Shown here: one piece after another, positions 1 through 64,000 of the stretch
Layout of the letters: every line of letters begins with the position of its first letter
Numbering within the stretch: position 1 is the stretch's first letter
Source of the DNA: Gallionella sp.
GTDB lineage: Bacteria > Pseudomonadota > Gammaproteobacteria > Burkholderiales > Gallionellaceae
DNA: 64,000 nucleotides
Assembly (NCBI GenBank): GCA_028699065.1
Contig: JAQVVH010000003.1
Location: forward strand, 1-64,000
Reading direction: 5' to 3'
Translations under genes and position numbers: made by a program
The notes under the pieces: model-generated
The model's database searches: none
Seen by the model: only the letters and a program-made list of their open reading frames with translations
What the model was told of the DNA's origin: nothing

Positions 1-4
1 GTTA

Positions 5-120
5 TGTCTGACGACCATAGCAAGTTGGAACCACCCCTTCCCATCCCGAACAGGACCGTGAAACAACTCCGCGCCGATGATAGTGTGGATTACCCATGTG
101 AAAGTAGGTCATCGTCAGAC
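5..120 (+). rRNA. rrf: 5S ribosomal RNA
   Basis: Complete 5S rRNA at the left edge. The 5' strand TGTCTGACGA pairs with the 3' strand TCGTCAGAC to form the terminal helix, and the interior carries the usual betaproteobacterial 5S sequence (AACCACCCCTTCCCATCCC, GAACAGGACCGTGAAAC). It is the last gene of an rRNA operon whose 16S and 23S genes must lie to the left of the window. The exact ends are uncertain by a few bases. Confidence 0.95.
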
Positions 121-130
121 GCCTTATAAA

Positions 131-166
131 GAAAACCCCTCCCGGATTCCGGTGAGGGGTTTTTTC
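131..166 (+). terminator. Rho-independent terminator of the rRNA operon
   Basis: AAAACCCCTC (132-141) pairs with GAGGGGTTTT (154-163); the loop contains a further CCGG/CCGG pairing and the stem runs into a T tract. It lies 11 bases after the 5S gene, the expected place for the end of rrn transcription. Confidence 0.9.
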
Positions 167-214
167 TTGGCTTGGAAAGCGCAGCCGCCGGTGAGCTGAC
201 GGAATCGTCGGGCC

Positions 215-619
215 CTACTTGTAATCCCGTAATTCGGTGGGTGTTTCATCGCGGTCACCATGGGGTTGCTCTTCCCACGCCTTGATGAAAACGCCCCGTT
301 GGTTTTGTTTGGTCGGATGGACGGGAATATCCATGTTGTGGCAGGTGGTGTCTTCACAGTAATAAATGATTTTTCTGCCGATACTGTGAAGCAGGGAATT
401 GTCGAGCTGGAAGCCTTCCCCCGCGAGGGCACTTTCCAGGCCTTCAAGCGTGTAGTCGTACAGGCTGTAGCGGATGCGCAGGCTGTTGGGGGTGCTGCCG
501 CGTTCGACAGTGCAGTTGGGGAGTCCGGATAAAAGCAGATAGGCCTGTTCGGCCTGCTCCGGACGATCAGCACTGAAAATGAGGTCTCGCTGCTTGTCGA
601 GATCAAAAGGATTAATCAT
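215..619 (-). CDS. conserved protein of unknown function
   Basis: 134-residue acidic soluble protein with no signal peptide or membrane segment. I cannot name a characterised family. Similar proteins starting MINPFDL... and ending in a Glu-Thr-Pro-x-Glu-Leu-Arg-x-Tyr-Lys tail occur in betaproteobacteria to my recollection, so it is likely a real lineage-specific gene. The middle holds two cysteines in a Tyr-Cys-Glu-Asp-Thr-Thr-Cys-His segment (residues about 88-94) that could bind metal or form a disulfide; this is speculation. The ATG at 619 follows an AGAGGG ribosome site. It starts 21 bases after ctpA on the same strand, so it is probably the last gene of the gpmI-envC-ctpA transcription unit. 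Confidence 0.75.
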   Translation of the reverse strand: MINPFDLDKQRDLIFSADRPEQAEQAYLLLSGLPNCTVERGSTPNSLRIRYSLYDYTLEGLESALAGEGFQLDNSLLHSIGRKIIYYCEDTTCHNMDIPVHPTKQNQRGVFIKAWEEQPHGDRDETPTELRDYK

Positions 620-640
620 TTTGATAGCCCTCTGCCTGGA

Positions 641-2020
641 TTATTTGCCCTGAAGTATCTGCATGCCTTTGAGCAGATTCAATGCCTGATTAAGTTGATA
701 GTCGTCCGATGATCCGAATTCCGCCGGCCCCGATGCCTTGGTCTTGCTCATTCCGTTATCCAGGGGGGCTGCATGCTTTTCCGGTGCCGGCTCATCAGCG
801 CGATCGTTGCTCAGGTGGCGATCAAGATCGGCCTCGCGCAAACGTAGCAAACTGTCGCTGCCCGCCGTCACGGGATCCTCAACGATAATGTCCGGCACAA
901 TACCCTTGGCCTGGATGGATCGGCCGCTCGGGGTGTAGTAACGTGCGGTGGTTAGTTTTATGGCGGTATTGCTGCCCAGTGGCAGCACTGTTTGCACCGA
1001 ACCCTTGCCAAAAGTTTGGGTGCCCATGATGACGGCGCGCTTGTGGTCTTGCAGCGCGCCCGCAACGATTTCAGAGGCGGATGCGGAGCCGCCATTGACG
1101 AGGACGACCAAGGGGGTGGATTTGATCGATTCCGGGAGGTTCTTGAGATAATCGCTGCCCGAACGGAGATAATTTTGCGGGCTGGCGGTCAGGCGCATTT
1201 GTGCATCCTCAGTGCGGCCTTCGGTGTAAACAACGAGCGCATCCTGATCCAGAAACGCGGCAGAAACGGCTACCGCACCCGTCAATAATCCACCGGGGTC
1301 ATTGCGCAAATCCAGCACCAATCCTTTCAGTGGCCCGTTGTTTTGTTTGACCAGAGTCGAGAGCGCGGTCGCAAGATTTTCGCCGGTATGTTCCTGAAAC
1401 TGGGTGACGCGGACAAAACCGTAACCTGGTTCGGTCATTTTTGATTTGACGCTCTGCACTTTTATGACTGCGCGGACAATCGTGATGACCAAGGCTTTAG
1501 GCTGGTCTTTGCGGACAATGGTCAGGGTGATTTTGCTGCCCGGCTTGCCGCGCATGCGCTTGACGGCATCGTTGAGCGACATGCCTTTGACGAGGGTGTC
1601 ATCAAGCTTGATGATCAGGTCACCGCTTTTGACGCCGGCCTGATGGGCGGGTGTGTCTTCGATCGGAGATACGACTTTCACGAGACCGTCCTCCATGCCG
1701 ACCTCAATGCCGAGACCGCCGAATTCACCCTGTGTGCCCACCTGCAATTCCTTGAAAGCGTCGGCATCCAGGTAGGCGGAGTGCGGATCCAGTCCGCTTA
1801 GCATGCCATTAATGGCTTCATTGATAAGTTTTTGATCGCTGACGGGCTCGACGTAATCGCTTTTAATGCGACCGAAGACTTCGGAAAAGGCGCGCAGCTC
1901 CTCGATGGGCAGTGGGGTCGGCAGTGATTCGCGCTCGGCATCGGCGGCGAAGTGTAGGCTCAGGGCGATGCCGGCAATCATACCGATGCCAACCAGTCCG
2001 GTTTTCTGCAGAAGGCGCAT
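641..2020 (-). CDS. ctpA: C-terminal processing protease, S41 family
   Basis: 459-residue periplasmic serine protease that trims exported proteins. Residues 1-25 form an uncleaved or cleaved signal segment. An N-terminal S41 helper region is followed by a PDZ domain (about 95-175) and the protease core. The Ser/Lys dyad is readable as Ser314 in GGSASASEI and Lys339 in TFGKG, 25 residues apart as in E. coli Prc. The length fits the CtpA group rather than the longer Prc. The ATG at 2020 follows a GGAG site. It lies 11 bases downstream of envC, and the gpmI-envC-ctpA order is common in beta- and gammaproteobacteria. The exact substrate cannot be told; peptidoglycan hydrolases and their regulators are known substrates of relatives. 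Confidence 0.93.
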   Translation of the reverse strand: MRLLQKTGLVGIGMIAGIALSLHFAADAERESLPTPLPIEELRAFSEVFGRIKSDYVEPVSDQKLINEAINGMLSGLDPHSAYLDADAFKELQVGTQGEFGGLGIEVGMEDGLVKVVSPIEDTPAHQAGVKSGDLIIKLDDTLVKGMSLNDAVKRMRGKPGSKITLTIVRKDQPKALVITIVRAVIKVQSVKSKMTEPGYGFVRVTQFQEHTGENLATALSTLVKQNNGPLKGLVLDLRNDPGGLLTGAVAVSAAFLDQDALVVYTEGRTEDAQMRLTASPQNYLRSGSDYLKNLPESIKSTPLVVLVNGGSASASEIVAGALQDHKRAVIMGTQTFGKGSVQTVLPLGSNTAIKLTTARYYTPSGRSIQAKGIVPDIIVEDPVTAGSDSLLRLREADLDRHLSNDRADEPAPEKHAAPLDNGMSKTKASGPAEFGSSDDYQLNQALNLLKGMQILQGK

Positions 2021-2031
2021 GTTTACTCCAA

Positions 2032-3204
2032 CTATTTAGAAGCCAGCCACGGCATGGGGTCCAGCGGTTTGCTCTTGTGGCGGAGCTCGAAGTATAAACC
2101 GGAATTCTCGTTGCCGCCGCTGTTCCCCACCGTGGCCAGGGTGTCGCCACCGTGGAGTTCGTCCCCCACTTGTTTGTAGAGAGTCTCGTTGTTGCCGTAA
2201 AGGCTCATGTAGCCGTCGCCGTGGTCCAAAATCAACAAGTTGCCGAATCCGCGCAACCAGTCGGCAAAGACAACCCGCCCGGCAGCGATGGCTTTAACGG
2301 ATTGCCCGGCCGCCGCTTTCAGAAACAGGCCTTTCCAGGGGAGGTTGCTTTCGGGGCGCGCACTGCCAAAGCGGTTGGTGATGTCGCCCCGTACGGGCAG
2401 GGCCAGCTTTCCGCGCAAATTTCCAAAAGGTTTGCCATCAAACTTGCTATCCGGTAATTCATCGTTGCGAAACAGGCTACGCGATTTGGGTTTTTCCAGC
2501 ATGGCGGTCAGTTTCTCGACCAGCTGCGACAGGCGGTCCTCATCCCTGCGCAGCCGGGAAATTTCCCGCCGTTGTTGCTGTAGTTGTTTTGAAAGTTTGC
2601 CCAATACACTGCGGCGTGCCTGTTGTTCCGCCTGCAACTGCTGTTTCTGGGCAGTCTCTTCTTCACGCAAAGACTTTAATTCAGCGGTCTGCGCTTGGGC
2701 TGCGGCGCGTGTCTGCTTGAGTTCGGCGAGGGTTTCCCGGAGTTTTTGCAGCCAGGCTGCCCGATCACGCGAGATGAACTGGTAATAGGTGAGTTCACGG
2801 TTGATCTGGTTGGGATCTCGCGCCTGCAGCAATAAACCAAGGGAGGGGCGGCCGCTTTCCTGATATTGCCTGACGAGTAATGCCTCGAGAAGCTTTTGCT
2901 GATCGCGGATGCCGGATCGCAGATCGTTTTCGCGGGATTTAAGGGTGGATAACCGTTGATTGGCCGAGTGTTGCCGGGTCGACAGCTCCTTGAGCTTGCG
3001 GTTGCTGGTGCTGATGGCGCGCTCGGATTGCCGTAAGGCGTCGCCGGCTTCCGAGCGCGATTCGCTGGTTTTCTCCATGGCCTGCTGCATCTGGCTGATA
3101 CGCTTGCGCAGGTTCTCGAGGGCTTGCTGCTGGTCGGCGTACGTCGTACTGGCGCTGGTTAGCGCAACAACAAAAAACGCAAGAACGATTTGTCGCAATG
3201 TCAC
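2032..3204 (-). CDS. envC: murein hydrolase activator EnvC
   Basis: 390-residue periplasmic divisome factor that activates amidases at the septum. A signal peptide (about 1-23) is followed by a long coiled coil (about 25-245, rich in Gln, Arg and Glu heptads) and a C-terminal LytM/M23 domain (about 275-388). The M23 metal ligands are gone: the HxGxD position reads Trp-Lys-Gly-Leu-Phe, the Tyr-x-His position reads Tyr-Gly-Asn, and the final HxH reads Gly-Leu-Tyr. It is therefore an activator, not an enzyme, as known for EnvC. The start is GTG at 3204, overlapping the gpmI stop by four bases (GTGA), so the two are translationally coupled. Confidence 0.93.
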   Translation of the reverse strand: MTLRQIVLAFFVVALTSASTTYADQQQALENLRKRISQMQQAMEKTSESRSEAGDALRQSERAISTSNRKLKELSTRQHSANQRLSTLKSRENDLRSGIRDQQKLLEALLVRQYQESGRPSLGLLLQARDPNQINRELTYYQFISRDRAAWLQKLRETLAELKQTRAAAQAQTAELKSLREEETAQKQQLQAEQQARRSVLGKLSKQLQQQRREISRLRRDEDRLSQLVEKLTAMLEKPKSRSLFRNDELPDSKFDGKPFGNLRGKLALPVRGDITNRFGSARPESNLPWKGLFLKAAAGQSVKAIAAGRVVFADWLRGFGNLLILDHGDGYMSLYGNNETLYKQVGDELHGGDTLATVGNSGGNENSGLYFELRHKSKPLDPMPWLASK

Positions 3205-4724
3205 TGCAGCTGAATCAGACTGTGCCCCGTCATTTCCGGCGGCTGTGGCACCCCCATGATGTTGAGCAGGCTTGGGGCGATATCGCGCAGTGCGCCATCC
3301 GGATGAAGTGTCGCCCGACGTCCGATGTACAGAAATGGCACGCGATTCAGCGTGTGTGCGGTGTGCGCCTGTTGCGAGACCGGATCTGCCATTTGCTCGG
3401 CATTGCCGTGATCGGCGGTGATGATGACTTCCCCGCCAATAGCGCGCATGGCGCTCACCACTCGGCCGATGCAGACGTCGAGTGCCTCGATGGCCTGGGT
3501 GGCCGCCGCCATGTTGCCGCTGTGCCCGACCATGTCTCCGTTGGCGTAGTTGCAGATGATGGCTTGGTACTGGCGGCTGAGAATGGCAGCTTCCAGTTTG
3601 TCAGTCACTTCAAAGGCGCTCATCTCCGGTTTGAGATCGTAAGTGGCAACTTTGGGTGATGGCACCAGAACCCTCTCTTCGCCCGGATAGGCCTGTTCGC
3701 TTCCGCCATTGAAAAAATAAGTCACGTGGGCGTATTTTTCGGTTTCCGCGATGCGCAACTGCTTCAGCCCCAGGTTGGCAATATATTCCCCGAAACCATT
3801 GTGGATGGATTCCGGCGCAAACGCGCAGGGGAGAGGGAAATCCTCACCGTAGCTGCTCAGCGTCACAAAGGCTGACAGAGTGGGAATGCGAGCACGACTG
3901 AAACCGGAAAATTCGGGATCCGTCAGCGCGCGGGTTATCTCGCGTGCCCGGTCTGCCCGGAAATTCATGAATATCACAGCATCACCATCCTGAATGGGTT
4001 CGCCGCCAATCCAAGTGGGCTGCACAAATTCGTCGGATTCGCCGCGTGCATAGGCTTGTTCCAGCGCGTTGAGGGCATTACCGGCTTGGAATTGGGCCCG
4101 ACCTTCGGTGAGTAATTCATAGGCCGGCTGCACACGCTCCCAGCGGTTATCGCGGTCCATGGCATAAAAGCGGCCGCAGATGCTCGCAATTCGGCCGGTC
4201 CCCAGAGCGTTACATTGTTCCTGGAATCGTTTGATCGAGCCGGCGGCGCTTTTCGGTGGCGTGTCGCGGCCGTCGAGAAAGGCATGCAGCTGAACATTTT
4301 TCAGTCCCTGCCGCGATGCCATTTCCAGCAGAGCCAAAATGTGGCTTTCATGACTATGTACGCCCCCCGGAGAAAGTAGGCCGAGAATGTGCAGTGTGCC
4401 GTTATTTTGCTTGGCTTGGCTAATGGCTTGACTGAGCTGCCGATTGCTGAAGAACGTGCCATCTTCGATGGCGACGTCGACCCGGCTGAGATCCTGATAG
4501 ACCACGCGGCCGGCGCCAATGTTGAGGTGGCCAACCTCGGAGTTGCCCATTTGTCCGGAGGGAAGTCCGACATGATGTTCCGAGGTTTCGATCAGGGTAT
4601 GGGGATAGTCGCGCCACAGCGCATCCCAGTTGGGTTTATGTGCGGCGAGAATGGCATTCGAATCGCGGTCTTCGCGATAACCGAAACCATCCAGTATCAG
4701 TAATAGGACAGGAGTTACGTTCAT
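3201..4724 (-). CDS. gpmI: 2,3-bisphosphoglycerate-independent phosphoglycerate mutase
   Basis: 507-residue cytosolic glycolytic/gluconeogenic enzyme interconverting 3- and 2-phosphoglycerate, Mn-dependent. Asp12 (LILDGFG) and the phosphorylated Ser62 (MGNSEVGHLNIGAGR) sit at the family positions; the metal-binding segment TADHGNAEQM lies near residue 440. The reading frame opens further upstream at a TTG (4739), but the ATG at 4724 gives the canonical start MNVTPVLLLILDGFG and is preferred. It is the first gene of the minus-strand unit, divergent from the ArsR-type gene. A TAAAAT -10-like box on the minus strand (4764-4769) lies about 40 bases upstream. Confidence 0.95.
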   Translation of the reverse strand: MNVTPVLLLILDGFGYREDRDSNAILAAHKPNWDALWRDYPHTLIETSEHHVGLPSGQMGNSEVGHLNIGAGRVVYQDLSRVDVAIEDGTFFSNRQLSQAISQAKQNNGTLHILGLLSPGGVHSHESHILALLEMASRQGLKNVQLHAFLDGRDTPPKSAAGSIKRFQEQCNALGTGRIASICGRFYAMDRDNRWERVQPAYELLTEGRAQFQAGNALNALEQAYARGESDEFVQPTWIGGEPIQDGDAVIFMNFRADRAREITRALTDPEFSGFSRARIPTLSAFVTLSSYGEDFPLPCAFAPESIHNGFGEYIANLGLKQLRIAETEKYAHVTYFFNGGSEQAYPGEERVLVPSPKVATYDLKPEMSAFEVTDKLEAAILSRQYQAIICNYANGDMVGHSGNMAAATQAIEALDVCIGRVVSAMRAIGGEVIITADHGNAEQMADPVSQQAHTAHTLNRVPFLYIGRRATLHPDGALRDIAPSLLNIMGVPQPPEMTGHSLIQLQ

Positions 4725-4763
4725 TGGATAGAATGGCAAGCAGATGACAGAATATAGGGACGC

Positions 4764-4769
4764 ATTTTA
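4764..4769 (-). promoter_or_regulatory. candidate -10 box for gpmI-envC-ctpA
   Basis: Reads TAAAAT on the minus strand, followed by GCGTCCC. No convincing -35 box is seen at 16-18 bases. Support is mainly that the same -10 plus GCG-rich discriminator pattern occurs at other promoters in this window. Confidence 0.35.
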
Positions 4770-4820
4770 GCCGATTTGAAGGATTGGCGTTTGCGACAAA
4801 ACAAGAAATCGGGGGGAAGC

Positions 4821-5120
4821 ATGGCGGGGGTTATCGATCGTGAAGAGGATATCCTGCAAGCGGCACAAGCCATGAAGGCAATTGCACATCCACTGCGCTT
4901 GCAGATTCTGTGCGTGCTTGGGGATCAGGAGGTCAGTGTGCAGGATATCGTTGACCAAGTCGGGACATCGCAAAGCAATATTTCCCAGCATTTGGGCATT
5001 CTGCGGGAAAAGGGGGTGCTGGCCACCCGCAAGGATGCGAACCGGGTTTATTACCGAATCGGTGATTTGCGGACGCTCAAGCTGGTGGGCCTGATGCGGG
5101 ATGTCTTTTGCAAATCCTGA
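4821..5120 (+). CDS. ArsR/SmtB-family repressor, probable persulfide sensor (BigR/SqrR/YgaV-like)
   Basis: 99-residue winged-helix DNA-binding protein. The recognition region is seen as TSQSNISQHLGILREKGVL followed by the wing KDANRVYYRI. There are exactly two cysteines, Cys31 (LQILCVLGD) and Cys97 (three residues from the C terminus), 66 residues apart. That spacing equals Cys41/Cys107 of SqrR and Cys42/Cys108 of BigR, which form a polysulfide link when reactive sulfur is present. Classical metal-site motifs (ELCVCDL, C-terminal His/Asp pairs) are absent. The ATG at 4821 follows a strong GGGGGGAAG site and is chosen over an upstream TTG (4776). Immediately downstream lie an AT-rich nested palindrome and an RND pump operon, its likely target. 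Sensing of persulfide is inferred from the cysteine spacing. Confidence 0.85.
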   Translation: MAGVIDREEDILQAAQAMKAIAHPLRLQILCVLGDQEVSVQDIVDQVGTSQSNISQHLGILREKGVLATRKDANRVYYRIGDLRTLKLVGLMRDVFCKS

Positions 5121-5123
5121 AAG

Positions 5124-5151
5124 TTGTACGCAAATAGAATATTAGTATATT
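5124..5151 (+). promoter_or_regulatory. sigma70-type promoter of the RND operon
   Basis: TTGTAC (5124-5129), 16-base spacer, TATATT (5146-5151). It lies directly after the arsR-type stop codon and 33 bases before the adaptor gene start. The -10 box is inside the palindromic operator candidate, so repressor binding would block polymerase. Confidence 0.6.
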
Positions 5152-5159
5152 CTAATACT
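5137..5159 (+). promoter_or_regulatory. nested AT-rich operator candidate for the ArsR-type repressor
   Basis: Three overlapping perfect inverted repeats: GAATAT-N4-ATATTC (5137-5152), ATTAG-N6-CTAAT (5141-5156) and AGTAT-N6-ATACT (5144-5159). BigR-type repressors are known to bind AT-rich palindromes over the -10 region of the promoter they control, which matches this position. Confidence 0.65.
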
Positions 5160-5183
5160 CGTAAACATAGCGGAGTTTGGCGC

Positions 5184-6200
5184 ATGAAAAAGTTGTGGTG
5201 GTTGGGATTGTTTCTTGGTTTGGTAGCCTTTGCTCATGCGGATGACAAGCTGGCGACGATAGCGGTGCAGTATCGTGACGTGCCGCAGGCCTACGGTGCT
5301 GACGGCGTTGCGGAAGCGGTTCATCAGTCCACTGTCTCTGCGCAAATAGCCGGCCGGGTTAAAGAGGTCTTGTTTGACGTGGGTGATCGGGTTTCACGTG
5401 GCCAGGTGATCGTGCGCATTGATGAGCGTGAAGCGGCGCAAGCGCTTGCGGGTAGTCAGGCGCAGGTGTTGCAGGCGCAGGCCAATATGCAGAATGCCAA
5501 GGCCAACTACGAACGCGCCAAACAGCTGTTTGCGCAAAAGTTCATTAGCCAGGCCGGCTTGGACAAGGCGCAGGCTGAGTACAAAATTGCGCTCGCCCAA
5601 GCCGCGGCCAGCGAAGCGGGTGCGGGGCAGGCCAGCCTTGCGCGCGGTTATGCGGCTGTGGTAGCACCTTATGCCGGCGTGGTTTCGGCGCGATTGATCG
5701 AAGTGGGCGAGATGGTGGTTCCCGGTAAGCCGCTGATGACTGGATTTGATCCGGCCGCAATGCGTGTTGTGGTGAGCGTGCCGCAATACAAATTGCCGGA
5801 TCTGGGCAAGAAGCCCGTTGTGCGTATAGAAATTCCCTCCCTTAACCGATGGGTTGACGCTGCCAGCGTGAGCGTGCAGCCGATTGCGGACACGAGAACC
5901 CACAGCACCCTGGTGCGGGTGACATTGCCTGCCAATGAGCCTGGCATTTATCCCGGCATGTTTGTGCGTGCCCATTTCGTGACGGGCCAAGTGCGCAAGC
6001 TGGCGATTCCTGAAAGTGCCGTTTTGCGTCGCAGCGAGGTAGTTGGCGTTTACGTCGCCGATGCCAAGGGCGGCTTGCGCTTGCGTCAGATACGCTTGGG
6101 TGAGTCGCTGGATGGCGGTTTGATCGAGGTGTTGGCGGGGATCAAGCCGGGCGAAAAAATTGCACTGGATGCCGTTAAGGCGGGAATGAAGGCACGTTAA
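5184..6200 (+). CDS. RND efflux periplasmic adaptor (membrane fusion protein)
   Basis: 338-residue membrane-fusion subunit linking the inner-membrane pump to an outer-membrane channel. A signal peptide ends near Ala18-Asp19 (FAHA/DDK). It is followed by the biotinyl-lipoyl half-motifs (GRVKEVLFDVGDRVSRGQVIVRID and the later APYAGVVSARLIEVGEMVVPG), a helical hairpin rich in Ala and Gln (about 90-150), a beta-barrel and a membrane-proximal domain. The ATG at 5184 has a CGGAG site and gives a proper signal peptide, so the upstream in-frame start at 5124, which overlaps the promoter, is rejected. It is followed after 72 bases by the RND permease. No outer-membrane TolC-type gene is nearby, so the pump must borrow one. 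Confidence 0.9.
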   Translation: MKKLWWLGLFLGLVAFAHADDKLATIAVQYRDVPQAYGADGVAEAVHQSTVSAQIAGRVKEVLFDVGDRVSRGQVIVRIDEREAAQALAGSQAQVLQAQANMQNAKANYERAKQLFAQKFISQAGLDKAQAEYKIALAQAAASEAGAGQASLARGYAAVVAPYAGVVSARLIEVGEMVVPGKPLMTGFDPAAMRVVVSVPQYKLPDLGKKPVVRIEIPSLNRWVDAASVSVQPIADTRTHSTLVRVTLPANEPGIYPGMFVRAHFVTGQVRKLAIPESAVLRRSEVVGVYVADAKGGLRLRQIRLGESLDGGLIEVLAGIKPGEKIALDAVKAGMKAR

Positions 6201-6272
6201 CGCGGCCTTTCGGCAAATTTTTTGCCGAAGAACGTCTTGTCCCGCATAAATCATTTGAAACTGGACTGAAAA

Positions 6273-9200
6273 ATGGGAATTTCCGGGCGTATTGCCAAAC
6301 TGTTTCTGCACTCCCAGATGACACCATTGCTGGCGCTGGTGGCCGTGCTGCTGGGTGTTTTTGCGGTGGCGGTCACTCCGCGCGAAGAAGAGCCACAGAT
6401 CAACGTGACCATGGCCAACGTGATGATTCCCTATCCGGGAGCTTCCGCGCACGATGTGATGCAGAGTGTCGCCACGCCCGCGGAGCAGGTGCTGTCCCAG
6501 ATTGCCGGGGTTGATCACGTGTATTCCGTATCGCAGCCCGGCATGGCCGTGATTACGGTGCAGTTCAAAGTGGGGGAAGCGCATGTCCCCTCGCTGGTGA
6601 AACTTTACGATGTTGTGCATTCGCACGCCGACTGGTTGCCCTCTACCCAGGGAGTGGCGCAGCCAATCATCAAGGCCAAGGGGATTGACGATGTCCCCAT
6701 CGTGGCGCTGACGCTTTGGCGGGAAAATTCTCTGGGCGGCGGGGTGGAGCTGACGCAGGTGGCCCATGCGATCGAGGCGGAACTGAAACGGGTGCCGGGA
6801 ACACGCGAGGTCAGCACGCTTGGCGCAACCCAGCGCATGGTGCGTGTGCTGCTTAACCCGGAAAGTTTGAATGCCTACCGGCTGACTTTGCAGGATGTGC
6901 GCGGTGCATTGCAATCTGCGAATGTCTCCCAGAACTCGGGCAATCTGATTCGGGACAACCGCGAAATGCTGGTGCAAACGGGAAGCTTCCTGACCAACGC
7001 CGATGAAGTTAGGCAACTGGTTATCGGGGTGGCAGACAACAAGCCGGTGTTTCTGCGCGACGTGGCTGAAATTCGCGACGGTGGCGACCAGCCGTCGAGC
7101 TATGTTTGGTTTGGTACGGGCCCGGCGGCAGGTGATAAGCAGCTTTCAGTTCACGGTGAATATCCCGCCGTAACTGTGGCCGTGACCAAGAAACCGGGAG
7201 CGAATGCCGTCGAGATTGCTGAAGCGCTGATGGCGCGCGTGAACGAGCTTAAAGGCAGCGTGATTCCGGATGATGTACAGGTCAGCGTGACACGCAACTA
7301 CGGCGAAACCGCCAATGACAAGGCCATGAAGCTGATCAAGAAGCTGCTGTTTGCAACAGCGGCGGTGGTTGCGCTGGTGTGGCTGGCGATGGGTCGGCGC
7401 GAGGCACTGGTGGTGGGTGTCGCGGTTCTTTTGACGCTTGCGGTGACATTGTTTGCTTCATGGGCCTACGGTTTCACACTGAATCGGGTTTCTCTGTTTG
7501 CGCTGATATTTTCCATCGGTATTCTCGTGGACGATGCTATTGTCGTGGTGGAGAACATCCACCGCCGCCGCGCAATGGCGGAGCACCAGCCGCTTTCCGA
7601 CATTATTCCCGAGGCGGTGGATGAGGTCGGCGGTCCGACTATTCTGGCGACTTTTACCGTGATTGCGGCATTGCTTCCGATGGCGTTTGTCAGTGGGCTG
7701 ATGGGGCCTTACATGAGCCCAATCCCGATCAATGCCAGCATGGGAATGGTGATTTCTCTGGCGGTTGCTTTCGTCATTACGCCTTGGCTGGTTTATCGCT
7801 TTTCCGGCGCGCAACACCACAAGTCGACAGATGAGCGCGATACTCCGTTGTACCGTTTTTTTCGCGATCGGCTGGGCCCATTCCTTAATCGCGAACACGG
7901 TGCCAAGGCGCGGCGCAAGTTGTGGCTGGGCATTCTTGCTGCGGTGATGCTGGCGGTGTCGCTGGCGGTCGTGAAGCTGGTGGTTCTGAAAATGCTGCCT
8001 TTCGATAACAAATCGGAATTTCAGATTGTGGTGGACATGCCAAGCGGCACCGCGTTGGAGCAGACGAGCGGCGTGTTGCACGAGATCGGCGAGTATCTGG
8101 CAACGGTGCCGGAAGTCACGGATTACCAAGCCTATGCCGGTACGGCGGCGCCCATCAATTTCAATGGCTTGGTACGCCAGTACTATATGCGCAGCGCCGC
8201 CGGGCAGGGTGATCTTCAGGTCAATTTGCAGGACAAGCATAATCGCGACCGGAGCAGCCACGAAATCGCCACGGCTGTCCTGAAACCGGTACAGGAAATT
8301 GCCGCCCGTTGGGGAGCCAAGGTCAAGGTGGTGGAAGTGCCGCCCGGCCCGCCGGTGATGTCGCCGATTGTGGCCGAGATTTACGGGCCGGATTATGAAG
8401 GCGCGCGCCAAGTGGCAGGAAAAGTGCGCGAGACCTTCAGTCAAACCAAGGACATCGTGTCGATTGACGATACGGTGACCGAGCCGGCGCCGAAATTGCT
8501 GTTGCGCGTTCTGCAAAGCAAGGCGTCGTTGCTTGGGGTGGCGCCGCACGACATTGTGGACGCCATCGGTATGGCGCTTTCCGGACAAGACGTGGCCTCT
8601 TTGCATGATGAACATGCCAAATATGCTCCGCCGCTGCGTATCGGTTTGCCACCGGAACAATTGAGCCGTATCGATGAGGTGTTAAAGCTGAAGGTGCGTG
8701 CTCGCGATGGTGCGCTGGTGCCGTTGTCCGAAGTTGTTCAGGTGGTTGAAACGCAGCGGGATTATCCGATTTATCACAAGGATTTGCTCCCGGTGGTGTA
8801 CGTGTTTGGCGACATGGCGGGCAAGCTGGACAGCCCGTTGTATGGCATGTTTGACATCAACGGCCAAGTCAGTGGCGAAGCGCTTGATCAGGGCGGCAGT
8901 CTGGAAAGCTATTTCTTCAAGCAACCCAGCGATCCCTATGCCGGCTATGCGCTGAAGTGGGATGGTGAATGGCAGGTAACGTTCGAGACATTCCGCGATA
9001 TGGGTATCGCCTATGCGGTCGGACTGGTGCTGATTTATTTGCTGGTGGTCGCGCAGTTCAAAAGCTACATCGTGCCGTTGATTATCATGGCGCCCATCCC
9101 GTTGACCGTCATCGGCGTGATGCCGGGGCACGCGCTATTCGGTTCGCAATTCACGGCGACCTCGATGATCGGGATGATTGCGCTGGCGGGCATCATCGTG

Positions 9201-9473
9201 CGCAATTCCATTCTGTTGGTGGATTTCGTCAACCTGCAATTGCGTGACGGTGTGGATTTGCAGCATGCCGTTATCAATGCCGCGAGTGCGCGCGCCAAGC
9301 CCATTCTGCTAACGGGGCTGGCTGCGATGCTGGGCGCCTTGTTTATTCTCGATGACCCGATCTTTAACGGATTGGCGCTGGCGCTGATCTTTGGGATTCT
9401 GGTTTCGACGCTACTGACACTGGTCGTTATTCCTGTGCTTTATTACGCCTCTTTGTATCGTAAACAACCTTGA
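6273..9473 (+). CDS. RND-family efflux permease
   Basis: 1066-residue inner-membrane proton antiporter with the typical architecture: TM1, porter domain, TM2-7, a second porter domain and TM8-12. The proton-relay aspartates are present as Asp420-Asp421 in FSIGILVDDAIVVVENIHRR. This is the HAE-1-like signature rather than the heavy-metal form (DGAVV), so organic or sulfur-containing substrates are more likely than metal ions. The N terminus VTPREEEPQI differs from AcrB-like pumps and marks a separate subgroup. Its substrate is unknown. It sits between the adaptor and a DUF2892 peptide, all apparently under the two-cysteine ArsR-type repressor. The start ATG at 6273 is supported by homology of the first helix. 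Confidence 0.92.
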   Translation: MGISGRIAKLFLHSQMTPLLALVAVLLGVFAVAVTPREEEPQINVTMANVMIPYPGASAHDVMQSVATPAEQVLSQIAGVDHVYSVSQPGMAVITVQFKVGEAHVPSLVKLYDVVHSHADWLPSTQGVAQPIIKAKGIDDVPIVALTLWRENSLGGGVELTQVAHAIEAELKRVPGTREVSTLGATQRMVRVLLNPESLNAYRLTLQDVRGALQSANVSQNSGNLIRDNREMLVQTGSFLTNADEVRQLVIGVADNKPVFLRDVAEIRDGGDQPSSYVWFGTGPAAGDKQLSVHGEYPAVTVAVTKKPGANAVEIAEALMARVNELKGSVIPDDVQVSVTRNYGETANDKAMKLIKKLLFATAAVVALVWLAMGRREALVVGVAVLLTLAVTLFASWAYGFTLNRVSLFALIFSIGILVDDAIVVVENIHRRRAMAEHQPLSDIIPEAVDEVGGPTILATFTVIAALLPMAFVSGLMGPYMSPIPINASMGMVISLAVAFVITPWLVYRFSGAQHHKSTDERDTPLYRFFRDRLGPFLNREHGAKARRKLWLGILAAVMLAVSLAVVKLVVLKMLPFDNKSEFQIVVDMPSGTALEQTSGVLHEIGEYLATVPEVTDYQAYAGTAAPINFNGLVRQYYMRSAAGQGDLQVNLQDKHNRDRSSHEIATAVLKPVQEIAARWGAKVKVVEVPPGPPVMSPIVAEIYGPDYEGARQVAGKVRETFSQTKDIVSIDDTVTEPAPKLLLRVLQSKASLLGVAPHDIVDAIGMALSGQDVASLHDEHAKYAPPLRIGLPPEQLSRIDEVLKLKVRARDGALVPLSEVVQVVETQRDYPIYHKDLLPVVYVFGDMAGKLDSPLYGMFDINGQVSGEALDQGGSLESYFFKQPSDPYAGYALKWDGEWQVTFETFRDMGIAYAVGLVLIYLLVVAQFKSYIVPLIIMAPIPLTVIGVMPGHALFGSQFTATSMIGMIALAGIIVRNSILLVDFVNLQLRDGVDLQHAVINAASARAKPILLTGLAAMLGALFILDDPIFNGLALALIFGILVSTLLTLVVIPVLYYASLYRKQP

Positions 9474-9488
9474 GAACGGAGTTGATTG

Positions 9489-9701
9489 ATGAGTGCTGAA
9501 CGTGTTGTTCGAATTGTGGCCGGCTTTTTTGTGCTGCTGTCGCTTTCACTGGGTGTGGAAGCCAGCCCGTTGTTCGTGAGTAAACACTTTCTCTGGTTTA
9601 CCGCATTCGTGGGCGCCAACCTGTTTCAGAGCGGCTTTACCCGGATATGTCCCCTGACGACAATTCTCTCCAGATTCGGTGTTAAAAGCGGTTCTTGCTA
9701 A
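9489..9701 (+). CDS. DUF2892 (YgaP-like transmembrane) peptide
   Basis: 70-residue membrane peptide with two hydrophobic segments (about 8-25 and 31-48). Its core FVGANLFQSGFTRICPLTTIL matches the transmembrane domain of YgaP ([21 protein letters not shown]), including the single cysteine after the second helix. In YgaP this domain is fused to a rhodanese and acts in sulfur handling; here it stands alone. A second cysteine is the last residue. The ATG at 9489 follows GGAG and lies 16 bases after the permease stop, so it is in the same operon. The stop overlaps the start of the PglL-type gene. A role in moving or binding sulfane sulfur is inference. Confidence 0.85.
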   Translation: MSAERVVRIVAGFFVLLSLSLGVEASPLFVSKHFLWFTAFVGANLFQSGFTRICPLTTILSRFGVKSGSC

Positions 9702-11464
9702 AACACCGATTTGCCGCCGTTGATTTTCTGTCCATCAGTCTGGCGCTGGCCGGGCTGATGTGGGTCTTGCCCTTTCTGCACTATCGCCACCAGTATCCGC
9801 TGACGACGTTTTATCCGGAATGGTGGGCGGCACTGCTGGGTATTCTGGCTTTTTCCCCATTTGTGCTGCGGGCGGGCGCTGAAGGCCATTTCTCCCGCGT
9901 TCCCCGCATTATCCTGTTGCCGCTGGCGCTGGCCGGCGTTGTACTGCTGCAGTTCGCATTTGGAAAAATAGCCTATTTTGATCAGGCTTTGCTGTACCTC
10001 CTTTATTTTTTATTCGCTGCACTGTTGATGCAACTGGGGGCAATGCTGCGTGCTCATTTTGGTATGCAGCGGCTCGCGTTGTTTTTGGCCGTTGCGCTCT
10101 TGATAGGGACGGAGACCGGTGCATTGCTGGGCGTGTTACAGCATTTCCGCTGGTCAACGCCTTTGGATTCAGTGCTCGTGATGAAGGGTTCCGCTGCCGT
10201 GTACGGCAATTTGGCTCAGCCGAATCACTATGCCAATTATCTGGCGCTTGGTCTGATTTCCCTGGGGTTGCTCTGGCAGCAAAAGCGCCTGGGTGCGATC
10301 AGTACCGTGTTGTTGGCTCTTCCCTTGTTGCTGACGCTGGCACTTAGCGGTTCGCGCAGTTCTTGGCTCTATTTGCTGATGCTGTCCACGTTGTCCTGGT
10401 TTTGGATGCGGCATGATCCGCAAAACCGCGGGTTGTTTCGCTACAGTTTGATCTTGCTGGCCGGCTTTGTCGCCGTGCATGGCTGGGTTCGGCTGCCTTT
10501 CATGCAGGGCGCGGATGCGGGGTTGGACACCTTACAGCGCCTTTTTGCGGAAACGGCTTCAGGCTCGATCCGGCTTTACCTGTGGCAGGAAGCCGGACAG
10601 GTCTTCATGGCTTATCCCTGGCTGGGCGCCGGTTTTGGCCAATTCGCCTGGCTGCATTTTCAGCTCCAGCCTGAGATGGGCTTCGGCACGGTTCAAGGCT
10701 TGTACAACAATGCCCACAACTTGGTTTTTCAGGTTGCGGCAGAAGCCGGGTTGGCCGGCCTTGTCGCGTTGCTGTTGCCCCTGGGGTTGTGGCTGCGCAG
10801 CCTGCGCCGTATACCGATTGACCCTGTGCACTGGTGGGCGCTGGCTTTGCTGGGCGTGCTGGCGATACATAGTTTGCTGGAATATCCGCTCTGGTACGCG
10901 TTTTTTCTGGGCATTGCCGCGTTGCTGCTGGGCGCCCTAGATACGGCGCATTATGCGTTGTCGTTACCGCGCCTTGCCCGCGCCTTGGCTGCAGGGGTCG
11001 TTCTGCTCGGGACATTTATTCTTGTCCAGCTGCGTGTGGACTATCGACAGATGGAGCAGGTTTTGAGCCTGCGTGCGGCCTCGGCCAGTGCGGGCGCTGA
11101 AATTGACGAGAGACGCCGTAACGGCCTCATGGCGGCTTATACCAGCCCGCTGCTGTCACCGTACGCGGAATTTTTTATCAGCGGGTCGATGGATATTTCG
11201 CCGGAACGCTTGCCGCAGAAACTGGCGCTCAATACGCGGGTGCTGCATTTTGTGCCTATTGGGGGCGTGGCTTACAGGCAGGCATTGTTACTGGCGCAGG
11301 ATGGGCAGGATGGTGCCGCCCGTATTGCGTTGTTGCGGGCCATGTATTCCTACCCGGCGCAGTTTGACAAGGTGTGCGCGCAATTGGCCCATTTGGCGGA
11401 GAAGGATCCCCCGCATTTTTCCGCTCTGCTAGAATTCGCCCTTCAAAAGAAACAGGAGTTGTAA
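9695..11464 (+). CDS. PglL/PilO-type O-oligosaccharyltransferase (Wzy_C family)
   Basis: 589-residue polytopic membrane enzyme with about a dozen hydrophobic helices and a soluble C-terminal tail (from about 450). Family hallmarks are readable in order: AQPNHYANYLALG, LSGSRSSW, AYPWLGAGFGQF, NNAHNLVFQVAAEAGL and HSLLEYPLWYAFFLG. The last is typical of PglL/PilO enzymes that move lipid-linked glycans onto pilin or other periplasmic proteins, rather than of LPS ligases; O-antigen polymerase remains an alternative. No pilin or glycan-synthesis gene is in the window. The frame opens with TTG at 9695, overlapping the DUF2892 stop by seven bases; an internal ATG near 9758 is another possible start. 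The N terminus is therefore uncertain. Confidence 0.85.
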   Translation: MLKHRFAAVDFLSISLALAGLMWVLPFLHYRHQYPLTTFYPEWWAALLGILAFSPFVLRAGAEGHFSRVPRIILLPLALAGVVLLQFAFGKIAYFDQALLYLLYFLFAALLMQLGAMLRAHFGMQRLALFLAVALLIGTETGALLGVLQHFRWSTPLDSVLVMKGSAAVYGNLAQPNHYANYLALGLISLGLLWQQKRLGAISTVLLALPLLLTLALSGSRSSWLYLLMLSTLSWFWMRHDPQNRGLFRYSLILLAGFVAVHGWVRLPFMQGADAGLDTLQRLFAETASGSIRLYLWQEAGQVFMAYPWLGAGFGQFAWLHFQLQPEMGFGTVQGLYNNAHNLVFQVAAEAGLAGLVALLLPLGLWLRSLRRIPIDPVHWWALALLGVLAIHSLLEYPLWYAFFLGIAALLLGALDTAHYALSLPRLARALAAGVVLLGTFILVQLRVDYRQMEQVLSLRAASASAGAEIDERRRNGLMAAYTSPLLSPYAEFFISGSMDISPERLPQKLALNTRVLHFVPIGGVAYRQALLLAQDGQDGAARIALLRAMYSYPAQFDKVCAQLAHLAEKDPPHFSALLEFALQKKQEL

Positions 11465-11465
11465 C

Positions 11466-11876
11466 GTGCAGTTTGTTATCGATAATATTTTCCCCATTAC
11501 CATTGCGTTGCTAAGCGGCTTCATGCTGTTCTGGACAACCTTTGGTAACCGTATCCGTGGTATCAAGGAGGTGGATTGTCAGGGCGCGATGCAGCTTATC
11601 AACCACAAGCAGGCGATCGTGCTTGATGTGCGCGAGGATAGCGAATACAAGTCCGGCCATGTACTGAATGCCAAACACATCCCGCTGGGTAAGCTGGGTC
11701 AGCGGCTGGGTGAGCTGGAAAAGTATCGCGATCAACCTGTTGTGGTCATTTGCCGCAGCGGCAATCGTTCCTGCACTGCCAGCGCGCAGCTTGGGAAGCA
11801 GGGTTTCAGCCAGGTCTACAATCTGAATGGCGGTGTCATGGCCTGGCAAAAAGCCAATTTGCCTTTGGAGAAATAA
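11466..11876 (+). CDS. membrane-anchored rhodanese-like sulfurtransferase
   Basis: 136-residue protein with one N-terminal transmembrane helix (about 6-25) and a single rhodanese domain (about 35-132). The active-site loop CRSGNRS carries the catalytic cysteine at residue 96, so it should accept sulfane sulfur as a persulfide. Only one base separates it from the PglL-type stop, and its TAATG end is shared with the grxC start. Rhodanese-grxC-secB-gpsA is a recurrent order in betaproteobacteria. This argues that the gene is ancestral here and not necessarily part of the ArsR/RND block. Confidence 0.92.
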   Translation: MQFVIDNIFPITIALLSGFMLFWTTFGNRIRGIKEVDCQGAMQLINHKQAIVLDVREDSEYKSGHVLNAKHIPLGKLGQRLGELEKYRDQPVVVICRSGNRSCTASAQLGKQGFSQVYNLNGGVMAWQKANLPLEK

Positions 11877-12133
11877 TGGCTAAGGTGGTGATGTATTGCA
11901 CGGCCGTATGCCCTTATTGCGTCCGAGCGGAAATGTTGCTCAAGCGCAAGGGTGTGAACGAGATCGAAAAAATCCGCGTGGACTTGCAGCCGGAACAGCG
12001 TGATGCGATGACTGAAAAAACCGGACGGCGCACAGTCCCGCAGATTTATATCAACGACCGCCATGTTGGCGGATATGACGACTTGGTCGAGCTGGACAGC
12101 GAAGGCGAGCTGTCCGCGCTTCTGGCCCAATAA
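11876..12133 (+). CDS. grxC: glutaredoxin 3
   Basis: 85-residue thioredoxin-fold redox protein with the dithiol active site Cys12-Pro-Tyr-Cys15. The GSH-binding features TVPQIYI and GGYDDL are present. It reduces disulfides or glutathionylated proteins in the cytosol with glutathione. The ATG at 11876 shares a base with the rhodanese stop (TAATG), so the two are translationally coupled; the frame is open further upstream but that part overlaps the rhodanese gene and is not used. Confidence 0.95.
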   Translation: MAKVVMYCTAVCPYCVRAEMLLKRKGVNEIEKIRVDLQPEQRDAMTEKTGRRTVPQIYINDRHVGGYDDLVELDSEGELSALLAQ

Positions 12134-12152
12134 CTTTTAACAGGGAGACGGT

Positions 12153-12656
12153 ATGACTGAAAGCAATACACAGGAAAACGAACAGCAGGCAAGCGAGCAG
12201 GCCAGCAACCAGCCGATGTTCAATATGGAAAAAATTTACGTCAAGGATGTCTCGCTGGAGATCCCCAATGCGCCGCAGGTTTTTCTGGTGCGCGAGAATC
12301 CGCAGATTGATGTGCAACTGAGTTCGCAGGCCGCCGGCATCGACGACGGCGTATTTGAAGTGATTGTGACGGCTACCGTGACGACCAAGGTCGAGGACAA
12401 AGTCATGTTTCTGGTTGAGGCAAAACAAGCCGGCATTTTCCAGATTCGCAATGTGCCCGCACCGGAGCTGGAAGCGATTCTGGCGGTGATGTGTCCGAAC
12501 ATTCTTTTCCCCTACCTGCGCGAAGTGGTTTCTGACTTGTCCGTGCGGGCCGGTTTCGCGCCCGTATTGCTGAACCCGATCAACTTTGAAGTGTTGTACC
12601 AGCAACGGAAACAGCAACAGCAGGCGGCGGCCGAGGCTCCTGCGACTACGCACTAA
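12153..12656 (+). CDS. secB: SecB protein-export chaperone
   Basis: 167-residue cytosolic tetrameric chaperone that keeps preproteins unfolded and hands them to SecA. The conserved body runs from FNMEKIYVKDVSLEIPNAPQVF to LLNPINFEVLYQQR. The N-terminal 20 residues (Glu/Gln/Asn-rich) and the Gln/Ala-rich tail are disordered extensions. A GGGAGACGG ribosome site precedes the ATG. Its stop overlaps the next start (TAATG). Confidence 0.96.
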   Translation: MTESNTQENEQQASEQASNQPMFNMEKIYVKDVSLEIPNAPQVFLVRENPQIDVQLSSQAAGIDDGVFEVIVTATVTTKVEDKVMFLVEAKQAGIFQIRNVPAPELEAILAVMCPNILFPYLREVVSDLSVRAGFAPVLLNPINFEVLYQQRKQQQQAAAEAPATTH

Positions 12657-13105
12657 TGCACTACCGGCGTGCCTGGCGGGTAATGGGGCTGTTTCTGGCA
12701 TTTTTGCCGGGCAGCGTGGCAGCGGTTGACTATGTGTCCGTTGCTACGCCGAGTGCCATTCTGTACGACGCGCCCTCGGCTCAGGCTCAGAAGCTGTTTG
12801 TCGTGAACCGGCACATGCCGCTGGAACAGGTGGTCGTGCTGGCCAACTGGGTCAAGGTGCGTGACCGCACCGGCGGTTTGTACTGGGTAGAAAAACAATC
12901 TCTGGGCAATGTTCGTTATGTGCTGGTGTCGTCGCCGCTGATTGAGATGCGTGCAGCGGCTGATGCGTCTTCCGCGCTGGTTTGCCAGGTCAGGCAGCAG
13001 GTGTTGCTCGAACGGCTCGAATCTGCGGGCGGCGGCTGGCTCAAGGTGCGTCATCCGGACGGCGAGACCGGTTATGTGCGCAGTGCCGAAGTCTGGGGTG
13101 ACTGA
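12656..13105 (+). CDS. exported SH3-like domain protein
   Basis: 149-residue protein with a signal peptide (about 1-24, cleavage near VAA/VDY) and two bacterial SH3-like repeats (about 25-80 and 88-147). Each repeat starts with a segment of the type 'val-x-x-x-x-ile-x-x-asp/ala-ala/pro' and contains a Trp-Val/Leu-Lys-Val-Arg strand. Such modules usually bind cell-wall peptides. Its location between secB and gpsA with one-base and three-base junctions shows it belongs to the same transcript. No specific function is known to me. Confidence 0.8.
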   Translation: MHYRRAWRVMGLFLAFLPGSVAAVDYVSVATPSAILYDAPSAQAQKLFVVNRHMPLEQVVVLANWVKVRDRTGGLYWVEKQSLGNVRYVLVSSPLIEMRAAADASSALVCQVRQQVLLERLESAGGGWLKVRHPDGETGYVRSAEVWGD

Positions 13106-13108
13106 GCC

Positions 13109-14095
13109 GTGAATGTTACCGTGCTCGGCGCAGGTGCCTGGGGAACCGCGCTCGCGATCAGCCTGGCCGCAAATCACCGTGTAACCCTGTGGGCGCGCGA
13201 CGAGGCTCAGGTGGAAGCGATGCGTGCGGCGCGCAGCAACCAGCGTTACTTGCCGGACATTCGCTTTCCCGACCGGCTTTCGCTCAGTGCCAATCTGTCG
13301 GCTGCGCTGGCGGTGGCGGACCTGGCGATCATTGCCACGCCGGCATCCGCGTTGCGGGGCATGTTGCGCGACCTGGCCGCGATGCCGAATCGTTTCGGTG
13401 TCGTGTGGCTGTGCAAGGGATTTGAGCCCGAAACGGCAAAACTGCCGCATCAGGTGGTCGAGGAGGCGTTGCCGGCCAGTTTTGCGCGCGGTGTTTTATC
13501 CGGTCCGAGTTTTGCCCAAGAGGTTGCCCGTGGCCTGCCGACGGCACTGACGTTCGCATCGGCCGATCCCGAATTTGCCCATGACACGGCGCAGGCACTA
13601 CATCACGCGCGCTTGCGGATTTATGCCAGCACCGATGTGGCTGGGGTTGAAGTGGGCGGGGCGGTCAAGAATGTGATGGCGATTGCGGCGGGGATTTGCG
13701 ATGGCTTGCGCCTTGGTCATAATGCTCGTGCGGCTTTGCTGACGCGCGGTCTTGCAGAAATAACCCGGCTAGGTTTGAAGTTGGGTGGACGATCCGAAAC
13801 CCTTGCCGGACTGGCAGGCGCGGGCGATCTGATTCTGACCTGCACCGGCGATCTGTCGCGTAATCGCCAGGTCGGCCTGCTCCTCGCGCAGCAACAAAAT
13901 CTCCCGGATATTCTCGAGCGTTTGGGACATGTCGCCGAAGGGGTTTACACCGCGCGCGAAGTGCACCGGCTGGCACAACGTCTCGGGGTCGATATGCCGA
14001 TTTCCGAGGCCGTCTATCAAGTGCTTTACGAACAGGTGCCCGCCAGTGACGCGGTGACCGCGCTGCTCAGCCGAGCACCCAATCACGAATCCTGA
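13109..14095 (+). CDS. gpsA: NAD(P)H-dependent glycerol-3-phosphate dehydrogenase
   Basis: 328-residue cytosolic enzyme reducing dihydroxyacetone phosphate to glycerol 3-phosphate, the first step of phospholipid synthesis. The Rossmann motif is VLGAGAWGTALA (residues 4-15), and the catalytic lysine lies in GGAVKNVMAIAAGI (about 190). Start is GTG at 13109, three bases after the SH3-protein stop. It converges on trmL with a single base between the two stop codons and no visible terminator. Confidence 0.96.
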   Translation: MNVTVLGAGAWGTALAISLAANHRVTLWARDEAQVEAMRAARSNQRYLPDIRFPDRLSLSANLSAALAVADLAIIATPASALRGMLRDLAAMPNRFGVVWLCKGFEPETAKLPHQVVEEALPASFARGVLSGPSFAQEVARGLPTALTFASADPEFAHDTAQALHHARLRIYASTDVAGVEVGGAVKNVMAIAAGICDGLRLGHNARAALLTRGLAEITRLGLKLGGRSETLAGLAGAGDLILTCTGDLSRNRQVGLLLAQQQNLPDILERLGHVAEGVYTAREVHRLAQRLGVDMPISEAVYQVLYEQVPASDAVTALLSRAPNHES

Positions 14096-14096
14096 G

Positions 14097-14567
14097 TCAG
14101 TTTTCCGCGGCCCCCGCAAAGCCGCATTGCCGCCAGGCCTCATACACGGTCACGGCCACCGTGTTCGATAAATTCAAACTGCGATTATCCGGACGCATCG
14201 GCAGGCGCAAACGTTGTTCCGCCGGGAAAAGCGCAAGGATATCTGCGGGAAGGCCGCGACTTTCCGGCCCGAACAGGAAGGCATCTCCGGCCCGGTAGCA
14301 AACTTGTTGGAAGGGTTGCGATCCTTTGGTGGTGAGCGCAAAGACGCGTGACGGATCGAACGTGGCGAGGCAGTCCTCCAGCGTATCGTGCACTTGCAGT
14401 GTCGCGAACTCGTGATAATCCAGGCCGGCGCGAATGAGCTGCTTGTCCTCCAGGGCAAATCCCAGCGGCCGAATCAGATGCAGCTGGCTGCCGGTGTTGG
14501 CGCAGAGCCGGATGATGTTGCCGGTATTCGGCGGAATTTCGGGCTGATACAGAATGACGTGAAACAT
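14097..14567 (-). CDS. trmL: tRNA (cytidine/uridine-34-2'-O)-methyltransferase
   Basis: 156-residue SPOUT-fold methyltransferase that 2'-O-methylates the wobble base of tRNA-Leu isoacceptors in E. coli. Conserved blocks are [26 protein letters not shown] at the N terminus, [10 protein letters not shown] (the SAM-binding knot) and [16 protein letters not shown] near the C terminus. The ATG at 14567 gives the canonical start; the open frame upstream overlaps comF. It is 58 bases downstream of the comF stop on the same strand, with its own -10-like box in that gap. Confidence 0.95.
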
Positions 14568-14594
14568 CGGCGCGGCTGAGAAAATCGACGCGCC

Positions 14595-14600
14595 ATTATA
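14595..14600 (-). promoter_or_regulatory. candidate -10 box for trmL
   Basis: Perfect TATAAT on the minus strand in the 58-base comF-trmL gap, followed by GGCGCG. The -35 region is not recognisable. Transcription would begin about 20 bases before the trmL ATG. Confidence 0.4.
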
Positions 14601-14625
14601 AGCAGAATTTTCCGGCTGCCCGGGC

Positions 14626-15366
14626 TCAAAATGGCGCCGCGTTTTGCGACCGGTGTGGCAATGTCCGAGCCACGACCCATGCTTCGATCCAAACGGCGCC
14701 CGCTTTGCGGATGGCCTGTGCCAGCGCATTCAAACTTGCGCCGGTGGTCATCACGTCGTCGATCAGGGCAACCCTTTTGCCGGTCAGATCAACATCGCAA
14801 ACAAATGCATCCTTCATATTGCGCTCGCGTTCACGCCAATGCAGTGCGGACTGTGCGGGTGTATCGCGCACCCGATGGCAAGCCGTCGGCAGCAGCGAAA
14901 TTGAATGCTGTCGCGCCACAACGTGAGCCAGCAGCAAGGCCTGGTTGTAGCCGCGTTCGCGCAACTTCAGCGGGTGCAGCGGCATCGGGATGACGCAATC
15001 AGGGCGTTGCTCCGGGGTGATACCTTGCGCCAGTTGGCTTCCCAGCGCGTGCGCCAATACCAGCTGGTCGGCGTATTTCATGGCCTGAATCAAGTGATTA
15101 ACGGGAAATTGATAGGCGAATACCGCACTTGTGCGATCGAAGCCTGGCGGATGTTGGAGGCAATTGCCGCAGAGATCGCCGCCGCCCCTATTGGGCAGCG
15201 CGCAGCAGGGGCAACGCGGTCCTTGCAGATAGGGCAGACTGGCGAGACAGGCGTGGCAGAAGTGTCCCGTACGACTCATTATTCCGCACAAGGCGCAAGG
15301 TTGCGCGGGCAACAGTTGCCCAATTTTTGAGCGGATAGATAAACCGGTTTGACGCAAGATTGACAA
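14626..15366 (-). CDS. comF: ComF-family phosphoribosyltransferase
   Basis: 246-residue protein. A zinc-ribbon-like N terminus (paired cysteines in CALCG, CHAC, CPCC and CGNC, residues about 24-72) is followed by a type I phosphoribosyltransferase domain with the PRPP loop [13 protein letters not shown] (about 198-210). Members are required for DNA uptake in naturally competent bacteria; the biochemical reaction is not settled. No ATG is available before the first cysteine pair, so translation likely starts at TTG 15366. The gene is divergent from bioB with 56 bases between the two starts. Confidence 0.88.
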
Positions 15367-15422
15367 CCCGGGCTCCTTTCGGGATCATCGGCGGCCTTTA
15401 TTCCCCCGCATGGTATGCCACT

Positions 15423-16418
15423 ATGACCACTCAAACCATAGAATTCGTTCGTCCTGCACCGGCGCAAAACGCCCCGCAGCGCTGGTCTGTCGAAGCCATT
15501 AAAACGCTGTTTGAGCTACCCTTCGCCGATCTCCTGTTTCGCGCACAACAAATCCACCGCGAACATTTCGATCCGAATGCGGTGCAGCTTTCCACACTGT
15601 TATCAATCAAGACCGGCGGATGTTCGGAAGACTGCGGCTATTGTCCGCAATCCGCTTTCCACGATGCCGGGGTCGAGAACCGCAAGATGCTGGAAGTGGC
15701 GGCTGTCATCAAGGCGGCCCAGGCCGCCCAGGCGGCGGGCGCTGACCGCTTCTGCATGGGCGCTGCCTGGCGTGAACCCAGCGCGGAGGATATGGCTGCG
15801 GTGGTCGAGATGGTGAAGGAGGTCAAGGCGCTGGGTATGGAAACGTGTGCGACACTCGGCATGCTGGACGATGCCCAGACGGAACAATTGCGTCAGGCCG
15901 GGCTCGATTACTACAACCACAATCTTGATACGTCACCGGAGTTTTACGGTGACATCATCAGTACGCGCGACTACCAGGATCGTCTCAATACGCTGGAGCG
16001 CGTGCGCAAGGCCGGTATGCATGTGTGCAGCGGCGGCATCGTCGGCATGGGCGAAAGTTTGATCCAGCGTGCCGGACTGATTGCACAGCTGGCGAATATG
16101 AACCCTTATCCGGAAAGCGTGCCGATCAACAATCTTGTGAAAGTCGAAGGCACGCCGCTGGCGAATCAGGCCGATCTGGATCCGCTCGATTTCGTGCGGA
16201 CCATCGCCGTCGCACGCATCACCATGCCGACTGCGCGCGTGCGCCTTTCGGCCGGGCGCCAGCAGATGTCGGAAGCCGTGCAGGCCCTGTGTTTTCTTGC
16301 CGGGGCAAATTCCATTTTCTACGGCGACCAGCTCCTGACCACTGGCAATCCGGATGTCGAGCGCGACCGGGCGCTGCTGGATAAGCTGGGTATGTATCCG
16401 TTTGCCGAAGCGCACTGA
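15423..16418 (+). CDS. bioB: biotin synthase
   Basis: 331-residue radical-SAM enzyme that inserts sulfur into dethiobiotin. The CxxxCxxC cluster motif is Cys67, Cys71, Cys74 ([13 protein letters not shown]), and the second-cluster ligands lie in FCMGAAWR and ETCATLG. The ATG at 15423 is preferred over an in-frame upstream start at 15360. A possible promoter upstream is TTGACA (15360-15365), 17 bases, GATCAT (15383-15388), which overlaps the comF start. It is the first gene of bioBFHCD; its TGATG junction couples it to bioF. Confidence 0.96.
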
Positions 16419-17572
16419 TGCCGTTTGGTCTGCTGCAACAAACTCTGGATGAACGTGCCGAACAAGGGCTGCGGCGTCGTCGGCGAACACTGGCTTCGCC
16501 GCAGTCGCCAAACATCGTGGTCGATGGGAAGCCGTATCTTTCCTTTTGCAGCAATGATTATCTCGGGCTGGCCGCGCATCCCGGGCTGATTGCAGCGCTG
16601 CAGCAGGGGGCTGCGCAATGGGGTGTCGGCGCCGGTGCGGCGCATCTTGTCAGCGGACACTTCGAGCCGCATCACCAGCTTGAACAGCAGCTCGCCGCCT
16701 TTGTGGGAAAGCCGGAAGCGCTGCTGTTTTCCACCGGGTACATGGCGAATATCGGCATCGTGCAGGCCTTGGCGGGCAAGGGCGACACGGTCTTTGCCGA
16801 CAAGCTAAACCATGCCTCGCTGAATGACGCCATGCAGTTATCGCGCGCCCACGTGCAGCGCTATCGTCACAACGATCTTGCGCAACTGGCCCAACAGCTG
16901 GAAAGAAGTGACAGCGTACGCAAGCTGATTATTACCGACGCGGTGTTCAGCATGGAGGGCGACTTGGCGCGCCTGCCGGAGTTGCTCGCCCTCTGCGAGC
17001 GGCACGATGCCTGGCTGCTGGTGGACGACGCGCACGGCTTCGGCGTACTCGGCGAACAGGGACGCGGCACGCTATCCCACTTCGATATCCGTTCGCCCCG
17101 GATTGTCTATATGGCCACCCTGGGCAAAGCGGCAGGCGTGTTTGGCGCTTTTGTGGCGGCCGAATCAACCGTCATTGAAACGCTGGTGAACCATGCACGC
17201 AGCTATGTCTACACGACGGCAACCCCCCCGGCGCTGGCGGTTGTCCTGCAGGACAGTTTGCGGCTGATCGCGCAGGGCGAAGCATTGCGTGTCCATTTGC
17301 GCGCGTTGATCAAAAAGTTGCGTACTGGTTTGAGTGATCTGCCGTGGCCACTGATGCTATCGGATACCGCGATTCAACCCTTGCTGATCGGCGATAGCAA
17401 ACAGGCGCTGGCATTGAGCGAAGGCTTGCGCGAGCGCGGTCTTTGGGTGGCCGCGATCCGGCCGCCGACGGTGCCGCAGGGCACGGCGCGCTTGCGCATC
17501 ACGCTTTCCGCTGCGCATACCGAAACGGATGTGGAAAAATTAATCGGGGCCCTGCATGACCTTGCACGTTGA
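16418..17572 (+). CDS. bioF: 8-amino-7-oxononanoate synthase
   Basis: 384-residue PLP-dependent enzyme condensing pimeloyl-ACP with alanine. The PLP lysine is Lys237 in MATLGKAAGVFGAF; the substrate region SNDYLGLAAHP and DDAHGFGVLG are intact. The start overlaps the bioB stop by one base, and the 3' end overlaps bioH by 17 bases. Confidence 0.96.
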   Translation: MPFGLLQQTLDERAEQGLRRRRRTLASPQSPNIVVDGKPYLSFCSNDYLGLAAHPGLIAALQQGAAQWGVGAGAAHLVSGHFEPHHQLEQQLAAFVGKPEALLFSTGYMANIGIVQALAGKGDTVFADKLNHASLNDAMQLSRAHVQRYRHNDLAQLAQQLERSDSVRKLIITDAVFSMEGDLARLPELLALCERHDAWLLVDDAHGFGVLGEQGRGTLSHFDIRSPRIVYMATLGKAAGVFGAFVAAESTVIETLVNHARSYVYTTATPPALAVVLQDSLRLIAQGEALRVHLRALIKKLRTGLSDLPWPLMLSDTAIQPLLIGDSKQALALSEGLRERGLWVAAIRPPTVPQGTARLRITLSAAHTETDVEKLIGALHDLAR

Positions 17573-18320
17573 AACGCGGGGGCACGGCGCGCCACTGGTG
17601 TTGCTGCACGGCTGGGGGATGCACGGTGGAATGTGGGGCCGGGCCGCAGATTTGCTGGCCGCGCATTTTCAAGTGCATCTTGTCGATCTGCCCGGCCACG
17701 GTGCCAGTGCGGAACATCTGCCATTTATCCCGGGTGAGCTGGTCGATTTGCTGGCACGCCGCTTCCATGAGCCCGTTAATGTTTGCGGCTGGTCTTTGGG
17801 CGGGATGCTTGCGCAGCACTGGGCAGCGCGCAAGGCCGGCCATGTCAGGCGTGTGATTCTGGTGGCCAGCACACCGTGCTTTGCGGTGCGGCACGATTGG
17901 GCATGCGGCATGCCCCGCGAGACGCTGGCGCAGTTTGCCGATGAACTGGAAAATAATCATGCCGCGACTTTGCGGCGTTTTTTGGCATTGCAGTTGCGGG
18001 GCAGTGATAATGAAAAATTATTGCTGACGGGATTGAGGGCGCAGATTTTTGCGCGCGGCGAGCCGGTACTTTCCGCCTTGCGTGGCGGTCTGGATATTTT
18101 GCGGGATGCCGATCTGCGACCTGCATTGCCGGAGATTCCGCAACCCGCGCTGCTGATTGCGGGGGAACGCGACAAGCTGACGCCGCCCGCCGCCTCGCGT
18201 TACATGGCGGATATTTTGCCCGATGCCAAATATGTGGAAATCGAGGGTGCAGCGCACGCGCCGTTTCTTTCCCATCCCGAAGTATTTATTGAACACGTGA
18301 AGCGGTTTTTGCATGAATGA
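17556..18320 (+). CDS. bioH: pimeloyl-ACP methyl ester carboxylesterase
   Basis: 254-residue alpha/beta hydrolase that removes the methyl group from pimeloyl-ACP methyl ester, ending the BioC-BioH route to the pimelate moiety. The catalytic triad is readable as Ser80 (CGWSLGG), Asp206 (GERDKL) and His234 (GAAHAPF), close to E. coli BioH numbering. The gene overlaps both neighbours (17 bases with bioF, 8 with bioC). Confidence 0.94.
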   Translation: MTLHVETRGHGAPLVLLHGWGMHGGMWGRAADLLAAHFQVHLVDLPGHGASAEHLPFIPGELVDLLARRFHEPVNVCGWSLGGMLAQHWAARKAGHVRRVILVASTPCFAVRHDWACGMPRETLAQFADELENNHAATLRRFLALQLRGSDNEKLLLTGLRAQIFARGEPVLSALRGGLDILRDADLRPALPEIPQPALLIAGERDKLTPPAASRYMADILPDAKYVEIEGAAHAPFLSHPEVFIEHVKRFLHE

Positions 18321-19182
18321 ATTTGAGATAGACAAGGCCGAAGTCCGGCGCGCCTTTAGCAAGGCGGCAACTCACTATGACGCTGCTGCGGTGTTGCAGC
18401 GCGAGGTGTGCACTCGCCTTTTGGAGCGGCTGGATTATGTGCGCCTGCAACCCCGGCGTGTTCTGGATGTTGGCAGTGGCACAGGCTGGGGAACGCGCCA
18501 GCTGCAAACCCGTTACCCGGATGCCGACATCGTGGCGCTGGATATTGCGCTGGGGATGCTGAAAACCGCGCGCGGTCCGTCGGTCTGGTGGAAGAAATGG
18601 CTTTCCGGGCAGCGGCAAAGTTTTCTTTGCGCCGATGCCGAGGCCTTGCCCTTGGCCGCGAATGCCGTGAATTTGCTGTGGTCCAATCTGGCGTTGCAAT
18701 GGTGCAATGATTTGCCGGCAACCTTTGTTGAACTGAACCGTGCCCTGGCTGTGGACGGTCTACTGATGTTCGCCACTTTCGGGCCGGATACCCTGCTGGA
18801 GCTACGCCAGGCATTTGCCGGTGTCGACGACCATAATCACTTGAACCGGTTTGCCGACATGCACGATATCGGGGATATGCTGATGGCGGCGGGTTTCGCC
18901 GATCCGGTGATGGAAATGGAGAAAATCACGCTGACCTATACGGATGTGAAAGCCGTGATGCAGGACTTGCGCGGCATCGGTGCGCACAACGCGACCGCCG
19001 GGCGGGCACGGGGTTTACTGGGTAAAACCCGCTGGGCGCGCATCGTGGCGCAGTATGAAACTTTGCGCCGCGACGGAAAATTGCCGGCGACCTTCGAGAT
19101 CATCTACGGCCATGCCTGGAAAGTGGCGCCCAAACACAGTGGCGACGGCCGCGCGATCATTCAGACGGATTTTCGCTTGTGA
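18313..19182 (+). CDS. bioC: malonyl-ACP O-methyltransferase
   Basis: 289-residue SAM-dependent methyltransferase that starts pimelate synthesis by methylating malonyl-ACP. Motif I is VLDVGSGTGWGTRQL (about 52-66), and WSNLALQWCNDLP (about 121-133) is the typical BioC motif. The stop overlaps the bioD GTG start by four bases. Confidence 0.94.
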   Translation: MNEFEIDKAEVRRAFSKAATHYDAAAVLQREVCTRLLERLDYVRLQPRRVLDVGSGTGWGTRQLQTRYPDADIVALDIALGMLKTARGPSVWWKKWLSGQRQSFLCADAEALPLAANAVNLLWSNLALQWCNDLPATFVELNRALAVDGLLMFATFGPDTLLELRQAFAGVDDHNHLNRFADMHDIGDMLMAAGFADPVMEMEKITLTYTDVKAVMQDLRGIGAHNATAGRARGLLGKTRWARIVAQYETLRRDGKLPATFEIIYGHAWKVAPKHSGDGRAIIQTDFRL

Positions 19183-19859
19183 ATTATTTCGTCACGGGAA
19201 CTGATACAGGCGTGGGCAAAACGCTGGTCAGCGCGGCGCTGTTGCGGGCGTTTGCCGCGCGCGGTGCGAGCGTGGCCGGTTTCAAGCCTGTTGCTGCGGG
19301 CTGCGATTCACAAGGCGTGAACGAGGATGTGCTGGCGTTGCAGGCGGTCAGCAAGCCCGGGCTGTCTGCGGGGCAAATTAATCCGTACGGGTTTGCCCAC
19401 CCTGTCGCACCGCATCTGGCGGCACAACAGGCGGGCGTGGAAATCAGCCTCGCGACTATCGTTGAGGGCTATCGGATTCTGGCGTGGCAGGTGGATACGG
19501 TCATCGTGGAAGGTGTCGGCGGATTCATGGTGCCGTTGAACGCGACCCAAACGACTGCGGATCTGGCACGGCAGTTGGGACTGCCGGTGATTTTGGTAGT
19601 GGGTATGCGCCTCGGTTGTCTCAGTCATGCTTTGCTGACGCGACAGGCCATTGCCGATTGCGGGCTAAAATGCGCGGGCTGGGTGGTCAATGTGTTGCAG
19701 CCGGATATGCCGCTTCTGGATGAAAATATTCTCGCGTTGCGCGAGCGATTGGCGGCGCCTCTGCTCGGCGTGGTGCCATATCAGTCTGCTCCGGACGCGG
19801 GGCGGGTAGCGTCACAGTTGAATCTGGCGTCGCTGGAAGAAAGAGGAAGTCATGATTGA
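19179..19859 (+). CDS. bioD: dethiobiotin synthetase
   Basis: 226-residue ATP-dependent carboxylase closing the ureido ring of dethiobiotin. The P-loop is GTDTGVGKT (residues 7-15), and the substrate lysine lies in GFKPVAAG. The start is GTG inside the bioC stop (GTGA). With bioB, F, H and C all late-pathway genes except bioA are here; bioA is not in the window. It overlaps the next gene by eight bases. Confidence 0.96.
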   Translation: MNYFVTGTDTGVGKTLVSAALLRAFAARGASVAGFKPVAAGCDSQGVNEDVLALQAVSKPGLSAGQINPYGFAHPVAPHLAAQQAGVEISLATIVEGYRILAWQVDTVIVEGVGGFMVPLNATQTTADLARQLGLPVILVVGMRLGCLSHALLTRQAIADCGLKCAGWVVNVLQPDMPLLDENILALRERLAAPLLGVVPYQSAPDAGRVASQLNLASLEERGSHD

Positions 19860-20562
19860 ATTTAGTTTGTTGGCGGTATTTCTGGTCGGGTTGTTGGGCG
19901 GGGTGCATTGCCTCGGTATGTGCGGCAGCATCGTTGGAATTTTCACCACGCAAGTCCCGGCGGGCCGTGCACGCTGGCCTTTTCATCTGGCCTACAGCAG
20001 CGGGCGGGTTGCGAGCTATGCGATTGCCGGTGCACTGGTCGGGGCGTTGGGGCAAACCGGTCTGCTGATGCGGGATGCGGTGCCGGTGCAGCATTTGTTG
20101 TTTGCGTTGTCGAGCCTGATGCTGCTGTTACTGGGGATGTACCTTGCGGGTTGGTGGGGGGCGGTGCGTCGGCTTGAGCGGATGGGTGGAATGCTTTGGA
20201 AGCATTTGCAACCGCTGACCTCACGTTTGCTACCAGTGAGTACTTTGCCGCGCGCGCTTGGACTAGGCGCGTTGTGGGGCTGGTTGCCCTGCGGGTTGGT
20301 GTATAGCGTACTGTTGACGGCACTGGCGAGTGCCAGTCCGCAGAGTGGTGCGGCGATCATGCTGGCGTTTGGCTTGGGTACCCTGCCTAACTTACTTGCC
20401 ATCGGTTTGTTCTGGGAGAGTCTGCGGCACAAGGCGCAGTCGCCTTGGGCGCGTACTCTGGCAGGCTCGCTGGTGATGGCGTTCGGTGTTTATGGGCTAA
20501 TCAAGGTTGGGTACACTTTTTATGTTCATGGCTGGACGGGAGCGTGTCATGTGGCTGCGTAG
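19852..20562 (+). CDS. UreH_2 / SafE-type integral membrane protein
   Basis: 236-residue polytopic membrane protein with about six helices. The two signature repeats are GGVHCLGMCG (residues 21-30) and GWLPCGLVYS (about 141-150), each with cysteines in or near the membrane, as in the family found beside cytochrome-oxidase assembly genes. Members are often annotated as sulfite exporters, but a role in metal or thiol handling for oxidase maturation is as likely. It overlaps bioD by eight bases and is followed by a SCO-type copper chaperone, which supports an oxidase-assembly role. Confidence 0.85.
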   Translation: MIEFSLLAVFLVGLLGGVHCLGMCGSIVGIFTTQVPAGRARWPFHLAYSSGRVASYAIAGALVGALGQTGLLMRDAVPVQHLLFALSSLMLLLLGMYLAGWWGAVRRLERMGGMLWKHLQPLTSRLLPVSTLPRALGLGALWGWLPCGLVYSVLLTALASASPQSGAAIMLAFGLGTLPNLLAIGLFWESLRHKAQSPWARTLAGSLVMAFGVYGLIKVGYTFYVHGWTGACHVAA

Positions 20563-21136
20563 CCTGCTATTGATGTGTGCGGTCTTTCTTGCGGCTTGCG
20601 GCGAGCCCCGGCTGCCTTCGCCTTTCCATGCCAGCGAGGTGGGTTCAAAGCTGGCGCAGGCGGATTTCGAGCTGCGGGATCCTGCGGGAAATGCGCGCTC
20701 ACTTGCGGATTTCCGCGGCAAGGTGGTGGTGCTGTTTTTCGGCTATGTGCACTGTCCGGATGTCTGCCCGACCACATTGGCGGATCTGGCGCAGGTGATG
20801 CGTCTACTCGGACCACAGGCCGACAAGGTGCAAGTGTTGTTCGTGACTGTGGATCCCGAGCGCGATACGCCGGCCTTGCTGGCGGAATATGTGCCGGCCT
20901 TCCATCCGTCTTTTTTGGGATTGTATGGTACGCCGCAGGAAACGGCCGATGTCGCGAAAGGCTTCGAGATTGTGTATCAGAAACAACCGACCGCTTCGGG
21001 TTATAACGTCGATCACAGTGCGGGCAGTTATCTGGTTGATCCGGCAGGTCGGGTGCGTTTACTGGCGCCCTATGCGCAGCGGGCCGAGTGGCTGGCGGCC
21101 GATATTCGCCTTTTGCTGGCGCTGGAAGGCAAATGA
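20549..21136 (+). CDS. SCO1/SenC-type copper chaperone lipoprotein
   Basis: 195-residue thioredoxin-fold protein thought to deliver copper to cytochrome oxidase or reduce its CuA site. A lipoprotein signal ends at the lipobox LAAC (Cys17). The copper ligands are Cys69-Pro-Asp-Val-Cys73 and His156 (NVDHSAG). The ATG at 20549 gives a clean lipoprotein signal, so the open frame from 20507 is rejected; it overlaps the previous gene by 14 bases. It ends at the first base of a long inverted repeat. Confidence 0.92.
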   Translation: MWLRSLLLMCAVFLAACGEPRLPSPFHASEVGSKLAQADFELRDPAGNARSLADFRGKVVVLFFGYVHCPDVCPTTLADLAQVMRLLGPQADKVQVLFVTVDPERDTPALLAEYVPAFHPSFLGLYGTPQETADVAKGFEIVYQKQPTASGYNVDHSAGSYLVDPAGRVRLLAPYAQRAEWLAADIRLLLALEGK

Positions 21137-21188
21137 CTGCCAGACGGCGTGATTTGTATTGGTGCTAATATAACGCCGTTTCGGCAGT
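21136..21188 (+). repeat. imperfect inverted repeat between the SCO gene and the response regulator
   Basis: Arms ACTGCC + ACGGCGT (21136-21141, 21144-21150) mirror ACGCCGT + GGCAGT (21073+100 region, 21173-21179 and 21183-21188), with a 22-base loop and small internal bulges, then TTTT. It could be a weak terminator of the bio/SCO transcript. The loop contains an extended -10 promoter candidate. Confidence 0.6.
21163..21171 (+). promoter_or_regulatory. extended -10 promoter candidate for the response regulator
   Basis: TGC-TAATAT forms an extended -10 element in the loop of the inverted repeat, about 36 bases before the response-regulator ATG. No -35 match is visible. Confidence 0.4.
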
Positions 21189-21206
21189 TTTGCGGGAGTT
21201 CGGATC

Positions 21207-21884
21207 ATGAAGATTATGCTGGTGGATGATCATTCGCTCTTTCGGGAGGGGTTGCGTTACGTCTTGCAACAGGTCCCCGATGTGGACGAGGTGATTGAAG
21301 GCGAGAATTATTACGATGCACTGTTGCTGGCCGAGCGCCACCCCGAGCTGGAACTGGCCATACTGGATTTGCATATGCCGGGCAGTGAGGGACCGAGTTC
21401 CATCCGTTTTTTTCATCGGCGTTTTCCTCATATCCCGGTCATGGTGATTTCGGCAGAAGATGATCGCAGCGTGATCGGGCGGGTAATTAATGCCGGCGCG
21501 CTGGGCTATGTCTGCAAAACGGCTTCTGTCCCGGTGCTGATGAATGCCGTGGAGCAGGTGTTGGCGGGCGATATCTATGTGCCGCCGCAAATGTCATCAG
21601 GTCTACCTTTGTCGGTGAATGAAAACATAATTGACGGTCTGCAGCCGGATGGCCGGCGCCGGTATACCAACGAATTCGGGTTGACGGCGCGGCAAATGGA
21701 CGTCTTGAAATTTATTGCCCAAGGGCTATCCAATCGTGAGATCTCGGAAAAAATGGGTTTGGCTGAAGGCACGATCAAGATTCATGTCTCCGGGATATTC
21801 CATGCGCTGCGGGTAAAAAGTCGTCTCGAGGCGGCGCGAATTGCCGAACAGGTCGGTTTGATTACGGCGAGTGCGCATGGCTGA
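21207..21884 (+). CDS. orphan response regulator, LuxR/NarL type
   Basis: 225-residue transcription factor. The receiver domain (about 1-120) has the acidic pocket Asp7-Asp8, the phospho-acceptor Asp54 (ILDLHMPG) and a lysine in the GYVCKTA segment. The C-terminal LuxR-type helix-turn-helix (about 160-222) reads [36 protein letters not shown]. No histidine kinase gene is in the window, so its input is unknown. A GGGAG site precedes the ATG at 21207. Its stop overlaps the ftsK start, so the regulator and ftsK are co-translated; in related bacteria this position upstream of ftsK is often held by trxB. Confidence 0.92.
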
Positions 21885-24141
21885 GGCCAATCCCGAATTT
21901 CCGGGCAAGTTGCTGCAATTGCTTCGAGAGTCACGCTGGTTGCTGCTGGGTGCGCTTGCCGGTTATTTTGCGCTTGCCCTTTGGGGCTACGATCCCTCGG
22001 ATTCCGCATGGTCGCATAGCACCAGCAGCCTTGTTACCCGCAATCCTGCGGGCGTCTTGGGGGCTTATCTTTCCGATTTTCTGTTCTATCTGTTCGGGGT
22101 GTCGGCTTGGTGGTGGGTCATTCTCATGGTGCAGCGGGTTTGGGTGGGCTATCGCGATCTTAAGGAAGACAGCGTTTTTTGCAAACGCACCCTGGCGGTT
22201 TCTCTGAGTGGTTTCGGCGTTCTGCTGCTGGCCAGCAGTGCGTTGGAGTCTGTGCGTTTGTACACGCTGAAAGCAGCGTTACCACTCGCGCCGGGCGGCA
22301 TGCTGGGCGCGCTGAGCGGTGACGCGTTGGTGCACCTGCTGGGATTTACCGGCGCAACGCTGTTCCTGCTTGTGCTGATGGCAAGCGGATTCAGTTTGTT
22401 TAGCGGTTTGTCCTGGCTGCGTTTTGTTGACCGGCTGGGCAGGCATCTGGAGCTCTTTTATCGCTGGCTTTGCCTGACTTGGCAAACCCGGCGCGACAAA
22501 CGTATCGGCGAGCAGGCCTTGCAGGAACGCAGCGTGCTGGTCGAGGAAGAGAAAAAGCGCGTCGTTGAGCATCAGCCGATATACATCGAGCCACCTGTCG
22601 TCGAGGTGGCGAAATCCGCGCGGATCGACAAGGAGAAACAAGTGGCGCTGTTTGCCGACCTGCCCGATTCGCCATTGCCACCTTTGCATTTGCTGGATGA
22701 AGGGAATGCCCAGATCGAGTCGGTTTCGGCCGATACACTGGAATTTACCTCCCGCCTGATCGAGCGCAAGCTCAAGGATTTCGGTGTGGAAGTGCGCGTG
22801 GTCGGCGCCTATCCCGGCCCGGTAATTACCCGCTACGAAATTGATCCGGCGGTCGGCGTTAAGGGCAGCCAGATCGTCAATCTCATGAAGGATCTGGCGC
22901 GGGCACTGTCCGTGGTTAGTATCCGCGTGGTGGAAACGATTCCGGGCAAAGCCTATATGGCGCTGGAATTGCCCAATCCAAAACGCCAGATGGTGCACTT
23001 GTCGGAAATTCTTGGTTCGCAGGTTTATGCGGCCATGGGTTCGGCACTGACCATCGCGATGGGTAAGGATATTTCCGGCAAACCCGTAGTCGCCGACCTG
23101 GCCAAGATGCCGCATGTGCTGGTTGCCGGAACGACGGGCTCGGGCAAGTCGGTGGCGATTAACGCCATGATTTTGAGTCTGTTGTACAAATCTACGCCGC
23201 AACAAGTCCGGCTGCTGCTGGTGGATCCCAAGATGCTGGAGCTGTCTGTTTACGAAGGCATTCCGCATCTGCTGTGTCCCGTGGTCACCGATATGCGCCA
23301 AGCTGCCGCCGGGCTGAACTGGTGCGTGGGTGAAATGGACCGCCGCTACCGCCTGATGTCCACGTTGGGGGTGCGCAACATTGCGGGTTACAACCAGAAG
23401 GTGCGTGACGCCGCAAAGTCTGGCAAACCGCTGACCAATCCTTTCAGCATCACACCTGACTCACCCGAGCCGCTGGAAGAGCTGCCGATGATCGTGGTTT
23501 TTATTGATGAACTGGCCGACCTAATGATGGTGGTTGGCAAGAAGATTGAAGAGCTCATCGCACGTCTGGCGCAAAAAGCGCGTGCCTCGGGTATTCACCT
23601 GGTGCTGGCGACGCAACGGCCATCCGTCGATGTGATTACCGGTTTGATCAAGGCCAATGTACCAACCCGGGTGGCGTTTCAGGTGTCGTCCAAAATTGAT
23701 TCCCGCACGATTCTCGACCAGATGGGCGCGGAAACTTTGCTGGGGCAGGGCGATATGCTTTATCTCCCGCCGGGCACGGGTTATCCGCAGCGCGTGCATG
23801 GCGCCTTCGTGTCGGATCAGGAAGTTCATCGCGTTGCCGAGTATCTGAAATCCCAGGGCGAGCCGCAGTACATCGAGGGGATTCTGACGGGTGCGGAAGA
23901 GGCGGATGAATCCGGTGCCGGCGGACCCGCGCTCGGGGACGAAGCCGATCCCTTGTACGATCAGGCGGTGGAAATCGTGCTGAAAAACCGGCGTGCCTCC
24001 ATCTCGCTGGTGCAACGTCATTTGCGCATCGGTTATAACCGCGCCGCACGTCTTGTCGAGCAAATGGAGGCCGCAGGACTGGTGACTCCCATGCAGAGCA
24101 ACGGCAACCGCGAGGTGATCGCGCCGGCCCGAGAAGGCTGA
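21877..24141 (+). CDS. ftsK: DNA translocase FtsK
   Basis: 754-residue septal DNA pump that clears and resolves chromosomes at division. Four to five N-terminal membrane helices (about 20-175) are followed by a short linker, the RecA-like motor with Walker A GTTGSGKS (418-425) and Walker [11 protein letters not shown], and a C-terminal winged-helix gamma domain (about 690-750) that reads KOPS sites. The linker is far shorter than in E. coli FtsK (1329 residues), giving a SpoIIIE-like size that is usual in betaproteobacteria. The ATG at 21877 is used; a GTG at 21871 is possible. Confidence 0.95.
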
Positions 24142-24198
24142 CGTCACACCGTTCCTTTTGATTTTCCGTATTCGATGAAATCCGTTCAGGCTTAAAAC

Positions 24199-24813
24199 AT
24201 GTTCAGAACATTGTATATTGCGCTGCTCTTGCTACTTGCGACTAACCTCCACGCGGGCGGGATCGAAAAGCTGAAGCAGTTCATCGGTGCGACCCGCGCG
24301 GGGCAGGCCAATTTTAGCCAGGTTGTGCTGGATCAGAATGGTCAACGTATGCAAAGTGCCAGCGGCTTCATGCAGTTCATGCGTCCGGGGAAATTCCGCT
24401 GGGCTTATGCGCAACCCTACGAGCAACTGATTGTCGGCGACGGCCGAAAATTCTGGTTGTATGACGTTGATCTCAATCAAGTCACGGTCAGGTCGCTGGA
24501 TGCCGCGCTGGGCAGTAGTCCGGCTGCGTTGTTGTCCGGCAATAACGAAATTGAACGCAGCTTTGTACTCAGTGAGCGCGGTTCGCAGAACGGGCTGGAT
24601 TGGCTGGAGGCGCTTCCACGCAGTTCTGACAGCAGCTTCCGCCGCATCCGCATGGCTTTTGACGGTCAGGCCAATCTGGCGGTGATGGAACTGCTTGATC
24701 TGTTTGGTAACACCACGGTGCTGCGATTTTCCGCACTCAAACGCAATCCTCCGCTGACGCCGGGCTTGTTCAAGTTTGAGCCGCCGGTCGGCGCCGACGT
24801 GCTTTCCGAGTAA
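24199..24813 (+). CDS. lolA: outer-membrane lipoprotein carrier protein LolA
   Basis: 204-residue periplasmic carrier that shuttles lipoproteins from LolCDE to the outer membrane. A signal peptide (about 1-19, LHA/GGI) precedes the LolA fold; the stretch FSQVVLDQNGQRMQSASGFMQFMRPGKFRW is typical. It lies 57 bases after ftsK and five before rarA, the common ftsK-lolA-rarA-serS order. Confidence 0.94.
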   Translation: MFRTLYIALLLLLATNLHAGGIEKLKQFIGATRAGQANFSQVVLDQNGQRMQSASGFMQFMRPGKFRWAYAQPYEQLIVGDGRKFWLYDVDLNQVTVRSLDAALGSSPAALLSGNNEIERSFVLSERGSQNGLDWLEALPRSSDSSFRRIRMAFDGQANLAVMELLDLFGNTTVLRFSALKRNPPLTPGLFKFEPPVGADVLSE

Positions 24814-24818
24814 ATGCC

Positions 24819-28232
<3,414 letters not shown>

Positions 28233-28236
<4 letters not shown>

Positions 28237-29618
28237 CGTAGCAGGCGTTTCAGCGGCTCAACCAATTTGTATGAAAATGAAGCCGATGCGCTAGCATGAT
28301 CAGGCTCCAGACGCTTGAGCATGTCATGGTAGTTGCGAATGTTCTCGACCAAAATAACGGCTTCTCCACCGCGCGCATAGCCGTATTTCAGGGTCTCGTA
28401 ATATCCCGGCTGGTTCAGCATCGGCATCCACTTTTTGATGTCGGCCCAGCTGTTTGGATTCATTCCCATGCGCGCGGTCAGTACGCGCGCATCTTCGAGA
28501 TGGCCGACACCTTGGTTGTAGGCCGCTAACGCCATCCACGTGCGATCGGGATCCTTGATTTTTGCCGGTAGCTGATCACGAAGCAGCGCCAGATATCGGG
28601 CGCCCGCCAAAACACTTTCACGCGGATCCAGCCGATCTGTGACTTGCATCCGGTCGGCGGTGTCTTCGGTGAGCATCATCATTCCCCGCACATTGGTAAA
28701 TGAAGTCGCGAGCGGGTTCCACTGTGATTCCTGATAGGCCAGCGCGGCAAGCAGGCGCCAGTCGAGACCAGTGAGCGTGGCGGCTTCTTCAAACAAATTG
28801 CGATATTCCGGAAGAACAGTGCCGGCGTTGGAAATAAACGCGGCGGCATCCAGCCGATGCAAGCGGCCGTTATGGCCGTAATAACGATCGATGAGTCGGT
28901 TCAGTGTGCCATCCCGCTTGATGCGGGAGAAAAAGGATTTTACGGCCGCAATGAATTGGGGGTCGGCATCCATCGAGAATGCCCACGCCAGTTTTGATGG
29001 GGCGCCGATGGTCAGGGAGGCGTTGATGTTGGTGTAATGGTTGCGTGCCGAGGCGTAGCTATTCTCGTTTGCCACCGTACAGTCCAGCGCTCCCTCGGAT
29101 ACTTCGGTAATCAGCGCCTGTGCGTCTGCGTTGCTGCGGGATTGCCACTTCAGTCCGGGATATTTCGGAAGTAGTTCCTTGAGTGCAAATTCCTGTGCCG
29201 AGCCGGAGAGAACGCCAAGACGCAGATTGAGTAAATCATCGATTTTTTTGGGCGTGCCTGTTTCCTGGTTGCAAATTAGCTGTTCCTTGACGGTTCGGTA
29301 GCTGGGCCCGAAATACAATGAAGCTACGTTGACTTGGCTGCGCAGGGAAGCGGCGGCGAGATGTGCCTGATGTTTGCGCAAGGTGCGGTCGACCCGATCC
29401 GGGGAGCTCGGAATGAATTCGATTTCGGAGTGCAAATCCTTCGCAAACAGGGTGGTCATCTCACGTTCAAATTCAGCTTCCGCGCCTTGATCCGACTCGG
29501 AAACAACAACCAGTAACTTCCCGTTTTTCCATGACGGCAACTTCCCGTTGCAACCACCCAGTAGAAGGATGAGTGCGCTGAACAGAAAAACCTGGAATGG
29601 GGAATTAATCCTGTGCAT
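28233..29618 (-). CDS. mltF: membrane-bound lytic murein transglycosylase MltF
   Basis: 461-residue outer-membrane lipoprotein that cleaves peptidoglycan between MurNAc and GlcNAc. A lipoprotein signal with lipobox LLGGC (Cys about 23) is followed by a periplasmic solute-binding-like domain (about 35-265) and a C-terminal SLT domain (about 280-440). The catalytic glutamate lies in YQESQWNPLA and conserved blocks are RGMMMLT and AYNQGVGHLEDAR. The ATG at 29618 is chosen; a GTG at 29633 would add five residues. It is divergent from tRNA-Ser. Confidence 0.93.
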
Positions 29619-29648
29619 GGCGACATAATGCACGAAATTGTCGGATGC

Positions 29649-29657
29649 TGGTAGAAT
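29649..29657 (+). promoter_or_regulatory. extended -10 promoter of tRNA-Ser
   Basis: TGG-TAGAAT forms an extended -10 box followed by GCGCGCCC; the tRNA begins 12 bases downstream. The GC-rich discriminator is typical of stringently controlled stable-RNA promoters. Confidence 0.6.
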
Positions 29658-29668
29658 GCGCGCCCTTC

Positions 29669-29759
<91 letters not shown>

Positions 29760-29774
29760 GTCAGGATATCCGAC

Positions 29775-29791
29775 AATCCGCCGGATTTTGT
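29775..29791 (+). terminator. weak terminator after tRNA-Ser
   Basis: AATCC (29775-29779) and GGATT (29783-29787) flank a three-base loop and lead into TTGTT. The stem is short, so this is tentative. Confidence 0.35.
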
Positions 29792-29804
29792 TACAGATTC
29801 ACTG

Positions 29805-29834
29805 TTGAGTGTTGATGGCGGCATGCTCTAGAAT
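29805..29834 (+). promoter_or_regulatory. promoter candidate for the mla operon
   Basis: TTGAGT (29805-29810), 18 bases, TAGAAT (29829-29834), followed by GCGTGCC. Transcription would start near 29841, downstream of the first possible mlaF start codon, which bears on the choice of that start. Confidence 0.45.
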
Positions 29835-29836
29835 GC

Positions 29837-30670
29837 GTGCCTGTCAAAATTTCCGGACTTCCGACATTGCCTTCCAAATCTTTGGTCGAGATTCGTGACC
29901 TGAACTTCGCGTACGACAAGCGCCCTGTGCTGGAGGGAATCAATATGGATTTCCCGCGCGGCAAGCTGATTGCCATCATGGGTTTGAGCGGCTGCGGCAA
30001 GACGACGCTGCTGCGCCACATCGGCGGGGCGCTGAAGCCGACCAAAGGCTATGTCAAGGTGGACGGCCAAATTATTCATGAGCTGGATCAGAGCGGCCTG
30101 TATGCCATGCGCCGCAAGATGGGCATGTTGTTTCAATTTGGCGCTTTGTTTACCGATATGTCGGTGTACGACAATGTGGCGTTCCAAATGCGCGAACACA
30201 CAGATCTGCCGGAAGAGTTGATTCACGATTTGGTGCTGATGAAGCTGCATGCGGTGGGTTTGCGCGGTACGCACAGCCTGATGCCTTCGGAGTTGTCGGG
30301 TGGGATGGCACGGCGCGTGGCACTGGCGCGGACCGTGGCGCTGGACCCAATGCTGATTATGTACGATGAACCGTTTGCCGGGCTGGATCCTATTTCCCTG
30401 ACCGTGGTTGGTGATCTGATCCGTCGTCTCAACAATGCGCTAGGGGCAACTTCGGTTGTGGTGACGCATGACGTGCAAGAATCGCTGAAGATTGTGGATT
30501 ATGTCTATTTCATGGCGAATGGCGTAATTGTGGCGGAGGGTACGCCGGATGAGATTCGCTCTTCCGAACGGGATTTTGTACGCCAGTTCGTTCATGGTGA
30601 AATGGATGGGCCGGTGCCGTTTCACTACCCCGGCGGAGATTATCGCCAGGATTTGGCTTTGGGAGTATGA
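29837..30670 (+). CDS. mlaF: Mla phospholipid transport ATPase
   Basis: ABC ATPase powering retrograde phospholipid transport that keeps outer-membrane lipid asymmetry. Walker A is GLSGCGKTT (about 51-59), the signature is LSGGM, and Walker B is LIMYDEPFAGLDP. The frame opens at GTG 29837 (277 residues), but the promoter candidate just upstream would put that codon before the transcript start. TTG at 29867 or 29882 would begin just before the conserved LVEIRDLNFAY and may be the true start. It overlaps mlaE by four bases (ATGA). Confidence 0.93.
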   Translation: MPVKISGLPTLPSKSLVEIRDLNFAYDKRPVLEGINMDFPRGKLIAIMGLSGCGKTTLLRHIGGALKPTKGYVKVDGQIIHELDQSGLYAMRRKMGMLFQFGALFTDMSVYDNVAFQMREHTDLPEELIHDLVLMKLHAVGLRGTHSLMPSELSGGMARRVALARTVALDPMLIMYDEPFAGLDPISLTVVGDLIRRLNNALGATSVVVTHDVQESLKIVDYVYFMANGVIVAEGTPDEIRSSERDFVRQFVHGEMDGPVPFHYPGGDYRQDLALGV

Positions 30671-31461
30671 GCATGCCCGTTGCAAAAAACCTACGCAGCA
30701 TCGGCCGCCGTGTTGTTAGTGCGGTCTGGCGTGTCGGCTTGGCTACCCGGTTTTTTCTCTTGACGCTGGCGTATTCGGGGACAAGTTTTCGGCGCTTTCA
30801 CCTGACGATCAAGGAGCTGTTTTCGACCGGGGTGATGTCGCTGATTATTATCATCGTGGCGGGCCTGTTTGTCGGGATGGTGCTGGGGTTGCAGGGCTAC
30901 GAAACGCTCAAGCGTTACGGTTCCGAATCCGCGCTCGGCGTGATGGTGGCGCTCGGGTTGGTGCGCGAGCTTGGGCCGGTGGTTGCGGCGCTGCTGTTCG
31001 CTAGTCGCGCGGGTTCGGCGATGACCGCTGAAATCGGCCTGATGAAAGCGACCGAGCAAATTACCGCGATGGAAATGATGGCGGTCAACCCGATCGCCCG
31101 TATCGTTGCGCCCCGATTCTGGGCCGGCGTGATTTCCATGCCGCTGCTGGCTGCGATGTTCAGTGCGGTGGGTGTGTTCGGTGGATATTTTGTCGGCGTG
31201 ATTCAGATCGGTGTGGATGAGGGCTCGTTCTGGTCGCAGATGCAGGCTGCCGTGGATTTTCGTGAAGATATCCTGAATGGCGTCATCAAGAGTTTTGTGT
31301 TTGGTACCGTGGTGACGGTCATCGCGCTGTTCGAGGGCTACGACGCGCCGCCGACAGCGGAGGGGGTGTCCGGCGCAACTACCCGGACCGTGGTGACTTC
31401 ATCGCTGGCGATTCTGATGCTGGATTTTATTTTGACCGCAATCATGTTTAGGGGAAATTGA
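30667..31461 (+). CDS. mlaE: Mla phospholipid transport permease
   Basis: 264-residue MlaE/YrbE-family inner-membrane permease with about five hydrophobic segments. Conserved stretches are LVRELGPVVAALLFASRAGSAMTAEIGLMKATEQITAMEMM and SFVFGTVVTVIALFEGYDA. It pairs with MlaF, MlaD and MlaB in the transporter complex. The ATG at 30667 overlaps the mlaF stop; an ATG two codons later is possible. Confidence 0.95.
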   Translation: MSMPVAKNLRSIGRRVVSAVWRVGLATRFFLLTLAYSGTSFRRFHLTIKELFSTGVMSLIIIIVAGLFVGMVLGLQGYETLKRYGSESALGVMVALGLVRELGPVVAALLFASRAGSAMTAEIGLMKATEQITAMEMMAVNPIARIVAPRFWAGVISMPLLAAMFSAVGVFGGYFVGVIQIGVDEGSFWSQMQAAVDFREDILNGVIKSFVFGTVVTVIALFEGYDAPPTAEGVSGATTRTVVTSSLAILMLDFILTAIMFRGN

Positions 31462-31464
31462 GTT

Positions 31465-31929
31465 ATGGAACGCACAACGCTGGACTTGTGGGTAGGCATT
31501 TTTGTGGTCGGCGGCATCGCCGCACTGGTGATGCTGGCGATGAAAGTCGGGAACCTGGGGACGTATAACGTGTCGGAGGCGTACCAGGTGCATGCCTATT
31601 TTTCCAATATCGGCGGACTGAAGCCCAAAGCATCCATCAAGAGTGCCGGTGTGCTGGTGGGGCGTGTAACTGATATCTCTTTGGATATGGAACGCTACGA
31701 GGCTCGTGTCACCATGAGTCTGGACAAGCGTTACCAGTTTCCGAAGGATACGGCGGCCAAGATTCTGACGTCCGGCTTGTTGGGTGAGCAGTACATCGGT
31801 TTTGATGTCGGCGGCGACGAGGCGATGTTGAAGAATGGTGATGAATTGAAAATGACCCAGTCGGCTGTGGTGCTGGAGGACTTGATCGGCAAGTTCATCT
31901 ATAGCAAGGCTGAGGGCTCGACGAACTAG
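31465..31929 (+). CDS. mlaD: Mla MCE-domain lipid-binding subunit
   Basis: 154-residue protein with one N-terminal transmembrane helix (about 9-28) and a single MCE domain (about 40-118, VHAYFSNIGGLKPKASIKSAGVLVGRVTDI). MlaD forms a hexameric ring in the periplasm holding phospholipid. It is slightly shorter than the E. coli protein at the C-terminal helix. Three bases separate it from mlaE. Confidence 0.95.
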   Translation: MERTTLDLWVGIFVVGGIAALVMLAMKVGNLGTYNVSEAYQVHAYFSNIGGLKPKASIKSAGVLVGRVTDISLDMERYEARVTMSLDKRYQFPKDTAAKILTSGLLGEQYIGFDVGGDEAMLKNGDELKMTQSAVVLEDLIGKFIYSKAEGSTN

Positions 31930-31940
31930 GCGGAGTATCC

Positions 31941-32573
31941 ATGAAATTTTGGTTGAAAATTATTGCGGGGCTTGTCCTTGTAATGTCGCTGGCTCAGGCA
32001 GGAGAACAAGGGCCGGATGCCTTGATTCGTGACACGGTTCAGGACGTGTTGACGGTCATTAAGCAGGACAAGGCGATTCAAAACGGGGACCAGAGAAAGA
32101 TTGTGGCCTTGGTTGAGGAGAAAATCCTCCCGCGTTTCGATTTTGTTCGCATGACACGGCTTGCGGTGGGTAAGAGCTGGAGGGCAGCGACGCCCGAGCA
32201 GAAGCAGGCGCTGGTGCAGGAATTTCACACCTTGTTGGTGCGCACCTATGCAAAAGTGTTTGCGGTTTATCGCGACCAGGTTGTAGAGATCAAGCCGTTC
32301 CGGATGGCGGAAGATGCTACCGAGGCAACGGTTAAAACCTCGATCAGTAAACCCGGGGCACAGCCTGTGTTGGTGGATTATGAAATGATCCGCACTTCGG
32401 AGGGCTGGAAGGCTTTTGACGTAATTATCGAAGGCGTCAGCATGGTGACCAGTTACCGCGGGACGTTTGCTTCCGAAATTCAGCAGGGCGGTATTGATCA
32501 TCTGATCAAAGTGCTGGCTGACAAGAATGCGGCGTCGGCTAATGAGCCGTTGCGCAAGGCTGAGGGAAAATGA
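31941..32573 (+). CDS. mlaC: periplasmic phospholipid carrier MlaC
   Basis: 210-residue soluble lipid shuttle between the outer-membrane MlaA complex and MlaFEDB. The signal peptide ends near AQA/GEQ (about 20). The MlaC/Ttg2D domain covers the rest, with KILPRFDFVRMTRLAVGKSWR typical. GCGGAG precedes the ATG. The stop overlaps the mlaB ATG by four bases. Confidence 0.94.
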   Translation: MKFWLKIIAGLVLVMSLAQAGEQGPDALIRDTVQDVLTVIKQDKAIQNGDQRKIVALVEEKILPRFDFVRMTRLAVGKSWRAATPEQKQALVQEFHTLLVRTYAKVFAVYRDQVVEIKPFRMAEDATEATVKTSISKPGAQPVLVDYEMIRTSEGWKAFDVIIEGVSMVTSYRGTFASEIQQGGIDHLIKVLADKNAASANEPLRKAEGK

Positions 32574-32854
32574 CCGAATTCAAGGATGGTGTGCTGGCTA
32601 TTTCCGGGTCGCTGACCATGGCAACCGTTCCGGCCCTGTTTCCGGCGGGCGTGGCGCATCTTGAAAACGGCGATATGCAGGTTGATCTTTCCCGGGTTGA
32701 TCTGGTTGATTCGGCGGCGGTCAGCTTGTTGCTGGGCTGGTTGCGTGCCGCGCAACACCGGGGACGTCAGTTGCGTATAACGGGTCTGCCTGAGGACCTG
32801 TCCAGTTTGGCTCGTTTGTACGGCGTCGATCGTCTCTTGCCGCAGGCCTCCTGA
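32570..32854 (+). CDS. mlaB: STAS-domain subunit MlaB
   Basis: 94-residue cytoplasmic STAS-fold protein that stabilises the MlaF ATPase in the Mla complex. The conserved loop is VDLVDSAAVSLLLGWLR (about 42-58). It is the last gene of mlaFEDCB, followed by a hairpin. Confidence 0.92.
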   Translation: MTEFKDGVLAISGSLTMATVPALFPAGVAHLENGDMQVDLSRVDLVDSAAVSLLLGWLRAAQHRGRQLRITGLPEDLSSLARLYGVDRLLPQAS

Positions 32855-32864
32855 TTTTTCTTGT

Positions 32865-32895
32865 GCGGGCGGGCTGTATGCCGCGCCCGCTCTTT
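32865..32895 (+). terminator. probable terminator of the mla operon
   Basis: GCGGGCG (32865-32871) pairs with CGCCCGC (32884-32890), with further GG/CC pairing inside, followed by TCTTT. The stem is strong but the T tract is short. Confidence 0.5.
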
Positions 32896-32897
32896 AG

Positions 32898-32903
32898 TAT
32901 CAT
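32898..32903 (+). promoter_or_regulatory. candidate -10 box for ibaG-murA-hisGD
   Basis: TATCAT followed by GCGCATCC, directly after the mla hairpin and about 35 bases before ibaG. No clear -35 box, so this is tentative. Confidence 0.35.
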
Positions 32904-32937
32904 GCGCATCCTTTAAAGATTTCAGAGGTTCAGCAGC

Positions 32938-33180
32938 ATGGTCACTCCGGAAAGCATTTACGCCAATATCGCGGAAGGTATGGTGGTTGAACATCTTTCG
33001 GTGATTGGCGATGGCGCACATTTTGAGGCGGTTATTGTCAGTGCCGAATTTGCTGGCAAGAGTCGTGTGCAAAGGCATCAGCGCGTGTTCCAGACGTTGG
33101 GAGAGCGCATGCGCGAAGAAATCCACGCGTTGTCGATGAAAACCTATACGCCCGAAGAGTGGCAGAAACAGGCAGACTAA
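32938..33180 (+). CDS. ibaG: BolA-family protein IbaG
   Basis: 80-residue BolA/YrbA-family protein. The class II KH-like fold is recognised by the C-terminal motif RMREEIHALSMKTYTPEEW and central SRVQRHQRVFQTL. Relatives bind monothiol glutaredoxins through a shared iron-sulfur cluster and influence envelope physiology. The position between mlaB and murA is conserved in proteobacteria. Three bases separate it from murA. Confidence 0.92.
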   Translation: MVTPESIYANIAEGMVVEHLSVIGDGAHFEAVIVSAEFAGKSRVQRHQRVFQTLGERMREEIHALSMKTYTPEEWQKQAD

Positions 33181-34434
<1,254 letters not shown>

Positions 34435-34441
34435 GAAATTT

Positions 34442-35083
34442 ATGATTACGATCGCGTTATCCAAAGGCCGCATCTTTGAGGAAACTCTGCCGTTGCTTGA
34501 GGCAGCCGGCATTCAGGCGCTGGAAGATCCGGAATCTTCGCGCAAGCTGATTCTCGCAACCAACCGTGCCGATGTGCGCCTGATCATCGTGCGCGCATCC
34601 GACGTGCCGACTTACGTGCAATACGGCGCGGCAGATATGGGGGTGGCTGGCAAGGATGTGCTGGACGAGCACGGAGGCGCCGGACTGTATCAGCCACTGG
34701 ATTTGAATATTGCAAAATGCCGCATGATGGTTGCTGTGCCGAATGGCTTTGATTACGCCTCGGCGGTGAAGCAGGGCGCGCGTTTGCGGATCGCGACTAA
34801 ATATGTGCAGACCGCGCGCGAGCATTTCGCCGAGAAGGGTGTGCATGTGGATTTAATCAAGTTATATGGCTCGATGGAGTTGGCGCCGCTCGTCGGGTTG
34901 GCCGATGCCATCGTTGATTTGGTGAGTAGCGGGGGCACCTTGAAGGCGAATAATCTTCAGGCAGTCGAACACATTGCCGATATTTCTTCGCGACTGGTGG
35001 TGAGCCAAGCCGCGCTCAAGCTTAAGCACGCCACTATCCAGCCGATGCTGGATGCTTTTGCGCAAGCTATCCGACAGGAATGA
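34442..35083 (+). CDS. hisG: ATP phosphoribosyltransferase, short form
   Basis: 213-residue catalytic subunit joining ATP and PRPP in the first step of histidine synthesis. It begins [19 protein letters not shown] and has the PRPP loop [15 protein letters not shown] (about 160-174). It lacks the C-terminal regulatory domain of long HisG, so it should need HisZ; hisZ is not in the window. The stop overlaps the hisD start by four bases. Confidence 0.95.
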
Positions 35084-36384
35084 CCCTTATGAATATCAAG
35101 CGACTCTCCTCACGAGATGAAAACTTTTCGGCCGAGTTGGATCGGCTTTTGGCATTCGAGGCAACAGCCGACGAACAGCTTGAGGCAACGGTGGCCACTA
35201 TTCTGGCTGATGTGCGCCGTCGCGGCGACGAGGCTGTATTGGAATATACGCGCAAGTTCGACCGTTTGCCGCTTGCGGGCGCGGCGGCGATGGCGCTCCC
35301 GTTGGCCGAACTCAAGGCGGCCTTCGAAGGTTTGCCAGCCGCGCAGCGGGATGCGCTAGAGCAGGCCGCGCAACGCGTGACCGCCTACCATGAAAAACAG
35401 CTGCAAACCTCCTGGACTTACACCGATGCCGACGGCACGCTGTTGGGGCAGCAGGTCACGGCGCTGGATCGTGTGGGGCTCTACGTCCCGGGCGGCAAGG
35501 CGGCGTACCCGTCTTCCGTGCTGATGAATGCGTTACCGGCCAAGGTTGCGGGGGTGTCCGAGCTTGTTATGGTGGTGCCCACGCCGGATGGCATCAAAAA
35601 TCAGCTGGTGCTCGCCGCCGCGTACCTGTGCGGCGTGGATCGTGTCTTTACCATCGGGGGTGCCCAGGCTGTGGCGGCGCTGGCCTACGGTACGGCAATA
35701 ATCCCCAAGGTGGATAAAATCGTCGGACCGGGTAATGCCTATGTCGCATCGGCCAAGCGCCGCGTATTTGGTGTTTGCGGGATTGATATGGTCGCCGGGC
35801 CTTCGGAAATTCTGGTGGTCTGTGATGGCGGAACGACTCCGGACTGGATTGCGATGGATCTGTTTTCCCAGGCGGAGCATGACGAGCTGGCGCAGGCGAT
35901 ACTGGTTTCTCCCGATGCTGGTTTTATCGAGCGGGTGGCGCAAAGCATTGACCGCCTGCTTGAGGAAATGCCGCGTCGAGAGATCATTCGGACGGCCCTG
36001 CAGGATCGCGGCGCGCTGATTCATGTGGTCGACATGAATGAGGCCTGCGTGATCTCGAATCGTATCGCACCGGAGCATCTCGAGCTGTCGGTGGAAGATC
36101 CGCAGGTATGGTTGCCAAAGCTGAAGCATGCCGGTGCCATTTTCATGGGGCGATATACCTCCGAGTCGCTGGGGGATTATTGCGCGGGCCCGAATCATGT
36201 GCTGCCGACGTCCGGCACTGCGCGCTTTTCTTCACCGCTGGGCGTTTATGATTTTCAGAAGCGCAGCAGCTTGATCCAAGTGTCTCCGGCCGGCGCGCAA
36301 AAACTGGGCGCTATTGCTGCCGAGCTCGCTTTTGGTGAGGGGTTGCAAGCCCACGCTCGGTCGGCGCTGTTCCGTCGCGGCTAG
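35080..36384 (+). CDS. hisD: histidinol dehydrogenase
   Basis: 434-residue zinc enzyme performing the last two oxidations to histidine. Conserved stretches are [47 protein letters not shown] (zinc ligands Gln and His) and [26 protein letters not shown]. The ATG at 35080 sits in the hisG stop; an ATG three codons later is also possible. The his genes stop here: tRNA genes follow instead of hisC. Confidence 0.97.
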
Positions 36385-36420
36385 TGCGGCGGGCGGGTAG
36401 GCGGCATTTGTAAAACTTTT

Positions 36421-36449
36421 TTGACAATTGTGGCCTTTATCTGCATAAT
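36421..36449 (+). promoter_or_regulatory. sigma70 promoter of the tRNA-tuf cluster
   Basis: TTGACA (36421-36426), 17 bases, CATAAT (36444-36449), followed by the GC-rich stretch CTCGCGCTC. An AT-rich segment precedes it like an UP element. Start near 36456, seven bases before tRNA-Tyr. Confidence 0.85.
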
Positions 36450-36462
36450 CTCGCGCTCTTTT

Positions 36463-36548
36463 GGAGGGGTGGCCGAGTGGTTAAAGGCAGCAGACTGTAA
36501 ATCTGCCCTCTTATGAGTACGATGGTTCGAATCCGTCCCCCTCCACCA
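36463..36548 (+). tRNA. tRNA-Tyr(GTA)
   Basis: 86-base tRNA with encoded CCA. Acceptor GGAGGGG pairs with CCCCTCC; anticodon GTA sits in CAGACTGTAAATCTG; the long variable arm is typical of bacterial tRNA-Tyr. Confidence 0.97.
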
Positions 36549-36623
36549 AAGGTTTGTTTTAAAGCAGGTTTTTAGACTGGATTGTGGCGCTTGCCGGTTG
36601 GTAAGTGTTGTGTGGGAAAGCGT

Positions 36624-36697
36624 GCGGGTGTAGCTCAATGGTAGAGCAGAAGCCTTCCAAGCTTACGACGAGGGTTCGATTCCCTTCACCCGCTCCA
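36624..36697 (+). tRNA. tRNA-Gly(TCC)
   Basis: 74-base tRNA with encoded CCA. Acceptor GCGGGTG pairs with CACCCGC; anticodon TCC in AGCCTTCCAAGCT reads GGA/GGG glycine codons. Confidence 0.97.
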
Positions 36698-36710
36698 GTT
36701 TGGTTTGCTT

Positions 36711-36785
<75 letters not shown>

Positions 36786-36829
36786 AAGTTGTTTTTTATA
36801 TTAACGTTTGACATTGATAAGGAAAAATC

Positions 36830-38020
<1,191 letters not shown>

Positions 38021-38037
38021 GCGGTAAAAGCATGAGA

Positions 38038-38067
38038 GGCGCGGGGTTGTGGTATTCCCGTGCCTTT
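38038..38067 (+). terminator. hairpin after tuf1
   Basis: GGCGCGGG (38038-38045) pairs with CCCGTGCC (38057-38064), followed by TTT. It may terminate part of the tuf1 transcripts or mark processing before tRNA-Trp, which starts 11 bases later. Confidence 0.5.
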
Positions 38068-38077
38068 CGAATTTAAC

Positions 38078-38153
38078 AGGCCAGTAGCTCAATTGGTAGA
38101 GTATCGGTCTCCAAAACCGAGGGTTGGGGGTTCGAGACCCTCCTGGCCTGCCA
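38078..38153 (+). tRNA. tRNA-Trp(CCA)
   Basis: 76-base tRNA with encoded 3' CCA. Acceptor AGGCCAG pairs with CTGGCCT; anticodon CCA in CGGTCTCCAAAACCG. Its place between tuf and secE is usual in betaproteobacteria. Confidence 0.97.
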
Positions 38154-38181
38154 GTTAATCGTAGGTAAATCGGAAGCGCGC

Positions 38182-38529
38182 ATGGCAGACAAGATTAAAT
38201 TGCTCGTTGCTTTCCTGCTCATTGTGGCGGGGATCGCGGGGTTTTATGCTCTGCAGCAAAGCGCGGCGGTGTTGCAGTTGGCTGCGGTATTGCTGGGCGT
38301 GGCACTCGCTGTGGCGGTGGCTTATACCAGTGGGCCGGGCAAGCGTTTTTTTGCTTTTGGCGGAGATTCGGTCGCTGAGGCTAAGCGCGTGGTTTGGCCA
38401 ACGCGCAAGGAGACGTTGCAGACGACCGGTATTGTGATTTTGTTCGCGATTACCATGGCGCTGTTTCTTTGGGCGGTGGACGCGAGTCTGATGCTGGCAG
38501 TCAATGGATTGATGGGGCGAGGTAGCTGA
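38182..38529 (+). CDS. secE: preprotein translocase subunit SecE
   Basis: 115-residue three-helix inner-membrane protein clamping SecY. Two extra N-terminal helices (about 8-50) precede the conserved amphipathic segment [20 protein letters not shown] and the final transmembrane helix. The stop shares a base with the nusG ATG (TGATG). Confidence 0.95.
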
Positions 38530-39074
38530 TGGCCATGCAATGGTATGTTGTACATACGTACTCTCAGTTTGAGAAAAGCGTGCAGCGCGCGCTGGCTGAG
38601 CGTATCCAACGCGATGGCATGCAGGATAAGTTCGGGCAAATTCTGGTGCCGGTGGAAGAGGTGCTGGAGCTGAAAACGACCAAGTCCGGTCAGCAGAAGG
38701 TCCTGAGCGAGCGCAAGTTCTTTCCGGGTTACGTGCTGGTCGAGATGGAAATGACCGACGAAAGTTGGCATCTGGTGAAAAATACGCCCAAGGTGACTGG
38801 TTTCTTGGGGGGGACGGCAATGAAGCCGACGCCAATCTCGCAGCGTGAAGTAGACAATATCATGCAGCAGATGCAGGCTGGGGTTGAGAAGCCGCGTCCC
38901 AAGGTGCTGTTTGAAGTGGGTGAGTCGGTGCGGGTCAAGGAAGGTCCGTTTACCGATTTCAATGGCGTGGTTGAGGATGTTAACTACGACAAGAATAAAT
39001 TGCGGGTGGCGGTGACTATTTTTGGTCGTTCGACCCCTGTCGAGCTGGATTTCGGCCAGGTAGAAAAAGGCTGA
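38529..39074 (+). CDS. nusG: transcription elongation/antitermination factor NusG
   Basis: 181-residue factor binding RNA polymerase, Rho and ribosomal protein S10. The NGN domain (about 1-115) begins [18 protein letters not shown]; the KOW domain (about 128-181) contains [18 protein letters not shown]. An internal ATG at 38535 is possible, but the overlap with secE favours 38529. Confidence 0.96.
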
Positions 39075-39093
39075 GGCGCGGGAGCGTATGGCG

Positions 39094-39131
39094 GGGAACA
39101 CGTGCTGCAAGATTTGCAGATGCGGTTTCCC
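39094..39131 (+). promoter_or_regulatory. structured leader upstream of rplK
   Basis: An extended hairpin: GGGAA (39094-39098) with TTTCCC (39126-39131), an internal loop, then GTGC/GCGT-type pairs and a perfect CTGCAA/TTGCAG top (39105-39110, 39114-39119). In other proteobacteria L1 represses the L11-L1 mRNA through a leader structure that mimics its 23S site; the segment 39079-39131 is the candidate here, but the L1 motif itself was not confirmed. A smaller CCCAA/TTGGG hairpin follows at 39142-39155. Confidence 0.45.
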
Positions 39132-39201
39132 GTTTGGCGTTTCCCAATTTTGGGGAGAGACCGGTAAGGTTTCGTTAGGACCCGTTTAAGAGGAGTGCAA
39201 C

Positions 39202-39633
39202 ATGGCAAAGAAAGTCGTCGGCTATATCAAGCTGCAAGTGCCTGCTGGCAAGGCAAATCCGAGCCCACCGATCGGCCCGGCATTGGGTCAGCGTGGTCTG
39301 AATATCATGGAGTTCTGTAAGGCGTTCAATGCTCAGACACAGGGTCTGGAGCCCGGTCTGCCGATCCCGTGTGTGATCACTGCGTACGCGGACAAGAGCT
39401 TCACCTTCATCATGAAAACCCCGCCTGCAACCATTCTGATCAAGAAGGCTGCCGGTATCCAGAAGGGTAGTCCGAAGCCGCATACCGACAAGGTGGGCAA
39501 GCTGACACGTGCCCAGGCAGAAGAAATTGCTAAAACCAAGATGCCCGACCTGACTGCGGCCGATATGGATGCGGCGGTGCGTACCATTGCGGGCAGCGCG
39601 CGCAGCATGGGCATTACCGTGGAGGGTGTGTAA
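39202..39633 (+). CDS. rplK: 50S ribosomal protein L11
   Basis: 143-residue protein of the GTPase-associated centre, binding 23S helices 43/44; needed for RelA activation. Begins [30 protein letters not shown] with the proline-rich linker intact. An AGAGGAG site precedes it. One base separates it from rplA. Confidence 0.98.
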
Positions 39634-39634
39634 C

Positions 39635-40330
39635 ATGGCCAAAATTTCCAAGCGTTACAAGGCAATAGCCGAAAAGGTTGACCGCAACAAGCTGTATCCG
39701 CTGGCGGATGCGTTGAGTCTGGTTAAGGAAACGGCCAGCGCTAAATTTGACGAATCCATCGATGTGGCGGTGAACCTCGGCGTTGATGCGCGTAAATCCG
39801 ATCAGCTGGTTCGCGGCTCCGTCGTTCTGCCCAAGGGTACCGGCAAGACAATGCGTGTTGCAGTATTTGCGCAAGGCGCCAAGGCTGAAGAGGCCAAGGC
39901 TGCGGGCGCGGATGTTGTCGGGTTTGAGGATCTGGCTGAAAGCATCAAGGGTGGCAATCTGAACTTCGATGTGCTGATCGCTTCTCCGGATGCGATGCGT
40001 CTGGTGGGACAGCTTGGCCAGATTCTGGGTCCGCGCGGCCTGATGCCTAACCCGAAAGTGGGTACTGTGTCCGCTGACGTCGCCGGTGCTGTTAAGAACG
40101 CCAAGGCAGGTCAGGTTCAGTACCGTACTGACAAGAACGGTATCGTGCAGTGCACTATCGGTCGCGCCTCTTTCGCGCCTGAAGCGCTGCGCGAAAATCT
40201 GCTGGCTCTGATCGATGCTTTGAATAAAGCCAAGCCGTCTGCAGCCAAAGGGGTGTACCTGAAAAAGGTTTCCATCTCCAGCACCATGGGTGCTGGCATT
40301 CGCGTCGAGCAGGCGAGTCTGGCAGGCTGA
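39635..40330 (+). CDS. rplA: 50S ribosomal protein L1
   Basis: 231-residue L1-stalk protein and autogenous repressor of the L11-L1 mRNA. It starts [11 protein letters not shown] at ATG 39635; the longer open frame overlaps rplK and is not used. The signature [14 protein letters not shown] is present. A strong hairpin follows the stop. Confidence 0.98.
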
Positions 40331-40340
40331 AGTGTATGAC

Positions 40341-40364
40341 GTGACGAAGAGGTTTCTTCGTCAC
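40341..40364 (+). promoter_or_regulatory. hairpin between rplA and rplJ
   Basis: Perfect 10-base inverted repeat GTGACGAAGA / TCTTCGTCAC with a four-base loop, not followed by a T tract. It is more likely an RNA processing or stability element than a full terminator. Confidence 0.6.
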
Positions 40365-40370
40365 ACCCTA

Positions 40371-40490
40371 TTGGAATGCTGCTGGCGTGCTGACAGCATC
40401 CAAGACCGTAGGTGGCGGGAGTGCAATTGGCTTCCGGCTTAAATGGCTTGATTGCCGGCCCACGTAGATGGTGTGCCCGCGAGCAGGAAT
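40371..40490 (+). ncRNA. ribosomal protein L10 leader
   Basis: Untranslated structured region before rplJ. GTAGGTGG (about 40410-40417) can pair with CCACGTAG (about 40460-40467) around inner helices with GGCTTCCGGC and GATTGCCGG, followed by ATGGTGT. This is the layout of the L10 leader (Rfam L10_leader), where the L10(L12) complex binds to repress its own operon. Ends are approximate; a covariance search would fix them. Confidence 0.7.
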
Positions 40491-40567
40491 CGAAATTCTC
40501 CTGACTCATGGTCGCAGTTGTAACAAGTGGGGTGCGCGCGAGTGCGCCCCGGATAATGGAGGAAGAC

Positions 40568-41065
40568 TTGAGTCTCAATCTGCAACAAAAACAGGCCGTG
40601 GTCGCTGAAGTTGGCGCCCAGGTCGCGCAAGCGCAGACCATTGTCCTGGCAGAGTACCGTGGTATTGAAGTAGGTGACATCACCAAACTTCGTGCCAATG
40701 CGCGTAACGCCGGTGTGTATTTCCACGTGTTGAAAAACACGCTGGCACGCCGCGCTGTGCAGGGTACGCCGTTCGAATCTTTGGCAGACAAAATGGTGGG
40801 GCCGCTGGTGTATAGCATCAGCGCAGACGCCGTCGCGGCCGCCAAGGTGGTGTACGAGTTTGCCAGGACGAATGACAAGCTGGTGGTCAAGGCTGGCGCT
40901 TATAACGGCAAGTTACTGGATGCGGCGGGTGTAAGCGCGCTGGCTTCTGTACCGAGCAAGGAAGTGCTGCTGGCACAGTTGTGCGGCCTGCTGCAATCTC
41001 CGGTTTCTGGTTTGGCTCGCGTGCTTGTTGCCGTGGCCGAACAAAAAGAACCGGCTGCTGCCTGA
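40568..41065 (+). CDS. rplJ: 50S ribosomal protein L10
   Basis: 165-residue stalk base protein that binds 23S rRNA and L7/L12 dimers, and represses its own mRNA. The start is TTG at 40568: a strong GGAGG site lies five to nine bases upstream and the product begins [14 protein letters not shown] as in relatives. The ATG at 40556 would lie on the ribosome site and is rejected. Confidence 0.95.
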
Positions 41066-41097
41066 TCTGATTAATTACTGAAAGTTAGGAAAACAAA

Positions 41098-41472
41098 ATG
41101 GCATTTGATAAAGACGCATTTTTGACAGCACTGGACGGCATGTCCGTGCTCGAGCTCAATGAGCTGGTGAAGGCAATCGAAGAAAAGTTCGGCGTATCCG
41201 CTGCTGCAATGGCTGCGCCTGCTGCTGCCGGTGCTGCTGCCGGTGCTGCTGCCGCTGAACAGACCGAATTCACCGTGGTGTTGAAGTCTGCCGGTGACCA
41301 GAAGGTCAACGTGATCAAGGTGGTGCGTACCATCACCGGTCTGGGCCTGAAGGAAGCCAAGGACCTGGTTGACGGTGCACCGAAGCCGCTGAAGGAAGGC
41401 GTGTCCAAGGCTGATGCCGACGCCATCGCCAAGCAGCTTATCGAAGCTGGCGCAACCGCTGAAATCAAGTAA
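41098..41472 (+). CDS. rplL: 50S ribosomal protein L7/L12
   Basis: 124-residue acidic stalk protein recruiting translation GTPases. An N-terminal dimerisation domain is followed by the Ala/Gly hinge (about 41-58, repeats of AAAGAA) and the C-terminal domain with [24 protein letters not shown]. It lies 32 bases after rplJ. Confidence 0.98.
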
Positions 41473-41485
41473 GGCTGCGTAGTGT

Positions 41486-41517
41486 CAAAAGGCTGGCGGA
41501 TTCCCGTCAGCCTTTTG
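41486..41517 (+). promoter_or_regulatory. attenuator-like hairpin between rplL and rpoB
   Basis: 14-base stem CAAAAGGCTGGCGG / CCGTCAGCCTTTTG with an ATTC loop and no following T run. E. coli has an attenuator and RNase III site in this gap, lowering rpoBC output relative to ribosomal proteins; a similar role is inferred. Confidence 0.65.
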
Positions 41518-41622
41518 GCGCTTCTAAAAAGCCAGTGGTGAGCATTCCGGAAACGGTGTGTTGCTCTCTGTCTTTTGTGGTGCGGCCAGACCGGCGTTGT
41601 GATGCGCCAGAATAATTTCAAA

Positions 41623-41651
41623 CAGTCGTTTTGCTGTTCCGGAGACGACTG
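41623..41651 (+). promoter_or_regulatory. second hairpin upstream of rpoB
   Basis: CAGTCGT (41623-41629) and ACGACTG (41645-41651) form a seven-base stem 33 bases before the rpoB ATG. Together with the 41486-41517 hairpin it makes up most of the 212-base rplL-rpoB gap. Function unknown. Confidence 0.4.
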
Positions 41652-41684
41652 ACAACCGGATGTTCCTTCGATCGTGGAGATGAT

Positions 41685-44600
41685 ATGAGCTACTCTTTTA
41701 CCGAAAAAAAACGTATTCGTAAGAGTTTTGCCAAACGGATAGGTGCCATTCCGGTGCCTTACCTGCTGTCGACCCAGCTGGATTCCTATGCTGCCTTCCT
41801 GCAGGCTTACACGCCGCCCGAGCAGCGCAAGAATGAGGGCCTGCAAGCTGCATTCAACGGCATTTTCCCGATTGAGAGTCATTCCAAAAATGCGCGCCTG
41901 GAATTCGTTAGCTATGCCTTGGGCTTGCCGGCCTTCGATGTCAAGGAATGCCAGCAGCGCGGTCTGACTTACGCATCGCCGTTGCGCGCCCGTGTGCGCC
42001 TGACCATTATGGACAGGGAGGCTTCCAAGCCGACAGTAAAAGAGGTTAAGGAGCAGGAAGTTTACATGGGGGAAATCCCCCTGATGACGCATACCGGTTC
42101 GTTTGTGATCAATGGCACCGAGCGTGTGATCGTATCGCAGCTGCATCGCTCACCGGGTGTATTTTTTGAGCACGACCGCGGCAAAACCCATTCGTCCGGG
42201 AAGCTGTTGTTCTCTGCCCGCGTGATTCCTTACCGCGGTTCCTGGCTGGATTTCGAGTTTGACGCTAAAGACTACGTTTACTTCCGTATCGACCGCCGGC
42301 GCAAAATGCCGGTAACGATTCTGTTGCGTTCGCTGGGCTACAACAACGAAGACATGCTCAAGATGTTCTTCGAATTCGATACTTTCCACTTCGGCAAGAA
42401 GGGGATCCAGTTTGAAGTCGTTCCCGAGCGTTTGCGCGGTGATATGGCGCGCTTTGAAATTGTCGGCAAGGGTGGCAAGGTCATCGTGGCCAAGGATAAG
42501 CGCATCACTGTGCGGCATATTCGCGAGATGCAGGAAGCAGGTATCGATAAGTTGGCTGTGGGCGAGGACTTCCTGATCGGCCGCGTGCTGGCCTCTGATA
42601 TCGTTGATACCGATAGCGGTGAGATTGTGGCAAGCGCCAACGAAGAGATCACCGAAACGCTGCTGGCCAAATTGCAAGCTGCCGGCGTGTCGACTATCCG
42701 CACGCTGTACACCAACGATTTGGATCACGGCGCCTTTATCTCGCAGACATTGCGTACCGATGAAACCGTGGATCAATGGACCGCACGTGTTGCGATTTAC
42801 CGCATGATGCGTCCGGGCGAGCCGCCCACAGAAGATGCTGTCGAGGGTTTGTTTCAGGGATTGTTCTTCAACGAAGAGCGCTATGACCTTTCATCCGTCG
42901 GTCGGATGAAATTTAATCGTCGTATCGGTCGTGAAGAATTGACCGGCGCTTCCACACTGTCCAACGAAGATATTGTGGAAGTAGTGAAGATTCTGGTCGA
43001 ACTGCGCAACGGCCGCGGTGAAATCGATGATATTGATCACTTGGGTAATCGCCGTGTGCGTGCGGTTGGCGAGTTGGCAGAGAACCAATTCCGCGCCGGT
43101 CTGGCTCGTGTCGAGCGCGCTGTCAAGGAACGTCTCGGTCAGGCCGAAACGGACAACCTGATGCCGCATGATCTGATCAATGCCAAGCCAATTTCGGCTG
43201 CGGTGAAAGAGTTCTTCGGTTCCAGTCAGCTGTCACAGTTTATGGACCAGACCAACCCGTTGTCCGAAGTGACCCACAAGCGCCGTATTTCCGCGCTGGG
43301 ACCGGGCGGTTTGACCCGCGAGCGTGCCGGTTTCGAAGTGCGTGACGTGCATCCGACTCACTACGGTCGCGTGTGTCCGATCGAGACGCCGGAAGGTCCG
43401 AACATCGGCCTGATCAACTCGCTGGCACTGTATGCGCGCACTAACGAGTACGGCTTCATCGAAACGCCGTATCGCCAAGTCGCCAATGGCAAGGTGCAGG
43501 ATGACGTGGATTATCTGTCCGCGATTGAGGAGGGCAAGTACACCATCGCCCAAGCGAATGCCGAGTTGGACAAGCGTGGTCATTTTACGAACGACATCGT
43601 GTCCGCGCGTCAGCATAACGAATTTGTGCTGGCTGAGCCCGAGAAGCTTGAGTATATGGACGTCTCGCCGTCGCAGGTCGTGTCGGTGGCCGCTTCGCTG
43701 ATTCCGTTTCTGGAACACGACGATGCGAACCGCGCGCTGATGGGTGCCAACATGCAGCGCCAGGCGGTGCCGTGTTTGCGTGCCGAAAAGCCGCTGGTCG
43801 GCACGGGCATCGAGCGTACCGTGGCCGTTGACTCGGGTACTGCGGTGCAGGCCTGGCGCGGGGGGCGTATCGATTATGTTGATGCGGCGCGTATTGTGGT
43901 GCGCGTTAACGATGACGAAACGACACCGGGCGAAGCGGGCGTGGACATCTACAACCTGACCAAGTACACCCGTTCCAATCAGAATACCAACATCAACCAG
44001 CGTCCGCTGGTGAAGGTGGGCGAGCAGATTGCACGCGGCGATGTGATTGCGGATGGCGCGTCTACCGATATGGGCGAACTGGCGCTGGGTCAGAATATGC
44101 TGGTCGCGTTTATGCCTTGGAATGGCTATAACTTCGAGGATTCGATCCTGATCTCCGAGCGCGTCGTTGCGGAAGACCGCTTCACTTCGATTCACATCGA
44201 AGAGCTGACGGTCGCAGCGCGCGATACCAAGCTTGGCGCTGAAGAAATTACGCGCGATATTCCCAATCTGGCGGAAGCGCAGATGGCGCGTCTGGACGAG
44301 TCCGGCATCGTGCACATCGGTGCCGAAGTTGGCCCCGGCGATGTGCTGGTCGGCAAGGTGACCCCGAAGGGTGAAACCCAGCTGACGCCTGAAGAGAAGC
44401 TGTTGCGCGCGATTTTCGGCGAGAAGGCTTCCGATGTGAAGGACACCAGTCTGCGCGTGGACGCCGGCATTTCCGGCACCGTGATCGATGTGCAAGTGTT
44501 CACTCGCGAGGGGTTGCAGCGCGACAAGCGCGCCCAGCAGATCATTGATGACGAGCTTGACCGCTACAAAAAGGATCTGGGCGATCAGATGCGTATCGTC

Positions 44601-45761
44601 GAGGGTGACGTCTTCGCGCGTCTGGAAAGACTGTTGCTGAATAAAGTGGCTAATGGCGGTCCGAAAAAGCTGGCCAAGGGCACCAAACTCAGCAAGGAAT
44701 ATCTGGATGGCGTAGAGCATTACCACTGGTTCGACATTCGTGTTGCGGACGACGAGGTTGCAGCGCAGATGGAGCAGGTCAAGGAAGGTCTCGCGCAGAA
44801 GCGTATCGACTTTGATGCGGCATTCGAGCTGAAGAAGAAAAAGCTGACTCAGGGCGATGAGCTTCAGGCCGGCGTGCAGAAAATGGTCAAGGTGTATGTG
44901 GCCGTGAAGCGCCGCCTGCAGCCGGGTGACAAGATGGCCGGCCGCCACGGTAACAAGGGTGTGGTTTCGCGCATCGTGCCAGTGGAAGATATGCCGTATA
45001 TGGCAGATGGTACGCCGGTCGATATCGTGCTGAATCCGCTCGGCGTGCCGTCGCGTATGAACATCGGTCAGATTCTGGAAACGCATCTCGGATGGGCGGC
45101 CAAGGGTCTCGGCAAGAAGATTGACGATATGCTGCAGCATCAGGCCAAGGTGACGGATTTGCGCAAGCTTCTCGGCAAGATTTACAACCATCACAACGGC
45201 CAGATCGTGGATCTGGATGCGTTCACCGATGACGAGATCATCGAGCTGTGCCGCAATCTTACAAAGGGCGTGCCATTTGCGACGCCGGTATTCGACGGCG
45301 CCAGCGAAGAAGAAATCAAATACATGCTGCAATTGGCCGATCTGCCATTGTCCGGCCAGACCACGCTGTTTGACGGTCGTACCGGCGAGGCGTTCGACCG
45401 CAAGGTGACCGTGGGCTACAAGCACGTGCTGAAGCTGCATCACTTGGTCGATGACAAGATGCACGCGCGTTCCACCGGCCCATACTCGCTGGTGACCCAG
45501 CAACCGTTGGGCGGTAAGGCGCAGTTTGGTGGCCAGCGCTTCGGTGAGATGGAGGTCTGGGCGCTGGAGGCTTACGGTGCGGCATACACGCTGCAGGAAA
45601 TGCTGACCGTCAAGTCGGACGATGTCACCGGCCGTACCAAGGTCTACGAGAATATTGTCAAGGGCGACCACAAGATTGATGCGGGCATGCCCGAGTCGTT
45701 CAACGTGGTGATCAAGGAAATTCGTTCCCTCGGAATCGACATGGATCTGGAACGCCACTAA
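41685..45761 (+). CDS. rpoB: RNA polymerase beta subunit
   Basis: 1358-residue catalytic subunit. The rifampicin-binding region [33 protein letters not shown] is unaltered, so the enzyme should be rifampicin-sensitive. The catalytic-centre segment [12 protein letters not shown] and the C-terminal [21 protein letters not shown] are present. The ATG at 41685 ([15 protein letters not shown]) follows GGAGATGAT and is preferred to the open frame from 41631. Confidence 0.98.
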
Positions 45762-45796
45762 TCGCGACACGGATAAAGACAAGTTAGGAGCCTCAA

Positions 45797-50047
<4,251 letters not shown>

Positions 50048-50065
50048 AATCCGCAGCCTTTTTCC

Positions 50066-50110
50066 CGTCGCGGCGATTGCCTTGAGCAGAGCCGCGGCGG
50101 ATGTTTTTTG
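50066..50110 (+). terminator. terminator between rpoC and rpsL
   Basis: CGTCGCGGC (50066-50074) pairs with GCCGCGGCG (50091-50099); a six-T run follows at 50104-50109. It separates the beta operon from the str operon. Confidence 0.75.
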
Positions 50111-50136
50111 CCAATTGTTTGATTCAGTGGAATTAA
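50108..50136 (+). promoter_or_regulatory. weak promoter candidate for the str operon
   Basis: TTGCCA (50108-50113), 17 bases, AATTAA (50131-50136). The -10 match is poor; it is proposed because the terminator requires a new promoter before rpsL. Confidence 0.25.
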
Positions 50137-50159
50137 ATTTAATTTAGGATGTGTAAATA

Positions 50160-50537
50160 ATGCCAACCATTAACCAGTTGATCCGCAAGCCGCGTGTGGC
50201 CATCGTTGATAAGAGCAAGGTTCCTGCGCTCGAGGGTAGTCCGCAAAAGCGTGGCGTTTGTACCCGTGTGTATACCACGACACCGAAAAAGCCGAACTCC
50301 GCGCTGCGTAAAGTGGCCAAGGTTCGTCTTACGAACGGCTTTGAGGTGATCAGCTACATCGGTGGTGAAGGTCACAACCTGCAGGAGCACAGCGTGGTGC
50401 TGCTGCGCGGCGGTCGTGTCAAGGATTTGCCGGGTGTGCGTTATCACATGGTGCGCGGTAGCTTGGATACGGCTGGCGTGAAAGATCGTAAGCAGGCCCG
50501 CTCCAAGTATGGTGCGAAGCGTGCTAAAAAAGCGTAA
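50160..50537 (+). CDS. rpsL: 30S ribosomal protein S12
   Basis: 125-residue decoding-centre protein. Lys43 ([11 protein letters not shown]) and Lys88 ([13 protein letters not shown]) are wild type, predicting streptomycin sensitivity. First gene of the str operon. Confidence 0.98.
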
Positions 50538-50574
50538 CTTAAACAACAGCATAATTTAAAAGTTAGAGGTTGAT

Positions 50575-51045
50575 ATGCCAAGACGTAGAGAAGTTCCCAA
50601 GCGCGAAGTGTTGCCTGATCCAAAGTTCGGCAACCAGGATCTGTCCAAGTTTGTAAACGTGCTGATGACGGCCGGCAAGAAGTCCGTGGCCGAGCGCATT
50701 TTGTACGGTGCGCTGGAGCAGGTGGGCAAAAAGAGCGGGAAGGACGCGATCGAGGTTTTCAATCTTGCGCTGAATAATGCCAAGCCGCAGGTTGAGGTGA
50801 AGAGCCGTCGCGTGGGTGGTGCGAACTACCAAGTGCCGGTTGAAGTGCGTCCGTCGCGCCGTATGGCGCTGGCGATGCGCTGGTTGCGCGAGGCGGCACG
50901 CAAGCGTGGCGAGAAGTCCATGGGCGCGCGTTTGGCGGGTGAGTTGCTTGACGCATCCGAGGGTCGTGGTGGCGCAGTCAAGAAGCGTGAAGAGGTTCAC
51001 CGTATGGCCGAGGCCAACAAAGCCTTCTCGCATTTCCGTTTCTAA
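50575..51045 (+). CDS. rpsG: 30S ribosomal protein S7
   Basis: 156-residue 16S head-assembly protein and, in E. coli, the str-operon repressor. Starts [19 protein letters not shown]; conserved [22 protein letters not shown] is AGAGG. Confidence 0.98.
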
Positions 51046-51071
51046 TTAAAGTACATAGTCAGGTAATCATC

Positions 51072-53168
<2,097 letters not shown>

Positions 53169-53192
53169 TTTTAGGGAATTTGGAGATTAATC

Positions 53193-54383
<1,191 letters not shown>

Positions 54384-54400
54384 AGATACAATGCGCGCCC

Positions 54401-54422
54401 TCGCGTGGCTTGAGCCACGCGA
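54401..54422 (+). promoter_or_regulatory. hairpin at the 5' end of the S10 leader
   Basis: TCGCGTGGCT / AGCCACGCGA, a 10-base stem around TG, followed by TTTCGTTCTTT. It could terminate tuf2 transcripts or act as the first helix of the S10 leader, which in E. coli is the target of L4. Confidence 0.55.
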
Positions 54423-54471
54423 TTTCGTTCTTTAAACCAGCGGCGATGCCGCTTAAACGCAAGAGAATATT

Positions 54472-54783
54472 ATGCAAAGCCAAAAAATCCGCATCCGCCT
54501 GAAAGCGTTTGACTATCGTTTGATCGACCAGTCGGCTGCGCAAATTGTGGATACGGCCAAGCGCACCGGTGCTGTGGTGAATGGTCCCGTGCCGTTGCCT
54601 ACCAAGATTGAGCGTTTCGATGTGTTGCGTTCCCCGCACGTCAACAAAACTTCGCGTGATCAGTTTGAGATTCGCACCCATTTGCGCCTGATGGATATCG
54701 TGGATCCGACCGATAAAACGGTCGATGCCTTGATGAAGCTGGATTTGCCGGCGGGCGTTGATGTGGAAATCAAGTTGCAGTAA
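54472..54783 (+). CDS. rpsJ: 30S ribosomal protein S10 / NusE
   Basis: 103-residue ribosomal protein that also binds NusB and NusG in antitermination. Starts [22 protein letters not shown]; conserved [12 protein letters not shown]. First gene of the S10 block. Confidence 0.98.
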
Positions 54784-54853
54784 TTGGGTTGTAAAGCAGT
54801 AAAAAAGATCGGCTGGCCAATTGTAGTCAGCCCCTTAACAAGAGGAAATTAAA

Positions 54854-55498
54854 ATGAGTCTAGGACTTGTCGGTCGCAAGATTGGCATGACCCGCGTTTT
54901 CACCGATGAAGGGGTTTCTCTTCCGGTGACGGTGCTGGAAGTGTCCAATAATCGTGTCGCCCAGGTTAAATCCGCAGATACCGATGGCTACACTGCAGTG
55001 CAGGTGGCTCACGGTACTCGCCGTCCCGGTCGTGTTAGCAAAGCGGCAGCGGGGCATTTCGCCAAGGCGGGTGTGGAAGCTGGTAGCGTTCTCAAGGAAT
55101 TTACGGTCAATGCTGATCAATTGGCGGGCCTGCAGCCGGGCGCGACAATCAGTGTTGAAATTTTTCAGCCGGGCCAGTTGGTGGATGTGACGGGCGTGTC
55201 CAAAGGTAAGGGGTATGCCGGTACCATCAAGCGCTACAACTTTGCTTCCGGCCGTGCAACGCACGGTAACTCCAGGTCGCATAATGTGCCGGGCTCCATC
55301 GGTATGGCGCAGGATCCGGGTCGCGTGTTCCCGGGTAAGCGCATGACCGGTCATCTCGGTGATGTGCAGAAAACTGTGCAGAATCTCGAAATCGTTCGCG
55401 TGGATGTCGCCCGCCAGTTGTTGCTGGTTAAGGGTGCGGTTCCGGGTGCGCAAGGCGGTAGTGTTGTGGTTCGCCCCGCAGTGAAGGCAGGTGCGTAA
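54854..55498 (+). CDS. rplC: 50S ribosomal protein L3
   Basis: 214-residue protein near the peptidyl-transferase centre. [16 protein letters not shown] start; central loop with [27 protein letters not shown] segment reads [21 protein letters not shown]. Preceded by a small GGCTG/CAGCC hairpin (54812-54833) and an AGAGGA site. Stop overlaps rplD start (TAATG). Confidence 0.97.
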
Positions 55499-56121
55499 TG
55501 GAACTTAAAGTAATTAATGACAGTGGTAAGGCGGCTGCAAGTCTGAGTGCGTCGGATGAGTTGTTCGGTCGTGCCTATAACGAAGATTTGGTGCACCAGT
55601 TGGTGACCGCTTATATGGCCAATGCGCGTGCTGCAAACAGCAAGCAAAAGGGTCGTAGCGAAATCGCCAAGTCGACCAAGAAGCCGTTCGCGCAAAAGGG
55701 TACGGGTCGTGCACGTGCCGGTATGGCTTCCAGTCCGTTGTGGCGTGGGGGTGGTAAGGTTTTCCCGAATACCGGTGAGGAAAATTACACCCACAAGGTA
55801 AACCGTAAGATGTATCGCGCCGGCTTGGCTTCGATTTTCTCGAAGCTGGTTAGCGAGGACCGCCTGGTGGTGGTTGACAGTCTGACGGTTGATTCGCCCA
55901 AGACCAAGCTGCTGGCGCAAAAAATCAAAGGCATGGGGTTGGATGGTCGCTTGCTGATCATTACCGACAATCTGGATGAAAACCTGTATTTGTCTTCGCG
56001 CAACCTGCCGAATGTGCTGGTGCTGGAAGCTGGGCAAACAGATCCGGTGAGTTTGGTGCGTTTCCCCAATGTTGTGGTGACTCGCAATGCGGTCGCAAAA
56101 ATCGAGGAGATGTTCGCATGA
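55498..56121 (+). CDS. rplD: 50S ribosomal protein L4
   Basis: 207-residue exit-tunnel protein; in E. coli it also represses the S10 operon at the leader. The loop [30 protein letters not shown] is intact. Overlaps rplC by one base and rplW by four. Confidence 0.97.
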
Positions 56122-56435
56122 GTACAACACAGTTCAGCCAAGAGCGTCTGATGAAAGTGCTGCTTGCGCCACAAATCTCCGAAAAGGCGACACGTGTGGC
56201 CGAAAAAAATGAGCAGGTGATTTTTCGTGTCGCTTCCGATGCGAACAAGCATGAAATCAAAGCGGCCGTTGAAATGATGTTCAAGGTTAGCGTTGAGAGT
56301 GTTCAGGTCGCCAATGTCAAGGGCAAGGTTAAGCGCATGGGTCGCTATGTCGGTCGCCGCAACGATTGGAAAAAAGCGTTCGTGTGTCTGGCAGCCGGTC
56401 AGGAAATTAATTTCGCGGCGAGCGAGCAGGGGTAA
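56118..56435 (+). CDS. rplW: 50S ribosomal protein L23
   Basis: 105-residue tunnel-exit protein that docks trigger factor and SRP. Conserved [24 protein letters not shown] and [24 protein letters not shown]. Confidence 0.97.
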
Positions 56436-56438
56436 TTC

Positions 56439-57266
56439 ATGGCACTGATTAAACTTAAACCAACAACTCCGGGGCAGCGCGCGGTTCAGCGTGTTGTCAA
56501 TCGTGATCTGCACAAAGGCAAGCCGGTTGCCGCTTTGCTGGAAAAGCAGACCAAAACAGCCGGCCGTAATAATGGTGGTCGCATTACGACCCGCCATATG
56601 GGTGGCGGTCACAAGCAGCATTACCGTCTGGTGGATTTCAAGCGCAACAAGGATGGGGTTCCGGCCAAGGTTGAGCGCCTGGAATATGACCCGAATCGTA
56701 GTGCGCATCTTGCTTTGTTGTGCTACGCCGATGGCGAGCGTCGTTACATTATTGCGCCCAAGGGTGTGGTAGTGGGCGCTACGCTGGTTAGCGGCTCCGA
56801 GGCGCCGATCAAGCCGGGTAACGCTTTGCCGTTGCGCAATATTCCTGTGGGTTCCACGATACATTGCATCGAGATGCTGCCGGGCAAGGGTGCGCAGTTG
56901 GCGCGTTCGGCCGGTACGGCTGTGCAGTTGCTGGCGCGCGAGGGAAGTTACGCGCAACTGCGTTTGCGCTCTGGTGAAATTCGCAAAGTTCATATTGATT
57001 GCAAGGCAACGCTGGGCGAAGTTGGAAATGCCGAGCATAGCCTCCGCTCCATCGGTAAGGCCGGTGCGATGCGCTGGCGTGGTGTTCGCCCGACCGTTCG
57101 CGGTGTGGCAATGAACCCGGTCGATCACCCGCACGGTGGTGGTGAGGGTAAGACTGCGGCAGGCCGTAATCCGGTCAGTCCGTGGGGTGTGCCTTCCAAG
57201 GGCTTCCGTACTCGCCGCAACAAGCGCACAAGCAATATGATCGTGCGTCGTCGGTTTCAGGTTTAA
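56439..57266 (+). CDS. rplB: 50S ribosomal protein L2
   Basis: 275-residue core protein needed for peptidyl transfer and subunit joining. The conserved [18 protein letters not shown] loop (about 222-239) is present. Three bases after rplW. Confidence 0.98.
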
Positions 57267-57279
57267 GGGGTAAGTAAAT

Positions 57280-57555
57280 ATGGCACGTTCCGTTAAAAAA
57301 GGTCCGTTCGTTGACGCGCATTTGCTGAAGAAAGTTGAGGCAGTGCGTGCAACGAATGACAAGCGTCCGGTGAAAACCTGGTCGCGCCGTTCAACCGTGT
57401 TGCCCGAGTTTGTGGGGTTGACTATCGCGGTGCATAACGGCAAGCAACACATTCCTGTCTATGTTTCCGAGAATATGGTGGGTCACAAGTTGGGTGAGTT
57501 TTCCCTGACCCGTACGTTCAAGGGGCATGCGGCCGACAAGAAGGCGAAGAAGTAA
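57280..57555 (+). CDS. rpsS: 30S ribosomal protein S19
   Basis: 91-residue 16S head protein near the A site. [20 protein letters not shown] start and [18 protein letters not shown] signature. Confidence 0.98.
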
Positions 57556-57565
57556 GGGGATTATG

Positions 57566-57898
57566 ATGAAAACAACTACTGCTATTGCAAAGAATATTCA
57601 TCTCTCCGCGCAAAAAGGCCGGCTGGTGGCCGATCAGATTCGCGGTTTGCCGGTGGCTCAGGCGTTGAATATCCTGGCATTTAGTCCGAAAAAGGGTGCC
57701 GGGATTATCAAGAAGGCGCTGGAGTCTGCGATCGCGAATGCCGAGCACAACGATGGTGCGGATATCGATGAGCTGAAAGTGACTACGATCTATGTGGACA
57801 AAGCGGCTTCGCTGAAGCGTTTCATGGCGCGTGCCAAGGGGCGTGGCAATCGTATCGAAAAGCAAACCTGCCACATCACTGTCAGCGTCGGGGGCTAA
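57566..57898 (+). CDS. rplV: 50S ribosomal protein L22
   Basis: 110-residue protein lining the exit tunnel and its constriction. The ATG at 57566 is favoured because AAGGGGA lies six bases upstream; the adjacent ATG at 57563 would be too close. Start [10 protein letters not shown] and C-terminal [18 protein letters not shown] are typical. Confidence 0.95.
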
Positions 57899-57907
57899 GG
57901 AAAAATT

Positions 57908-58612
57908 ATGGGACAGAAAATTCATCCAACCGGTTTCCGGTTGTGCGTTCGCAAAAACTGGGATTCCAAGTGGTATGCATCCAGTAAAAACTTTTCCGAG
58001 CTTTTGCACAAAGACATCGAGGTTCGCGATTTTCTGAAGAAGAAACTGGCGAATGCGGGTGTGTCCAAGGTGGTGATCGAGCGACCGGCAAAAAGTGCGA
58101 AAGTGACCATTTACACGGCTCGTCCGGGTATCGTCATTGGTAAAAAAGGTGAGGATATCGAAGCTTTGCGCGCAGAACTCCGCAAGCGTATGGGCCTGCA
58201 GTCCGTGGATCTGGCGATCGAGGAAGTGCGCAAGCCGGAAGTGGACGCGCAATTGATCGCAGACAGCATTACCGCTCAGCTGGAGAAGCGCATCATGTTC
58301 CGCCGTGCGATGAAGCGTGCGATGCAAAACGCGATGCGTTTGGGCGCGCAAGGTATCAAGATTATGAGTTCGGGGCGTTTGAACGGCATCGAAATTGCGC
58401 GTACCGAGTGGTATCGCGAAGGCCGTGTGCCTTTGCACACTTTGCGTGCCGATATTGATTACGGTACATCCGAAGCCAAAACAACCTACGGCATTATCGG
58501 TGTCAAGGTCTGGGTATTCAAGGGTGAGGGCGCGGCTCAGGAAAGTTCTGCCATGACCGAACCGGAAAAGAAAGTAAGAAAGTCGGGAGCAAAGCATGCT
58601 ACAGCCAGCTAG
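57908..58612 (+). CDS. rpsC: 30S ribosomal protein S3
   Basis: 234-residue mRNA-entry protein with helicase activity. KH-type motif [19 protein letters not shown] near residue 75. The last 17 bases overlap rplP. Confidence 0.97.
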
Positions 58613-59012
58613 AAGAAAATATCGCAAGGAGCAAAAGGGCCGCAACACCGGCTTGGCGACTCGCGGCAACAAGGTGAATTTCGGTGAATTCGGCCTGAAG
58701 GCTGTGGCTCGGGGCCGCTTGACGGCGCGCCAGATCGAAGCCGCTCGTCGTGCCATGACGCGTCATATCAAGCGCGGCGGCCGAATCTGGATTCGCGTAT
58801 TTCCTGACAAGCCAATTTCGAAGAAGCCTGCCGAAGTTCGTATGGGTAACGGCAAGGGCAATCCGGAGTACTACGTTGCAGAAATCCAGCCGGGCAAAAT
58901 GTTGTACGAGATGGATGGCGTTGCCGAAGAGCTGGCGCGCGAAGCATTTCGTCTGGCGTCTGCCAAGCTGCCGATTGCGACAACTTTCGTGATTAGACAA
59001 GTAGGGGCATAA
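58596..59012 (+). CDS. rplP: 50S ribosomal protein L16
   Basis: 138-residue A-site protein. Begins [17 protein letters not shown] and has [19 protein letters not shown]. It starts within rpsC; translational coupling is expected. Confidence 0.97.
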
Positions 59013-59013
59013 G

Positions 59014-59208
59014 ATGACAGCGAATGAATTGAAGGCGAAATCGGCTGCCGAACTCCAGGAGGAGCTTCTGGCCTTGACCAAGGCGCAGTTCGGTTTGCGT
59101 ATGCAGGTGGCGACTCAGCAGTTGACCAAGACCAGCGAGCTGCGCAAAGTGCGTCGTGATATCGCGCGTGTGAAAACCGTTATGAAAGAGAAGGGTGCCC
59201 AGAAATGA
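59014..59208 (+). CDS. rpmC: 50S ribosomal protein L29
   Basis: 64-residue two-helix protein beside the tunnel exit. The signature [28 protein letters not shown] is present. Overlaps rpsQ by four bases. Confidence 0.96.
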
Positions 59209-59468
59209 GCGAAGCAAAGACATTGAAGCGCACTCTGGTGGGAACCGTGGTGAGCGACAAGATGGACAAGACCATCACTGTGCTGGTTGAGCGCAAAGTT
59301 AAGCATCCTTTGCTTGGTAAGGTGATTCGCGTGTCAAAGAAATACCACGCGCATGACGAAGCCAACGAATTTCACGCCGGTGATCTTGTTACGATTGAAG
59401 AGTGTCGTCCGGTTGCCAAAACCAAGGCATGGCGAGTGGTGGGTCTGGTGGAGAAATCTGCGGCCTGA
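59205..59468 (+). CDS. rpsQ: 30S ribosomal protein S17
   Basis: 87-residue primary 16S-binding protein with an OB fold. [35 protein letters not shown] is characteristic. Last gene before the rplN promoter. Confidence 0.97.
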
Positions 59469-59480
59469 GTAATTTTTAGC

Positions 59481-59508
59481 TTGCGTATTTGCAAAATACC
59501 GATATAAT
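59481..59508 (+). promoter_or_regulatory. sigma70 promoter of the spc genes
   Basis: TTGCGT (59481-59486), 16 bases, perfect TATAAT (59503-59508), then GCGCGGC. It lies at the S10/spc boundary, as in E. coli, 90 bases before rplN. Confidence 0.8.
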
Positions 59509-59524
59509 GCGCGGCTTCGTTTCA

Positions 59525-59579
59525 TCGCCGCTGGCGGCGACCTAACCCGAACGGGTTCCAAAACTGGCCGCCCTGGCGG
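59525..59579 (+). promoter_or_regulatory. three-hairpin leader before rplN
   Basis: Three small stem-loops in a row: TCGCCGC/GCGGCGA (59525-59540), AACCC/GGGTT (59544-59557) and CCGCC/GGCGG (59568-59579). They fill the untranslated leader between the promoter and the rplN ribosome site. Role unknown. Confidence 0.55.
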
Positions 59580-59598
59580 AATAAGTTGGAGATTAATA

Positions 59599-59967
59599 AT
59601 GATACAAATGCAGTCTGTGTTAGACGTGGCAGACAATACTGGCGCACGTTCCGTTATGTGCATCAAGGTGTTGGGTGGTTCCAAGCGCCGTTATGCATCT
59701 GTCGGTGATGTGATTAAGGTCAGCATCAAGGATGCTGCGCCGCGCGGTCGTGTCAAAAAGGGCGAGGTGTACAACGCGGTTGTTGTGCGTACGGCTAAGG
59801 GGGTTCGTCGTAATGATGGCTCTTTGGTTCGCTTTGATGGAAATGCGGCGGTTTTGCTGAATAACAAGCTTGAGCCAATCGGCACCCGTATTTTTGGGCC
59901 GGTGACGCGTGAGCTGCGTACCGAGAAATTCATGAAGATCGTTTCGCTTGCGCCTGAAGTGCTGTAA
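59599..59967 (+). CDS. rplN: 50S ribosomal protein L14
   Basis: 122-residue intersubunit-bridge protein. [27 protein letters not shown] start and C-terminal [12 protein letters not shown] are canonical. First gene of the spc unit; GGAG site upstream. Confidence 0.98.
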
Positions 59968-59997
59968 GTGCGAATCTGATCGAATTAAGGAAAAGTC

Positions 59998-60312
59998 ATG
60001 CGCAAGATCAAAAAAAATGATGATGTGATTGTCATTGTGGGCAAGGATAAGGGTAATCGCGGCAACGTCTTGCAGGTGTTGGGTGATTATCTGCTGGTGG
60101 CTGGGATCAATAAAGTCAAAAAGCACCAGAAGCCTAACCCGGTAAAGGGGTTGAGTGGCGGTATTGTTGAGAAAGAGCTGCCCATTCATATCTCGAATGT
60201 TGCTATTTACAATGCGACGGCCAAGAAGGCTGATCGCGTTGGAATCAAGTCGCTGGAGGACGGTCGCAAGGTGCGCGTGTTCAAGTCCAGCGGTGAAATG
60301 ATTGACGCATAA
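59998..60312 (+). CDS. rplX: 50S ribosomal protein L24
   Basis: 104-residue assembly initiator with a KOW motif near the N terminus ([20 protein letters not shown]). Confidence 0.97.
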
Positions 60313-60322
60313 GGGGTAGAGC

Positions 60323-60862
60323 ATGGCTCGTTTTTACGAACTGTATAAAGATAAAGTTGCCAAAGACCTGATGAAGCAGTTTGGCTACAAGTCTGTTATG
60401 GAAGTGCCGCGCATTGAAAAGATCACCCTAAATATGGGTGTGGGTGAGGCGGTAGCTGACAAGAAGGTTATGGAGCATGCGGTATCTGACATGCAAAAGA
60501 TTGCAGGCCAAAAGCCTGTGGTGACCTTGTCCAAGAAGTCAATCGCGGGTTTTAAAATTCGCGAGGGATATCCGGTGGGTTGCAAAGTGACGCTGCGCAA
60601 GGAGCGTATGTATGAGTTCCTGGATCGATTGATTACTGTGGCGATTCCTCGTATCCGCGATTTTCGTGGTATTTCGGGTAAGTCGTTCGATGGTCGCGGT
60701 AATTACAATATGGGTGTTAAAGAGCAGATCATTTTCCCGGAAATCGAGTATGAGAAAGTGGATGCGCTGCGCGGCATGAATATTACGATCACGACAACCG
60801 CAAAGACGGATGAGGAGGCCAAGGCGTTGTTGCTGGCGTTCAAGCTTCCGTTGAAGAAGTGA
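60323..60862 (+). CDS. rplE: 50S ribosomal protein L5
   Basis: 179-residue 5S rRNA-binding protein. Conserved [39 protein letters not shown] and [19 protein letters not shown]. Confidence 0.98.
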
Positions 60863-60872
60863 GGATTTAAAG

Positions 60873-61178
60873 ATGGCCAAGATTGCACTGATTAACCGCG
60901 AGCAAAAACGCCGTGATACGGTCAAGAAGTTCGCTGCCAAGCGCGCAGAGTTGCTGGCAATTATCACTGACATGAAATTGTCGCAGGAAGAGCGTGATGC
61001 TGCGCGTGTAAAGTTTCAAGCTTTGCCCAGAGATGCGAGCCCGGTGCGTTTGCGCAACCGTTGCGCGCTGACCGGGCGTCCGCGTGGCACGTTTAGGAAG
61101 TTTGGTTTGGGGCGTATCAAAGTGCGTGAATTCGCGATGCGTGGTGAGATTCCCGGTGTTGTTAAGGCAAGCTGGTAG
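60873..61178 (+). CDS. rpsN: 30S ribosomal protein S14
   Basis: 101-residue long form without zinc cysteines: the usual CxxC position reads [14 protein letters not shown] with a single Cys. It is therefore the zinc-independent type. C terminus GVVKASW is canonical. Confidence 0.97.
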
Positions 61179-61188
61179 GAGTATTTAA

Positions 61189-61587
61189 ATGAGTATGAGT
61201 GATCCGATCTCCGATATGCTGACCCGCATCCGCAATGGTCAGATGGCGGAAAAAGTCACAGTGGTAATGCCCTCTTCTAAGCTGAAGGTGGCGATTGCTG
61301 AAGTGCTTAAGGACGAAGGCTATATTGATGGCTTTCAGGTTGTCGCTGGTAATGCCGGTAAGGCAACGCTGGAAGTGGGGTTGAAATACTACAGTGGTCG
61401 CCCTGTGATCGAAATGATCCAGCGGGTGAGTCGCCCTGGGTTGCGAGTCTACAAGGGTTCTAATGACATGCCCAAGGTGATGAATGGTCTGGGTATTGCC
61501 ATTGTCTCCACATCCAAGGGTCTGATGACTGACCGCAAGGCACGTGCCAATGGTATTGGTGGCGAAGTGCTGTGTACGGTCGCGTAG
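61189..61587 (+). CDS. rpsH: 30S ribosomal protein S8
   Basis: 132-residue primary 16S-binding protein and, in E. coli, spc-operon repressor. Start [19 protein letters not shown]-terminal [22 protein letters not shown]. An ATG at 61195 is an alternative start. Confidence 0.97.
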
Positions 61588-61597
61588 TGAGGTAAGT

Positions 61598-62131
61598 ATG
61601 TCTAGAGTTGCTAAAAATCCTGTAGCTGTACCTGGTGGTGTTGAAGTGGCGCTTGGGGTTGGTGAGATTTCAGTCAAAGGCCCTTTGGGTGCTTTGAGGC
61701 AGGCGCTGACTTCGCAGGTGAATGTTGTTCGTGAAGGCGATAATTTGCTGTGTAAAGCTGCAAGTGATGCGCGTGAGTCTGTGGCTATGTCGGGAACGAT
61801 ACGCGCGCTACTGGCGAATATGGTTCACGGCGTGAGCAAGGGGTTTGAGCGTAAGCTTACCCTCGTTGGCGTGGGTTACCGTGCTCAGGCTGCGGGTGAC
61901 ACCTTGAATCTTTCTTTGGGATTTTCACATCCGGTGTCCTACAAGATGCCGGAGGGTGTAAAAGTGGAAACGCCTACCCAGACAGAGATTGTTCTCAAGG
62001 GTGCTGATAAACAGCGAGTTGGGCAGGTGGCTGCTGAGATTCGCGCGTTCCGTTCGCCTGAGCCTTACAAGGGTAAGGGTGTACGTTACAGCGATGAGGT
62101 TGTGGTTCTCAAAGAAACCAAGAAGAAATAA
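61598..62131 (+). CDS. rplF: 50S ribosomal protein L6
   Basis: 177-residue two-domain protein near the sarcin-ricin loop. The ATG at 61598 ([17 protein letters not shown]) follows GAGGTAAG; the longer frame overlaps rps[19 protein letters not shown] is the C-terminal signature. Confidence 0.97.
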
Positions 62132-62143
62132 TCGGGGCTGATC

Positions 62144-62500
62144 ATGTTGAACAAGAATGTAGCGCGTCAGCGCAGGGCACGCAAAACCCGTGCACGTATT
62201 GCCGAGAAAAAATCGGTTCGTCTGGCTATTCATCGCACCAATCTGCATATTTATGCGCAGGTTATTTCTGCATGCGGCAGCAAGATTCTCGCGAGTGCGT
62301 CCACGGTTGAGGCGGATGTGCGCAAGGAGTTGTCCAACGGCGGAAACGTGGCGGCTGCAGTTGTTGTGGGCAAGCGAATTGCCGAAAAGGCCAAGAGCGC
62401 CGGTGTCTCTCAGGTGGCATTTGATCGTTCCGGTAATCGTTATCACGGTCGCGTAAAAGCGTTGGCCGAGGCCGCGCGCGAGCACGGTCTGCAGTTCTAG
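62144..62500 (+). CDS. rplR: 50S ribosomal protein L18
   Basis: 118-residue 5S rRNA-binding protein. Conserved [16 protein letters not shown] and [26 protein letters not shown]. Confidence 0.97.
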
Positions 62501-62514
62501 ATTGGAGTTGAGTA

Positions 62515-63036
62515 ATGGCTAAACCTCAAGGAAAAATGCAGCAACAGGAAGGGCGTGACGACGGCCTGATCGAAAAAATGATTTCGGTCAATCGTGTCAC
62601 CAAGGTTGTTAAGGGTGGTCGAATCATGGGCTTCGCGGCGTTAACCGTTGTCGGCGATGGCGATGGTCGCGTGGCGATGGGCAAGGGTAAGTCCAAAGAG
62701 GTGCCGGTTGCAGTGCAAAAGGCAATGGACGAGGCGCGTCGCAACCTGGTCAAGGTTAGTCTGAAAAATGGCACCCTGCATCATAAGGTTGTTGGCAAGC
62801 ATGGTGCCGCAAAGGTCCTGATGCAGCCTGCTTCTGAAGGTACGGGCATTATCGCCGGCGGTGCGATGCGCGCGGTGTTTGAGGCGGTGGGTGTTCGTGA
62901 TGTGCTGGCTAAGTGCATCGGTTCGAGTAATCCGTACAACGTGGTGCGTGCCACATTGAACGGTTTGAAGGCGTTGAATTCTCCTTCCGAAATTGCAGCC
63001 AAGCGCGGCAAATCGGTAGAAGAAATCCTGGGGTAA
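62515..63036 (+). CDS. rpsE: 30S ribosomal protein S5
   Basis: 173-residue accuracy protein. The dsRBD-like motif [35 protein letters not shown] includes the loop altered in spectinomycin-resistant mutants; no deletion is seen there. Confidence 0.98.
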
Positions 63037-63039
63037 GAC

Positions 63040-63225
63040 ATGACGCAAGCAAAGAAAATCAAGGTAACTCAGGTCAAAAGCCTGATTGGGACAAAGCAAT
63101 CACACCGCGCGACTATGCGTGGTTTGGGTCTGCGTCGGATCAACCACACCGTCGAACTTGAGGATACGCCCAATGTGCGCGGCATGATCAACAAGGTGTT
63201 CTACCTCGTTAAGTGTGAGGAATAA
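63040..63225 (+). CDS. rpmD: 50S ribosomal protein L30
   Basis: 61-residue protein, single domain: [39 protein letters not shown]. Three bases after rpsE; its stop touches the rplO start region. Confidence 0.97.
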
Positions 63226-63226
63226 G

Positions 63227-63661
63227 ATGCAACTGAATACAATAAAATCAGCGGAAGGTGCCAAACACGCCAAGCGTCGTGTTGGTCGCGGTATCGGTTC
63301 CGGTTTGGGTAAGACTTGCGGTCGTGGTCACAAGGGTCAAAAATCGCGTGCAGGTGGTTTCCATAAGGTGGGTTTCGAGGGCGGTCAGATGCCTTTGCAG
63401 CGCCGGTTGCCCAAGCGTGGTTTCGTGTCGTTGACGCGTGATGATACTGCTCAGGTTCGCCTCTCCGATTTGCAGCGTCTGCCGGTTGATCAGATCGATT
63501 TGTTGGCGCTCAAGCAAGCGGGCGTTATTGCCGCAACTGCTCTTGCAGCCAAAGTCATTCTCTGTGGTGAGTTGACTCGTGCCGTAAGTCTGCAGGGATT
63601 GCGTGTGACCAAAGGTGCGCGTGCCGCAATTGAAGCTGCCGGCGGCAGCATTGCCGAATAA
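63227..63661 (+). CDS. rplO: 50S ribosomal protein L15
   Basis: 144-residue late assembly protein. Begins [41 protein letters not shown], typical Gly/Arg/Lys-rich arm. The ATG at 63227, one base after the rpmD stop, is used. Confidence 0.97.
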
Positions 63662-63674
63662 GAGGGCGATCTAG

Positions 63675-64000
63675 GTGCTCCCAAATGCAGCCAGCAAAAA
63701 CAAGTACGGCGACTTGAGTCGCCGCTTGTGGTTTTTGCTGGGCGCGTTAGTGGTCTTTCGGATCGGTGCTCATATTCCCGTTCCGGGTATTGACCCGAAT
63801 GTGCTTGCGGATCTGTTCAAAAACCAGAAAGACGGTATTTTGGGCATGTTCAACATGTTCTCGGGCGGCGCGCTGGAGCGCTTTACTATTTTCGCGTTGG
63901 GTATCATGCCGTACATTTCGGCGTCGATCATTATGCAGTTGGCCGCAATTGCGGTGCCGCATCTTGAGCAGCTCAAAAAGGAAGGCGAGGCCGGCCGGCG
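63675..64000 (+). CDS. secY: preprotein translocase subunit SecY (5' part, runs off the window)
   Basis: First 108 codons of the Sec channel. The start is GTG at 63675, giving a product beginning [22 protein letters not shown] after the initiator. The first transmembrane helix (about 17-36), the plug region ending [20 protein letters not shown] and the second helix [13 protein letters not shown] are readable, followed by [10 protein letters not shown]. The remainder lies beyond 64000. It is 13 bases after rplO, the usual order. Confidence 0.96.

Follow-up and report, generated by a model that had tools for sequence, protein, structure and literature searches.

The closest described relatives of the regulator considered here are SqrR (Rhodobacter), BigR (Xylella, Acinetobacter), YgaV (E. 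coli) and HlyU (Vibrio), two-cysteine ArsR-family proteins of the same fold, size and cysteine pair that, like it, have sulfur-enzyme genes nearby. According to the accessible part of one study, persulfides react with HlyU but peroxide and glutathione disulfide do not, and sensors of reactive sulfur species (RSS) cluster separately from peroxide sensors (PMC10509353). RND efflux genes appear, according to the portion available of a study of Hyphomicrobium sHdrR, to be among the targets of two-Cys sulfane-sulfur ArsRs (PMC12423496). In Azospira suillum PS, Bar-seq fitness pointed to an operon for an unknown protein, an efflux pump, a sulfide-quinone reductase (SQR) and a periplasmic adaptor (MFP), and this operon is highly expressed under H2S-oxidizing conditions; its deletion did not slow H2S oxidation, and the authors propose, in the sections at hand, that it exports metal sulfides (PMC5358917).

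We analyzed a 64-kb stretch of DNA, hereafter the window, from a 1.96-Mb Gallionella genome in 10 contigs. The initial annotation had described an ArsR protein with two cysteines spaced as in SqrR and BigR, a palindrome between its gene and the next, and an RND adaptor, HAE-like permease and DUF2892 peptide downstream. All of these elements were confirmed (Table 1).

Table 1. Features of the arsR–pump locus in the window
Feature	Position	Strand	Remarks
gpmI	3201..4724	-	divergent from arsR
arsR, ArsR-family repressor, 99 aa	4821..5120	+	ATG 4821, stop ends 5120; Pfam HTH_5
candidate operator palindrome TATTAGTATATTCTAATA	5140..5157	.	core ATTAG-N6-CTAAT at 5141-5156
RND periplasmic adaptor (MFP), 338 aa	5184..6200	+	RND_mfp TIGR01730 201.9 bits, cut-off 94.9
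RND permease, 1066 aa	6273..9473	+	ACR_tran 521 bits
DUF2892 / YgaP-like TM peptide, 70 aa	9489..9701	+	PF11127 54.3 bits, cut-off 25.3
Wzy/PglL-type membrane protein	9695..11464	+	Pfam; after DUF2892 across genus
yibN, YibN-type rhodanese	11466..11876	+	first gene of yibN-grxC-secB-gpsA

The two cysteines of the repressor are Cys31, in α2, and Cys97, directly past α5, 66 residues apart. Their columns match the BigR pair and Cys38/Cys104 of HlyU in a sequence alignment, and Cys41/Cys107 of SqrR and again the HlyU pair in ungapped fold alignments (SqrR 6o8m, 16..109 on 6..99; HlyU 4k2e, 14..105 on 7..98). Identity to SqrR/BigR/YgaV/HlyU-type sensors in fold alignments is 28–38%, and the protein has the winged-helix fold and length of about 100 residues of the two-Cys RSS sensors. 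The fold of CzrA is as near to it as that of BigR. Both cysteines are kept in 42 of 44 orthologs (L179–L204 and L237–L254, by index); in the other two, L192 and L193, they lie one column off with the VFC still visible. They are invariant in all 15 rows of a separate ortholog alignment. In a tree that left out SqrR and HlyU, 54 orthologs form one group with the window protein (support 93/45, in 94% of bootstrap trees), separate from a branch with YgaV, BigR, BigR-like proteins and NolR.

Metal sites of the ArsR family consist of a CxC motif in α3 or of a His or His/Asp cluster in α5. A metal sensor of the α3N or α5 kind was considered for the window protein and set aside: these motifs are absent, because it has only the two cysteines and no histidine in its last helix. 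Membership in the BigR equivalog (NCBIfam NF040642) was likewise rejected at 78.3 bits against a curated cut-off of 155. By sequence and fold, the grouping of this ArsR with the two-Cys RSS sensors is supported, and it is likely that it senses RSS.

The permease scores 449 bits with the best HAE-type model and 250 with the CusA/CzcA model, both below the curated cut-offs, and by these model scores we assign it to the HAE type rather than to CusA/CzcA. Its best solved relatives include TriC (6vej, which we take to be TriC), MexK and MdtB, all distant, and no curated pump model reaches its cut-off. Permease and adaptor, as in an HAE-type tripartite pump, are both present; the operon is without its own outer-membrane factor. 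Six OEP (TolC-type) proteins are encoded in the genome (domain matches grouped by hand), and the gene for one of them carries the palindrome described below, making this unlinked tolC a candidate outer-membrane partner of the pump. The DUF2892 peptide is a TM domain alone, with no fused rhodanese as in YgaP. Its Cys54 column is cysteine in 45 of 45 rows, comprising the window peptide, the TM part of E. coli YgaP and the 43 of 53 ORFs kept after those >130 aa were dropped. Within the membrane, Cys54 could serve as a persulfide carrier.

The Wzy/PglL-type gene was not found at loci L006 and L009–L012 and is probably a passenger. The genes grxC, secB and gpsA were assigned by reading ORFs. The yibN gene is the sole sulfur-linked neighbor of the arsR–pump operon within the window, and at 17 of the 18 distant loci with an ortholog it is ≤0.7 kb away from where arsR starts. 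On the other side, gpmI marks the usual location of arsR; both gpmI and a peptidase M23 (EnvC-like) gene are oriented opposite to arsR.

The palindrome begins 20 nt past the arsR stop and ends 27 nt ahead of the adaptor ATG. At ≤1 mismatch it is the single such place within the window. However, 0.57 hits are expected per 64 kb and at least one occurs in 44 of 100 shuffles, so the window palindrome is not rare by itself and gains its weight through conservation. The exact core occurs twice in the genome, in the pump promoter and at a TolC-type gene, against one match for a reversed control. At one mismatch the genome has 12 places, fewer than the 23 of the reversed control, and genome-wide only exact matches are therefore informative. 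Of the in-frame ATGs of the TolC-family gene, which follows pcm, the first is 2 nt and the second 20 nt downstream of the tolC site. A symmetric variant, ATAAGCATACTCTTAT (ATAAG-N6-CTTAT), is located between a rhodanese gene and a kinase–regulator–SQR operon, whose histidine kinase and response regulator were assigned by reading ORFs. The looser pattern that includes this variant gave a fourth hit, at C10:23689, which is asymmetric, and none for the reversed control. A sigma-70 scan of 4725-5260 returned one hit, on the other strand, and none at the palindrome; overlap of the palindrome with a promoter is thus not supported. As an alternative operator, the SqrR box ATTC-N8-GAAT was rejected: by eye it is absent from the window promoter, and among the 80 best loci listed by a permease scan it is exact in two pump promoters, with three occurrences elsewhere.

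Across the genus, 24 other genomes hold 50 exact cores against 13 for the reversed control. These sites precede the pcm-linked tolC (16 sites, exact in 16 of the 24 congeners), rhodanese genes (8), adaptors (4), other TolC-like genes (4), C_GCAxxG_C_C-like genes (3), small membrane proteins (3), OsmC-like genes (2), and one gene each for SQR and a cytochrome c-like protein; family membership was checked for representatives only, namely both OsmC, one C_GCAxxG_C_C, two rhodaneses and one TolC per kind, and two of the small membrane proteins had no Pfam match. Eight of the 50 sites could not be connected with sulfur or efflux, including one before a P-type-ATPase-like ORF (L136, by reading). The genes that recur behind the site are those for rhodanese, SQR and TolC. 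Exact sites in three genomes (L130, L144, L174) precede members of an unassigned family, about 160–170 aa long, with no Pfam match for the two members tested.

An arsR ortholog is present in 21 of the 24 congeners; none was found in G001, G016 and G021 (99, 86 and 81% complete), of which G001 and G021 nevertheless have the tolC site. Eleven of the 21 arsR loci have the pump after arsR, six of these enclosing SQR; six have lost the pump and keep arsR–DUF2892, and four are without pump and DUF2892 in the stretch read. All 11 pump operons carry the palindrome after arsR, at ≤1 mismatch or with a symmetric double change; in L208 and L211 both arms are altered together to ATAAG-N6-CTTAT, and in L222 the adaptor start lies some 470 nt farther from the palindrome. 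In four of the loci with a lost pump (L214, L216, L224, L225), another TolC–MFP–RND set follows gpsA with an exact site ahead of it and a permease at 39% identity, an apparent pump replacement under one regulator. A degenerate palindrome (1–3 mismatches) also lies about 92–106 nt upstream of arsR at L208, L209, L210, L214, L219, L221, L223, L224 and L229, and perhaps reflects weak autoregulation. Beyond the genus, arsR, site, adaptor, permease and DUF2892 are all present at L229 and L232, and at L230, L231 and L233 arsR occurs without a pump. The locus sets overlap, in that L002 and L209 appear to stem from the same genome (SQR 100%), as do L007 and L205.

The gene set extends beyond this strain. 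Among the best 80 loci listed by the permease scan, the nearest of which belong to Nitrosomonadales, Gallionella and Sideroxydans MAGs, 76 have an adaptor homolog and 53 a DUF2892 homolog. In 16 of these 80 best listed loci an SQR-type flavoprotein cluster member, a partial ORF in L015, is encoded between adaptor and permease or after the pump. L002 has the highest permease identity among the 80 loci, and its flavoprotein matches the sulfide-quinone reductase, presumably that of Acidithiobacillus ferrooxidans, with an E value of 2e-174; the four cluster members tested match an NCBIfam SQR model with scores short of its cut-off. L007 and L061 additionally encode the dioxygenase half of Blh, again below the model cut-off. 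The window operon itself contains no SQR; the two SQR matches of its genome are on another contig.

We examined the promoters of the same best 80 listed loci from −350 to +60 around the adaptor start. Of these, 21 hold the exact core and 10 a core with one mismatch, whereas control patterns (reversed, everted, N4, N5, N7, N8) yield 0–1 exact and 0–4 one-mismatch hits in the same 80 loci. The remainder of the same 778 kb has one exact core, and random windows contain it in 1.2% of cases, an upper bound because windows over true sites were allowed. The palindrome persists before pumps only 56–69% identical to that of the window, including those of purple sulfur bacteria, a survival that appears hard to explain otherwise. 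Fourteen such genomes contain 50 exact cores, compared with 8 matches to the reversed control. In Allochromatium palmeri (4.3 Mb) and Thiohalocapsa (4.8 Mb) the sole exact core is the pump site; in Thiocapsa marina the sole exact core is not at the pump, and the pump site has one mismatch.

Of 20 genomes, chosen mostly for having the site while the fetched stretch was without arsR, 18 encode an ortholog elsewhere, at 63–73% identity and with both cysteines kept. Combining these 20 with 50 more genomes searched and nine loci that hold arsR themselves, all from Beta- and Gammaproteobacteria, the site (≤1 mismatch or the symmetric variant) is found in 29 of 33 testable loci with an ortholog versus 4 of 40 without. 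The exceptions are L018, L022, L024 and L011 (ortholog, no site) and L070, L065, L069 and L081 (site, no ortholog); L015, L016, L043, L023, L041 and L054 were untestable, with no adaptor or <120 nt upstream, and L038 lay outside the ArsR search. Because ArsR presence changes only four times on the permease tree, this association reflects few independent events, a paired phylogenetic test has no power, and the Fisher p of 1e-11 is not independent evidence. Taken as a whole, these comparisons leave the predicted connection of regulator, site and pump well supported, and pump, outer-membrane channel and sulfur enzymes likely form one sulfur-stress regulon through the common site.

At 15 of the loci, mostly from Burkholderiales (L030, L036, L039, L044, L047, L048, L049, L052, L055, L056, L058, L059, L063, L067 and L069), a different ArsR is encoded divergently, on the minus strand upstream of the adaptor. 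It has N or S in place of Cys31 and two cysteines four apart in its last helix (LCDLVC-type), possibly a second sensor design. Fourteen of the 15 promoters are without the palindrome (3–4 mismatches), L069 being one mismatch away, and nine of the 15 loci have an SQR-type gene. One pump seems to stand under two different thiol-bearing ArsR types. At L010 (Thiobacillus), an Rrf2/NsrR-like regulator occupies about 2360–2839, between arsR and the adaptor (by reading). Five genomes (L257–L261), including purple sulfur bacteria, have a second two-Cys ArsR, 55–58% identical and with a conserved tail, which in L258 and L261 adjoins a spermidine-synthase-like gene and a response regulator (by reading).

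We propose that the window ArsR represses through a thiol switch and belongs to an unnamed family near SqrR, BigR, YgaV and HlyU. In its reduced form it would bind ATTAG-N6-CTAAT at the promoters of the pump, the unlinked tolC, sulfur-transfer genes and SQR, with the unlinked tolC supplying the outer-membrane part that the pump operon is missing. Rising RSS would form a Cys31–Cys97 bridge, either a disulfide or a tetrasulfide, upon which the bridged dimer would leave the DNA and the RND–TolC pump would be made together with sulfur-handling proteins. The pump would then remove a by-product of sulfide oxidation; our first guess at its substrate is a hydrophobic polysulfide or sulfur species, or an organic persulfide. 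Cysteine geometry, palindrome, context and conservation are read from sequence, and from them we infer binding, inducer and substrate. Since the substrate has no bearing on its core, we consider this explanation as a whole, a thiol-switch ArsR governing an RND–TolC pump and sulfur genes and induced by reactive sulfur, to be reasonably probable. Export of a sulfur species by the pump is only plausible, at somewhat less than an even chance.

To our knowledge, how cells move oxidized sulfur (polysulfide, S8) across the envelope is an open question. The locus might, in a more specific version of the proposal, encode a dedicated exporter: an RND–TolC pump expelling SQR-made polysulfide, persulfide or S8, fed with sulfane sulfur by the invariant cysteine of the DUF2892 peptide and switched by a persulfide-sensing ArsR with a trans-acting regulon in sulfur- and iron-oxidizing Beta- and Gammaproteobacteria. 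We hold this version to be doubtful.

Alternatively, the pump could clear metals, or metal sulfides, that become more toxic with sulfide, as part of a metal-stress response in an iron-oxidizer lineage. The Azospira suillum authors, in the available text, suggest metal-sulfide export (PMC5358917), and the Gallionella and Sideroxydans MAGs among the closest of the best 80 listed loci, the nearness of the CzrA fold and the congeneric site before the P-type-ATPase-like ORF would fit such a role. The HAE-type score of the permease, the absence from the ArsR of the metal motifs given above, and the recurrence of rhodanese, SQR and tolC behind the site argue against it, and we consider it improbable. 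The same small probability attaches to a general thiol or oxidant switch, in which the cysteine pair would respond to electrophiles, peroxide or disulfide stress, with the pump as a broad exporter of toxic compounds. The OsmC-like and C_GCAxxG_C_C redox proteins behind some congeneric sites would suit such a switch, and its inducers are not separable from RSS by sequence alone; the two-Cys relative HlyU, however, is indifferent to peroxide and glutathione disulfide in the part of the report at hand (PMC10509353), and the recurrent partners are SQR and rhodaneses. That the palindrome serves another regulator and the pump-adjacent ArsR is incidental is very improbable: the tolC sites of G001 and G021, the four site-bearing loci without an ortholog and the (A/T)TTAG half sites that NolR also reads (PMC8960804, as far as available) are outweighed by the site–ortholog association, few as its independent origins are, and by the missing site at 14 of the 15 loci with the divergent ArsR.

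Returning to the proposed RSS-responsive switch, we compared the locus with published systems. The initial annotation had proposed a persulfide-responsive efflux operon and had regarded DUF2892 as characterized only within YgaP. For the operon, the regulator class, the pump-linked site and the SQR linkage among the best listed loci agree with the proposal, but RND genes near such ArsRs had already been noted (PMC12423496, in the part available). Two outcomes named there as fatal to the proposal, cysteines aligning away from the SqrR/BigR pair and a gene set confined to this strain, were looked for and did not occur. The view of DUF2892 does not stand: a DUF2892 gene is also known from Azospira suillum, being up about 10-fold under H2S-oxidizing conditions according to the accessible text (PMC5358917). 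In the open-licence literature searched for the regulator–site–pump set, neither the site nor the tolC link was found described, and the available portions of the Achromobacter 'bigR' and Pseudomonas putida 'sqrR' papers contain no tie to such an RND operon. The RND genes induced in the Allochromatium pyrite transcriptome are, in the part at hand, annotated as CzcA-type, and we did not take them to be this pump.

The shared site, the association with the ortholog, the SQR linkage and the Azospira suillum operon are the reasons why we think that the unnamed ArsR family probably controls an RND–TolC pump and sulfur enzymes, as a variation on the BigR/SqrR theme. The analysis yields a regulator and a candidate DNA site, for which any genome can be scored, as well as a pump whose outer-membrane partner has a named candidate. 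If true, it would account for the RND–SQR operon standing out in the Azospira sulfide screen. That operon (Dsui_3440-3443) has, compared by annotation alone, the gene set and order of L014 and L027 (MFP–SQR–RND–small protein); it includes an SQR, unlike the window operon, and ArsR has no occurrence in the accessible text of its report, which names no regulator or operator (PMC5358917). The sHdrR study, like ours, names RND genes as likely targets of two-Cys ArsRs, but as a survey remark, its section 2.1 being without an operator, a tolC link or a trans-regulon (PMC12423496, available part). In E. coli ygaV–ygaP, an ArsR gene also adjoins a rhodanese and a YgaP-like TM domain, and the TM cysteine is common to both systems. 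The E. coli pair has no pump; in the window, the TM domain forms a peptide of its own and the rhodanese is encoded separately, as yibN. The ygaV promoter has two tandem copies of TTTAG-N6-CTTAA, each three mismatches from the core, a resemblance that is suggestive only. The window ArsR appears to differ from SqrR in its site, ATTAG-N6-CTAAT in place of ATTC-N8-GAAT, and from SqrR, BigR, YgaV and HlyU in its likely targets, an RND pump and tolC.
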